DNA of 64,000 bases, from positions 1-64,000 of the forward strand of contig WHVA01000324.1 of NCBI GenBank assembly GCA_015179125.1, given 5' to 3'. The translations under genes and the position numbers were made by a program. The stretch's first letter is position 1. Each line of letters starts with the position of its first letter. This document shows positions 1-64,000 of this stretch, one piece after another. This DNA is from Gautieria morchelliformis (taxonomy: Eukaryota; Basidiomycota; Agaricomycetes; Gomphales; Gomphaceae). Under the pieces are notes generated by a model. It worked only from the letters and a program-made list of their open reading frames with translations, did not search any database and was not told where the DNA came from.

Positions 1-480
1 ATAATTCACAAGTGGATACTCACTGTAATCCAAACAAGCTACTAAGGTTTCCAAAGCCTGTATCTGAACTCTCCAATCTTCGGCTCTCAGCTTATTGTGA
101 ATGGCAGAAATTATCCCACAAATAGAAATTTGGTCATAAATATCACCTGTGCATCTGTAAGTATGTGATATAATTTATGCAAAGGTCTCACTATGATGCA
201 TACTAGGGTGTCTAAGGCCTCGCATTGAAAAATATCATTTTCACTGGCCAGTAACCCTTGGATGGTATGTATCATATCTGGATTGGAAAATAAGTTATGA
301 AGGTCATCTGGGTATCTCTAAGCATGTGTTATAATTCACAAGATGATACTCACTGTGCACCATAGAAGCTCCTAGGACTTTCAAGGATAGATATCATTGC
401 GCAATCATTTTCTTTGAAAAGTATTTGCAGGTAATCATTCCTGTATGGCGGATGCTCACAACTTTTTATTACCTGTGGCT
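1..480. repeat. Degenerate tandem repeat, about 165 bp unit, three copies
   Basis: Three segments starting near 1, 171 and 329 share the opening pattern ATAATT(C/T)A..., then a motif like TACTCACTGT, then CTAAGG or CTAGG about 45 bases in. The spacing is about 160-170 bp. The copies are diverged and AT-rich and no open frame is supported. Confidence 0.4.
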
Positions 481-1792
481 TCACCCATTTTATTCTCAGA
501 TTATAGAAAGAAGAGGATCAAAGTACATGCCAATCTTATTGTTGGGATATAAATAAATTTTCTTTTGTCCCTCCCCAAGCGGCGGCTCCGCTGAGGAGAA
601 CACCCCTTCTTATTTTTACGCCTCTTCTTATTGTTTCTACCCACTTTTAAGATACACTATATCATTATAACTATTCATACTAATACTCCTACTCATACCT
701 ATTAGAAGTATCTATCCAACTATCTGTTATTCTATCTTGTAGTCAGATACTCTCTCATATGTATATATATCTCCGAGATGTTTAAACATATACAGAATAT
801 TCTAATAACATCTATTATTCTCCTTATAAATACTACTATATATTCCTATATGTTGTTATTAATACTCTTATAATATATATTATATACTCATATATGCTGT
901 ATCACATGACCATTTTGATCATCTTGCAGCTTCAAATCCTGGGGATACTATGCACGGCCTCTAACTGAGAAGTCCTTGAGTGTATATAACTGTCAAGCAA
1001 TGTTGCAGAAGTCCTAAGGTGCCCCGCTGCCATTACTGCCTTCACGTGTTACGAATCACACGGCTGAATCCTTATTGGACTGACAAGTACAGATGTATCG
1101 TAGCCGCCAACAGGATTGCCATTTGCTATGGTTTCTCATGTATGATTGTCCCCATGAATAGGCCTTCAGATGCACCTCCTCAACTATGGCATCAGCCAAT
1201 GCATATAGTTGACCATTGTAGTAGTCAATGTCAAGCAAAATGAGTAGGAGAAAAACGGGTCAGAGATCATGCACGGAAGATTGCTGACGTGACACAGGAG
1301 GTGGTGGGGTAATGCAGCGACACGCTGCATGGTTGTGTATGGGCTCTGGATGTCGACGAAGGACGTGGTGCGCTGGTGGGCGGGCCTCTTGGTTGTCATG
1401 CACTTCATGTCCCCATGTCAGTTGACCGGACGCACAAATGATACTAATTTCTCCTGGCACGGAGACGCGACCGGCAGTGGACACAGATAATACGGAGGTT
1501 GTCGTAATCGAAGGTCCGCCAGGCATCCGCTTTACCATGAGCTTCATACCCAGTTCCATGGATAGCCAGAACGTGGCTAAATTCTCTAGTGTTCCCAGAC
1601 GCCACACGCGCATGGCCACTCTGTCGGTTTTGCGGACGTCGCAGAATCCTGCACAAGATAAACTGTTGGACAGCGATAGATAGATGGGATAGGGTATTCT
1701 GGAAGGAGTTTATTCTGTCAGAAAAATCGAGTGGGACGGGGATTAATGTAGACCTGAGAATGCGAGTGGCGAGTGTCAGGCCGGCTACATAG
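481..1792. other. AT-rich intergenic stretch, no gene recognised
   Basis: From 640 to 900 the sequence is extremely AT-rich with runs of TATATA. From 1256 to 1680 there are overlapping open frames on both strands, the longest being 119 codons on the minus strand, but none shows a recognisable domain, intron pattern or start context. Confidence 0.4.
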
Positions 1793-1917
1793 CACTGTAG
1801 AAAACTCCGACATTAGATTTCGGTACCTTTTACACAAACAGCAATAATCAGTACCTTTGAGCACTGACAAATCAGTGCTCAGAAATATCATTAAATGAGC
1901 ACCAAAAATAAGTGCTT
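1793..1917 (+). repeat. Left terminal inverted repeat (125 bp)
   Basis: This matches the reverse complement of 4357-4481 essentially base for base, apart from an early G/A difference (CACTG against CACTA). It contains an inner short palindrome, GAGCACTGACAAATCAGTGCTC. Confidence 0.9.
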
Positions 1918-2845
1918 TGGAGCACTGATTTTCAGATACTGAAAAACATGCAAGTATGTGAAAAAAAAAAAAAAAAAAGAAACATGATCGCCCTCTTCAC
2001 TGCATATGTTAGACCATTAGGCGTACAGAGCAATTTCCTCTTGTCGTCGAACTGAGTCCGCTTAGTAATTAGCGCTGCTGCCACTATAGCATGAAATATT
2101 GCTCACCAAGTCCTGGAGACATCGTGGCGACCAATGCAGTACCTTGTATGCGCGTCCGAATTTTTCCCCAAGTGATTTGAATCTCTGACCCACTTGAATT
2201 CTAACTCCTCTCTTCCCCCCATGACCACGGCCAACAGAAAACAAACTAACACTTGCCCTCATCAATTTTTCGATTGTGCCCAGTTATGATGGAGCGAACC
2301 AGGAGGAAAATGCAGAGTAAGTGAACATCGTGATGTTATCGTGTGATCCCCGCTCAACATCCGCATCAAAAAGCTCTTCTTACAAATGATATCGTGGGGT
2401 TGGGTAAAAATGCGGTGGTTTAGAGGGTGCCTCCTGGTAAGATACTCTTTCATTGAAAATACCATGCATATACTCAATATATATTATTTCTACGTGCCTC
2501 TCTGCTGCTCTCGCTCATGCACTCTGGGTCTTGCTCTCGCACTATCTCCCCTCGCCTGCTCGTTCTCACAATAGACCGCTCCCGCCCTCGCTCTCGCAAT
2601 GTGTCCTCGCTCTTACAATAGACCACTTCTGCTCCCACTCATGTGAAGGTTGCGAAAGGTGAGTGTGGGGGCTGGGCTGTCACAAGTATTGGGAGCCATT
2701 TTACATGCCTTATATGCCTACCTTCCTCATCGCTCACATACTCACATTCCAATCCTTCCAGCATACACAGCCCAGGTGCGCCCATGAACATCTCTACTAT
2801 TCCTTAACTCAACCTGACCACCGTATTTCTTTTTTTTTTGCACAG

Positions 2846-3680
2846 AAACACGGCCTTTATGAGCGACATGGGGAGGTACGTGTTGCAATTTGCCCTTGTC
2901 ATTGTTCTTTGAGCTTTACTTTACTTTGTCACTTATCGTTTTATACTTGCCCGGACGCGAGCTGACAAATATTACCCTTCCCTCTCATCCAGAAAGGCCT
3001 GAGACAGCACGAAGGCGGCCAGCATGTTCGATATGTTTTCGTCCTTCTTCGGTGGCGGCGGACGTGAGTCATTTCATCGTTAATTTATCGTTCTGCACGC
3101 TCAAAATGATACTTTGCCATATAATACTCCTCATACTCATGTGCCATATCATTCATGACATTTATGATCCTGTGACACTGCAGCTCAACAACAGGAGGTC
3201 CGCCGCAGGCCCATGACGACAAGCGACTTTGAAGTGAGCCTTGAGGATATGTATAAGGGTGTGGAGATCGACGTAGGTTCCAAACATTGTCTTTGTGTGA
3301 TTTCTGCTCTGACGATTATTGCTTTCGATGCCCATTCCTTCATCTCCATTTCTTGCGATCCTGCAACTCGGCATCCAGTTCATGATTAACATAAAGGTCT
3401 TCTGCGACCACTTCTGCGTTGGAGGACTTGCACATCCAGACGTGTCCCACATGCTTGTTCCACACATGCAGCACTATGCGCTCAACGTCCCCATGGGCAT
3501 TGCTGAGGGCAGTGAGTTCGTGTTTGAGGGTGAGGGCGACGAGAGCCCGGACTGGGAGGCGGGCACGTCATTATACGCGTCCTGGGTGGTAAGAACAAGG
3601 GTGGTTAGCGGTGGAAGGAGACAAGTTTGTATTGCACGAGAGCATTGGGGTTGAGGAGGTGTGTAGGCGATGTTGGGTGG
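2846..3680 (+). pseudogene. Captured fragment of an ER-type DnaJ (Scj1/ERdj3-like) co-chaperone gene
   Basis: Exon-like pieces at 2846-2875, 2993-3063, 3184-3272 and 3379-about 3680 are separated by GT-AG introns. In order they encode the end of a J-domain (LYERHGE, GLRQHEGGQ), a Gly/Phe linker (FDMFSSFFGGGG), the start of the substrate-binding region (FEVSLEDMYKG then ID), a ruined zinc-finger block (CDHFCVGG, other cysteines gone), and the motif EFVFEGEGDESPDWEAG. This order matches fungal Scj1-type DnaJ proteins that work with Hsp70 in the ER. It is not functional: most of the J-domain, the zinc centre and the C-terminus are missing. A small deletion after GGQH shifts the frame, and the sequence after 3575 continues only in another frame with stops. 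It lies entirely inside the TIR element. Confidence 0.8.
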
Positions 3681-4356
3681 GTTGGGACATAGCTTTCAAT
3701 CTATGTATTTCTGTCTTTCAGTAATAGAAAGCACTGTTATATTGTGTTCTAAAGTACCATTTATAAGTAACTTAAGAACTGAAAATCAGTGTTCTAGGAC
3801 ACTGAAAGCGGACATTCTAGCTACTAGATTTCGGTACCAAGCTTATCGAGAGGAAGCGTCAAAAATCTGCTCCCCGATTACTTATTATCAGTAACTTGGG
3901 CACTGAAAAATTGGTGCGTAATGTACTTATATTAAGTGCCCTCAGTTACTGCAGTGATAGTGGCCTCACCCCCGGTGAAAAGAGGTTATGCTAGGATCGG
4001 ACGCTGTTGGACGCAAAATCTGCAAACTGCGCTAATCAGGCAGTATCTGCTCTCAAATCTGCATATTTGGTAAACCCACTCGAAAAACTGAAATCCAGCT
4101 ACTTGAACGACTGGGACTGTGACTTGGGGACTAACATTTGTAAAATTTCGTAAAATCTACTTTGCTTTTGCTAGCTTTTGCTGTGCCCAGACTTTGCTCA
4201 GATTGTATTCAGTGCAGCAACTATAAATATCAACGAAAAAAATGTCCAGCCCCAGAAAAACCCCAAGCAATTGATCACGACAAGTACCGGTACCCCAACA
4301 GAAGGGAAATCACATATATGCAACCCAAGGGCTCTTTCTTTCTCTCCTCTCGCCAC

Positions 4357-4481
4357 AAGCACTTATTTTTGGTGCTCATTTAATGATATTTCTGAGCACT
4401 GATTTGTCAGTGCTCAAAGGTACTGATTATTGCTGTTTGTGTAAAAGGTACCGAAATCTAATGTCGGAGTTTTCTATAGTG
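4357..4481 (-). repeat. Right terminal inverted repeat (125 bp)
   Basis: This is the reverse complement of 1793-1917. The match stops abruptly at 1917/4357, where the unique interior begins. Confidence 0.9.
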
Positions 4482-5503
4482 GTAAGGATTTCAGAAGCGA
4501 CGGATTTAGCGATGGTGGGGCCATACTGGGCAATTATGCCTGGGGCCCATTATCATATTGTTTATCAGGTGTAGTGGGGGGCGACGAGGAAAAGAACAAT
4601 GGCTGTCAGAAGCAGTAGTAGATATCTAGTATTTTCTGGTTATCGCGGCATCGCTGTGTCTGGACGATAGACAAACCAGATGATTAAAATGTGGATAGAG
4701 CTGCCTCACGGTGTGAACGTATAGGCAGTAGATGTGCTTTACCAGTACTGGCACCCAGAATCGCGAGGATGAAAATGGGGATCATGTGTGAACCAATACC
4801 GATTAAGGTTGACACCCACTACATCCTACTCCAGGAGCGATGAGGTCGGATATGGGAGTATGTTGGGTCTGCGTGTGGAGGAAGACTTTGGTGAATAATG
4901 CGTGGAATAATTCAGAGGAAAGTACAGACAGCACACTTGCGCGCTGTCGAGGCAACGAGGGGATGGAGTGCATGGGGACCACGACAAGCAAAGCGGCAAA
5001 CTCGAACGAGGGCTGCAGTGTCACCAGGACGCAGCGCTACGGCGCGGGCTTCGCGGTTGCGGCGTATCCTACATCAGTTGAGAGCCTGTTGTTTACCCGG
5101 GCTTGGAACCTGTGAGCACTTTGACAAGGTGTAACGGGTGGGGAAATACGTCTCTCAATCACTGTAATAGGCAACTGCCAGAATAATTACGGTCAGTGGC
5201 CCCCTTGCCGGAGGAGAGCCGTCGGGATAAGACACGAGCAACAAATCGTACTGTAAGAAAGAAAATGGGAACATGTTCAGGATAAAATAAGAGCATGCAG
5301 GGAAAGCCGACATAGGATATCAAAGAAAAATAAATCACAGGACAGGGTGTGTCGACAGAACCCTCCCTCAGGCTTTCAGTCGGAGTCGGGGACGCGTCAC
5401 GTCACGTGAGATCATGTACGTAGTGCCACCCGTGCACTCCATGACTAACAAACTTTCGGACCCCACAGCATCGCTATCCCAGTGTCCCATGCCTCTCTCT
5501 TCA
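4482..5503. other. Intergenic stretch, no gene recognised
   Basis: Short overlapping frames occur at 4803-5134 on both strands, but neither strand gives a recognisable protein. It would contain the promoter of the downstream gene. Confidence 0.35.
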
Positions 5504-5599
5504 ATGCCCAGAAAAAATGCGAGAAAACGAAAGCGTCCGCCCATTAACCTAATCTCCTCAGAAGAATCGGATGGTCCAGTCTTTCCTTCCATCCATGTG

Positions 5600-5833
5600 A
5601 ATCTTTCGCCTAAGAAGACCGACCGCGAATCCAAGTCCATTCCCCAACACGTGGCCCGTCACGACTCGGAACTCCCTCCCTCTTTATCTAGCTTGTCAAG
5701 CATTTCGACTGATGAGAATCTTTCGCCAAAGAAGAGCGACCGCGAATCCAAGTCCATTCCTCAACATGTGGCGCGTGACGACTCAGAACACCCTCCCTCT
5801 TTATCTAGCTTGTCTAGCATCTCCACTGATGAG
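5600..5833 (+). repeat. Two tandem 117 bp coding repeats
   Basis: 5600-5716 and 5717-5833 are adjacent direct repeats of 39 codons each, starting NLSPKK and ending SISTDE. They differ by a few bases (for example T/S after PKK and HDSEL/DDSEH). The in-frame length and low divergence fit a recent unit duplication in a disordered region. Confidence 0.9.
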
Positions 5834-7334
5834 GATGAACCCGACCTCGAGCTCGACTTGAGCACATTTGGCAAGGTTCGCACTGCGAAGTGTGTTCTGT
5901 CTCCCACACATTAAGCACAGATCTCATCCACATCCTAGACTCACAGATCCGTCAACACATTCTGTGGCACCACTCGGGTAGGGCTGAGACGGTCTGCGCG
6001 GCATGCGGATCTTCCAGCACCCGACTACGCGAGAAAACTGGAGCTGTTCCGTGCCTATAGCCCCCGCTCTGGAAAGGGTAAATACGATGTTGATGCGAAG
6101 GGCAAAGGCAAAGCGATGGTGCCCGATGCTTGCCCACTTGACATGCTACTCAAGGATCGTGAGGGTGCACGCAAGGCCCGTGTTGAGACGAAACGGAAGC
6201 GTGCCCATTCAGACGCTTCTGCCTCTGACCCTGCGTTATCCACGGGCTCCAATCTTTTTGAAACGCCTAAGCGCGTTCATCCTCACGCACAGACAGAATG
6301 TCCCTTTAGTGATATGTGGTCCCCTCACGATGGCCCTGCTCTTTTGATGGGAGCCGCCGCTCGCGAAGAATGGCTGGGTAGGAAGGGGGCCAAAGCGGTA
6401 GGAAAGATTCTAGACAGCTATCTCAAAAAGAAGAGCAACACTGAGGAGAAACAAAGTGATGTTTTGTTTTGGAGTAAAGACGTCAAGGTGACCACCTTCC
6501 TCATGAGTTCTCGCACCAGCGTTAAAACGTTTTATTAGCAGGGTGATAATGACATCGTTCCCGACTTGGTGGCGCCAAACTCCTGCCACCCTCTTTTGAC
6601 TGCCTTGAACGATGCGATGAACCGCAAGGGTATAGGACACATTTTGTTTGATATTTCAATTGTTCATGGTTGCTATGTCAGAGTATGAGGTTGCCTCCCA
6701 TCTGCTGGATTCTGGCGCTCTTGCATCTGCCCCAATTTCAGCTCCACTTTTGGACTGGCTCTTTGCCGCAGGTAGGCCCTCTATGTTATTGCCTTCCCGT
6801 TGCTTACTTGTGCGAACGCAGCCATGTCCACGGCATGTCGAGATCTCTCGCTGTCAGCTTATCGATCTATGTTGCTGTTGCATCGCGAGGTTTGCTCCAC
6901 GGCAGCATTGGCCCGTCCATACCTTAGCCCCACGCGCCTCCTCACACCACTCATCAAGCTCGGCGTGAATACGCAAGTCGCTGCAGCATTTGGAGCTGAT
7001 GCGGACGCCATGGTGTCTCCCACGGGTATGAGTCCGGAACTGAAAGCGGAGATGTTGTGCCGTTACTTTTCCATGCTTGAGGTGCTCGGTCGGTCTGTAA
7101 TGCGTTTGTACTACTCTGCCTCGGTTTACAGCTGACACTTTGTTTGAATTAGCTCCCAAAGCATAGACCCCACGGCAATACCTTCCATTGTATCTATTCT
7201 TCTTCTCCTCTCCCTAGACCCGTCCGCGGTCCCCGAACTCCAGCAAGACGCCGTCTCCGCAATCGAAGCCGTTCTCGTAAGCCCAACCGTGACCCGCACC
7301 GTCGAGCTCGACACCTGCAAATTCGTCTTGCGCG

Positions 7335-8613
7335 TAGTGTTCTGCAAAGCCCGGCTCGGCTCAAAAGCCCCGGCTTCGGCTCGGCTCATGCCGGCTCGGG
7401 CTCACAGAATTCAGGGCCGGGCCCTGAGTGCCGGCTTGGGCTCGGCTCGGGCTTGGCCCGGCTTAAGCCGGGGCTCTTCAGTGGGAAATATCGACCGAGG
7501 GGATGCAACGCCGAAGTGGAAATTCTATGTACTTTTAACTAGCTAGTCGTATTCTATATCAACTTCGCTCTCCCCCTCCACAAGCTCTGTATTGAGCCTG
7601 TGCCAAGAAGATCAGACTGAGCTACAATTCATTATGAAGGCTTACCTGGCGCGAGGCTTGCATGTGCCGGCGAAGTGTACTTACTTCGAATACATAAGTT
7701 ATTTTTTGTCGGTCATTTTTCCTACAAATAATATAGTCCTCATTTGCCTGCCATGGAGGAGACCTGACTCACCGGCACAATTTGCAGTCAATAATTTTTT
7801 TACCTTCCTCAACGTGTAGATTATCGAAAAAATAACGTGTATCCAAAGTACGATCTTTGGACTTGATCTCTGTGTCAGGTAAGCCCTCTACCGCATCTAG
7901 ATCCTTGAGCCAGCCGTCAGGGCGAGCCGGAGCTCCCTGGACTATCTTATCTTGTATGGCTGAAGTCCCCGGTGTAGCCTTGCTTTGAGTACCTGAATCT
8001 TAGATCAATAGATAGACAATATTCTATGCAAAGATATGACTCACCAGTAATGCCACCAGATTCCTTATTCGTAACCATTTCAGTACTACTGAAATCAGTA
8101 GGCTTGGCAACGGTCCTTGCATTTGGCTCGATCACCAGGGCCGGCTCAACAATAGTCTTTTGTTTTTTATTTTTATGTTGGTCAGTTTCTACCACCTTAG
8201 TCACGACCTTGGCATGCTTGCGTTGACCAAGAACATTGGCCACATTATCGGGATCCTTCAGTGCGGCGCTTGGCTTTAGCGTTCGGCCCGAACGGGCACT
8301 CTTGATAGGGAGCAGCTGAACCTCGTCCGCATTGCTGGGGTCCTGGATACGGGGCAAGGGCATGGCAGTGAGCAGCAGACAGAAATTTTTTCAAACTCAA
8401 CCAATAGAGTACAGGAGATACTCAAATTAGCTACCTGAGTGCATACCGGGTAAGCGCCCAAAAGCCGCGGCTTCAGGGCTCGGCTCGGGCTCTCAAAACT
8501 CAAGCCGGGCCCTAGATCCCGGCCTCAGGACGGCTTTGGCCCGGCTCGGCCCGGCTTTTGGGGGCCCGGCTCCGGCTTAGGCCGCGGCTGAAGCCGGGCT
8601 TTGCAGAACACTA
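7335..8613 (-). mobile_element. hAT-superfamily deletion derivative with 8 bp target duplication
   Basis: Both ends read TAGTGTTCTGCAAAGCCCGG inwards, giving a perfect TIR of about 22 bp. The element is flanked by the 8 bp direct repeat CTTGCGCG at 7327-7334 and 8614-8621, the hallmark hAT target duplication. Subterminal regions are full of GGCTCGGC-type repeats on both sides, as in many hAT elements. At 1279 bp it is far too short for a full transposase and keeps only the N-terminal part. It sits inside a coding exon of the surrounding gene. Confidence 0.93.
7750..8363 (-). pseudogene. N-terminal remnant of a BED-finger hAT transposase
   Basis: On the minus strand an open frame starts at 8363 (MPLPRIQDPSNADEVQ) and runs to about 8043, followed by a GTGAGT donor. 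It resumes after an intron as ATPGTSAIQDKIVQG..., ending near 7760 with RYFFDNLHVEEGKKIIDCKLC at another GTGAGT donor. A basic, low-complexity leader followed by a CxxC half of a BED-type zinc finger is the usual start of basidiomycete hAT transposases. The catalytic RNase H fold and dimerisation region are absent, so the element depends on a transposase elsewhere. Confidence 0.65.
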
Positions 8614-9566
8614 CTTGCGCGTCACGAAAGAAATGGGATTCACGCCTGATCTCCAGCTACGCCTTCTTGCGCTCCTGCCTGGGTGTAGCGCTAATTCAGG
8701 GCGTGTACGGCGCTGGATCGCATGGGCGATGCTCGGAGGCGACCTGCACACCTTCCACGCCTGTTCAGATGCCCCGCCTATCCAATTGATGCTCGATTTA
8801 TTTTCCAAGACCACTCTTGGCGTCGTGAAACTCGGAGTGACGCCCGACACAGACTACCAACACCTCGGCGCCCTCGTCAACATACTCTCGGTGGCCATGA
8901 GGCCGTCGATGCGTACGTCCGCCATGCCAACGGCAGCGGCAGTGTCTTGACCAGAAATGTGTACGAAGCACTCGAGCAGATGAACGGGAAGATTGGTATG
9001 TACTTAATGCTATTAAACTTTTTATGTTAGTTCAACACTAAATCCTTAATCCTCCGAGTCATTAGTGGATGATCGGGCGGCGCACATGGATCGTACCAAA
9101 ACGAAGGAGGCCATCAACAGGCTGCACAAGCGGCTTATATACCAGCGCCATGCGGTGCTGGAGACGCTGCGTACGAAGACAGGGAAAATGGATCAGTTCC
9201 TCGTTGCTAAGCCCAAGTCTGCGGCGTCACGGACCAAAGTCCAAGGCGGAATAGAGCCTACCAAGGGCGAATGAAGGAGGTCCGCCTGATAGTTTGCTAG
9301 CACCAAGATGTACTATGTCCTACAATACTACTGTACTGTACTGTAATGGGACCGACGTATTTGTTTTCGATTCTCACGCTCTTGTCGTTTACGCGATGGC
9401 TCGACCTGCGTACGTGCCACTAGTGACTGACAGCGTCATGAGCATAGAGTATGTAAGTGTCTTTATTTTTAGCAAGGCATAATAATGTCTCCTGGGAATG
9501 CAATTCTGTCTCCGGCAAACAGCCGCCTGTCCTCGAATATAACCCAGCCGTCTCAACATTAAGCCA

Positions 9567-10157
9567 CTACGGGGTGCTTTTAGAGAAGAAGGCAATCAGA
9601 TGCCATCCCCCATCATCTTCCGATGACTGTTGTGACAAGACCGCTCCGGTAGCTGTGTTGGAAGAATCCGCCTCGACTCGATAAGGGCGAGAGTCATCGG
9701 GAAAGATCAGGACCAGGGCGGAAGTGATCAGCTCCTTGAGTTTGTCAAAGGAGGCCTGTTCCGGCTCTCCCCACTGCCATCCAACCTCCTTCTTGGTGAG
9801 GTTGAAGAGGGCACGAGCGTGGCATGAGAAGTCCTTGATGAACCGCCGGTAGAAATTGACAAACCCAATGAAGGACTGGACCTCTTTCTTGTTCCACGGC
9901 ACAGGCCAATCCGATACACCGGAAACCTTGACTGGGTCCATTTCCACCTTTCCTTCCAACACAATCACCCCAAGATACTCTATCCGCGTCCGCTCAAATT
10001 CGCACTTTTCTGGCTTGAGACACAGGTTGTATTCCCGGAGCCGTTCCAGCACTCTCCGCACGACTTCCCAATGTTCCGACATTGTTTTGGTGAAGATGAG
10101 GATGTCATTGAGGTAGACGCAGACAACCCCTTCTGCTATCATGTCACAAATTCCCAT
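9567..10157 (-). pseudogene. Ty3/Gypsy reverse transcriptase fragment with mutated active site
   Basis: A 196-codon frame covers the end of the RT palm and the connection to RNase H. It has VVCVYLNDILIF, where the catalytic YxDD box is YLND; then LCLKPEKCEF, IEYLGVIV, the typical FIGFVNFYRRFIKDFS segment, and the start of the RNase H-like part (YRVEADSSNTATGAVLSQ). The second aspartate of the YxDD box is replaced by Asn, so it could not polymerise even if complete. Upstream RT blocks, integrase and LTRs are missing. It ends only about 140 bp before the transaldolase start codon. Confidence 0.85.
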
Positions 10158-10297
10158 TCCTGGCGTATGACTTGCAGGAACGCGATCGCAGCGATTATTA
10201 AGGTGATCCGGAAGCCGCCACGTATCCGTCCAGGGGCAGCGCGGGAAAACACCACGTCAATAATTATGTACCAGTTCGTCTCTATGTCACAACCATC

Positions 10298-11576
10298 ATG
10301 ACTACCTCCCTCGACCACCTCACACAGTCCGGCACCGTCGTCGTATCCGACTCTGGCGACTTCGAGTGTGAGCCTTTCGCCGAAGGTTACGTTGATGATA
10401 ATGAAGGCCTGATTATGAGCTTGCATAGCCATCGATGTCTACAAACCTCAAGATGCGACGACGAACCCGAGGTAGGCATCAAGTCTCCCGACGTATTCGA
10501 GAGGCCCATAGCGCAATAGTTTGCTCCTCGCTGCGGCGAACAAGCCCGCCTACGCTCACCTAATCGACGAGGCTATTCAGCATGCCAAGAAGTCAAGTGC
10601 AAACGTGGAGACTCAAGCTAACGTCGCTGTTGACCGTCTTGTTCGTCGTACTGTCTTGCGTTCATATGCAGCGCCATCCTGATCATGGGGGTTTTTTTTA
10701 GCTCGTGGGTTTTGGCAAAGAAATCCTCAAGATTATCCCCGGTCGCGTTTCCACAGAAGTCGACGCTCGTCTCTCCTTCGATAAAGAAGGCACCAAGGCC
10801 AAGGTGAACGGCATTCATTCATACTCTCGCAAAAACATTTGTCAATCTAACTCCACCTCGCACAGGCCAAAGAGCTCATCGCGCTCTACGAGTCGATCGG
10901 TGTGAAGAAGGAACGTGTTCTGATCAAGATCGCGTCGACGTGGGAGGGAATTCAGGCAGCCCGCGAGCTCGAGCGTGATCACGGCATCCACTGTAACCTC
11001 ACCCTGCTCTTCGGCTTCGCCCAGGCCGTCGCGTGCGCCGAGGCGGGCGTCACGCTCATCTCGCCCTTCGTCGGCCGCATTTTGGATTGGTACAAGAAGA
11101 ACCAGCCCGGGAAGCCTTACGAGGGCGACGATGACCCCGGGGTGCAGTCTGTGAAGAAAATATTTAACTATTACAAGCAGCACGGATATAAGACGATCGT
11201 CATGGGTGCTTCCTTCCGTAATGTAAGTAAGGCGCTTGGGTGGTGTGAGGCGGGATCTGGGATCTTTGCTGACGAGATGCGTGCATAGACTGGCGAGATC
11301 AAGGCGCTGGCGGGTGTGGACTTCCTGACCATCTCCCCGTCATTACTCGATGAACTACAAAAGTCAACCGTCCCCGTGCCCAACAAACTCGACGCCGCCG
11401 CCGCTGCCAAGGCTAACCCGATCCCTAAAGTCTCTTACGTGGACGACGAACCCGAGTTCCGTTGGGCACTTCTCCAGGATCAGATGGCATTTGACAAGCT
11501 GCACGAGGGGATCAAGAAGTTCGCGGAGGACGGCGCGACGCTCAAGGAGATACTGAGGAAAAAGCTGACGGCGTAA
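10298..11576 (+). CDS. TAL1: Transaldolase (non-oxidative pentose phosphate pathway)
   Basis: Six exons with clean GT-AG introns fit: 10298-10367, 10429-10471, 10520-10640, 10702-10803, 10866-11222 and 11289-11576. They sum to 981 nt, or 326 residues plus stop, the usual family length. The start [20 protein letters not shown], then [35 protein letters not shown], the Schiff-base lysine region [27 protein letters not shown] and [14 protein letters not shown] are diagnostic. The enzyme transfers a dihydroxyacetone unit between sedoheptulose-7-phosphate and glyceraldehyde-3-phosphate in the cytosol. The donor of intron 3 is GTTCGT, a non-consensus but plausible fungal donor. No frame break is seen; it is the one clearly intact host housekeeping gene here. 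Its upstream space is unusually short because of the adjacent gypsy remnant. Confidence 0.95.
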
Positions 11577-11712
11577 AACGAGATAATAAGTAGGTGGGTG
11601 GAGTGAGTGGGCCGCATGGCAGAGGTTTATAAAGTACATCAGACAACATTTCTATAGACTTGTACTATGTGTCAGATCGCTAGCAAATATAAAGTATAGG
11701 TGGTCTCTGTAG

Positions 11713-12299
11713 ATGTCGTTTACGCTGATAAACCATACGCATATCGAAACTAGTGACTACATCTTGCGCACGCCTTCGGTTGCGGCAAAGAAGGAATCAT
11801 TGGATGACCACGACGACTTGCAATATTGGCATATGTTTTCCTGGTCCCAGAGCTTGAGTTCAACTTTAGGAACTGCAGTAATGATTATTACCAGAGTGAG
11901 CGCCCTGTGGAAGTGTGTTGATGATACTCGTCGCCGATCCACAGATGTGTTGAGGTTAATCACCCGTATATGCTACAGATTCTTGAAAACCGTGTCAGCC
12001 GTTTCTTCCTCATTCGCCACTTGAGAGGTGCGCTGTGAAACCCTCTCTACACCAAATATCTAATAAAAACTTCAGTGGCACTATGCACTTGGACATTCTT
12101 CGACTGTTTCCTATTAAATATCCAGGATGAGGTCGAGCTCGTTTGGAATGCCCCTAATAGCGTCCCAAAGTTCAGGGTCCTGGTCTATCAGTATTGCCCC
12201 CTTATATACACCACCCTTGGGGCATATGGTATGTATCTATCCAAAATTTGTACGCCTGTCGTAAGGGCCATAATAACGAGATTCTGGCGGCGCGAGTAA
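11713..12299 (+). pseudogene. Fragment of a DUF6533-type fungal membrane protein gene
   Basis: Two exon-like blocks are visible. 11713-about 11842 ends in LDDHDDLQYWHMFS. 12076-12299 follows a good acceptor (ACTTCAG) and encodes WTFFDCFLLNIQDEVELVWN with a following hydrophobic stretch. This pairing resembles the N-terminal DUF6533 domain of multi-pass membrane proteins abundant in Agaricomycetes. The remaining transmembrane segments are absent: the frame stops at 12297-12299 after FWRRE. The intron between the blocks would be about 230 bp, long for this genome. A truncated copy is the likeliest reading; function of the family is unknown. Confidence 0.4.
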
Positions 12300-13536
12300 G
12301 CCTTGCAGCCAGTTCGTGTCGGTGGAGAAGGGCACGATGCTAGCATTCCTGTATCAGTAAAGATACATAATACGTGACTGTCAAGGGGTATACTAAGTGT
12401 TCTGGGCAGTGAGGATGCTGAAGTTGGAAGTGGAAGTGGAAGTCAGTGATTCATAGTTTTAAGTATCGTGTCTGGGCCTTTGCTGCGTGTCGACGTTGGC
12501 ATGCGTCATAGGAGCGGAGCGTACTACATTACGTCAAGAAAATACGTGCCCTTGCACGCGCCTCGAACATCGCGTTCTCTGGTACGCTACACATTCAACC
12601 GCGTTTCCGCGTGTTGCGCTGAGCTTCACTCCGCTAGACGCGTCAGCGTTCACGTCCTACTAGCAGCTAATTCAGCAGTCGCCTTTCGACCCTGTACATC
12701 GCCCTCCCTCCGCCCAACCCCGTCCTCCCTCCCCGCCCCGCTCCTCCTAATAACTCCATACCGTGTCCCGGCCTGCGCAGGCAAATCTTATCATAAATAC
12801 TTAAATCACGCATAGCAGCCAGCACGCCGGCGCACGGTTGCTTTGTGGATATTGGGCGCAGACGCGTCCACGCGCACAGAGCCCAACTGCTGATTCAGTC
12901 CGCCCGAAGCTCGCAGAATTACCATGTGCATCCCAGTATGAAGCACTGAAGCCTATCCACGTATCCTCGACCTTTCTGGCTCCCGGGGGATCGTTATATA
13001 CTGCCTTCCGCGCCGTAACCCTCCACTACACCACCAACCTCGCCGCTCCCTGTACCAAGCTCACGGAAACCACGGGTTAGCCAGTGCGCCCGACCCAACG
13101 CGCTATACTGCGGCTCCAACAATCCCACGAAAAGGAAAGCCAGAGGGACGCCACTACACTTCTCCATATATTCATGGCATTTTCGTAGCAGCGTGAGTAT
13201 CGGACGTCCCAATCGTGGGTGGATCAACGTCAACGTCGGGAATAGCTTTTCCCGTAAATTGTACTTTGCGCCGAAGCGTATACAGTCCGTTGCACCTAAT
13301 TCTAACCCTTCGTCACGAGGACACAGCGTCGCTATAGTACCACCGTGGACATGGCGCAAAATTCGTTGGAACACTCGGTTTCTGGTGCAGTAGTCTGATT
13401 GCGCTTCATCTGTGGATCTTCCAGCTGTGTTAATGCTAGCTTTCCTGCTCTTTGAATGTAACCACCTGAAGTTGCTGCCTCCACACACCGAAATTTTCAT
13501 GTACATGTAAAGCACACCCTTAAGCAGTCCACTTGA
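12300..13536. other. Intergenic stretch with one unrecognised minus-strand frame
   Basis: A short (GGAAGT)n-like run lies at 12424-12442. A 173-codon frame on the minus strand (12994-13515) has no motif I recognise and no supporting intron signals. I would not call it a gene without transcript data. Confidence 0.3.
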
Positions 13537-14944
13537 TCACAGGCATTCTGCCGAACAAAATATACACTGGTCTTCACGTAGTCCACCAGATAGCGGATAG
13601 AGAGACACCCTAACACCCCGTGTTGCTAATAACGGATGTGCGGCAGCCATGTCCTTAAACGTCTGAAGGAGGGTATCATCGTGGCTATTCCCGCGAGCAT
13701 AGACAGTGATCGCATTGATGTACAGCACCCGCAGAAACCGGAAATGAGGCCCCGCGAGGACACTGTACACTTCATCCCAGGCTGCCCAGGTTGCCCAGTC
13801 CACGCTAGGGCCGTAACGGAGCCAGAGAGGTCGCACACGTAACTCTATATGATGCATATGGTTGGATGCGTCGACAGTAGACAGCACCCTGCTTAACGCG
13901 GATAGGCATTCATCGCCCATATACACGTAAACCAGACTTAAGAATTCAATGTTCACGTTGAACGCCAGATTGACCAAGACCGGGACTTTTGCTCCCAAGT
14001 CAGGAGGGTTTTTGTATCCACTCAAACAGGTGGTCACTCACACGTATATGGCAGGATAAAGAAGACGTGCTTGAGTGAGCTGCCGATGGCGCAAAGTAGC
14101 AGGTTGACACAGTCGTCTTCAGTACGAGGAAGGTGTATGTGCAATGTATGGACGTGCGATACGTCCACATGTGATCGCGCAAGGAACCAGTTATCGAATG
14201 TGGAATTGTTCCACCTCATATCCAGGCGAGTAAGGTGACACATGCGATGCCGCACAAACTTGTCTTTGTTATCCTCCACTTGTTTGGTTTCCAGCTTGAA
14301 AGAATGTGCAGGAACCCGTGACGTGTTGATACGATTTAACGAGAGGCCTATTGGGCCTCTGGCGTGATTTATAAAGTTCCTAAAGTCATCCGCGCAGATA
14401 AATTGAGCGTCGTCGATATATAGAAATGCTATCGAGGGCAGCTCAAGTACCCGGAAAATAGATTGTCTAAAATATCCTGGCAAGCCCTTCCAATTCAGGC
14501 CCGAAATTTTGAGTTCCCGCACATGGGTGAACTTGCCCAATAGTGGGTAGAGCGGTTTATCTTTCCTAATCAAACCAGAGGATCGACAACTCCGCAAGTT
14601 AGGTAGCTCCAGCACTCGGTTGTAACTGGCCAGATGGGGCGAGCTAAGTAGAACCTGCTCCAGTCACTGGATTTCTGCATCCATCTCGCGAGGATCTGCC
14701 CGAAAGCTTATGTGGTGAAAGGGGCGACGCTGGCTTAAGGGGAGCCATAATCTGCAAACCAGAGAGAGCAGGCACGCAGGTGAGAGCGGCTCATATCGTC
14801 CTCGTCAACATGACCGATAATCTCATCAATGAGTTCAAGGGCTAGACTATTCATGGTCGTTGGTAGAATTGCCGGGGTAGTGGCGTTCACTTCAGAATAC
14901 GTTTCCTTGACGCTGAACGGCAAAGCTAAAGGCTCAGAGCTCAA
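13537..14944 (-). pseudogene. F-box protein pseudogene
   Basis: Reading leftwards from 14944 the frame contains an F-box-like start, LALELIDEIIGHVDEDD then LRACSL. The expected continuation VCRLWLPLSQRRPFHHISF is present but one base out of frame near 14757. Next comes an in-frame TGA (14664-14666) where the family would have Trp (AEIQ*LEQVLLSSPHL). A long leucine-rich stretch follows (14034-14615, e.g. FTHVRELKISGLNWKGLP). Near 14037 another single-base shift leads into the last block (13537-14037), which ends QCIFCSAECL. Fungal F-box/LRR-like proteins act as substrate adaptors of SCF ubiquitin ligases. With two shifts and one stop this copy is probably dead. Confidence 0.6.
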
Positions 14945-15480
14945 TTCCCTGAGGTGTAACGTGCCTCAGATATCTTGTTTGGATCTGTATCAGTATGTAC
15001 TCACACAAGTGGCCGACTATCCGTAGTCTTAAATTCCTACGAATAGAGCACAAAGCATACAACTAAACTGTGCAAAGTTAGTGTGCGTGCGGAAAGAAAG
15101 CCAAAAAAAAGGGTACTTTACCTGTGCGAGGATGTGCGTGTGAAGCGTGCAGGGTCAAGAGGGTCGCTGCCACCTGTACGGCACCAAACTGTAATCTAGT
15201 TAGACGCACACCCCACATGTGTGGTCTAAGTCTAACTAACAAATTCCTCGTGGTAGGTCTATTCCGTAGTTTATTCCACGAAACTGTGTCCAGGTCAGTA
15301 GTAGTTCCCTTGACCTGTATAGCCCTGTGGTCCCCTGCTGTGTGTGGACTCTGTACGGCACTGTCCGCCGTCAAACTCCGCCACCACACGGCCCCTGGCC
15401 ATGGACGACCTCGAACCACATATGCTCGTCGTCGCTGACGGCGAGCACAACACTGCCTTTATAAATAATTACTCAGACAT
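14945..15480. other. Intergenic stretch, no gene recognised
   Basis: Overlapping frames of about 105-113 codons exist on both strands at 15078-15438, but they are mutual shadows without motifs. The end of the stretch (15425-15450) already carries a diverged copy of the GC-rich hairpin of the adjacent tandem repeat. Confidence 0.3.
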
Positions 15481-15925
15481 AAAAAATATATCACAAATAT
15501 GCTAAAAATCAGGAGATGACGAATATAGCTAGTTCGTCGTTCCGTCCTAAGCGCCGATCCCGTGCTCGCCGTCTGCAACGGCGAGCAGGCCGTCGACTTC
15601 AAAACTAAATAGCCAGATAATGAAAATATATCACAAATACTCTAAAAATTAGGAGATGACGAATATGGTTTAGTTCGTCGTTCCGTCCTAAGCGCCGATC
15701 CCGTGCTCGCCGTTTGCAACGGCGAGCAGGCCGTCTACTTCAAAACTGATTAGCTAGATAATAAAAATATATCACAAATATTCTAAAAATCGGCAGATGA
15801 CGAATACAGTCTTTCCGTCCTAAGCGCCGGTCCCGTGCTCGCCGTCTGCAACGGCGAGCAGGCCGTCGACTTCAAAACTGAATAGCTAGATAATAAAAAT
15901 ATATCATAAATTTCCTAGGAATTCA
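15481..15925. repeat. Tandem repeat, about 140 bp unit, 3+ copies, each with a GC-rich hairpin
   Basis: Three successive units each begin AAAATATATCACAAATA. They continue through GATGACGAATA and CCGTCCTAAGCGCCG, then the perfect inverted repeat TGCTCGCCGT-(C/T)TGCA-ACGGCGAGCA, and end GACTTCAAAACT plus an AT tail. A fourth unit is truncated at about 15925. The second unit changes the hairpin loop only (CTGCA to TTGCA), leaving the stem intact. Confidence 0.85.
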
Positions 15926-16023
15926 GGGACGTTGAACATGGAATTCCATGGCGTCGAAACCACGATCGTTCGCGAGAATGATGTGTGCGGCACCCCAAAC
16001 CAGCAGAAAATCAGTAATCAATT

Positions 16024-17611
16024 TCACAACTGGAAGTATGAGATTACAGGTCTTGTTCCAAATAGGATTCCAAATGGTAAAGGCAGTAAGAACATGCCTT
16101 GCGGGCTCTTATCGTCAGTTCTCGCTGGTAGAGATGCCTCAGGCTGTTTATTAGTGTCTTTCTTTTTCGGACCAGCCTTGGTGCTCGGCCTCTTCTTACC
16201 CGTCGCAACGCTGTTCTGCTGCTTCGCTTTACCCTTTTTGCTCGTGCTTGTGGAAGCTCCCCCAGAACCGTTCTCTTTGTCTGCTTCTTCCCCAATTCTT
16301 CGCCTCTTGTTAGAATCGCCGTTCGCATTGGACTCCAAGCTAGAGTCAGCACCTGATTCGGCAGTTCTATAGGCCTGGCGTTTGCGATGTTTAGGTGTGG
16401 CTTTGGCCTCGGCTTTCTCAAATGCGGCGCGGCGGGCATCCCAGTTGTCCTTCGATAATGTGACCCATCTGCATCGTTGCTCAGGGTCCTCAAGCGTGAG
16501 TGCCGTCTGGAGGCGACGAAGGTCGCGGAAGGAGCCGATGTCAGAGACACTGCCGAAGCGGACACCATCCGGCCAGTTGATGAGCTCCACTCCTTTATCC
16601 ACTACCATAATTTTCTCATACCGCTCATAGTGCATGACAGCCTTCGGGTCTCCAGTGATTGCGACCAAGCCCTCGCAAATCAGGCAGCGAATGTGGCTTT
16701 TACATTCGGCCAGGCGTCCGTTATGATTAAGGACTAGACCTTCAGGATAAGTATATAAGTCACCGGGTCCCAGGCTGCAGAATGCTAAGGGCTTCTACCT
16801 TCAACATCACCCAAAACATAGGCCTCAAAATCTTTGATGATATCTGCGGTGTGTCTTTTCATCCCATTCAGTAAATAACGACTGCCTTTATCAGACGCAG
16901 CACAGAAGCCTTCCATCGTATGTTCTGGTTTTCCCTTCACAGCATAAATTTTTCCATATTTGTGCGAGCATTTAATGCCATAAGCTACAATAAGAGCGTA
17001 TCAGTCATTATTCCGATCAGGTTAATTACATACCTTACCTCATCGGAAAGTCGTTCCAAAGTCAGCCGGGCATCCTGAACAACCGCACGAGTACTTGCCT
17101 GAGGGGCTGAATGCTTTTTCTCGCGCCAAATCCCGGCCTGTTTCCACAGAAACACCTGCATACCATGGGAGAGCTTGGAGGCAAACTCGCACCCCCCCAG
17201 CTGATGGAGTTCAGCCTGGATTTCTTCAAAATGCATCCTTTCATCATCTGTGATGTCTGCATCAAGTGTGGAACACAAGGTTTAAGTACAACGCGTGTAA
17301 GTCGCGTGAGTACATTGCTTACCTCCTTTATGTCCGGCCAGGAACGCCTCGACCTGTTTAGCAGCATTGTATACACTCACGGCACGCTTCTGGCGGACGA
17401 CACGCCCTCCTTGAAAAAACTGGTGTTGAAACCAGGACACAGAACGATGGTATTTCTTGTTGAGTCGTTTCACTTCGTTGTCAACAATTGAGAGAACAGC
17501 ATCTATATCCTGGTTAATGGCGACACACTTGGACAAAGCCGCAGCACGAGCCAGCTGACGTTGGCGATACATTAAAGCAGGGCCCTTACGCCTTTTGCCT
17601 TCACTAGGCAT
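16024..17611 (-). CDS. Hypothetical protein of a repetitive Agaricomycete family
   Basis: The minus-strand start at 17611 (MPSEGKRRKGPALMYRQRQL) opens a basic, helical N-terminus (AINQDIDAVLSIVDNEVKRL, then WFQHQFFQGGRVVRQKR). Exon blocks follow at about 16985-17278, about 16790-16985 (YGKIYAVKGKPEHTMEGFCA then KDFEAYVLG) and 16024-about 16745 (YERYEKIMVVDKGVELINWP, CRWVTLSKDNWDARR, then a Lys/Ser-rich tail). I recognise this layout as a high-copy family of unknown function in mushroom-forming fungi. GT-AG introns fit between the blocks and I saw no forced stop, so it may be intact. The high copy number of the family suggests a link to mobile elements, but no transposase motif is visible. Confidence 0.6.
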
Positions 17612-17724
17612 GATGAAGGTGAAAGGACACGTTATCCCAAACTCCGCCTGTTAGGTAAACGCATGTATGATTGTTCTATTCATAGTTTGAATGTTATTCC
17701 AAGAAAATCCTATCTAACTAGTGT

Positions 17725-18297
17725 CTAGAGATCGCGAGCGATAGCCTCAAGAGCATTACTAGCCAACACTTTAGCCAGAGGCTTCTTAATGCCGGCTTTC
17801 TCTTCAATGGAAGAGACCAAGTGCGCTGGTGGAACTGCGAAGGCCATGTCCATGAGCCACTGGGCCCATTTCATAGTGTCCCTGCCGCCCGGGAAGTGAA
17901 CGCTATCTACCATATCGAAAAGCGTGGCAGTGTCAAGATTGGTTTTTAGGCGTTCATATTGTGTATTAGTAAACACAGTGAATGCCTGAATAACTTGTGC
18001 AAATAAGTATGCCGTTCGGCGAATAGGTGAACCAATAAATGTTCACAAGATAAGAGGGTTGCCTGAATGGAGCTCGCCCTGTCTACAGTCGTAGCGAAAT
18101 GGCCCATGGCACTTGACGATGTAACGTGCAAGGTGTCACGGAAGGGCTGTCTAAGTAGCGACAATCCCTTCGCCAGCGAAGGTGCTCCTTCAGAGCCCTT
18201 CGCCGACAGCACAGAAAATAGTTCCAAGGCTAAGATAACGAAGATGAAGTATGAGAACTCACCAGTGATGCCTGAGTCCTCTGCTGGTCGAAGATAG
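17725..18297 (-). CDS. Hypothetical protein, unrecognised
   Basis: Two or three exon-like blocks on the minus strand can be seen. About 18062-18228 encodes LELFSVLSAKGSEGAPSLAK and FRDTLHVTSSSAMGHFATTV. 17725-17975 encodes TNTQYERLKTNLDTATLFDM ending NALEAIARDL. Joining them in frame needs an intron starting GC (CAG/GCAACC), a rarer GC-AG type, or an unseen boundary. The product would be mostly helical with no domain I can name. It lies 114 bp upstream of the start of the next minus-strand gene and may be a separate gene or a decayed 5' part of it. Confidence 0.4.
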
Positions 18298-18519
18298 AAA
18301 TCTCCAAGAGAAGGCTCAAGACGATGATCACAGCGAGGTCAAGTTTGCACAAGTTGGACGACGTATGATAATTGAACTGGGGAATATACATGTGAATGTA
18401 AACTACTTATATTGAATGCTTGTAATGTATCAGCGAATAGGAAAGAGACTGTTGTGAGTCAGGGTTGGATAGGGGTGTGCAGTCATGATACTAAGTAGAT
18501 GGAATAAACATACAATAGA

Positions 18520-19815
18520 GTGAGGGAAGAATGCGAACATGAAACAACGGAGAGTAAAGGCGAAGGCACTTATGTACAAAACCATGTCTTGGGACCTGCA
18601 TACATGCTACCCTGCACGGACTCTTCGTCTACTGGGTTGATCCCACATGACCTACAGCGTGCGTTCGACGACGTAAAGAAAATAGTACAAAGCCATAGAG
18701 ACACACACAAAATTGCCCTGGACTACTCTGTCAACGCTCCTCGGATAAACCTGGTATGTGACGCCAGTCTAGGAGGTGCAGGAGGCGTGGCATCACAGGG
18801 AAATGACCCGAAAACAGCGGCTCCAATAGTATTCTGGTCTGCAAAATTCAATCCTGCGCAACAGAACTATCCAGTGCATGAAAGAGAATTATTAGCCATA
18901 GTAGAATCTCTGAAACGGTTTAGGCACTTACTTCAAGGAGTATGCTTCTGCATCTTTACAGACCCTAAGCCCCTGGAATATATTTTATCTCAGAAAAATC
19001 TGTCAGCACGACAGCACAGATGGATCGACGTACTAAGCGACTTTGACTTCGAGATAATATATATACCTGGTGAAGCGAACATAGTGGCAGATGCGCTATC
19101 ACGAATGTATAATGCAGAACTGGCAGGAATCGTAAGAGCAGCGTCAGAATACATAGTTGAAGAAGATGTACCAACGACGATAACTGAAATAAAAAGAAGA
19201 CCCTGTTCTCTGAAGACTGGACATGAGGCTAATGCATCCTTACTGTTGCACCTAAACGCAACCGGTATCAATAGTCGGCCCATAGGGAAAACACGAGCCA
19301 GTCATGCTATAAAGCTGCCAAAACAGTACGACAACGTCGATGTCGCAGTGAGGCCACTTGCCACGGAAACTGTCAGAGAGAGCAAGCCCCCTAGAGGGAA
19401 ACGAAACTGGAGGGCGCAAAGAAAATACTCTGACACCCGCAACATGGCTGCCCCATCCAATTTGGTCAATCCGCTAGCCGAGACGCCGGAGGAGGACACA
19501 GACCCGGAAATCGAAACTCCTCAACTTAACAAGGATCTATATATGGCTGCACCATCCTTTGAAGAAATGATATCAATGTTTGACCCTTCATTTAAGTTCC
19601 CAACTATTGTAAAGGAACTATATCAAAAAGACAAAATTTTTAAGGGAATAATCGAAAATTTACAACACCACGACAATTTTCTAATGCAAGACGACCTGCT
19701 CTACGTCAAGATGAGTGGTGAATCGCGCCTCTGCATCCCAGATGGCGTCCACGGAAACAAAGGGATAAAAGAATGTGTCATATCACACGCGCACTCATTA
19801 TTAGTGCATCTATGA
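18520..19815 (+). pseudogene. Gypsy pol: RT end and RNase H domain
   Basis: The frame includes LVCDASLGGAGGVASQ, AQQNYPVHERELLAIVESLK and IFTDPKPLEYILSQKNLSAR, ending the RNase H domain with the highly typical DFDFEIIYIPGEANIVADAL. A linker and the start of the integrase follow. The catalytic Asp/Glu/Asp residues of RNase H look present. RT itself is truncated at the 5' end, and the frame stops at 19813-19815 inside the integrase zinc region (HSLLVHL*). Confidence 0.85.
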
Positions 19816-20687
19816 GGCCGTAAAACGTGCTATTACCTACAAGATCATGTATGGTGGCCCAGGATCTATGCGGACATGAAGGATTTTTGTGAAAGCTGTC
19901 ACATATGTGCCATCGCGAAACTGGTAAACCAGAAACAATTTGGGAACCTAAAACCGCTAAAAGTACCAAACCGCGCTGGCAGCAGATCGGCATTGATTTC
20001 GTGGGACCGCTCCCGATATCCTGCAATAGAAGTGGTGAATTCAACATGATATGTGTAGTAATAGACCACTTAACTTCCATGGTACACCTCGCCCCGTCAA
20101 AACAAACATATGGAGTGAAACAGATAGTGGAACTGGTGTTCGATACAGTTTACAAGTTACACTGTATCCCTGAGGTCATAATTAGTGATAGGGATTCGCT
20201 ATTCACATCAGCGTTCTGGGAGAAATTACACACCCTGATAGGCGCAGAGCTGCGCATGTCCATGGCCTACCACCTGCAGACCGACAGTGCAACAGAAAGG
20301 GCAAACAGGATGATCACACAGATGCTCAGAATGGTAGTGGCAGCAGACCAAAAAGACTGGGTCTTGAAGCTGCCCACAATCGAGTTCGCATTCAACAGTG
20401 CACGGTCGGACACGACGGGGTTTACTCCTTTCTTCCTGAACTACGGGAACCTACCAAAGCCGATGATATGGGACTTGTGGTGAGAGCAGTTGCCAGGAGT
20501 AAGGTGTTTCGCACAAAAACTAAAAGACACCCTGATAGCTGCACATGACTCAATACTTACCCAGCGAGTAAAACAGACCCACACAGCTAACAGGAAGAGA
20601 CGGCCCGCCCCTTTCAGAGTAGGGGACCTAGTTTACCTGTCAACAGTGAACCTAAAGCTCCCAAAAAGAAGGGCTCGTAATACATAG
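19816..20687 (+). pseudogene. Gypsy integrase, frameshifted
   Basis: The zinc-binding part is visible as YLQDHVWWPRIYADMKDF then CESCHIC, in a different frame from the core. The core domain at 19905-20483 shows IGIDFVGPLPIS, the DRDSLFTSAFWEKL block and the Glu region TDSATERANRM, so D, D and E are present. A TGA at 20481 and a frame change precede the DNA-binding tail (RRPAPFRVGDLVYLST) at 20490-20687. At least three breaks make it inactive. Confidence 0.8.
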
Positions 20688-20842
20688 GTCCCTACAGAAT
20701 AACAAATGAGTTAGTAAAGGGAACAACTTACAAGCTTGCTTTACCAAACGAGCTGCTAGCGCGCGACATACACCCCGTATTTCACGCTAACCTATTATGC
20801 ATACATATCGCAATTGATGATCGATGTTTCCCTGGACGAGCC

Positions 20843-21523
20843 GTGACACAGGTTACTGATCTAGGGGACACCCCGTTAGAATGGCACATGAAAAGACTAG
20901 AAACACACTGTAAGTTCAGAAAGGATGCCTGGTTCCGGGTCCTATGGCAGAACAATGACAGGACCTGGCTTCCCTTCGCGTCAGTAAAACATCTGGCAGC
21001 ATTGGACGCTTACCTGGATGAACAAGACATAACTAAAATTGATGACCTACTGAAAGGCACTGGACAGCCCCCTCCGGACATAGAGCAGATATTGGACTTA
21101 CCGGAATGGGAAAGCTGCACGCCCCCGATCGACAGCAACGCAATCACGCTGACTATACCAATTGACAGAGACATTCCCTATAAAAAGAGGGATAAGACAG
21201 GTCTGAAACTTACAGTAACACTCACCCCTATGTCTGGCAATGACGTTCTGCAGCCCGCTCCACCGGCCACTCAGCAGCTGTGGCACAACACGACCACGCT
21301 CCACGAGTATGCTGGAGGAGCTGACCCTGGACCTGCGCCCCCAGGCTACAAGGCCTGGTTGGCGGCGCAGTCATTCTACATTGCCAATAGGCACCCCCGC
21401 GATAACCAAGACGACACTATATCTGAAATATCGGACGTCTTCAGTCACTTTGACTCAATCTCGCAATATGCGGCGACTGACCAAATGCCGGCGGTACAAC
21501 AACCGCCCCCTCGCCGTCCGTAG
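20843..21523 (+). pseudogene. Gypsy C-terminal chromodomain-like region
   Basis: The frame begins within the post-integrase region. It carries WHMKRLETHCKFRKDAWFRV then LWQNNDRTWLPF, spaced like a chromodomain (aromatic strand, then the W-x-P box), as in chromoviral integrases that target heterochromatin. The rest is proline-rich. It ends at 21523, just before the next frame. Confidence 0.55.
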
Positions 21524-21528
21524 CTGGA

Positions 21529-22155
21529 ATGCATGCCTACCCTCCCAGGTACTATGGTGCTCCGGCTCAACAAGCCCCACCACGAAACGCTGCTACACAC
21601 GGTTACCCCCCCTATCAGCGTACACATATGAGCCACTCTGATTATTACTCACCTTACCGTGTCCCCGCTCGAGTACAACCTGAAATCCCTGAGGAGAGCT
21701 TCATGGAGCACTATGCCTCCTTCGGCCTCTTCCAGCAGATCAACGACAGAGCAATGGCGAACTATAACTCCGCCTTTGACCATGGGCAACGATCGTTCCG
21801 CGGAGGACGTCGAGGGAGGGGAAGGGGGAGGGGTTCCACCGACGGTCAGCAGTGGGACAGGCACCGTGTCCCCAGGCGCAATGACGGCCAACACCTGGGA
21901 GGGACTCACGTGCCCAGACAGCACCCGAGGAGTAACACGGCTGGCCCTAGCCAACCTGCACCCGCAGGGCAGACTGCTGCACCTCCACCGGCTGCAAACG
22001 CGCCCGAACCTGGTACGTTACCTGATGAACCACGCTTGACGCTGTCAGCCACTGACGAAAGAGCGTTCGAAGCCGTGGTCCAGCAAATCATCAACGGCGT
22101 GGCTGGATTGGCCACTGGAACCGAAGAGGACAGGATGCTGGACGCCGCCGACTAG
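21529..22155 (+). CDS. Extra 3' open frame of the gypsy element, RGG-rich
   Basis: An uninterrupted 208-codon frame lies between the chromo-like region and the polypurine tract. It is rich in Pro, Tyr, Arg and Gln. It has a clear RGG-type box (FRGGRRGRGRGRG), followed by a basic disordered stretch and a short acidic C-terminus (FEAVVQQIINGVAGLATGTE). RGG boxes generally bind RNA. It has neither an envelope-like signal peptide nor transmembrane segment. It could be a nucleocapsid-like accessory or a captured host piece. Confidence 0.5.
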   Translation: MHAYPPRYYGAPAQQAPPRNAATHGYPPYQRTHMSHSDYYSPYRVPARVQPEIPEESFMEHYASFGLFQQINDRAMANYNSAFDHGQRSFRGGRRGRGRGRGSTDGQQWDRHRVPRRNDGQHLGGTHVPRQHPRSNTAGPSQPAPAGQTAAPPPAANAPEPGTLPDEPRLTLSATDERAFEAVVQQIINGVAGLATGTEEDRMLDAAD

Positions 22156-22390
22156 ATACCATGGTTAGTACTCACTTTCTTTGCTTGATTCAGGGATAAG
22201 GTGTTCACTCCCTTGTAGCGAAGGAGGGCGAGTGTAAGGACCCGGGATAGCGTACTAACGCCGAGCCCTTACAGACTCCGACCAGCTAAAGATAGAACTA
22301 GAAAAAACATATATAAGATCAGAACAAATTTCCTGTACAGATTCGAGACTCTTAGCACCCACCTATCCAAGGTTGACTCAGACTGGTTAT

Positions 22391-22613
22391 TGTTAGTAAT
22401 CGGGACGATGACACCGCCGAGGCAGAGCCGGCACGCATTTAGCCGGAGGTTCGAGATCGCTCTCGACCCCGGGTTGCTGGTGCACCGGCATCGCATCGGC
22501 ACAGCAGCTCGAAGAGATTGGTAATACAATGGACATCATATTTTGTATATAAGGCAGAACGATCTACTTGAGATCGTAGAATAACAGATCATTTATATCT
22601 CCTTCGTCCCACA
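22391..22613 (+). repeat. 5' LTR of Copia copy 1
   Basis: This 223 bp direct repeat starts TGTTAGTAATCGGGACG and ends CTTCGTCCCACA. It contains a TATA-like GTATATAAGG at 22545-22554, the likely promoter of the element. Confidence 0.95.
22545..22554 (+). promoter_or_regulatory. TATA-like box in the Copia LTR
   Basis: GTATATAAGG lies about 60 bp before the LTR end, a suitable place for LTR-driven transcription. Copy 2 has the equivalent sequence on the other strand near 37236-37243 and 41520-41527. Confidence 0.5.
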
Positions 22614-22627
22614 GGTTATGGGCCCCG
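22614..22627 (+). other. Primer-binding site resembling the initiator tRNA-Met anticodon arm
   Basis: GGTTATGGGCCCC follows the LTR. Its complement contains GGGCCCATAACC, which is the anticodon stem-loop region of eukaryotic initiator tRNA-Met. Drosophila copia is known to prime from such a half-tRNA rather than the CCA end. The same motif follows the 5' LTR of the other Copia family at 54149. Confidence 0.6.
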
Positions 22628-22692
22628 CGCATAACTAAACTACTACAAATCTAACTACGCTCCATACTCCAATAACTCAATACCGATCAACG

Positions 22693-25600
22693 ATGTCGAG
22701 TAGCAATAACACGTACAAGATCGATCCCTTGAACGGGGATAATTACGCGGCGTGGCGCCGGCGGCTCGAGTGGATACTCGATGACTCAGATCTGTGGGAC
22801 GTGGCTATCGGCAGGGAGACGGAACCGAGACCGGCAGATGCCGACAACGTCACTGCGAGCGAGCAGCAGGAGATCGACGATTGGAGAAGGAAGGACAAGA
22901 AGGCCAGAAAAGAAATTTGCCTCAGAGTTGCCGATGAACAACTAGTTTACATCAATCAGACGATGTCTGCGTTTGCTGTATGGACTAGTCTACAAGCAAT
23001 ATTTGAATCTAAGGGAGCAGTGGGGATTGTAAATCTCCGAAGAGATTTCTTCCGGACGCTTGCCGAGGACGGCGCGAACATGGAGGAGCACGTACGCAAG
23101 CTCCGCGGCATTCAACAGGAATTGAATGCGCGGGGGCATTACATCAGTGACACCGAGTTCTCGAACACGTTGCTGATGTCATTACCAGATTCTTGGTCGG
23201 CGTTTATTACGGCAGTAAACGCCAGTGGAGCCGGGACAACAGCTGATATATTAATAGCTCGGGTCCTCGATGAGGATCGAGCACGGAAAGCTGGATCGGC
23301 ACGGCAGACGGCGCTTAAGGCGCAACAACGTCACAGGACCAGGAAAGATGACTCAGGAGCAACAAAGGGAAAGTGCCGAAATTGCGGCAAGAAGGGTCAT
23401 TACGTGAAGGACTGTTGGGCGAAAGGTGGCGGCAAGGAGGGCCAAGCACCGAAATGGTTCAAATCAGGGAACAAAGAAACGGTCAAACAAGCAGAAGAAA
23501 AAGACTTCGCATTTGTATCTAAGGAGGTAGCATACAGTGCTATATCCGCATCCGACTGGTTAGCCGATTCAGCGGCAACAACACACATAGCTAGAAGCCG
23601 AAATGATTTCGCTAGCTATGCCGAGGAACCATCAGAAATCGAAGGAATTTCACCCGGTGCGGTACTACATACACAAGGCCGAGGCACTATATACATGGAA
23701 TTCAAGATCGGCGCCAAGACGAACACGATCGAGCTACGTGACGTCAAACACGCACCAGATGCGCCGAACAACCTTATCAGCGTAGGGCGTTTAACTGATA
23801 AGGGTAACACGGCCACATTTTCAGGCACCGGCGTTGAATTCAAATCACGCGCCAGAGTTACCTTCGCACAGGGACAGAAGCGTGGGCGGCTATTCTGTAT
23901 GAAGGCACGGGTCACTCGATCAGTCGAGGCACGGGACTTTGCCGCAGCGGCAAAAGGACGGTCATGGGACAAATGGCACAGGATACTCGGGCACGTCAAC
24001 ATAAATTCTATAAAGATGTTGAAATCTAACGATCTAGTCACCGGACTTGAGATCGACGAGTCAAACGAGCCGAGCCAGTGCAAGGCATGCATACAAGGCA
24101 AGCGGCATGTGGAGCCGTTCCCCAAAAGAGCCGAGGACACTGTAGAACAGGTCGGTGACCTGACAGTATCCGATGTATGGGGACCTGCCCAGACCGAGGG
24201 ACCATCGCGTGAGAAATACTTTTATTCTTTCACGGACATCAAATCGAGGTACACCGTAATCTATTTTGGGAGCACCAAAGATGAAGCGCTCAAACACTTC
24301 GAGACGTACAAGGCATTCCTCGAGACCCAAACAGGTCAGAAACTGAAGAGGTTTCGCTCAGATAATGGAGGGGAATATGTCAATAAAAATTTCAAGGAAT
24401 TTTGTGCAAAATATGGCATTATCATGGAGACCACAGCTCCATACTCCCCAGCCCAGAATGGAATCGCCGAACGACTCAACCGGACCTTACTCGAGCACGC
24501 ACGGGCAATGATGTTTGCCAAGAACCTGCCAAAAATACTCTGGCCCGAGGCCGTGGCTTACGCGTGTTATATCAAAAATCGATCACCCACGCGAGCGCTT
24601 GGAGATGACGCAACGCCGTTCCAAGCACTATTCGGCAAGAAGCCGAACATAGCACGTCTAGAGGAATTCGGGACAAATTGCTGGGTTATGGTGCCGGATC
24701 AACGTCGAGCCAAACTTGATCCAAAGGCAGAAGAGCATATATTCGTCGGAGTAGCAGAACATGCAAAAGCCTGGAGGTATTACAATAAAGCCTCAAAACA
24801 TGTTCAAATTTCAAGAAATATTACATTCGACGAAAACGACAACCGACTCTACCCTATCCCAGATAACGACGATGACGACACGGCACCGCTCGAGGGGGAG
24901 CACTCACCGCGCGAGCATGTGCCGGACCCGATCACATCTACCCCACAGACGTCATCACCCCACACAACACCCGTTCCTGATCCACCTGAACAAGCGCCAG
25001 CTCCACAGATTCGACGGAGCGCGCGTATCACTCAAAGACCGGATTACCGGAAACTGAATAATTCAGGACGCACCGAGCAGGTTTACATAACGAGAGAAAT
25101 CGTCACTGAACCTGAGAATTACAGAGCGGCGGTATCACGTGATGATGCGCCGATCTGGGAGAAAGCGATGGAAATTGAGATGGACCAACACAAGACGTTA
25201 GGAACATGGGAGCTAACAGAACTACCACCCGGACGAGTAGCTATCGGTTGCCGATGGGTATACGCTGTCAAAACGCAACCGGATGGACAATTCGATAAGG
25301 CTAAAGCAAGGGTTGTGGCTCAAGGATTCACACAGAGGCCAGGGATGGATTACTACGAGATAACCTCACCCGTGGTCAAATTCGATTCACTACGTGTTCT
25401 ATTAGCGATCGCAAACACACTCGATTGGGAAATCGAAATGATGGATGTCAAAGGCGCCTACCTCAATTCAACCATAGATGAGGAGATCTACATGCGCCAG
25501 CCCGACGGTTTTGATGATGGATCTGGACGCGTTCTAAGAATATACAGAGCGCTCTACGGACTCAAACAATCGGGGCGAGCTTGGCATCAGCGCTTACGCA

Positions 25601-26715
25601 AATTACTACTCGATCTCGGCTTCCATCAAAGTACAGCCGATGAATGCGTCTACATCAGACAAGATAAGGACTCAATCGAAGTCATATCAGTATATGTGGA
25701 CGACTTTGGACTATTTGCTGACTCCAAAGGAGGGATGATTAAGCTCAAGGGGGAGCTTCATGGGAAATTCCCTTTAACAGATTTAGGAGAAATGAAGAAA
25801 ATCTTGGGAATTAGAGTTGAGAGGAATAGGGATGAGGGAACACTGATCATGTCTCAAGGACATTACATCGACATCATACTCGATCGATTCAACATGACAA
25901 CAGCACATTCCGTATCTACACCTCTGCATAAAATGATCAAACTCACGACACCCATGGACTCAACAGGTCCAACTGCCGAAGTACCCTATGCCAAGGCGAT
26001 CGGATCACTCATGTATGCAGCACTCAGCACGCGACCTGATTTGGCCTTTACCGTACAACATCTGAGCCAATTCACTACTACTTACGGAACCGAGCACTGG
26101 ACGGCGATCAAGCACGCGCTCAGGTACCTCAAAGGGTCACGTGACGACGGCATAATCTTCCGACGAGATGCTGGTCTCGACCTCGAAATATTTGTCGACT
26201 CGGATTATGCTAATAGAAACGACGCACTATCTATTAGTGGCTACGTAGCTATACTAGGAGGGGGAGCTATCGCATGGAGCTCGAAGAAGCAGCGAACGAT
26301 CGCGCTATCTACCACGGAGGCCGAATACATGGCACTTACCGAGGGCGCCAAGCAATTAATCTGGCTGAGGCGTTTTATCGAGGAACTTGGAATCGATCAA
26401 ACCCAGCCCACGTCACTTCGATCAGACAATCTAGGCGCCATTACACTATCGCATGACGCAACGTATCATGCGCGTACCAAACACATCAATGTCGCATATC
26501 ATTTCATCCGTGAGAAAGTGGTCTCTCACGAGGCATCACTTACATACGTACCGACGAAGGAGAACGTAGCGGACATATTTACAAAGGGACTAGATATGCA
26601 TCAACACAGGTATCTATTAGGGAAATTAGGATTTTGCCGAAGGGACTTCTCGCTGAGGGGGAGTGTTAGTAATCGGGACGATGACACCGCCGAGGCAGAG
26701 CCGGCACGCATTTAG
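22693..26715 (+). CDS. Copia Gag-Pol polyprotein, intact
   Basis: A single 1340-residue frame opens MSSSNNTYKIDPLNGDNY, the UBN2-type Gag start. Next come a CCHC zinc knuckle (CRNCGKKGHYVKDC, about residues 228-241) and a protease active site DSAATTH (about 292; DSA instead of the usual D-S/T-G). The integrase has an HHCC finger (HRILGHVN to CKACIQGK, about 428-465) and a DDE core (DVWG, RSDNGGEY, NGIAERLNR). The RT has catalytic YVDDFGLF (about 1001), and the RNase H has DSDYANRN and TTEAEYMAL. The stop lies 51 bases inside the 3' LTR, so the last 17 codons overlap it. No break is seen; the element looks autonomous. Confidence 0.95.
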   Translation: MSSSNNTYKIDPLNGDNYAAWRRRLEWILDDSDLWDVAIGRETEPRPADADNVTASEQQEIDDWRRKDKKARKEICLRVADEQLVYINQTMSAFAVWTSLQAIFESKGAVGIVNLRRDFFRTLAEDGANMEEHVRKLRGIQQELNARGHYISDTEFSNTLLMSLPDSWSAFITAVNASGAGTTADILIARVLDEDRARKAGSARQTALKAQQRHRTRKDDSGATKGKCRNCGKKGHYVKDCWAKGGGKEGQAPKWFKSGNKETVKQAEEKDFAFVSKEVAYSAISASDWLADSAATTHIARSRNDFASYAEEPSEIEGISPGAVLHTQGRGTIYMEFKIGAKTNTIELRDVKHAPDAPNNLISVGRLTDKGNTATFSGTGVEFKSRARVTFAQGQKRGRLFCMKARVTRSVEARDFAAAAKGRSWDKWHRILGHVNINSIKMLKSNDLVTGLEIDESNEPSQCKACIQGKRHVEPFPKRAEDTVEQVGDLTVSDVWGPAQTEGPSREKYFYSFTDIKSRYTVIYFGSTKDEALKHFETYKAFLETQTGQKLKRFRSDNGGEYVNKNFKEFCAKYGIIMETTAPYSPAQNGIAERLNRTLLEHARAMMFAKNLPKILWPEAVAYACYIKNRSPTRALGDDATPFQALFGKKPNIARLEEFGTNCWVMVPDQRRAKLDPKAEEHIFVGVAEHAKAWRYYNKASKHVQISRNITFDENDNRLYPIPDNDDDDTAPLEGEHSPREHVPDPITSTPQTSSPHTTPVPDPPEQAPAPQIRRSARITQRPDYRKLNNSGRTEQVYITREIVTEPENYRAAVSRDDAPIWEKAMEIEMDQHKTLGTWELTELPPGRVAIGCRWVYAVKTQPDGQFDKAKARVVAQGFTQRPGMDYYEITSPVVKFDSLRVLLAIANTLDWEIEMMDVKGAYLNSTIDEEIYMRQPDGFDDGSGRVLRIYRALYGLKQSGRAWHQRLRKLLLDLGFHQSTADECVYIRQDKDSIEVISVYVDDFGLFADSKGGMIKLKGELHGKFPLTDLGEMKKILGIRVERNRDEGTLIMSQGHYIDIILDRFNMTTAHSVSTPLHKMIKLTTPMDSTGPTAEVPYAKAIGSLMYAALSTRPDLAFTVQHLSQFTTTYGTEHWTAIKHALRYLKGSRDDGIIFRRDAGLDLEIFVDSDYANRNDALSISGYVAILGGGAIAWSSKKQRTIALSTTEAEYMALTEGAKQLIWLRRFIEELGIDQTQPTSLRSDNLGAITLSHDATYHARTKHINVAYHFIREKVVSHEASLTYVPTKENVADIFTKGLDMHQHRYLLGKLGFCRRDFSLRGSVSNRDDDTAEAEPARI

Positions 26716-26886
26716 CCGGAGGTTCGAGATCGCTCTCGACCCCGGGTTGCTGGTGCACCGGCATCGCATCGGCACAGCAGCTCGAAGAGATTGGTAATAC
26801 AATGGACATCATATTTTGTATATAAGGCAGAACGATCTACTTGAGATCGTAGAATAACAGATCATTTATATCTCCTTCGTCCCACA
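26664..26886 (+). repeat. 3' LTR of Copia copy 1
   Basis: 223 bp, matching 22391-22613 throughout as read. It is preceded by the polypurine tract CTGAGGGGGAG. Confidence 0.95.
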
Positions 26887-27016
26887 GTTATATTGAGTGC
26901 TGCACCTCTTAAGAACTCGGTTTCCACAGTCTGTCGCTATACTTTGAGCTCCGACTCCCACTTCCTTACACCGCCCGCCCACTACCCCGCGGGCACGTGA
27001 CCCCTCGCATGCTACC

Positions 27017-27682
27017 ATGAACAACGTTGAGGGCGACGCTGAGGACAACATTGAAGGCAACATGACAGCACCGTAAGTCCATGATCATTTCTCTAGTGAG
27101 CCAACTGTTCACTCTGCATCCTGAAGTATTCCTGTAGGAATCAAAGTTGCTGGAAAGACTATTTCGTTTGTGCTGCCTATTGTATACTGACTCTACGCGA
27201 TCGACAGCAGACCTGAAATGGGACCACCTTCCCAATGTCGGACTGTTCTGCACACGTCCTGGTAACTACTACGCAAAACTCTTTGTCGATAAGGCTGTCA
27301 AGAAAACTGCGGTAGCTGCGAGAGGCAATACTGCCTCGTGGAATGAGACACTCTATTAGTGCGTTTAATTCCAGTGTTATCTTCACGTAGATCTTAAATC
27401 CATGCCCAGCAACGACTTGAATGGCGGTTCTGTATTAGAAATCGATGTCTACGGGCACCGTATCTTTACACATGATTACTACATAGGTGGCGTGAGGGAG
27501 AGGATTGAGTTGCTGCTTGCGGAAGGACCAACTGCAGGTCAGTCCTTTTCGCTCATCGACGGAATGCACGCGTATTCATCGAACACACCAGCAGTTCCTC
27601 GCAAACTGCAAAAAGCCGATAAGGCAGGGAACATGCATGAGGTTCAGACTGTCATATAGTTCACCGTTTCGTCTTTCGCAGC
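27017..27682 (+). pseudogene. C2-domain fragment of an NLR-type (C2-NACHT) gene
   Basis: The segment begins ATGAACAACGTTGAGGGC and encodes an acidic leader. After GT-AG introns come NVGLFCTRPGNYYAKLFVDK then GNTASWNETLY, the calcium/lipid-binding C2 pattern (two beta strands around N-Y-Y and W-N-E). GSVLEIDVYGHRIF follows. It closely parallels the start of the gene at 61290 but is cut at 27682, where a 41 bp palindrome starts, and has a TAG at 27657 (VQTVI*). No NACHT part is present here, so it is a truncated duplicate. Confidence 0.65.
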
Positions 27683-27723
27683 TGTAAGGGCTCGACGTTA
27701 GTAAGCTAGCCCGGGTCCTTACA
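27683..27723 (-). repeat. 41 bp imperfect palindrome shared with the gypsy LTR tip, at a duplication junction
   Basis: The sequence starts TGTAAGGGCTCG and ends CCCGGGTCCTTACA. Its reverse complement matches the first 41 bp of the gypsy LTR (22233-22273) with about three changes. It lies exactly between the C2 fragment and the first base shared by the WDR24 copies. Confidence 0.8.
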
Positions 27724-30700
27724 GGCGGCAAAGGGCCGCGGCAGCAAAAGCCGGTAAATTTGGCGATAAGTATATCGATCTTGCAATTACTGAACCGTGC
27801 GATGCTACCTCAGGTCTACACCGACCAAAGACATCACGAATATCAAGGCCCCTCGAGGACAATACGATACCCTCACGCATGCACCGTCGGTGGAGGAACA
27901 TTTGCTACATCCGAAAATGGCTCGAGATGTGTTGTCGCTGGCAAGGACGGTTCGTTTCCGACGTCATTCCGTGTGTATGTGGTGTTTGACATACCCGATG
28001 CTATGACTTCGCTATGTAGTACTTCTAATTCTACGCATAGCTGACCCCATTCGCGTGTGGAAGTTGCCATCTCGACCCCATATTAGGCCGATTTCTAGCG
28101 GCAGCTCGACGGATGCCAAAGTATGCACTAATTCAGGCGGTTCAAGCATCGAAATTTGGACCAACGTGTGGACGGGTTCCGGGCTGAAGATTGACAGTGC
28201 TCCGAGCGATGTTGTGTGAGCACGCGGAAGTGGTGTTTCGCTCTTCGTCAGCTTGCGACACGTCCCAGCGTGACACGCACGAAGCGTTCGACAACAAGAT
28301 CGTTACTAGTGCCAGGAATGGAGAGATCATTTATTGGGATGTTAACAAGTCGGGGTCAAGTATGGTGCGTGGGCGTGGGTTCCTGCGTAACCCAGAGGAG
28401 TACTCACATTAACACAACCAGAGACAAGGATAAATGAACACAGATGCGCCGTCAATAAGCTAACTATCTCTCCATTCCTGCCCTACCTCTTTGCTAGTGG
28501 CTCACAGGACGGGCGCCTACGCTTATGGGCAACGTTTACCCTCTGCCAAACTCTGAGTATTGTGACCTGCTTCGCGCTCTAGGACCTACGGAGCCCGCCA
28601 TCTTCCATTATAAAGGTGTACCATCCCACGGGGATCCGCGCTCTAGCTCTATCTCCGGTACCCTCAAATCCCATGATTGTCTGTACTGGTCTGGAGAGCG
28701 GTAATATTCTGTGGTGGGTGGATTCAATCGTACCATAGTCCACGTCGTGTTCATCATTGAAGCTGTAGATGGGACCTCCGCGATAGAGCACTACCCCTGG
28801 AACGAATCACGCTCGCGCACTCATCGTCCGTACTGTCAATGGACTGGCAGTCACCCAGTATGAAAGAGACAGGCTTGGGTGGCTCGTAACGAGTGAGATG
28901 GATCGCCAAGTGAAGCTATTTACTCCTGTAACTAATCAGCACTGCGCAGTCTGAGTCTCACGCGTCGTTCCAGGTTTGGGACCTTTGCTTGCCGCCAGGG
29001 GCTTCCATTCCCGCACATATGAGCGATCACGACGCGATGCTACTGAATAAGAAGAGGGCCCGAGTTCCTTCCGTACGCTTCACACGCCCTTCCCGTGCGG
29101 AATGTGTGTTGGCGATCGGGCTACGATTGCGAGGTTGCCGTGTGGATTGAGCTTACTCATCCGTCGTTTTCGGTTGTTATTCAATGGCGTACAGATCATG
29201 TCTAACAACGGGTCTGAGAGCGAGACCGTCGAAATATGGGACATACGTCGTGCGTGGATCGGCAAGTGGGCTCTGGATGACGCAGAGGGCGGCATCACCG
29301 GTACGCGGCGAAAATATTCAGTTGTGTTCGTGTGCAGACTTGTCAGGCAGACATCGCCTTTGCCGGCTCGCACAAACTGTGGGCGCAAAACGTCAACGGC
29401 ACGTTTGCACAGCACGACCTCCGGGAGAGCTTCAGACCACTCGACGCCATCCAACAGTGGCCATGTCCTGGACTGCGTACGGCAGTCTCGCATTTGCTGC
29501 CAACAACCAGCCAGTCGTCGAGCTGCCGTATGATGATGTGTGAGCTTATATATATCGCCCACGCACGCTGTGCTATGTTTATGTCGCTCTTATTAGCAAC
29601 CCATACGGTGTGGACACGCTGCAAGAGCTATGCCTCCGCCCCAAAGCAACGAGTGATCCTGTTTATGTGCCCTATCAACAAACCCTTGGCGTCGAAGACA
29701 TTTCTCTTTTTGACCACTCGGCCTTCGAACGCCTGGCAAAATCGTATGTCTTCGATGGAGATAGACTAAGAGTATGCGAGATTAACGCGGAGGCAGGTCC
29801 TTATCTTTCACACTTTTCACGGTGTTTAAGGAGTCTGCAGCGAGCAAGGGAGGCTGGACAGTTCCATGCTGCTCAGACGTGGCTGCTGCTCCTGTCCCAG
29901 CTTGTGGACTTGGAAGATACGTCACCGACTTCTGAATACTCCTTGAAGCCGTCGTCGCATATAGAGGCGCCGAGCCAGCTGTCTCCCACATCTGTGTAAG
30001 CTTCTTCCCTCCGTGGCCGCGACGTTTTCAATAGCCATACCGCGCCCGCTACAGTTACGTCAGGGAGTACACGCATTGATACACATCCCATAGAAATAAG
30101 CCCGTTATCGTACCGCACGAGAGCTGATCAGATGACAAAAGGCACGCCTTCCTCCTCGTCGCCATCCCCCCGCTCGAAACCAAGTCCGCTTTCCTCCCGT
30201 CTATCACGGCCTTTCTCCCCGAATTCGTCGCACGATACATCCATGCCATCCTCCACCAAGTTGAGCACGGTATCGCACCCCGCCTCCACCGCTCTTCCCG
30301 TCCTTCCTCCTACACACCGCCTCGCCATGCGTCGGGCCTCGATATCGACTCCCAGCACCGGCGGGGATCTGTCTGTCAATGAACAACCCGTGGCCTTTCA
30401 GCATGCGCATGTTGGCGAAGGCGCTCTGGACGACTCAGAGTCGAGCAGTGGATCTGAGGGGTCAGCACCCACGCAGGCCAGTCTCACCCACGACATGGCA
30501 GGCTCGCGAGGACCGCAGGCCGTCGTCCGCCATAGCCAAACTACCCTGTGATCCAGCGCCGCCTCGCAGTCTCTTGTTGAAGGTTCCTGCGCCGCGTGAA
30601 GATTCTCCACACGAACGTGAGGAAGAAGGCAGTGTCAGCGGCTATGACACCGATACGTCGGACGTGTCTCGCTCGCCGCCGTCCGCAGCCTCTTCATCTG

Positions 30701-31460
30701 AATCTGACGCACACATCTCCCCTTCCAAACTCTCACAAGCGTGGAATCAGAAACATGAGCAACCCGGTCAGGTGCCGGTGCCAGTGTTATCTGGTCATCG
30801 TGGGACAAGCATGGCCTATTCCCAGCGGTCTCTTACCTCGCAGAAATCGCAGAATAGTATGCGAACCGTCACTGTAGCGCCTTCTGATACGGCGTCTGTC
30901 TATGCGCCATCCATAGACTGAGTCTCGTTACCAGATCCCACAGCTGACGGTCGCATAGCCGTTGCCGAAGGCATGTCCACACGTTGGCCGTCTCCTCACC
31001 AGCATCGCGCTGTGTCTGCCACAGTACCCGCGCTTGGTCTATCTAATATGGATGACACGAGAAATATGCAGACGGGCGGCCTCGTGCCAAACATCACTTA
31101 CCCTACCAGGCTAAGCGAGGGTCAGACGCGGCAGATCGTGGAGGATGAAGCGCATTTACGGCAGATTGGCTGGAAGGCGCTGCGAGACTCTTCTCCTCGC
31201 CCTTGCTGCCGACACAGTCTTCGAGCAGGCCAAAGCGCGCCCCCAGGAACCATCGCCCACGACGCCACATGAGGGGGACCCCCCCTCCTCACCCTCACGA
31301 CGCTCGCAAACGCGCTGTACACGCACGCGTGAGTCCCCCCGCTCCTGCGCTTCCTCGTGTGCGTGGTGGCGGCGCGTGTAGGGTGGGCGAAGGAGAGCCG
31401 GTGATTGAACTTGTGCGGAACGAGCTGCGCATGGCGGCGGTTCTTGTCCGTGGTGCGTAG
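27724..31460 (+). pseudogene. WDR24/Sea2 (RTC1) homologue, copy A, decayed
   Basis: WDR24 (Sea2 in yeast) is a WD40 beta-propeller subunit of GATOR2/SEACAT, which regulates TORC1 at the vacuole. Recognisable blocks in order are ENGSRCVVAGKDG; SIEIWTNVWTGSGLKIDSAP; NKIVTSARNGEIIYWDVNKS; ASGSQDGRLRLW; VEIWDIRRAWIGKWAL; DIAFAGSHKLWAQNVNGTF. The helical C-terminal part follows (FERLAKSYVFDGDRLRVCE, then QTWLLLLSQLVDLED), then Ser/Pro-rich linkers and ADTVFEQAKARPQEPSP. Relative to copy A' a one-base deletion near 29449 breaks the frame before VAMSWTAYGSLAF. Stops after 28700 and at 30921 also break it. The C-terminal RING of the family is not visible. Confidence 0.75.
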
Positions 31461-32350
31461 TCTGAGTACAGGCCGCACGAGACGGCCCGCACGGTTGGTG
31501 CACAGATGTTCCCCTTCGCATAGACTCTTTTCAGCATTCAGAACATACTAACACTTGGTTTTACCAATTACGACGGCTGTAGCGATTATTTATATACTAC
31601 ATTACAGCCTGTGCTGAGTCACTCATCCATCGTTTCATCTCGCATCATCTCCTCGTCGCTTCCTTCGCGCTCGCTTCTCCTTGCCCACTTATTTCTTCCA
31701 GGTACAGTAGAAGCGTTGTGTTGGCGGGGATGTGGGTGAGATAGAGTGTAAATACACAGAAGCAGAAGAACGAGGCCTGTCTCGTGCTTGAGCACTTTCA
31801 TAGTAAACCCAAAGCACCAATTTCTCATATGCGCTGCAGCTTAAGGTACGGCAGCGCAGGGCTCTCCCTTATCTCATACATGGCTGATGCAGCGATGGCA
31901 CCCGTCCCAGTGCTGCTCGTACTATCTCCAGACGTGGTCCGATGCAGCACACGTTGCCACACGGGCGTGCTCTTGGCCAAACTCCACCCGTACGCGGAGC
32001 AGCACGCTTGGAAGGCCTCTCGTCAGGCCTGTGGGTAGGTGTCAGCGACTATCTGATGTGCGTGGAGAGGAGCAAGAATTAAAATAAAAACAAAAATAAA
32101 AATAATGGAAGACGGCGAAAATAATAGAACATAAACGTCTCTACACTCCTCCACGGAATGCGCACACGAAAGGGGTTGCGCCGTACAGCAAGCGGGGACG
32201 GGAGGTATCACTGGCGCATGGCACGACGGAAGCAGCAGAAAAGGCAATCAATGCAAGCATCCAGCGCCAAACTCCGAGTACAGAAGCGTCACAGGGACGG
32301 CAGCAAGTTGTCGATCGCGAGGAAGAAGCGCAAGAAGAGTGCATAGCCAG
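31461..32350. other. Left-arm segment downstream of WDR24, remnants of unrecognised minus-strand coding
   Basis: On the minus strand, frames at 31850-32040 (SGDSTSSTGTGAIAASAMYE) and 32141-32344 (ASSSRSTTCCRPCDASVLGV) correspond to better-preserved frames at 49079-49560 on the opposite strand. I cannot name the product. The WDR24 homologue would be convergent with it. Confidence 0.4.
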
Positions 32351-32528
32351 GAACCGAAACCACGAAGGCGCCGTGCGGCCAATTCATCTCTCAAGCGCCC
32401 GATGGGTCACGTGGGAGTAACCGTCGTCACCCGTATGTTTGGGAGACGCAGCACGTCTCACTTGCAACCGACTCCCCGCTATTGACGGTTAACCACGATT
32501 TACTGCGACTGCTCGAGGTGGGAACTTG

Positions 32529-32862
32529 TGTAAGAATTATTATAACTATGCGAATCTCAGTATTTGCTCGAGTGCAAAGTACTAGATATATTTACCTATG
32601 CGAATCTGTACAAGAGTATTAAGTAAGAGAAATAAAAGAGACATTTCGAATGTCTTACCTCAGTATTTGCTCGAGTGCAAAGTACTGAGGAAACTAGGGG
32701 TTCTAGCTACCTACTTTATAGTGTAGAAGAACAATGAAAAGTAACTACAATGGGGACGTAGGACAATAAACAATTGGAACAATGAGACTGCGCATACTGT
32801 GTCACAATGGGGTGACACGGGGTGACGCGGTTTGCCCCTGGCTTACGCGTTTTCCTCCTACA
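32529..32862. mobile_element. Solo LTR (334 bp) with 5 bp target duplication
   Basis: The insert starts TGTAAGAATTATT and ends TTTCCTCCTACA, flanked by ACTTG at 32524-32528 and 32863-32867. The right arm keeps the empty site: in reverse complement it reads GGGAACTTGAAGGACACC near 48880-48900. It contains two copies of a CAGTATTTGCTCGAGTGC block. No internal region remains, as expected after LTR-LTR recombination. Confidence 0.93.
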
Positions 32863-32867
32863 ACTTG

Positions 32868-34545
32868 AAGGACACCACCGATAGCCTCGCTCGAGCGGAA
32901 AACGGATGGCTTGGCGGGTATGCAGGTTGGGGTGCGGGGACAGCGCGCGAGGAGGTGCGGAGGTTGATAAAGGCAATCTGCTCAGATAGACTGGCAGGGG
33001 ATGGGGAATATGGGAGAGGCGGTAGGGGCGTCGGCGTCGGGATCAGAAGGATGGGCTCCACGCGTGATAGAGGAGGGAATGAGGCGCGGTGGAAGAGGTG
33101 GGACTGCCGGGAATGCGTGTTGGAGGGTCGGGAGCGACGAGACCAGCCGACGGAGAGCGGGCTGGTTGGTTAGCTTCGGTAACTCCACGGTAGATCGCAT
33201 TGTCCCGCCTGTCAAGAATGGTTCTGTCTTGGACGTAGGCGTCGAGGGCCTTTCTGGTTTTTCCCCATCTTTCTTTGGGTCAATGTTATCCTTACGTTGA
33301 CCAGAACGTCAACTCAAGAATGTGTTGGAGGGTGGAACATTTCAAATATCAGGTATCCGCCTCACCGAGGGCTTCCCTCCAAGTATGTGTCGAACGCAAG
33401 TTGTTTACGCTCAACACTATGGCGGAATACCTCAGACTCACGCCGGGTGGGTGAGGATGAGTGTGGGCTGAATTGATTCAGGATCGACTCATTGGCTCCT
33501 TGACGCACTGCAGTGTCGATGTGTCATCCATCGTACTCATTAACTCAAGAGGTTTCGTCGGTCCTTCATCGTTCGTGCGTGGCATTGTCTTACCGTTTCT
33601 TCGTCCCAGGTGATTCTCACATCCTTCCATCTCATCCCCAACCAGTTGTCCTCTCATCTCATCGTCACACCCCGTCATTCTCCCTTGTCTCAGAGTCCAT
33701 GCGGGTGCGAGCGTGGGCACTCGTCCATGCGAGTCGTCCCGCTCCTCATTGCCTCATGTTGTCCTCTCACCATGTCGTTTCGTTCTCAAACCATCATCAC
33801 CATCACATCCTCTAGCTCCAGCGACACCCATTGGCACCATTTAACTCCCCTCGACTACAAGGGACTACACAATCATGCTGACATAAAGGCAGGCGGACGT
33901 GAAGCAGCCGTCGATGCCGTCGAGCTGGCGACGGGTACCAGGACGGGACACGAGGGTTTGAAGTGTGGGTGAGAGCTTGTACTGCACCACTGGCCGTCGA
34001 CATGTGCAAGGTTGCCATGGAAGGACGCACTCCAGAATGCCATACTACGCCACGCCAACCTGACAAGGCTGTTACGCGAGAACGCGAGATGGCTTTGGGA
34101 CGCGAATATGCAAAGGGAGCACGCCCCGCCTGAAGGAACGCCGGACCCAAGCCACACAACGACACACCCGATGCATGGCGTTCTGAGTCAGATGGTCTGA
34201 TGGCCTTACGTTCTACCGGTAGTCGTATGGTGGAGGAGTGGGTGAAGGCGAGAGTAGTGCGTATATGGAGAGGACTTGTGTGATGGAACGGGAGGCAGAG
34301 CGGGAAGCGGCATGGAGAGAGACAGGAAGGAAACCCGCAAGGGAACAACAGGAAAGGTGGAGTTCCAAGAGGTAGACGGTACCAGCTCAGGCACGCACCC
34401 ACACTACCAGGGGCCCGAACGTGGGAAGAGGGAACAACGGTGGAAGGTGGACGGAGAGTCTCAGGACAGATATACTCTAGGGTCGATAGAAAGACTCTAG
34501 CAATAGACGGCCATTGAGAATCGCCAGTTACGCACGGGAGCCACG
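32868..34545. other. Inner part of the left arm, no gene recognised
   Basis: Frames exist on both strands (for example 32832-33173 plus and 33812-34402 minus), and several are conserved in the right arm, such as PYSPSPASL-EQIAFINL on the minus strand at 32858-33061. Their composition is low-complexity and none has a domain I know. Confidence 0.35.
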
Positions 34546-34555
34546 ATGACGTGAC

Positions 34556-34690
34556 GCATCTCGACCCCGATCAGGCACGCACCACGCGGTCACGACCCGC
34601 ACGCGATTACGCCACGCGATCACGATCATGCGATCATGAATCACGCCACGCGATCACGATCACGCGGCGATCATCCATCACGCCACACTT
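34556..34690. repeat. Short-period CACGCGATCACGATCA repeat
   Basis: A run of imperfect repeats of the form (C)ACGC(C/G)ATCACGATCA forms a small simple-sequence tract just past the end of the left arm. Confidence 0.7.
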
Positions 34691-35145
34691 ATCAATACCT
34701 GCCCTGATCGGCGTGTGGAAGTATCATGCTGAGCGCTCAGGATATATATATATCGGCTACTCAAGCGCGGTGATATGAGAAAGCATTTCTGGGTCCCACA
34801 CCCGGTGACACGGATCGTCTTGTCATCGGATCTCGAGACGATGCACTTGCCGTCTGGAGAGAACGCTACCGAGTAGACACCTGATGGAACATACGTCTCC
34901 GCGCCCATGGACAAAAAAGGGTTGCGCCGTACACAAAGACCGGAACTATAACCGGCACCGGAAGTACAGAAGCGGCAGAACAGGCAATCAACGGAAGCAT
35001 CAAGCGCCAAGCTCCGATTGGCACCAGAAAGGCAAGTTGCCAAGATCGGGATGAAGAAGCGCAAGAAGTGAAGTAGCAAGGAACCCGAAGCCAGGACCCC
35101 GAAACCGAAGGAACGCAGTAACCCGGATGGTAGTACACATCTCAT
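34678..35145 (-). pseudogene. WD40-repeat fragment of a HET-E/NLR-like gene fused to an unrecognised segment
   Basis: A 155-codon minus-strand frame ends with GVYSVAFSPDGKCIVSRSDD then KTIRV. This is the canonical repeat of fungal NACHT-WD40 (HET-E-like) proteins, with the usual WD replaced by TG. The N-terminal two thirds resemble the unrecognised sequence at 32141-32344, so the frame looks like a chance fusion of two duplicated pieces. One WD repeat cannot form a propeller. Confidence 0.6.
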
Positions 35146-35484
35146 CGGGACGGCTTAGCTTGGGGACCTGTGCCGTGGGTATATAGCAGTGAGACATTTA
35201 GCAAAAATCTTGGGGAGTCAACTTCATCCCCATGGGTCTACTTGTGTTTATCCTGACACACAGGGCACCGCCATCAGATTGTACGGTTTAGCTTGGACAG
35301 GTGCGACGCAATGGCTGTGTTACGCACGTAGGCCATGATCTTCGCGTGCCTGACTCATTTTATCTCCATAAAAATAGAATGTCCCGCGCATCATCTCGTG
35401 ACCGATCCTAATCGAAACGTCGCCACACCTCAAGACATCGACTACGCCTCCCACCCGGTGCCACCTCCCTGGGTACGGGTCGAT

Positions 35485-35630
35485 TGTCGCTGGCGCTGAT
35501 TGCTAATATATTGCGTGTCGCTCCAAAAGGACATCCTTTGTGTGGGTCGCAAATTCTGCTGCCGACAGTCCTTATGCCTTTACATACGGTGACCGTATCC
35601 CGCTTCTCAGTACGTGCACGTTGTACCGTA
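35485..35630 (+). repeat. Segment inversely repeated at 60385-60525
   Basis: The reverse complement of this stretch (TTTGTGTGGGTCGC, GGTGACCGTATCCCGC, CACGTTGTACCGTACC) closely matches 60385-60525. It lies just upstream of the partial WDR24 copy B, so the distant piece probably marks another duplication fragment of the same locus. Confidence 0.75.
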
Positions 35631-35639
35631 CCGCGTAAA

Positions 35640-36690
35640 TGCGAGCGGTCACGTGCCTTCACCGTGGGATAGTCTGCGGGCGGCAAAACGCCGCGGCAGC
35701 AAACGCCGGCAAATTTGGCGACCATAAGTATCTCGATCCTTGCAATTACTGGGCGTGCGATGCTACCTCCGGTCTACCCCGACCAAAGACATCACGAATA
35801 TCAGGGCCCCTCGAGAACAGTACGATATCCTCGCGCATGCACGGTCGGTGGAGGACATTTCAATTTGCCACATCCGAAGATGGCTCGAGATGTGTTGTCG
35901 CTGGGAGGGATGGTGCGTTCGTTTCCGACGTCGTCATCCTGTGTCTATGTGTTTGACATACCTGATACTACGACCTCCCTATATAGTACTTCGAATTCTA
36001 CACATAACTGACCCCATTCGCGCGCGGAAGTCGCCATCTCGACCCCATATTAGGCCTATTTCTAGCGGCAGCTCGACGGATGCCAGAATATGCACTAATT
36101 CAGGCGGTGCGAGCATCGAAGTTGGGACCAACGTGTGGAGGGGTTCTGGGCTGACGATTGACAGTCCTCCGACCGATGTTGTGTGGGCACGCGGAAGTGA
36201 GTGTTTCGCTCTTCATCCGCTTGCGACACGTCCCAGCGTGACACACAGGAAGCGTTCGACGACAAGATTGTTACTAGTGCGAGGAATGGAGAGATCATTT
36301 ATTGGGATGTTAACAAGTCGGGGTCCAAGTATGGTGCGTTGGCGTGGGTTCTCTGCGTAACCCAGAGGAGTACTCACATTACGCAGCCAGAAACGAGAAT
36401 AAAGGAACGCAAGCGCCCACGGATTGGGCTAGCTATCTCTCCATTCCTGCTCTACCACTTTGCGAGTGGCTCGCAGGACGGGCACCTGCGCTTATGGGTA
36501 ACGTTTACCGTCTGCCAAACTCTCAGTATTGTGACCTGCTTCGCGCTGTAGGACCTCCGGAGCCCGCCATCTTCCATTATGAAAGTATACCACCCCACGG
36601 GGATTCGCGCTCTAGCTCTATCTCCGGTTCCCTCAAATCCCATTACTCTGTACTGGTCTGGAGAGCGGTAATATTCAGCGGTTGTTGGGG
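35640..36690 (+). pseudogene. WDR24/Sea2 homologue, partial copy B
   Basis: This keeps only the upstream region and the first WD repeats: SEDGSRCVVAGRDG, TTSLYSTSNSTHN, the NNKIVTSARNGEIIYWDVNK-type block (here DDKIVTSARNGEIIYWDVNK) and ASGSQDGHLRLW. Similarity with copies A and A' ends near 36680, in mid-gene, after WRAVIFSG. Frame changes and stops occur between blocks. It is in the spacer between the two arms, same orientation as copy A. Confidence 0.75.
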
Positions 36691-37173
36691 GGCTGTCTTT
36701 GGCGGGAATGGTATGCGGACAAGCTAAAGTGATGGAAGGGGCACTGAGTGTTGAGTGTCAGTGATTCTTCGGAGCTCCGTAGCCAAGCTCAACCAGCTAA
36801 GTGGTAAGCAACGTTGTTCTGCTCCAGATGCGAGTCCACATGGTCAAGGCGCTGAACACTTCAAGTAATGCAGGGTGAACGCACCCCCGTCGACCACAGG
36901 TATGACATTATGGCACCATCGTACCTGACATCCACCACCCTCGCACATGCGCCCTACCCACGACAATTGAGCCCAATGTTGCTTTCTTCCATCGGTATCA
37001 TCTTAGGGCTTGCTCGCAGCTTGTATGTTCCTCCACCGCTGCCTGCAATTCCCTCCACCCCCTGGAAGTCCCTATCAATAATAAGACGTGAGTATGTGAT
37101 GGCTTCGATTCAGGACTCCGCAGACCGTTGTGCGCGATGGACCGTCGGTCAGGAGAGGGTTGCATGTCTGATG
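36691..37173. other. Spacer, no gene recognised
   Basis: Only short frames occur. It forms the left flank of Copia copy 2 and continues, after that insertion, at 41681. Confidence 0.4.
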
Positions 37174-37396
37174 TGTGGGACGAAGGAGATATAATGATCT
37201 GATATTCTATGATCTCAAGTAGATCGTTCTTCCTTATATACAAAATATGATGTCCGTTTGTATTACCAATCTCTTCGAGCTGCTGTGCCGATGCGATGCC
37301 GGTGCACCAGCAACCCGGGGTCGAGAGCGATCTCGAACCTCCGGCTAAGTGCGTGCCGGCTCTGCCTCGGCGGTGTCATCGTCCCGATTACTAACA
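37174..37396 (-). repeat. 3' LTR of Copia copy 2
   Basis: 223 bp direct repeat of 41458-41680; the polypurine tract CTCCCCCTCAG (reverse complement CTGAGGGGGAG) abuts it. Confidence 0.95.
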
Positions 37397-40300
37397 CTCC
37401 CCCTCAGCGAGAAGTCCCTTCGGTAAAATCCTAATTTCCCTAATAGATACCTGTGTTGATGCATGTCTAATCCCTTTGTAAATATGTCCGCTACGTTCTC
37501 CTTCGTCGGTACGTACGTAAGTGATGCCTCGTGAGAGACCACTTTCTCACGGATGAAATGATATGCGACATTGATGTGCTTGGTACGCGCATGATACGTT
37601 GCGTCATGCGATAGTGTAATGGCGCCTAGATTGTCTGATCGAAGTGACGTGGGCTGGGTTTGATCGATTCCAAGTTCCTCGATAAAACGCCTCAGCCAGA
37701 TTAATTGCTTGGCGCCCTCGGTAAGTGCCATGTATTCGGCCTCCGTGGTAGATAGCGCGATCGTTCGCTGCTTCTTCGAGCTCCATGCGATAGCTCCCCC
37801 TCCTAGTATAGCTATATAGCCACTAATAGATAGTGCGTCGTTTCTATTAGCATAATCCGAGTCGACAAATATTTCGAGGTCGAGACCAGCGTCTCGTCGG
37901 AAGATTATGCCGTCGTCACGTGACCCCTTGAGGTACCTGAGCGCGTGCTTGATCGCCGTCCAGTGCTCGGTTCCGTAAGTAGTAGTGAATTGGCTCAAGT
38001 GTTGTACGGTAAAAGCCAAATCAGGTCGCGTGCTGAGTGCTGCATACATGAGTGATCCGATCGCCTTGGCATAGGGTACTTCGGCAGTTGGACCTGTTGA
38101 GTCCATGGGTGTCGTGAGTTTGATCATTTTATGCAGAGGTGTAGATACGGAATGTGCCGTTGTCATGTTGAATCGATCGAGTATGATGTCGATGTAATGC
38201 CCTTGTGACATGATCAGTGTTCCCTCATCCCTATTCCTCTCAACTCTAATTCCCAATATTTTCTTCATTTCTCCTAAATCTGTTAAAGGGAATTTCCCAT
38301 GAAGCTCCCCCTTGAGCTTAATCATCCCTCCTTTGGAGTCAGCAAATAGTCCAAAGTCGTCCACATATACTGATATGACTTCGATTGAGTCCTTATCTTG
38401 TCTGATGTAGACGCATTCATCGGCTGTACTTTGATGGAAGCCGAGATCGAGTAGTAATTTGCGTAAGCGCTGATGCCAAGCTCGCCCCGATTGCTTGAGT
38501 CCGTAGAGCGCTCTGTATATTCTTAGAACGCGTCCAGATCCATCATCAAAACCGTCGGGCTGGCGCATGTAGATCTCCTCATCTATGGTTGAATTGAGGT
38601 AGGCGCCTTTGACATCCATCATTTCGATTTCCCAATCGAGTGTGTTTGCGATCGCTAATAGAACACGTAGTGAATCGAATTTGACCACGGGTGAGGTTAT
38701 CTCGTAGTAATCCATCCCTGGCCTCTGTGTGAATCCTTGAGCCACAACCCTTGCTTTAGCCTTATCGAATTGTCCGTCCGGTTGTGTTTTGACAGCGTAT
38801 ACCCATCGGCAACCGATAGCTACTCGTCCGGGTGGTAGTTCTGTTAGCTCCCATGTTCCTAACGTCTTGTGTTGGTCCATCTCAATTTCCATCGCTTTCT
38901 CCCAGATCGGCGCATCATCACGTGATACCGCCGCTCTGTAATTCTCAGGTTCAGTGACGATTTCTCTCGTTATGTAAACCTGCTCGGTGCGTCCTGAATT
39001 ATTCAGTTTCCGGTAATCCGGTCTTTGAGTGATACGCGCGCTCCGTCGGATCTCTGGAGCTGGCACTTGTTCAGGTGGATCAGGAACGGGTGTTGTCTGG
39101 GGTGATGACGTCTGTGGGGTAGATGTGATCGGGTCCGGCACATGCTCGCGCGGTGAGTGCTCCCCCTCGAGCGGTGCCGTGTCGTCATTGTCGTTATCTG
39201 GGATAGGGTAGAGTCGGTTGTCATTTTCGTCAAATGTAATGTTCCTAGATACTTGAACGTGCTTTGAGGCTTTATTGTAGTACCTCCAGGCTTTTGCATG
39301 TTCAGCTACTCCGACGAATATATGTTCTTCTGCTTTTGGATCAAGTTTGGCTCGACGTTGATCTGGCACCATAACCCAGCAATTTGTCCCGAATTCCTCT
39401 AGACGTGCTATGTTCGGCTTCTTGCCGAATAGTGCTTGGAACGGCGTTGCGTCATCTCCAAGCGCTCGCGTGGGTGATCGATTTTTGATATAACACGCGT
39501 AAGCCACGGCCTCGGGCCAGAGTATTTTTGGCAGGTTCTTGGCAAATATCATTGCCCGTGCGTGCTCGAGTAAGGTCCGGTTGAGTCGTTCGGCGATTCC
39601 ATTCTGGGCTGGGGAGTATGGAGCTGTGGTCTCCATGATAATGCCATATTTTGCACAAAATTCCTTGAAATTTTTATTGACATATTCCCCTCCATTATCC
39701 GAGCGAAACCTCTTCAGTTTCTGACCTGTTTGGGTCTCGAGGAATGCCTTGTACGTCTCGAAGTGTCTGAGCGCTTCATCTTTGGTGCTCCCAAAATAGA
39801 TGACCGTGTACCTCGATTTGATGTCCGTGAAAGAATAAAAGTATTTCTCATGCGATGGTCCCTCGGTCTGGGCAGGTCCCCATACATCGGATACTGTCAG
39901 GTCACCGACCTGTTCTACAGTGTCCTCGGCTCTTTTGGGGAACGGCTCCACATGCCGCTTGCCTTGTATGCATGCCTTGCACTGGCTCGGCTCGTTTGAC
40001 TCGTCGATCTCAAGTCCAGTAACTAGGTTGTTAGATTTCAACATTTTAATTGAGTTTATGTTGACGTGCCCGAGTATCCTGTGCCATTTGTCCCATGACC
40101 GTCCTTTTGCCGCTGCGGCAAAGTCCCGTGCCTCGACTGATCGAGTGACCCGCGCCTTCATACAGAATAACCGCCCGCGCTTCTGTCCCTGTGCGAAGGT
40201 AACTCCGGCGCGTGATTTGAATTCAACGCCGGTGCCTGAAAATGTGGCCGTGTTGCCCTTATCAGTTAAACGCCCTACGCTGATAAGGTTGTTCGGCGCA

Positions 40301-41367
40301 TCCGGTGCATGCTTGACGTCACGTAGTTCGATCATGTTCGTCTTGGCACCGATCTTGAATTCCATGTATATAGTGCCTCGGCCTTGTGTATGTAGTACCG
40401 CATCAGGTGAAATTCCTTCGATTTCTGATGGTTCCTCGGCATAGCTAGCGAAATCATTTCGGCTTCTAGCTATGTGTGTTGTTGCCGCTGAATCGGCTAA
40501 CCAGTCGGATGCAGATATAGCACTGTATGCTACCTCCTTAGATACAAATGCGAAGTCCTTTTCTTCTGCTTGTTTGACTGTTTCTTTGTTCCCTGGTTTG
40601 AACCATTTCGGTGCTTGGCCCTCCTTGCCGCCACCTTTCGCCCAACAGTCCTTCACGTAATGACCCTTCTTGCCGCAATTTCGGCACTTTCCCTTTGTTG
40701 CTCCTGAGTCATCTTTCTTGGGCCTGTGACGTTGTTGCGCCTTAAGCGCCGTCTGCTGTGCCGATCCAGCTTTCCGTGCTCGATCCTCATCGAGGACCCG
40801 AGCTATTAATATATCAGCTGTTGTCCCGGCTCCACTGGCGTTTACTGCCGTAATAAACGCCGACCAAGAATCTGGTAATGACATCAGCAACGTGTTCGAG
40901 AACTCGGTGTCACTGATGTAATGCCCCCGCGCATTCAGTTCCTGTTGAATGCCGCGGAGCTTGCGTACGTGCTCCTCCATGTTCGCGCCGTCCTCGGCAA
41001 GCGTCCGGAAGAAATCTCTTCGGAGATTTACAATTCCCACTGCTCCCTTAGATTCGAATATAGCTTGTAGACTAGTCCATACAGCAAATGCAGACATCGT
41101 CTGATTGATGTAAACTAGTTGTTCATCGGCAACTCTGAGGCAAATTTCTTTTCTGGCCTTCTTGTCCTTCCTTCTCCAATCGTCGATCTCCTGCTGCTCG
41201 CTCGCAGTGACGTTGTCGGCATCTGCCGGTCTCGGTTCCGTCTCCCTGCCGATAGCCACGTCCCACAGATCTAAGTCATCGAGTATCCACTCGAGCCGCC
41301 GGCGCCACGCCACGTAATTATCCCCGTTCAAGGGGTCGATCTTGTACGTGTTATTGCTACTCGACAT
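37345..41367 (-). CDS. Copia Gag-Pol polyprotein, intact (copy 2)
   Basis: 1340 residues, collinear with the protein of copy 1 and differing at roughly two dozen positions, for example DDLDL for DDSDL near residue 30. The CCHC knuckle, DSAATTH protease site, integrase HHCC and DDE residues, RT YVDDFGLF and RNase H TTEAEYMAL are all retained. The stop again falls inside the 3' LTR. Having two intact full-length copies in one 64 kb window argues for current or very recent activity. Confidence 0.95.
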   Translation of the reverse strand: MSSSNNTYKIDPLNGDNYVAWRRRLEWILDDLDLWDVAIGRETEPRPADADNVTASEQQEIDDWRRKDKKARKEICLRVADEQLVYINQTMSAFAVWTSLQAIFESKGAVGIVNLRRDFFRTLAEDGANMEEHVRKLRGIQQELNARGHYISDTEFSNTLLMSLPDSWSAFITAVNASGAGTTADILIARVLDEDRARKAGSAQQTALKAQQRHRPKKDDSGATKGKCRNCGKKGHYVKDCWAKGGGKEGQAPKWFKPGNKETVKQAEEKDFAFVSKEVAYSAISASDWLADSAATTHIARSRNDFASYAEEPSEIEGISPDAVLHTQGRGTIYMEFKIGAKTNMIELRDVKHAPDAPNNLISVGRLTDKGNTATFSGTGVEFKSRAGVTFAQGQKRGRLFCMKARVTRSVEARDFAAAAKGRSWDKWHRILGHVNINSIKMLKSNNLVTGLEIDESNEPSQCKACIQGKRHVEPFPKRAEDTVEQVGDLTVSDVWGPAQTEGPSHEKYFYSFTDIKSRYTVIYFGSTKDEALRHFETYKAFLETQTGQKLKRFRSDNGGEYVNKNFKEFCAKYGIIMETTAPYSPAQNGIAERLNRTLLEHARAMIFAKNLPKILWPEAVAYACYIKNRSPTRALGDDATPFQALFGKKPNIARLEEFGTNCWVMVPDQRRAKLDPKAEEHIFVGVAEHAKAWRYYNKASKHVQVSRNITFDENDNRLYPIPDNDNDDTAPLEGEHSPREHVPDPITSTPQTSSPQTTPVPDPPEQVPAPEIRRSARITQRPDYRKLNNSGRTEQVYITREIVTEPENYRAAVSRDDAPIWEKAMEIEMDQHKTLGTWELTELPPGRVAIGCRWVYAVKTQPDGQFDKAKARVVAQGFTQRPGMDYYEITSPVVKFDSLRVLLAIANTLDWEIEMMDVKGAYLNSTIDEEIYMRQPDGFDDGSGRVLRIYRALYGLKQSGRAWHQRLRKLLLDLGFHQSTADECVYIRQDKDSIEVISVYVDDFGLFADSKGGMIKLKGELHGKFPLTDLGEMKKILGIRVERNRDEGTLIMSQGHYIDIILDRFNMTTAHSVSTPLHKMIKLTTPMDSTGPTAEVPYAKAIGSLMYAALSTRPDLAFTVQHLSQFTTTYGTEHWTAIKHALRYLKGSRDDGIIFRRDAGLDLEIFVDSDYANRNDALSISGYIAILGGGAIAWSSKKQRTIALSTTEAEYMALTEGAKQLIWLRRFIEELGIDQTQPTSLRSDNLGAITLSHDATYHARTKHINVAYHFIREKVVSHEASLTYVPTKENVADIFTKGLDMHQHRYLLGKLGFYRRDFSLRGSVSNRDDDTAEAEPART

Positions 41368-41457
41368 CGTCGATCGGTATTGAGTCGTTGGAGTATAGAG
41401 CGTAGTTGGAGTAAGCTAGGTCTGTAGTATTTTTAGTTATGGCCGGGGCCCATAACC

Positions 41458-41680
41458 TGTGGGACGAAGGAGATATAATGATCTGATATTCTATGATCTC
41501 AAGTAGATCGTTCTTCCTTATATACAAAATATGATGTCCGTTTGTATTACCAATCTCTTCGAGCTGCTGTGCCGATGCGATGCCGGTGCACCAGCAACCC
41601 GGGGTCGAGAGCGATCTCGAACCTCCGGCTAAGTGCGTGCCGGCTCTGCCTCGGCGGTGTCATCGTCCCGATTACTAACA
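41458..41680 (-). repeat. 5' LTR of Copia copy 2
   Basis: 223 bp. The adjacent GGGGCCCATAACC (41445-41457) is the same primer-binding site as in copy 1, on the minus strand. Confidence 0.95.
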
Positions 41681-42076
41681 TGATGTACTGTCGTACTGTC
41701 GATGTCCTGCCTGCCCGTATGGTGCGTGTCTGTCAACGTCTCTGCCATGGAAGGTCAGCACCATGAATGTTCTTCGTATACCATCATTACAACCTCGCAC
41801 GGATCAAGGCACAGGGTCACTTCAGGATACCGACCCTTACATAATGCACCGGTGCGTACCTAACTGTTATACCGCCACGTGTGATGAGTTGCAACCGAAT
41901 TGAAGGTAAGTGCGGCACCGTGCGCTGCCGGGTGCCGAGAATAGAAACAAGGGATTCGAAGATCGGAGCAGGCGCGCGCTTCTCACGATGAGTGCTTCTG
42001 CTTCCCAAATTGACGGCCTGCGCGCTTGAGGCGAATCGACCCTAAATGGGTACATCATCAATACATCTGATCCACG
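41681..42076. other. Spacer between two transposons, no gene recognised
   Basis: It starts with the Copia target duplication TGATG and ends with CCAC(G) next to the Ginger-like element. A 91-codon minus-strand frame overlaps it without recognisable motifs. Confidence 0.4.
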
Positions 42077-42192
42077 GTACGGTGCACGAGCGTCCTCAGG
42101 TCTATATTTCCGGAACTGAGATTGCGATAATGTAATACTCACATAAGTAATACTGAATGGTGTACCTTAGTTACTCGTGACGGCAGGCCCGT
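42077..42192 (+). repeat. Left TIR of the Ginger-like element (116 bp)
   Basis: Matches the reverse complement of 47105-47220 with about three substitutions (for example GAATGGTG/GAATTGTG and CTCGTGACG/CTCGCGACG). It ends at GGCAGGCCCGT. Confidence 0.92.
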
Positions 42193-42265
42193 GGCACAAG
42201 CGCTCGCAACTGACACGTCATCCAACTGCCCTACTTCGTCCCTTTGTCGCTGTCTGAGGCTTTCA

Positions 42266-43813
42266 ATGCCTGATTCTGATGCTGAGCCTACAGATAACCC
42301 TTATAACCGCAATCCTGAGGGGAGAAACCAGCATAAGGATTGTTGTGAGTCTTATGTTACTGTCAATTATAGAGATCGCCTTAAGACTGTGGTTTAGCGG
42401 CACCTGATGATGAGCGAATCAACGCGCTCCTGGTTGAATATCATCAAAGGGGGCATGTAAGTGGCAAGCAGATCAGCAAACTGCTCTGGGCTGAGCATGG
42501 TATAAAGATGAGGTATGCTGTTATCTGTCTAATATACTAGCTTGATTTATCATTGCATGCCGATCTAGCAGAGCGACAGTAGACCGTCGACGGTCTGCCT
42601 TAGAACTGAAAAGTAGTGGTATAACTACTAGTAGTCTGCCTGTCATGGTGAAACGGCAGCTTGTCTTGGACCAAATGGCACAAGACCCAACCTGCCGGCG
42701 AGGCCCAAAGCTGTTAGTCGAAGCAATTGCACGGGAGCATGGTATCCATTTGACTCGGTATGTAGTTTTCTAATCTAGATTTGACTGGGATCACTTACCG
42801 TTGGTATCAGGGACTATGTGACATCGGAGATGCGTTTGCATGACCCAGTTGGATTTGAGCTTCGTGAGCCAACAGCGAAAAAGGTCTTCCGACAGGCATT
42901 AGTAGTTTTAGGCCCGCATCATGAGTGGAGTGGAGATGGTCACGATAAACTGACAAAGATTGGATTTCCTGTCTGGGCTTTGCACGATGTATGGTCAGGT
43001 AAATGGCTGGGAATTTGGGTTGTCCCAAACATCCGTTTGAAACTTGCAATTGCGTACTTGTACTTATCTTTGGTTGAGACGTTGGGAGGTAAGTGAGCCT
43101 TTAAACTCATAGCTCACTCTCATCTATGGCAGGGTTGCCAATCCAAACTACGACAGACTGCGGTACGGAAACTATTACTGTCTTCGGCATGGCAAATGCT
43201 CTTCGGTATTGGATTAAACATGTTACCTCTCTACTGACATAAGATAGGGAATACTTCTCGCCAGAGCTCTCTACTAATGAAGTACCTGCACACAAGTTTC
43301 TTAAGTCTGTTCATAACACAACGATAGAGCGAGGCTGGCTACAACTTCGTCTTCAATGGGGTGACGATGTTAAAGTTTTTTGGGAAGCCGGCAATGGTAT
43401 ATATAATTCTTCAATCCCAGAGCAATAGTAAGTGCAGGATGGCGCATTCTAATCTAACGCTACTCAATGTTAAAGTCAGTGAACTAGTACAATGGCTGTG
43501 GCCAAAATTTATCCAGCAAGAATTAGATGAGCTTCGGGATCGCTTCAATAACCACCGTGTGCGAAAGGATCGGAACAAGGTCCTACCCTCTGGTGTATCA
43601 CCGAACGAAGCCTTCGCATTGCACGAAGAATATAGCGCTGAAAATCTCCTCCAGCCTGTTAACAAGGGTGTTGTCCGGGAGTTAATGGTGTCAATTGGTG
43701 GTGATGACCTTATTCGGTTTGTGAGCGTTGAGTATGCCGTACATGCTCAGGAAGTATATGATTCATTGGGTATTCAAAAGCTGACAATGTTCAATGTGTG
43801 GACCGTTTTTTAA
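42266..43813 (+). CDS. Integrase-like DDE transposase of the Ginger-like element
   Basis: Seven exons with GT-AG introns join in frame: 42266-42344, 42398-42512, 42572-42757, 42811-43088, 43133-43205, 43248-43427 and 43480-43813. They total 1245 nt (414 residues plus stop). The N-terminus has a helical DNA-binding-type segment (SGKQISKLLWAEHGIKMR). The core has the first Asp in HHEWSGDGHDKL, the second in TTTDCGTETITVFG, and a Glu about 45 residues on in HNTTIERGWLQLRLQWGD. ELVQWLWPKFIQQELDELRD and NNHRVRKDRN follow. This is the basidiomycete integrase-core family. It would cut and join the element ends in the nucleus. No frame break is seen, so it may be active. It is convergent with the kinase gene, 155 bp away. 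Confidence 0.85.
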
Positions 43814-43968
43814 GCCATGTTACCGCTGATGTAGGCACCAATCAAGCTACACAATTAAAGGGTGTTGTTATAAAAGAGACAAAAAAGCTGATTAGAATCA
43901 GAATCGTTAGAATAGTCCCAAATATCTACGAAGCTACCAAGAAAACTACTTGGGTTAATGAAGTAGTA

Positions 43969-46512
43969 TTAGTCCACCAACTCCTTTAATGTCAAATACT
44001 TTCCACTGCGCACAGTGGCAGGTTTTGATAAAGGATCTAGTTCGGAATTGTTGCCTTTTTTTTCATGCATTGCATCGGCTGAAGTAGTTGAGCCATCTAC
44101 CTGTTTCCGAGGCACAATCTCCCTATGAAGCCCTAGTTGCCGGCAGACCTTGTTACACTTGTGTTCTTTAAGAAAGGCCGCAATTGCGGGAGGTCCTTTG
44201 TCCCAGAAACCGGAAGAATAATCATAGCTAATGCATGTTAGCATTATGAATTCCACCGAGTTCAATGAGGTTGGACATACGTATGGGCCTGTGGGTCAAA
44301 CAGTACGAGGCACTTGTCCGAATACTTGAACCCTTCTCGTCATAGCATCAATTGATGCTAAAATATCATGGTAATTTACCATACCTTGAATGTCCACAAA
44401 CAGATATCCCCCTTCACTATCAACAAGGGTATGGTGCGTGTACGCATCCACCCAGATCCCAACGTGGTCAGTGTTTTCACCGACCTCACCATTGCCCGAA
44501 ATCTTTTGTTCCATGCCTCCCGGTCCGACTGGAAATGGAAGGAGTGGGGTCGCTAGGAACGTGCTATAGAGTAAACTCTGTTTAGACCGCTCATGAGCTG
44601 GAACTTCAGCCAACGGCTCAACCAAGCACCCGAGGAATGCATCATCTGCATTCCATTTAATATCTGACCGTAGTCATGAACATGACCTTGCACTGAAGAA
44701 TTACTTAACAAACCTGGAATGTTTTTAGCACTATACTTTCTCACTCGCTCAAAAAAGGAATCAAGGAAATATTGCCCCCATGCAAGCAGATGAAGCTCAT
44801 TATGAAGGTCACGTTGATTTGTGCTCTCCGTTATTCCACCAATGTTTTTATCTTGAAATATTGCATATTCTTTTCCGCCAATGCGGCCCTGAGTTTGGTA
44901 ACTGTGAGTTAGAATGTAAAGATATGCCGCAGTTACTGACCGTAAATGCGAACTTGACAAAAACTGTATCCTAGATAACCCCCCTCCTTTTTCCCCGTAT
45001 TAATATACTGTTGCCAATTCTGCGGAATTAAGATAGTTTCCACCTCACTATCCTCAACTCCGATGTGAATGGTCTTGCATTCAGCGGTGACTACAAATGA
45101 TTCCTTCTTGAAAGCATAACTGTCATACACGAGCTTTGGGGTTGATGAATTAGCGTTATGACATCGGGATCGGTAGGCACTAATGTATCGCTTTGCGGGT
45201 GGGGAGTCTTGTAATAAATAAGTAAAAAAAATTGTGCTCGGTTTACAATTGATAAGGACAACTTACCATTTGTGGTTTCAGAAACTTTACGTTTACGCAG
45301 ATCCTTTGAGCGTATATTACAATGGCTAGATGTGCTCGGTGAGCGGATGATTTCCATATCTTCGTCTGTCTAATGGTAACAGTTGCAATTGCTGAACCGA
45401 GTAAAAAAGACCGAAGACTTACTGATTGTGACGCCTCTTGATATAAGTGCAGCTGCATCGTTATTGTCCTTTCTTTCAAATCCCTACTAGAAAGCAACCC
45501 ATTGGTGGCTAGATGCGTATAAAGGGCCTCCGTAGATTCAAGCATTTCGGCCGTGTCAAGATCCAGATAGGAGGTATCAGACACCGTTCTTGCTACTGCG
45601 AACACAACATTCTCTCTAAAGACATGTCCATAAGCAGAGAGTACAAATGATCAGGTTTCAGGTGTATACGTACCTAAGAAAAGATGGCTTCGGCTTCGGC
45701 TTATCAACACCACCTGACTTGTCATAAATGCTTTCTGCATAGACGAGCAACTCGTTAATCATAGTGTGCGCAAGCTTCGTCGCCTCAAATTTCTGAACAA
45801 CCGTTGGAATTTGGATCTATTGGTGGGTTAGAAGATGCTTCTCGTAGGAAGACAACATGCACTTACTTGGCGTGGTTTCCCATTTCCTTGTTTTCTTCCC
45901 AGCGAATAACACCAAAAGGTGAGGCGAATACTGACTGAATCTGTCTTATTATACCTCTTCAAAGCTTCATTCTTCTTCAAAATCTTGCCAGCCTTCTTGA
46001 GATTGACGTTAAGGGGCCGCTTCACCTTGTTGAGACGATGTTCCGAGGCGGAAGCCTCATGTATTGAGGATTTATATGCGAGATACTCACTGACCGTCGT
46101 AGAGTCTAAACAATCATTAAAACTAAATAGACTTGAAATAACGGCAATACAAACCATCGAAAACTTGCGGCTCTTAGAAATGGTGAGTTATCAGGTATAT
46201 AGCCTGTTTAAAGAGTGTGGCACTTACTGGTTTTGGCATCATCACAGCATGCACCACAGAGCCTCTCCTTGAGGAATGGATATACGACACCGCATCCTAG
46301 ACATTGAGCAAACGCCTGTGGTATAGCATCGTTCAGCACATATGTAAGACGATTAAAATCCATACCTCGATAGCTTTTCTTTCGGTGTCTGACCCAGCAG
46401 CTGTCAGCTTATTGCACTTTGCGCACTGGGATTGTGTGGACTCAAGGCCAGGGAAGTTTTGCGAACAGCCCAGGCAGCGAGTCATAGCAGATGGCAGGGC
46501 TGTAGATACCAT
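43969..46512 (-). CDS. Alpha-type protein kinase with N-terminal zinc ribbons (transposon cargo)
   Basis: Start at 46512 (exon 46366-46512). Two CxxC-type zinc motifs follow (TRCLGCSQNFPGL with QCAKCNKL; AQCLGCGVVYPFLKERLCGAC, exon 46228-46315). Then come a basic linker (NKVKRPLNVNLKKAGKILKK), KFEATKLAHTMINELLVYAE, and the kinase region in several exons: YDSYAFKKESFVVTAECKTI, KEYAIFQDKN, HNELHLLAWGQYFLDSFFER, CLVEPLAEVP and LFVDIQG. The last exon is 43969-44227, with FWDKGPPAIAAFLKEHKCNK then VCRQLGL. The D-I-Q-G loop and the terminal C-N-K-V-C zinc motif are hallmarks of MHCK/EF2K alpha-kinases, which phosphorylate Ser/Thr in helical contexts. All introns I placed are GT-AG and no stop is forced. 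The gene lies wholly between the TIRs. Confidence 0.85.
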
Positions 46513-46853
46513 GAGATGAGCCAGACAGTTTTTATATCAAAATGACACCTGCGTTCTCGGGTGATTAGAGAAAACGGAAACGGCCCAAGAGAAAAAAAGC
46601 TTACTACCGATCTCAACAGACTATAACCCTCACATTTGGAATACAGTAGTAGATATTTCCTACTGAAAAATGGAGTCAATGTAGTTCCTGGTAAGTATGC
46701 GCACCAGGATCGCCGATGCCACTAAAGCCGCACTCTTTGTCCGAAACTAACGGATATCAGCCGATGACTTCGGGATTAACATCCAGCCTTACTTACCGAG
46801 AATATTTTTGTAGCTAGATCTTGTACAGGAATCGCGGAAAAGGCCTTCCAAGC
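46513..46853. other. Upstream region of the kinase gene within the transposon
   Basis: Likely promoter of the kinase gene; no motif stands out. Confidence 0.3.
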
Positions 46854-47015
46854 ATGGCCAGGCCGAACGAACGATGGTGGGCTAAATCCGAGCTCATCCT
46901 AGACGCCGGTGCTAATCAAGCTACTGCAGATTTATTACTTAACCCTGATGCCCTGCAGAAGCTTGAGAGGCCTCGTCCTGAAGCAGATGTCTCAGTAACC
47001 GTGTGGGAGCTGTAG
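46854..47015 (+). CDS. Possible small third gene of the Ginger-like element
   Basis: A 53-codon frame opens MARPNERWWAKSELILDAGA and ends SVTVWEL. It is divergent from the kinase start and lies 90 bp inside the right TIR. The composition is protein-like (balanced, acidic end), but nothing identifies it. It could be a chance frame or the start of a spliced gene. Confidence 0.25.
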   Translation: MARPNERWWAKSELILDAGANQATADLLLNPDALQKLERPRPEADVSVTVWEL

Positions 47016-47104
47016 GACTTTGCGCGGTCGCGGTGGTCGATGAAAGGAGTTCAAAATGCCACGTGACTAGTCGAAGGGATACATGTCATCAACTATAAAT
47101 AAAT

Positions 47105-47220
47105 ACGGGCCTGCCGTCGCGAGTAACTAAGGTACACAATTCAGTATTACTTATGTGAGTATTACATTATCGCAATCTCAGTTCCGGAAATGTAGACCTG
47201 AGGACGCTCGTGCACCGTAC
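47105..47220 (-). repeat. Right TIR of the Ginger-like element (116 bp)
   Basis: Reverse complement of 42077-42192. Beyond 47220 the sequence is that of the right duplication arm. Confidence 0.92.
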
Positions 47221-49078
47221 ACCACGTCATCGAGCGTAAATGGCAATTTTCAATAGCCGCCCCTCCGACCATAGATTGAATCTGTCCTGAGACTCTCCGT
47301 CCACCTTCCACCGTTGTTCCCTCTTCCCATTTTCGGGCCCCTGGTAGTGTGCATGTGCGATTGTTCTGCCTGAGCTGGTACCGTCTGCCTCTTGGCACTC
47401 CACCTTTCCTGTTGTTCCCTCGTTCTCGTTTCCTTCCTGTCTCTCTCCATGCCGCTTCCCGCTCTGCCACACGTTCCATCACGCAAGTCCTCTCCATATA
47501 CGCACTACTTTCGCTTTCACCCACTCCTCCACCATACGACTACTGGTAGAACGCAAGGCCATCAGACCCCCTGACTCAGACGCTATGCGTCGGGTGTGTC
47601 GTGGTGTGGCTTGGGTCCCGCGTCGCATCAGGCGGGGCGCCCTCCCTTTGCATATTCGCGTCCCAAGGCCGTCTCGCGTTCTCGCCTAACAGCCTTGTCA
47701 GGTCGGGCATGGAGTAGTACGGCATTCTGGAGTGAGTCCTTTCCTGGCAACCTCGCACGCGTAGACGGCCAGTGGCGCAGTAGCAGCTCTCACCCACACT
47801 CTCCAAACCTTGCGTCCCTTCCTGGTATCCACCTCGATGGCGTCAACGTCCGCCTGTCTTTGTGTCACCATGTTTGTGTAGGCCCTTGGAGTTGAGGGGA
47901 GTTAAATGGTGCTGGTGAGTGTCTCCGGAGCAGAGGATGTGTATGTTGAAGACGGTGGGAGAATGGAACGACACGGTGAGAGGACAACACGAGCCAATGA
48001 GGAGTGGGACGAGTCTGATGGACGAGTGCCCACGCTCGCACCCGCATGGACTCTGAGACAAGGGAGAATGGCGGGTGGGGACGATCAGATGAGAGGAAGA
48101 CAGGATGGGGATGAGATGGAAGGATGTGAGAGTCACCTGGGACGATGAAACGGTAAGACAATGCCACGCACGAACGATGAAGGACCGACGAAACCTCTTG
48201 AGTTAATGGGTACGATGGATGACACATCGACATTGCAGTGCGTCAAGGAGCCAACGAGTCGATCCTGAATCACTTCAGCCTACACTCATCCTAATCCACC
48301 CAGTGCGAATCTGAGGTATGCGGTCATAGCTCTGTTAGTGTTGAGCGTAAACAACTTGCGTTCGACACATACCTGGAGGGAAGCCCTCGGTGAGGCGATA
48401 CCTGATATTTGAAATGTTCCACCCTCTTCCATACTCTTGAGTGGACGTTCTGATCAAGGTAAGGATAACATTGACCCAAGGAAAGATGGGGAAAACCCAT
48501 AAAGTCCCTCGACGCCTACGTCCAAGACAGATTCATTCTTGACAAGCGGGACAACGCGATATACCGTGGAGTTACGGAAGCCGACGAACCAGGCCGCTCT
48601 CCGTGGGCTGGTCTCGTCGCTCCCGACCCTCTAACACGCATTCCCACCAGTCCCACCTTTTCCACCGCGCCTCATTCTCTCCTCTATCACGCGTCGAGCC
48701 CATCCCTCCGCCACCGACGCCCATGCACCTAATGCCTCTCCCGTATTCCCCGTCACCCGCCAGTCTAGCCGAGCAGATTGCCTTTATCAACCTCCACACC
48801 TCCTCGCGCGCTGTCCCCGCACCCCAACCTGCATACCCGCCAAGCCATCCTTTTTCCGCTCGAGCGAGGCTATCGGTGGTGTCCTTCAAGTTCCCACCTC
48901 GAGCCGTCGCAGTAAATCGTCGTTAACCGTCAATACCGGGGATTCGGTTGCGAGTGAGACGTCCTGCGTCTCCCACGTGACGACGGTTTCTCCCACGTGA
49001 CCCATCCGGCGCTTGAGAGATGAATTGGCCGCACGGCGCCACGTGGCCCTAGCGTTGCTCCTTCGGCTTCGGTCGGCT
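47221..49078. other. Inner part of the right arm, no gene recognised
   Basis: Counterpart of 32350-34545. On the plus strand 48603-48926 is a 107-codon Pro/Ser-rich frame with LPYSPSPASLAEQIAFINLH, conserved in the left arm despite other divergence, which hints at former coding function. No domain is recognised. Confidence 0.35.
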
Positions 49079-49560
49079 ATGTACTCTTCCTGCGCGCTTC
49101 TTCCTCGTGATCGACAACTTGCCGCCGTCCCTGTGATGCTTCTGTACTCGGCGTTTGGCGCTGGATGGTTCCATTGACTGCCTTTGCTGCTGCTTCCGTC
49201 ATTCCGTGCGCCCACTTGCTGTATGGCGCAACCCTTTTCGTGTGCGCATTCCATGGAGGATGAGTGTGGAGACGTTTATATTCTATTATTTTCGCCAGCT
49301 TCCATTATTTTCGATTTTTAGTTTTAATTCTTGCTCCTCTCCACGCACACCAGATAGTCGCTGACACTTACTCACAGGGATGACGAGGCCTTCCAAGCCG
49401 CGCCGCTCCGCGTACGGGTGGAGCTTGGCCAAGAGCACGGCCGTGTCGCAACATGTGCTGCCTCGGGAGATAGTACGAGTAGCAGAGGGACGGGTGCCAT
49501 CGCTGCATCAGCCATATATGAGATAAGGGAGAGCCCTGCGCTGCCGTACCTTAAGCCGCA
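49079..49560 (+). pseudogene. Unrecognised two-part coding remnant, convergent with WDR24 copy A'
   Basis: Two blocks on the plus strand look coding. Near 49080-49255 is ASSSRSTTCRRPCDASVLGV, then a Trp/Leu/Ala-rich stretch ending LLYGATLFVCAF-like. Near 49378-49560 is DDEAFQAAPLRVRVELGQEH then GTGAIAASAIYEIRESPALP. A CACAG acceptor precedes the second block. The left-arm copy is more damaged, and a third trace of the first block is at 34900-35140. Function unknown. Confidence 0.35.
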
Positions 49561-50178
49561 GCGCAGATAGAGGAGAACGCGTATGAAGACCTTGTGGGTG
49601 GAGGGGGTGGGAGTGGGGCTGCCCCCGCCTCAAGCGTGGTGACCACCTTGCTCACAGACAATAGGTGGATCTCCTGTTTACTCTCGACTGCCCAATAAGG
49701 CAACCCGTCCTGGTGCCGAGGCCGGGTTTGCATGTTTGCATGGCCGCCGACCGGTCTTCAGCTCATCAGTCGCATGCTGATGGTGATTCGGAAGTGGGAC
49801 TCAGGTGATATTGCAATTTAGTACTTTGGGTTCATTATGAAACTGCTCAAGCACAAGACAGGCTTCGTTTTTCTGTGTATTTACACTCTATCTTACCGAC
49901 ATGCCCGCGCCAACACAACGCTTACTGAGGGACTGTACCTGGAAGGAATAAATGGGCAAGGAGAAGCGAGCGCGAAGGAAGCGACGAGGAGATGATGCGA
50001 GATGAAAAGATGGATGAGTGACTCAGCACAGGCTGTAATGTAGTGTATAAATAATCGCTACAGCCGTCGTAATTGGTAAACCAAGTGTTAGTATGTTCTG
50101 AATGCTGAAAAGATTCTATGCGAAGGGGAACATCTGTGCACCAACCGTGCGGGCCGTCTCGTGCGGCCTGTACTCAGA
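49561..50178. other. Right-arm segment incl. a stretch absent from the left arm
   Basis: 49560-49800 has no counterpart in the left arm, which joins AACCCAAAGCACC directly to GCGCTGCAGC. The rest aligns with 31461-31790. No gene is seen. Confidence 0.45.
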
Positions 50179-53100
50179 CTACGTACCACGGACGAGAACC
50201 GCCGCCATGCGCAGCTCGTTCCGCACAAGTTCAATCACCGGCTCGCCTTCGCCCATCCTACAGCGCGCCGCCACCACGCAAACGGGGAAGCGCAGGAGCG
50301 GGGGGACGCACGCGTGCGTGTACAGCGCGTTTGAGAGCGTCATGAGGGCGAGGAAGGGGTCCCCCTCATGTGGCGTCGTGGGCGTGGGGTTTGCCAGCGT
50401 GGGCGATGGTTCCTGGGGGCGCGCTTTGGCCTGCTCCAAGACGGTATCAGCAAGGGCGAGGAGAAGAGTCTCGCAGCGCCTTCCAGCCAATCTGCCGTAC
50501 ATGCGCCTCATCCTCCACGATCTGCCGCGTCTGCTCCTCGCTCAGCCTGGTAGGGTAAGTAATGTTTGGCACGAGGCCGCTCGTGTGCATATTTCTCGTG
50601 TCATCCGTATTCGATAGATCAAGCGCGGGTACTGTGGCAGAAACAGCGCGGTGATGATGAACGGCCATGCGACCATCTGCTGCGGGATCTGGTAACGAGA
50701 CTCGGTCTATGGATGGCGCATAGACCGACGCCGTGTCAGAAGGCGCTACAGTGACGATTCGCATACTATTCTGCGATTTCTGCGTGGTAAGAGATCGCTG
50801 GGAATAGGCCATGCTTGTCCCACGATGACCAGATAACACTGGCACCGGCACCTGACCGGGTTGCTCATGTTTCTGATTCCACGCTTGTGAGAGTTTGGAA
50901 GGGGAGAGGTGTGCGTCAGATTCAGATGAAGAGGGCGAGGCTACGGACGGCGGCGAGCGAGACTCGTCCGACGTATCGGTGTCATAGCCGCTGACACTGC
51001 CTCTTCGTCACGTTCATCGGGAGAATATTCACGCGACGCAGGAACCTTCAACAAGAGACTGCGAGGCGGCGTTGGATCACAGGGTACTTTGGCTACGGCG
51101 GACGACGAGGCCTGCGGTCCTCCCTGTGAGCCTGCCATGTCGTGGGTGAGACTGGTCTGAGCGGTGCCGACGCCTCAGATCCACTGCTCGACTCTGAGTC
51201 GTCCAGAGCGCCTTCGCCAACAGGCCCGACGCATGGCGAGGCGGTGTGTAGGAGGAAGGACGGGAAGAGCGGTGGAGGCCCGGCGCGATACCGTGCCCAA
51301 CTTGGTGGAGGATGACATCGATGGGTCGTGCGACGAATTCGGGGAGGAAGGCGGTGATAGACGGGAGGAAAGCGGACTTGGTTACGAGCGGGGGGATGGC
51401 GACGAGGAGGAGGGCGTGCTTTTTGTCGCATTATCAGCTCTCGTGCGGTACGATAACGGGCTTGTTTCAATGGGACGCGTGTCAATACGTGTGCTCCCGG
51501 ATGTAACCGGAGCGGGGGCGGTATGGCCATTGAAAAGTCGAGGCCACGGAGGGAAGAAGCTGACACAGATGTGGGAGCTAGCTGGCTCGGCGCCTCGATA
51601 TGCGACGACGGCTTCAAGGAGTATTCAGAAGTCAGTGACGTATCTTCCAAGTCCACAAGCTGGGACAGGAGCAGCAGCCACGTCTGAGCAGCATGGAACT
51701 GCCCAGCCTCCCTTGCACTCTGCAGACTCGTCAAACCGCGCTAAGAGTCTGAAATATAAGGACCTACCTCCGTGTTAATCTCGCATACTCTTAGTCTGTC
51801 TCTATCGAAGACATACGATTTTGCCAGGCGTTCGAAGGCCGAGTGGTCAAAAAGAGGAATGTCCTCCACGCGAAGGGTTTGTTGATAGGGGACATAAGGA
51901 GATCACTCGTTGCTTTGGGGCATAGCTCTTGCAGCGTGTCCACACAGTGTGGGTTGCTAATAAGAGAGACATAAACATAGCACAGTGTGCGTGGGTGATG
52001 TATATATGCTCACACATCATCATATGGCAGTTCGACGACTGGCTGGTTGTTCGCGAGAAACGCGAGACTGCCGTACGCAGTCCAGGACATGGCCACTCTT
52101 GGAATGGCGTCGAGTGGTCTGAAGCTTTCCCGGAGGTCGTGCTGTGCGAACGTGCCGCTGACGTGTTGCGCCCACAGTTTGTGCGAGCCGGCAAAGGCGA
52201 TGTCTGCCTGGCAAGTCTGCACACGAACACAACTCAATATTTCACCGCGTACCGGTGATGCCGCCCTCCGCGTCATCCGGAGCCCACTTACCGATCCACG
52301 CGCGACGTATGTCCCATATTTCGACGGTCTCGCTCTCAGACCCGTTGTTAGACATGATCTGTACGCCATTGAATAACAACCGAAAACGACGGATGAGTAA
52401 GCTCAATCCACACGGCAACCTCGCAATCGTAGCCCGATCGCCAACACACATTCCGCACGGGAAGGGCGTGTGAAGCGTACGGAAGGAACTCGGGCCCTCT
52501 TCTTATTCAGTAGCATCGCGTCGCGATCGCTCATATGTGCGGGAATGGAAGCCCCTGGCGGCAAGCAAAGGTCCCAAACCTGGAACGACGCGTGAGACTC
52601 AGACTGCGCAGTGCTGATTAGTTACAGGAGTAAATAGCTTCACTTGGAGATCCATCTCACTCGTTACGAGCCACCCAAGCCTGTCTCTTTCATACTGGGT
52701 GACTGCCAGTCCATTGACAGTACGGACGATGAGTGCGCGAGCGTGATTCGTTCCAGGGGTAGTGCTCTATCGCGGAGGTCCCATCTACAGCTTCAATGAT
52801 GAACACGACGTGGACTATGGTACGATTGAATCCACCCACCACAGAATATTACCGCTCTCCAGACCAGTACAGACAATCATGGGATTTGAGGGTACCGGAG
52901 ATAGAGCTAGAGCGCGGATCCCGTGGGATGGTACACCTTTATAATGGAAGATGGCGGGCTCCGTAGGTCCTAGAGCGCGAAGCAGGTCACAATACTCAGA
53001 GTTTGGCAGAGGGTAAACGTTACCCATAAGCGTAGGCGCCCGTCCTGTGAGCCACTAGCAAAGAGGTAGGGCAGGAATGGAGAGATAGTTAGCTTATTGA

Positions 53101-53860
53101 CGGCGCATCTGTGTTCATTTATCCTTGTCTCTGGTTGTGTTAATGTGAGTACTCCTCTGGGTTACGCAGGAACCCACGCCACGCACCATACTTGACCCCG
53201 ACTTGTTAACATCCCAATAAATGATCTCTCCATTCCTGGCACTAGTAACGATCTTGTTGTCGAACGCTTCGTGCGTGTCACGCTGGGACGTGTCGCAAGC
53301 TGACGAAGAGCGAAACACCACTTCCGCGTGCTCAACACAACATCGCTCGGAGCACTGTCAATCTTCAGCCCGGAACCCGTCCACACGTTGGTCTCAATTT
53401 CTAAGCTCGCACTGCCTGAATTAGTGCATACTCTGGCATCCGTCGAGCTGCCGCTAGAAAGCGGCCTAATATGGGGTCGAGATGGCGACTTCCGCGCGCG
53501 AATGGGGTCATTTATGCGTAGAATTCGAAGTACTACATAGGGAGGTCATAGCATCAGGTATGTCAAACACCACATATACACGGAATCACGACGTCGGAAA
53601 CGAACAAACCGTCCGTCCCAGCGAGAACACATCTCGAGCCATCTTCGGATGTAGCAAATGTTCCTCAACCGACAGTGCATGCCCAAGGATATCGTACTGT
53701 TCTCGAGGGGCCCTGATATTCGTGATGTCTTTGGTCGGTGTAGAACTGAGGTAGCATCGCACGGTCGAGTAATTGCAAGGATCGAGATACTTATGGGCCG
53801 CCCGCAGACTATCCCACGGTGAGGGCACGTGACCTCTCGCATTTTCTCACCGTGTAAATT
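50179..53860 (-). pseudogene. WDR24/Sea2 (RTC1) homologue, copy A', better preserved than copy A
   Basis: Minus-strand blocks in order: NKIVTSARNGEIIYWDVNKS; GSQDGRLRLW; IFHYKGVPSHGIRALALSPV; MIVCTGLESGNILWWVD; VEIWDIRRAWIGKWAP; DIAFAGSHKLWAQHVSGTFA; PRVAMSWTAYGSLAFLANNQ, in frame here but not in copy A. The helical region AQTWLLLLSQLVDLEDTSLT and the end LALADTVLEQAKARPQEPSP follow. This is the layout of WDR24, a GATOR2/SEACAT subunit. The frame ends at 50179 after LLRFPVCVV without the family's C-terminal RING. A one-base mismatch of frames before LLLALADTVLEQ is shared with copy A. It could be a multi-exon gene or a younger pseudogene. Confidence 0.7.
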
Positions 53861-53983
53861 CGGTGGAATAATTTGAGGTACGTTTCGGGGAGTCCAAACT
53901 AACACACAATGCCAGATCCACCTGTGCGTACATCGGATGCGCAAGGGTGAGAAGCGATGCCCCTTCCGTGCGAACGTTTCGAC

Positions 53984-54148
53984 TGTTGTGAATCCGAATG
54001 ACCAGTCGCCGAGTCGGCACCACCTTCTCTTTACAGACGATATTACTAAGCAACTAGTATAGTTACCCAACGCGTGTAAGACGGCGCTTCAGACATTCTT
54101 CTGACGCCGTCCAGGTTCTGATACTGCCTATAGAGGTTGCTCACAATA
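53984..54148 (+). repeat. 5' LTR of the second Copia element (165 bp)
   Basis: Short imperfect terminal inverted repeats (TGTTGTGA at the start, TCACAATA at the end). Immediately followed by the primer-binding site. Confidence 0.9.
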
Positions 54149-54161
54149 GGTTATGGGCCCC
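54149..54161 (+). other. Primer-binding site (initiator tRNA-Met anticodon-arm type)
   Basis: GGTTATGGGCCCC starts directly after the LTR, the same motif as in the other Copia family of this window. Confidence 0.6.
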
Positions 54162-54239
54162 ACTCCCTAAAATTTAACCTAACCTAATTGTCACACGCAC
54201 AAAAACCATACCACTGTCTCACAGCAAGCCAGCCGCACC

Positions 54240-54842
54240 ATGGCTGACACAACCACATCGAAGCTCCTATCGACAATCGAAAAGTTCGACGGGACAAACT
54301 GGGAAACGCGGGCCTTTTCACTAAAAGCCGCCCTTATGTTTATCGACGCCCTGCGCATCGCTGAGGGTCAGGAATCGACACCCTCCCTGAGCATGCCACC
54401 AACAGACGACGAGCGCAAGCGACTTGAGGACTGGGAGAAGCGATCTCGCCAGGACCTCTCCTTGCTGCTGGTATCCGTCAAGCCCTCCATCCATCAATCC
54501 CTTGACATGGCGAAAACTCTAGAACAGAACTGGAGCAATTTAAAAACGACCTATGGCACGAGGACCGGTCTCAATTTATGGGTCCACTACCGTAAATATA
54601 CGACCATGACGTTCTCGCACGACACCCAACTCACGCAACAGATCGATGAAATGTCTGAGTTGAGAAATCGAATCGTTGCCGCGGGTCTAGCCATCAGCGA
54701 CCCTCTTCACACCCTCAACGTGCTTCAAGCCTTACCCGCATCCTACGAGATTGCACAACAGACAATACTTGCCACCATTTCCGACTTCTCACAAATCGAT
54801 TGGGCGAACACGTGGAGCCGAATCCTGTCTGAAGAACTTTGA
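54240..54842 (+). CDS. Gag of the second Copia element
   Basis: A 200-codon frame starts MADTTTSKLLSTIEKFDGTN, a UBN2-type capsid region with W-S-N-L and L-W-V-H-Y motifs. A TGA at 54840-54842 after LSEEL separates it from the zinc knuckle, which continues in the same style downstream (CNYCGGTGHWEKDCW at 54903-54947). Whether that stop is ancestral (read-through) or a mutation is unclear; the rest of the element suggests mutation. Confidence 0.7.
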   Translation: MADTTTSKLLSTIEKFDGTNWETRAFSLKAALMFIDALRIAEGQESTPSLSMPPTDDERKRLEDWEKRSRQDLSLLLVSVKPSIHQSLDMAKTLEQNWSNLKTTYGTRTGLNLWVHYRKYTTMTFSHDTQLTQQIDEMSELRNRIVAAGLAISDPLHTLNVLQALPASYEIAQQTILATISDFSQIDWANTWSRILSEEL

Positions 54843-54860
54843 CAGGGAGCTCAGCCAAAC

Positions 54861-56742
54861 ATGAATGCCATCTGCGCGATGTCAAGTACAGGCAAAGATA
54901 AGTGTAATTATTGCGGAGGCACCGGACACTGGGAAAAGGACTGCTGGCGCAAGGCGCGCGGCTTGTCTCGAGAAGAGGCGCAGTCCAAGAGGAAAAAAGG
55001 AGCCGGCGACAAAAGGGCAAAAGAAAAGCAAAAGCAAAGGAGAAAGAGGAAACGGCGCCCTCTGTAAGCACTGCGATCGCAGGCAGCTCTCCAGGCTCGT
55101 CAGATACTACACCCGTTGTAACCTCCAACGCCGCAAATGATACCATTTGCTTCTATATCGCGAGCACGCACAAGTGGATGCTCGATTCGGGCTGCACTGA
55201 CCATATAACACACGACATAGCCGACTACTCGACGTATTGAATGCTCCCGACACCGCGCACGGTATACCTAGCTGACAAAAAGAAAGGTGTACCCTACATT
55301 GGCATCGTCACAGTCGTAATGCGAACGAGAGTGAGTGGAATGGAGAGAAAAATCGAGCTCCAGAACGTACCTCACGCCCCAAACATCGGTGGTTGGTTCA
55401 TCTCGATCCTCAAAATAGGAGAGAAAGGAATAACCGTCATTTTCGAGAGTCAAAAAGTAAACCTCAGTAAAAACGGGGTACAGTACGCAGAAGGCCAACT
55501 TACCGGGCAGCACTGTTAGCTCGCACTAAGCTGCGCAACGCCTTCCATCCACTCAGCGCAAACGAATGTCCCCCTAGACGTCCTTCACGCTCGCCTTGGT
55601 CATCTCTCTTGGTCATCCTTGAAACGGATTAACAACCAAATCGATCCAAATTCGCGATGCACACTATTGACGTGCGAAGGCTGCCTATTAGGGAAATCCA
55701 CAAGGAGGAAATTCAAATCCTCGACTCACCGCCGCACTCAACCGTTCAAGCTAGTCCACATGGACTTCACAGGCCCCATGCGAACGCGCTCCATCCAGGG
55801 CCATAGCTACCACTACGTACTGGTGGATGACTACACGCGCTACAAATGGGTATTCTGACACCTTTGACTGCTTCAAGAAGTACCATGCGCTCATCTCCAC
55901 GCACTACAAAGGTACGCTCCGAGCCATACACTCGGATCGCAGGGGGGAATTCCTATCAACGGAATTCATCCAGTACATTGCAGAGAACGGACTAAAGCAT
56001 GAACTTACCACGCCATACACACCGCAACAGAACGGCGTCACTGAGAGAGCGAACCGAATGATCGCGGAAGCCGCGCGTGCCATGCTACAAAGTGCTGGCA
56101 TGTCTCATGGATTCTGGGAGAGCGCTGTTGCCACAGCTGTACATGTAAGAAATCGCGCTCCCTCACGTGCAAGCAATTACCTCTCTCCACATGAATGCCT
56201 TTTTGGACGTGCACCCGACCTCAGCTATCTCTGAACTTCCGGATGCCTCGCCTATGCGCACACCACAATGCAGCACACCAAATTCGACCCAACGTCAAAG
56301 AAACTGATTTTCATAGGATATGATGGATCCACCAAGGGGTACAAGCTGTGGGATCCATCTACACACAAAATCCTGGTATCCACCGACATTGCATTTGAGG
56401 AAAATGCATATCCTCTCCGCGCCCCAACCGTCCCGATCGCGCAGCCAAACCCTAACCCTTCGCAGCCCCCGCAACTGACACCTGAACTAGTCGAATTGGC
56501 GCTGCCAGAGCGCGACAACAAAGATCTCGAAGACCACGCACCAGCACATGGTCCACCGCCGCCTCCAGGACCACCAGTCCCAGGCCACGTCCCACAACAG
56601 GCTCCACCACGCGTACCAGTACCTCCGCGAAGATCTGCATGCATCGTCGGGAGGTCCCTGCGCCCCGACCCAATGAACACTAGCCCAGACAGGGCTCAGC
56701 ACTGGGTACCCGCGGTATGGACGAACACGATTACAGCGTTCC
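54861..56742 (+). pseudogene. Pol part 1 of the second Copia element: protease and integrase
   Basis: The protease motif is WMLDSGCTDHIT (about 55172). A stop follows at 55238, then the GAG-pre-integrase HHCC region (HARLGHLSWSSL; CEGCLLGKSTRRK). The integrase core has HMDFTGPMRT, a TGA at 55856, IHSDRRGEFLSTEF (Asn-Gly replaced by Arg-Arg) and QNGVTERANRM. A Pro-rich spacer (APAHGPPPPPGPPVPGHV) ends at the solo LTR insertion. Several stops and shifts make it inactive. Confidence 0.85.
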
Positions 56743-56904
56743 TGTTAGGGATCGTCCACAAAGTAGCTACCTATTTATGAACATTTACTAGGTAGTTAAT
56801 TAGTTTCAAACGTCCTCAAGGAATGTTGTATTAATATTTCTATGCTACACTCACATTGGGTCCACAAGATACAACAATCTCTTGATAGTTTAGCTAAGAA
56901 TCCC

Positions 56905-57140
56905 CACGGTCACCTGACTATCACATGACCTCAAAAACAGCTCAAAGTCACCTGATCATCCACAGTCACCTGACAATCACCTTACCTCATAGTCACCTGA
57001 TTATCTACAGTCACCTGACAATCACCTGACCTCAAAGTCACTTGATTATCTACGGTCACCTGACAATCACATGACACAGTCACATGACCTCAATCCAGCA
57101 TGAAGTCACATGACTTTCCTTCGTCACATGATAATCACAT
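56905..57140. repeat. CACCTGA(C/T)-based minisatellite inside the solo LTR
   Basis: Repeated units of the form GTCACCTGATTATCTACA and GTCACCTGACAATCACCT occur about eight times, grading into CACATGA variants. They are E-box-like (CANNTG) arrays. Confidence 0.75.
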
Positions 57141-57343
57141 GAGCGTGGGAGTTTCTTACATACTCTTAGCTTTACTGTCACAGAGCTGTGACTTTAACCC
57201 AATATAGCAATAGAACCTTCCACAGCCTTCCAATAGTTTCCAAACCTTTCCTGAAGCTTCTCTAAGCTTCCACAAGGTTCTTCACAGTAGTAGAAGCCTC
57301 TACAAGGTTCCTGGCAGTAGTTACATAAGCTAGATGGATGCAG

Positions 57344-57351
57344 TATAAATA
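57344..57351 (+). promoter_or_regulatory. TATA box in the solo LTR
   Basis: TATAAATA about 600 bp into the LTR, at the U3/R position expected for a retrotransposon promoter. Confidence 0.45.
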
Positions 57352-58223
57352 GCCTGCAGTTTTAGCAGTGAAGCAAATCAATCATCTTTCACCCAAACCA
57401 CTCATACCTTGAGTAACTGAAGTGTGACTTCAACACAGCCTTGTACCGAAGTACTGGCTCACTGACTTGGCTACAGTCTAAGATTGCAGCAACTCTGATT
57501 GGCTCTGAGAAGTACAAGAGTGCTCTATTTTAATTGCAGCAGGCTCTGACTAATCGCGCTGTGAACAGCAACATTACTAAGAGTAACTGATTAGTAATCC
57601 TGTACCATTAGACGCCACTCTGAGCAGTGATCTAATAGACTTGGTTATTAGTTATTCAATTCACCCAATAGATTATTAACTTAACTCTGAGTTAAGTGGG
57701 TTAATAGCCTTTTGAGTAATTGATCTTTCTTGATCAATCAACGCACTACAGATATTAACCTAACTCAGGGTAAGTGAGTTAATATCCTACGTTTGTTGAG
57801 TTGGAAAACCAGAAAAGCCACAAGAATAGTGACATACTTGAACTGAGGAAGAGTTCAAGCGCAGAACTATCTTTTCACGTCTTGGGGATTATTGTTGTCT
57901 TTAATTCACTCGACCCGCGGTCCTAAGACTCTAGGTAGCTTTCCCCCTTAAAGTATCTGGACCCTTGGACGCCTATAAACATTCTTTGACCTCACAAAGT
58001 ATTGCACAATCTAAGAACTACACGTGTTCAGTTAAATCTCTATTGCTACACTTCCTGTACCAATACTGATTCTGATTGTTCACGGGAGTATAATTTCTTA
58101 ATTGGGTTCTCCGTTAAAATAGTTTCGAAGCTTGCGTGTGCTTGTAAAGTCAAATCTCTGATTGAACTTTAGAATTGTGTTTAACACCACAGTTTTACGT
58201 TTAGTTCAACGGGTTCCAAAACA

Positions 58224-59782
58224 GTTCCTGGCTGCCACGGACACAAACCCACGGGAGACCCAACATCGTATCAGGCCGCGATGTCCTCCGCAGAAGCCGA
58301 CTTCTGGCATCGGGCCATGACAGAAGAAATAAAATGCTTACTGGATAACGGGACTTGGGAGCTGACCGACCTACCGAAAGACAGAGGCACGGTGAAATGC
58401 AGATGGGTGTACCTAACGAAGTGCGACACTCAAGGAAAAATCACCAGATACCGGGCCCGACTTGCCGCCAAAGGTTTTCTGCAAACCTTGGGCATTGATT
58501 ATGAAGAGACCTTTGCGCCCAGTCGCCAGGCTCGACTCCCTGAGGCTACTGCTAGCACTTGCAGCGAGGTTCGACCTAGAAGTACACCAAATCGACACAA
58601 AATCAGCCTACCTCAACGGCAACCTGGATGAAGAACTGTACATGGACCAACCGGAAGGTTTTGCAGTCCAGGGAAGGAAAACAAGGTGTGCAAACTGTCG
58701 AAGGCCATCTACGGGTTAAAACAAGCGGGACGGCAATGGCACGCGCACCTGCAAGAGACGCTCGACACCCTGGGATTCCAAAAAAACATTGCCAGCGACG
58801 TATCCATCTTAAACGTGATGACGGGGGAGACCACCCCACCATCGTGCTCGTATATGTGGATGACATAGCAATAATTGGAGTCCTTGCAGCCGTCAATGAT
58901 CTTAAAGCGAAAATTGGGACACGCTACAAGATCACTGACCTAGAGGAGATAAATCATTTCTTGGGAATCCACATCACGCGCGATCGCCCAAAAAGAACGA
59001 TAAGCATAGATCATTCCCATTATATCGAACGCATGCTGACCAGATACGATATGCTGGAGTGTAGACCGGTGTACACGCCATTCGCGCCGGGCACAAAGCT
59101 TGTACCCAACACCGAAAAGTTCTCCAACTCAACCGTCACCTCATGCTACCAACAAATAGTGGGATCACTCATGTACGCCATGCTTGGCTCGAGACCGGAC
59201 ATATGCTTCGCGGTCAACCGGCTCTCGCAATTTGGCGCAAATCCCATGGCAGACCACTTACTTGCTGCCCAACACGTCCTCCGTTACCTGTTCACACTGC
59301 AAACACACGCCCTGACGTATGGAAGGAATGACTCCACCGAACTCGTCAGCTACAGCGACTCAGATTGGGCCGCTGGCACCAACGGCCGACGATCGACAAC
59401 CAGCTACATGTTCATACTATCAGGAAGCTCCATAGCATGGGCCGCACAAAAGCAGAGGACCGTTGCACTGTCATTGACGGAAGCAGGGTACATGGCGTTG
59501 ACAGAGTGCACAAAGCACGCGCAGTGGACCATCTCCCTGCTCCAACAACTCGATTTCGAGGTAGAACTCCCACTCGACATATATTCAGACTCACTAGGGG
59601 CTCGCGCTATCGCCGCAAACGCCGTGTTTCACAAACGAACGAAACACATCGATGTCAAATACCACTATATTCGAGAATGTATCAACAAGGGAACTATTGA
59701 AGTCTCACCTGTATCCACGAAGGACAACGTCGCCGATCTCCTAACCAAATCGCTGCCCCGCGATCAGCACCAAAAGCTATGA
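58224..59782 (+). pseudogene. Pol part 2 of the second Copia element: RT and RNase H
   Basis: The RT starts YQAAMSSAEADFW then GTVKCRWVYLTKCDTQGK. A frame change near 58510 leads to ARLDSLRLLLALAARFDLEV and DTKSAYLNGNLDEELYM, and another to LSKAIYGLKQAGRQWH. A third frame carries the active site LVYVDDIAII (about 58850). From 58860 the frame is continuous through RNase H (SYSDSDWAAGTNGRRSTTSY), where the usual EAEY is EAGY. The catalytic-site change plus the shifts show decay. Confidence 0.85.
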
Positions 59783-59821
59783 TTGAAACTAGGACTCGAT
59801 GATGGTTCAATCGCGGGGGAG

Positions 59822-60037
59822 TGTTGTGAATCCAAATGACCAGTCGCCGAGTTGGCACCACTTTCTCTTTACAGACGATATTACTAAGCAACTAGTATAG
59901 TTACCCAACGCGTGTAAGACAGCGCTTCAGACATTCTTCTGACACCGTCCAGGTATTTGCAGTTAGACCTCTTAATATCAGACATTCTTCTGACGCCGTC
60001 CAGGTTCTGATACTGCCTATAGAGGTTGCTCACAATA
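59822..60037 (+). repeat. 3' LTR of the second Copia element (216 bp)
   Basis: Same as the 5' LTR except for an extra 51 bp produced by repetition of GACATTCTTCTGAC(A/G)CCGTCC with an intervening unique 26 bp. Preceded by the polypurine tract CGCGGGGGAG. Confidence 0.9.
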
Positions 60038-60042
60038 TCGAC

Positions 60043-61289
60043 ATGGTCTGCGGTAAATGTACAGGATGGTAAGTTGTCTTGCAGATGGTCGTCGCACTCT
60101 AATACGTCCATCCAGGCTCATAGCCCTCATGCACGTGCAAATTAGTGCGGGGTGCCATACGGTGGAGGTGCACCGTAGTGAGAGGCAAGATAGTGTGCAC
60201 ATGTAAGAAGTCGGATTGAGTGGACCTCGAAAGACTTGGAAGGATTCGCTGAGGACATGTAACTACCAAGTCGTAGTTCGGGGTCAAGAAGCTCTATGTA
60301 CATGTCTTATATACTGTACTGTTCTACGAGAGCTGTTTCTTGGCAATAAATGGGTATCTGTTCGGGACCCAAGTTGAGTCTTGTACGGTACAACGTGCAC
60401 ATACAAAGAAGTGGGATACGGTCACTGTATGTAGAGGCGTAAGGATGGCCAGTCGCAGAATTTATGGCCCACACAAAGGATGTCCTTTTCGAGCGACACG
60501 CAAAAATATTAGCAATCAGCGCCAGCTTCGGGGCGCCTTAGACTTGGCCTCTACAGAATTAGACTCTTTACACTGTAGGAAACAAGTATACACTTGCTCT
60601 TATATATTATATACAAAATCTTTGGCAAAAGATAACCTGTTTCCGGGAGCACCCCGTCCTGTATCTCTAAATGTCGTTGTTTTCCCAATTACGTGTATCT
60701 GGGTCGCCGCTCAATGGTTTAAGCTATGGGTATTGTGTCAATGGTGGTTCGATTCTGGTGCTGCATTAATAAAATTTCTATTGATTATAACATGGAGCAG
60801 TTAAGCTCACGAGGCACTCATACTATTTGAAATGCACGAACGAGGCTGTAGTGACTGGTGTGGGGGCGAGGGAGGGTCGGGTCGGTGAATGGTCGGTCCT
60901 CTTCATGCGCCTGGCAGACGCGATACAAGTGAAAGTACCTTTTCCATTTTTGTCTCATTTTTTATGGTTTATGTTTTATGTTTATTATGTTAATTCCCAC
61001 CCAATGCCATGCCCCGACCACCCCAGCTCCTATGAAAGAACTAAGAGACAATATCTCGAAGTCCCAAAGGTGCTCGGTGAGTGTCTATCCCCAAAGTATC
61101 CTGGCGCTAATTGCTATGCACACGCCTGTATGTTACAGCAGGTTGTACATGTATGTTTCCAGCAGCCGGCGTCTGCTGCCACTTCAACAGGACGCCGGGA
61201 ACACGTGGCAGCTGTAAGCTTTGAAGTCCAGTATAATGCGGCGCCTTGTGTCTTTTTCCATCTACCACCCACCTTGAACACTGCTAACT
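60043..61289. other. Intergenic stretch with one duplicated fragment
   Basis: 60385-60525 matches 35485-35630 in inverse orientation. Elsewhere only short frames without motifs are seen. 60940-61000 is T-rich. Confidence 0.4.
60385..60525 (-). repeat. Inverse copy of 35485-35630
   Basis: Shares GGTACAACGTGCAC, GGGATACGGTCAC and CCCACACAAAGGATGTCC with the reverse complement of the other copy; spacing is conserved. Confidence 0.75.
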
Positions 61290-64000
61290 ATGAACAACGT
61301 TGAGGGCAACGCCGAGGACAACGTTCAAGGCAACGTGATGGCACCGTAAGTCCACGATCACTTCTCTAGTGAGCCAACTGTTCACTCTCCACCCGTTCAC
61401 TCTCCACCCCGAAGTACTCCTGCAGCAATAAGGGCGATCAGTGTTACAGGAAAGACTCTTTCGTTTGCGCTGTCTATTGTATACTGACTCTACGCGATTG
61501 ACAACAGACCTGAAATGCGATCACCTTCCCAATGTGGGACTGTTCTGCAAACGTCCTGGTAACTACTACGTAAAACTCTTTGTCAATAAGGATGTCAAGA
61601 AAACTGCGGTAGCTGCGAGAGGCAATACTGCCTCGTGGAATGAGACACTCTATTTGTGCGTTTAATTCCAGTGTTATTACCTTCCCGCGACTTAGATCCA
61701 TGCCCAGCAAAGACTTGCATGGGTCCTCCGTATTACACATCAAAGTCTACGGGCGTCGTATCTTTACATGTGATGAATGCATCGGCTTTGCAAAGGAGAG
61801 GATTGAGATACTGGTTGCAGAGGGAGCAACAGGAGGTCAGTCCTCGTCGCTCGACGATTGAGTGCACACCTAATCATTGAACACAGCAGCCGTTCCTCGC
61901 ACTCTGCACAAATCCGATAAGGCAGGGAACATGCACAAGGTTCAGACTGTCGTAGAGTTCACTCTCACCTCTTTCAAGGCGTCCGATGAGGCGCAGGAGC
62001 CCGAGTTGAGCAAAGCAGTCAACGAAGCGACAGCTGCGGTCGATAATATGAACCCCCTGCCGTCCCTGCCTATTGGTCCAGGGAATGTGGTCGACTGCGC
62101 CACTTCCATCACCAATACTGCCATCTCGATAACGTCGGCTTGGGGCTCCCTCTTGGACAATATCAGGCTGTGTACCGAGATCGTAGATAAGGCCTCAGAG
62201 GTATAGTTCAAACACCGGGGGTCTCCCAGGTCATCCGATTGACACGGTGTGCTTTGATTCTAGATCCATCCTTATGCGAAAGCGGCATGGTCTATCCTGT
62301 CTCTTGCACACAAGGTATGTCTGACATCCACCAGTCGGATAGATATCGCTGACATCTGGGGTTGACTCTATTTAGACAATCGTTGATCAGATGGACCGGG
62401 ACGATAGCATCCATGGTCTTGCGAAGATTATTGGGGACACATATGCATTCGTCCAACTGGCGGAGCCGTTGAAGAAAACTGAATCGCAGAAGCCAATTAT
62501 CTTAGCCTTGGCGCAACAGACGTTAGAGTGCAGCTACTTTGTCCGCACCTACGCAAAAACAGAGGGCTTTTGTATGTTGGACCCACTGCCAGGGGGCCAT
62601 AGCTGATGACCATCATTCAGGGAAAAGAACTGCGAAAATCTAGTGTCGGATGTTGACAGCAAGATCAAACAATACCAGGACTCTTTCGACACACTCCAGT
62701 TGGAGTTGCAACGACTTGGCGTGATTCATACTGAAATCATGGTACAACGTGTTGAAAGCGCTGTACATTGTGTTGAAATCACTGTACTACGTGTTCTGAA
62801 TGTTGTCGAGGAAATCGGCAAGTTTTCTGATTTTGCGGCCTTTGCCCAGGCTAATACACTTTTCAACCAGCCGGGGATGTTCAACTTAATGACATGCCCT
62901 ACGCAAATGGAGCTGGTTTCGATCCTGAAAAAGGATGTCTTCGGGATACTCGGGAGACAGTTCTTGCGGAGATCTGGGAGTGGGCCAACCGGGAGAGCGA
63001 GGATGCCCCACGGATATTTTTCTTGAACGATGTCGCAGGTGCTGGCAAGTCTACCATCGCCCACGAGGTTGCTAAGTGATTTAGTAACATCAAACGACTC
63101 GGGTCGTCGTACTTTTTTGACCGGGCTCTTCAGATACAGCGATCCCCCAAGAATGTCTTTAGCACGATTGCTCGTGATCTGGCTGATCTGGATCCACAAC
63201 GAAAAGCATCGTTGCTGAAAGTGGTCGGGGAGCAGAAATCACTTCGGACCACATGTGTACCTCGTGAGCAGTTCCAAAAGTTCATTCTGGACCCCTCCAA
63301 GGACCTAACGGCCGTTGGACCGAGCGTGATCGTTATTGATGCATTGGATGAGAGCGGAGATGAGAAATCTCGCCATGGTCTTTTGTCTGTTCTTAGCAAC
63401 GAAGCTGCAAAACTGCTGTCCAATTTTCGTGTTCTAATCACTTCCTGTGCCGAAGAAGACATACAGGGCGCTCTTAGGAAGAAGCACATTCTTTCCAGGT
63501 CCATAAGGCAGAGTGACCCCAACCCCGATGAGGACATTTCCCTCTTTGTGCAAGCCCAACTGAGTAACATTCCGGCCCTCGACCAGAAATGGCCCAACCA
63601 AGCTTGGTGTACATTTTTAGTCGAGAAGTCGGAAGGCCTATTTCAATGGGCATCCACTGCTTGTCTATTTATAAAAGGAGATGGCTTGAAGGGTTCAGAT
63701 CCTGTCGAGCAACTTGATATCCTTTTGGCATCGCAGAACACGCACCTTAGCCGGTTGGATGAGCTGTATCATACAATACTCACGCAGTTATTTGGGCAGG
63801 GGGATAACGATAGCGTTGTGCGTCAATTCCAATCGGTCATGGGCTGCTTACTCGTGGCCAAAGAGCCCCTGTCTATATCTGCCCTCCAGAAGTTGCACAA
63901 CAACCGATCGGGAAATGCGGTGGATCTGATGGTTAGGCCAATGGGATCTCTGTTGAGCGATGTCACCCAAACATCTGACCCAATTCGTCTGCTACACACG
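61290..64000 (+). pseudogene. C2-NACHT (NLR-type) protein gene, 5' part, broken by stops; runs off the window
   Basis: The start at 61290 (MNNVEGNAEDNVQGN) leads to a C2 domain (NVGLFCKRPGNYYVKLFVNK, GNTASWNETLY, SSVLHIKVYGRRIF). A helical middle follows (about 61870-62880; LAKIIGDTYAFVQLAEPLKK), then a NACHT-type NTPase: Walker A DVAGAGKSTIAHEVAK (about 63031), Walker B VIVIDALDES (about 63330) and GLFQWASTACLFIK. Such fungal NLR-like proteins (HET-E type) usually end in WD40 or other repeats and act in non-self recognition; that part is beyond the window. Stops occur at 61859 (TGA), 61871 (TAA) and right after Walker A (TGA at 63077-63079), so this copy looks dead. Confidence 0.7.

Follow-up and report, generated by a model that had tools for sequence, protein, structure and literature searches.

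The element at positions 42,077 to 47,220 of the window, the 64,000-nucleotide stretch of Gautieria morchelliformis DNA analysed here, is in our view probably an IS3EU-type cut-and-paste transposon with two standing genes, a transposase and an alpha-kinase convergent with it. The kinase would act in trans as a helper kept by selection, and elements of this kind would be the main source of the alpha-kinase hits in the genome. The original prediction took the kinase for true cargo. This is no longer the best reading, because the same pair in the same orientation recurs in six transposase subfamilies, the trees of the two genes agree and the two genes are similarly constrained, all of which argues for a regular second gene.

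Throughout, C-numbers denote contigs of the 122 Mb G. morchelliformis assembly (Gomphales), and the window lies on contig C365. The six subfamilies are A (the window element), B (C327:116689 and relatives), C (C366), D (C1004, at 51 kb), E (C970) and F (C1048).

Genes and condition of the window copy

The window copy contains the following features:

42077..42192, + strand: left terminal inverted repeat; T 42078 (TACGGTGCACGAGCG...) is the first base of the element proper, and other copies match from base 2 of the repeat
42266..43813, + strand: transposase gene of 7 exons (42266-42344, 42398-42512, 42569-42757, 42811-43088, 43133-43205, 43248-43396, 43476-43813); 406 aa in the gene model made here, 415 aa in the public model P0007
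43969..46512, - strand: alpha-kinase gene, 12 exons in the model made here (46512-46366 ... 44227-43969); public model P0001, 616 aa
46228..46512, - strand: first two exons of the kinase, encoding two CxxC..CxxC zinc-ribbon-like motifs
45207-44941, - strand: kinase N-lobe exon, frame shifted in the window copy
43969..44663, - strand: kinase C-lobe, with motifs H..VDIQG, FDPQ and HKCNKVC
47105..47220, - strand: right inverted repeat of the window copy, with 100% identity to the C487 left end

The seven-exon, integrase-like transposase of 1245 nt in the original prediction matches the public P0007, which uses a different last splice from our 406 aa model and is 97% identical to it. The protein has an HTH-like N-terminus followed by an integrase-like DDE core, in which, over an alignment of 50 fungal proteins, D170 is invariant and D229 and E272 reach at least 90% conservation. 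Against the Pfam rva_4 profile, P0007 scores 26.6, just at the cut-off of 26, and the 406 aa model scores 21.9, below it.

The convergent gene was also predicted correctly as an alpha-kinase with N-terminal zinc ribbons. It matches Pfam Alpha_kinase (PF02816) with an E-value of 7.2e-15 (56 bits; cut-off 21.3) over the C-lobe only. By sequence, this C-lobe resembles 4kuj, MHCK-A, eEF2K and TRPM7-type chains and, when a profile is used, ALPK1 as well. These structure-solved alpha-kinases likewise have a C-lobe with H..DxQG..DP and HxCNxxC, whereas the N-lobe of the element kinase is unmatched by sequence. Indeed, the N-lobe is hardly alignable, the ATP lysine could not be placed, and both Pfam and PDB matches cover the C-lobe alone in the Gautieria proteins scanned. 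It is thus possible, judging from sequence, that the element kinase is a pseudokinase. A relative in Collybiopsis matches the Pfam alpha-kinase from position 2; it is one of at least three relatives outside Gautieria (Ramaria, Collybiopsis, Russula) found in protein searches, one of which scored 8000 candidates. Catalytic C-lobe motifs are retained across the subfamilies read. Zinc-ribbon-like motifs number two each in subfamilies A, B and C and one each in D and F, and none was found in the subfamily E pieces read.

Whether the window kinase is intact, as it had appeared to be, was settled by comparison with other copies. An exon model that leaves the C487 copy open for 638 aa stops at residue 399 both in the window copy and in its twin on C860. 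The cause lies in the N-lobe exon, whose length differs by one base; all five other copies spanning the site lack this difference. Our initial gene model had stayed open only through shifted splice sites, and the public P0001 avoids the frameshift via other splice sites. An intact window kinase was rejected on the comparison of copies. Among the seven kinase copies read, only that on C487 is open throughout. A stop at residue 593 of 639 ends the copy on C1004, and the other five are cut short earlier. With all but the open C487 and near-open C1004 copies broken early or mid-gene, most copies are dead.

The predicted 116 bp inverted repeats are present at the ends of the window element (42077-47220), their arms being 97% complementary, but they are not the end structure of other copies. 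The copies on C487 and C113 have a different right end, which has about 27 bp in common with their left ends. The right arm of the window copy, identical to the C487 left end, is 97% identical to the left end of its own element. In four related element-free sites (L071-L074), CCACGGT runs on into sequence that is absent from the right flank of the window copy; this flank matches L072 at 90% identity about 200 bp beyond its CCACGGT. Because the flank departs from these sites and the right arm equals the left end of C487, we infer that the right end of the window copy has been rearranged. Comparison of its flanks with the four sites revealed no target duplication. CCAC, which had been proposed as the duplication and as a single copy at empty sites, finds no support at these loci, and the match at the window copy is best read, from these alignments, as chance.

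C860 carries the same insertion as the window, with common flanks and 99.6% identity over 5.9 kb; as the flanks are shared, C365 and C860 were counted as one insertion. The window copy is thus a damaged member of its family, with an open transposase frame, a frameshifted kinase and a rearranged right end.

A Copia-type LTR retrotransposon adjoins the element at 37193-41680. It has identical 204 bp repeats (37193-37396 and 41477-41680) enclosing an open frame of 1356 aa on the minus strand, and no clear target duplication was seen at its bounds.

Ends, target duplications and element class

The original prediction assigned the element to the Ginger type, on the basis of TGT..ACA ends and an integrase-like core. 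The ends turned out to be different: the element begins with TACGG, and the bases outside vary from copy to copy among the several copies compared. TACGG ends are found in subfamilies A to D where read, and TATGG at two short fragments on C146. Target duplications of 6 bp flank the elements on C487 (CACGCA) and C366 (CTGGAC), and duplications of 5 bp flank those on C113 (AGAAT) and the subfamily B element of C327 (CCCGG). The terminal inverted repeats measure about 27 bp on C487 and C113; in subfamily C (C366) they reach 42 bp, and in subfamily D some 90-100 bp are matched at both ends. The C366 element, of subfamily C, is inserted in a subfamily D element; in the D copies L068 and L069 this site is empty and has CCGGAC once.

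In this nested pair (locus L067, C366:109500-117500) both IS3EU-like elements have a transposase and a kinase, and it is the outer family that yields the empty site. At C125:168644-170841 there is a 2.2 kb derivative, probably non-autonomous, which has these ends too and is flanked by CACATAT, a 7 bp duplication.

According to the available portions of two papers, IS3EU elements have TA..TA ends and usually 6 bp duplications and are distinct from Ginger1 and Ginger2 (Kojima 2023, PMC10045372), and those of rusts have TAYGG..CCRTA ends with 6 bp duplications (Kojima 2025, PMC12730594). The window element fits an IS3EU-type DNA transposon, an assignment made from ends, target duplications and gene order: the Gautieria elements have TA..TA ends of the TAYGG..CCRTA form, duplications compatible with the usual 6 bp, and an alpha-kinase in opposite orientation to the transposase. 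A Ginger-type element is, by comparison, very improbable. In its favour are the integrase-like DDE core (rva_4) and the placement of GingerRoot and IS3EU in one lineage (in the portion available of PMC10045372). However, the same source sets IS3EU/GingerRoot apart from Ginger1 and Ginger2, and instead of the TGT..ACA ends and 4 bp duplication that the original prediction implied for a Ginger element the Gautieria elements have TACGG..CCGTA ends and duplications of 5-7 bp. The Ginger assignment was rejected on these ends and duplication lengths.

Co-occurrence and co-inheritance of the two genes

The proposal that this transposon carries an alpha-kinase could be checked, as the original prediction had suggested, by looking for both genes in other copies. 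Copies 94-97% identical to the window element and holding both genes are present on C487, C327 and C113 (the last in three pieces), with partial copies on C600 and C1004. More broadly, among the matches listed, half or more of the transposase is present, by DNA coverage, at 33 loci, and at 25 of these it is accompanied by half or more of the kinase (A 6/8, C 6/10, D 8/9, E 5/6). For this count each search scored 40 candidates, and we excluded hits belonging to other subfamilies (about 65-70% identity), hits that were short or covered ends only, and a separate 1.03 kb repeat in the D query. The eight exceptions are partial copies, one of which (C482, subfamily A) is interrupted by about 10 kb that does not belong to the element. 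In a fifth subfamily, B, kinase sequence lies downstream at 13/13 transposase loci, detected by Pfam at 12 and by DNA at C477. Wherever both genes were read (13 loci from all six subfamilies), they are convergent. Kinase-only fragments occur as well, on C42, C43, C47 and C460 (subfamily C), C200 (D) and C125 (E).

We also asked how the alpha-kinases of the genome as a whole are placed. Out of 46 alpha-kinase Pfam hits, at least 29 are convergent with a transposase piece within 8 kb, with transposase pieces taken from the matches listed on contigs with kinase hits. The chance expectation is about 0.016 transposase neighbours per kinase hit, assuming 120 transposase loci. The kinase counts are lower bounds, because the Pfam list misses the window kinase itself. 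Another 15 hits have no transposase piece nearby; of these, C898, C200 and C125 can be tied by DNA similarity to D or E elements, and 12 stay unassigned. These numbers bear out, for this genome, the earlier suggestion that transposition is a route of alpha-kinase expansion. The two remaining hits (C194:134-137 kb and C147:33-35 kb) have a transposase piece close by that is not convergent with them, and are perhaps rearranged or represent another arrangement.

A screen with the rva_4 profile, in which 150 of 565 candidates were scored, returned mostly other multicopy matches. One such locus, L070 (C540:66500-73000), serves as a weak, single-locus control: its 6.5 kb hold no kinase and no similarity to the element proteins. 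Together with relatives on C130, C139, C670 and C152, L070 represents a separate multicopy family with an rva_4 core and without BLAST similarity to the element proteins.

Comparison of the kinase and transposase trees, another of the checks originally proposed, gave the same groupings (A+B, C+E and D+F) for both genes. Each tree was built from one exon segment per gene, the subfamily C kinase segment having only 32 residues, and support is weak at some nodes. In an exact Mantel test over the six subfamilies, the observed correlation of 0.79 was reached in 8 of 720 permutations. Between subfamilies, transposase segments are down to 30% identical, and in 14 of 15 subfamily pairs it is the kinase segment that shows the lower conservation of the two.

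Both genes are under purifying selection. Between C365 and C487, omega (NG86) is 0.22 for the kinase, with a Fisher P of 6e-10; the transposase has an omega of 0.23 (P = 4e-6). When all pairs are taken, non-independent as they are, omega ranges from 0.22 to 0.69 for the kinase (15 pairs) and from 0.14 to 0.90 for the transposase (10 pairs); the highest values come from pairs with C600 and C327, which have stops or gaps. The kinase values were obtained with the initial gene model, whose frame is held open by shifted splice sites.

Possible role of the kinase and relation to known elements

How, then, is the presence of the kinase best explained? That a transposon merely sits beside an unrelated host kinase, the two being linked only by local duplication of an inverted repeat, might be read from the window copy taken by itself, with its secondary 116 bp right repeat and no target duplication. 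For the family as a whole this is already refuted, since both genes lie between the ends at unrelated loci, C487 with a 6 bp duplication among them, and the related pair on C366 is enclosed by repeats of 42 bp and has a matching empty site; we give it next to no credence.

Passive cargo, in which a captured host alpha-kinase rides along and is of use to the host or to nobody, is a more serious alternative, yet an unlikely one. Many other DNA transposons have transposases that work without a kinase, several kinase copies in Gautieria are broken, kinase-only fragments exist, and no biochemical link between kinase and element is known; all of this counts in favour of cargo. It is harder to reconcile with cargo that the pair, its order and its orientation are constant in six subfamilies whose transposases have diverged so far, that the kinase is about as constrained as the transposase and that the catalytic C-lobe motifs are kept in the subfamilies read. 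The pair is also present in rusts and a truffle, according to the portion available of PMC12730594.

We therefore favour the two-gene reading. Long co-inheritance, fixed orientation, similar constraint and retained C-lobe motifs together suggest a second gene that helps the element. As the enzyme family implies, the DDE transposase would recognise the TACGG..CCGTA ends and move the element, generating a target duplication of about 6 bp. The zinc-ribbon alpha-kinase would be a trans-acting accessory protein, selected in lineages that are still transposing, as opposed to a host gene that was captured recently and is carried along passively. Its substrate would most likely be either the transposase itself or a host factor restricting the expression or mobility of transposons. 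The TET/JBP genes of fungal transposons offer an analogy (as described in the accessible part of PMC12730594), by which phosphorylation would most likely serve to license the transposase or to counter host silencing. Copying of the element would then have supplied most of the recognisable alpha-kinase hits of this genome. A stronger version, in which the kinase is obligate or nearly so for fungal IS3EU transposition, the transposon group is kinase-dependent and fungal alpha-kinase expansions are largely made of transposon genes, is more doubtful and we put it forward only tentatively.

The arrangement of the two genes is itself already known. TET-bearing IS3EU elements of Pucciniales and Tuber have a transposase and an alpha-kinase in opposite orientations, and share with the Gautieria elements the TAYGG..CCRTA ends and 6 bp duplications (Kojima 2025, PMC12730594, in the portion available). 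They differ in having a TET/JBP gene between the two, in terminal inverted repeats longer than 30 bp, as against about 27 bp (C487, C113) or 42 bp (C366) here, and in their hosts, Gautieria being an Agaricomycete. No TET/JBP gene lies between the two genes in Gautieria, and inspection by eye of the open frames in two subfamily E copies (L063, L064) recognised no extra gene there. Our co-occurrence data come from one genome, and the occurrence in other hosts is that reported in PMC12730594; a comparison by eye of the lengths of contigs with kinase and with transposase matches paired none of them outside Gautieria. What is new are Agaricomycete elements without TET between the two genes, concordant trees of both genes across six subfamilies, selection on the element kinase and the transposon share of one genome's alpha-kinase hits.

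Other accounts of the lineage are less close. The GingerRoot/IS3EU elements of Kojima 2023 (PMC10045372, as far as available) are alike in TA..TA ends, usually 6 bp duplications and an integrase-like DDE transposase; the word kinase is absent from the main text, in contrast to the gene content of the Gautieria elements. Styx of Zymoseptoria is attributed to an IS3EU ancestor with two proteins, one of them a DDD/E transposase, and 6 bp duplications were used in annotating it; it is reported to have gained two further genes, and the accessible part of the paper (PMC10853768) does not call the second ancestral protein a kinase. More generally, the gene pair is not described in the available portions of PMC4469406, PMC10853768, PMC10045372, PMC5295586 and PMC9970103, as it is in PMC12730594, and we found no statement linking IS3EU to alpha-kinase expansion in the accessible parts of the open-licence literature searched.

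Should the kinase prove to be a regular component of fungal IS3EU elements, "expanded" fungal host signalling alpha-kinases may often be transposon proteins in need of re-annotation. A protein kinase would also join the TET/JBP dioxygenases among the enzymes retained by fungal transposons, and its role in the element would become directly testable. An alpha-kinase expansion is mentioned for rusts (PMC4469406, in the portion available), the same group in which the transposase/kinase pair has been described (PMC12730594, likewise).

In Gautieria itself, two full-length subfamily C elements lie in inverted orientation only about 175 bp apart on C278 (84317-89150 and 89326-94160).
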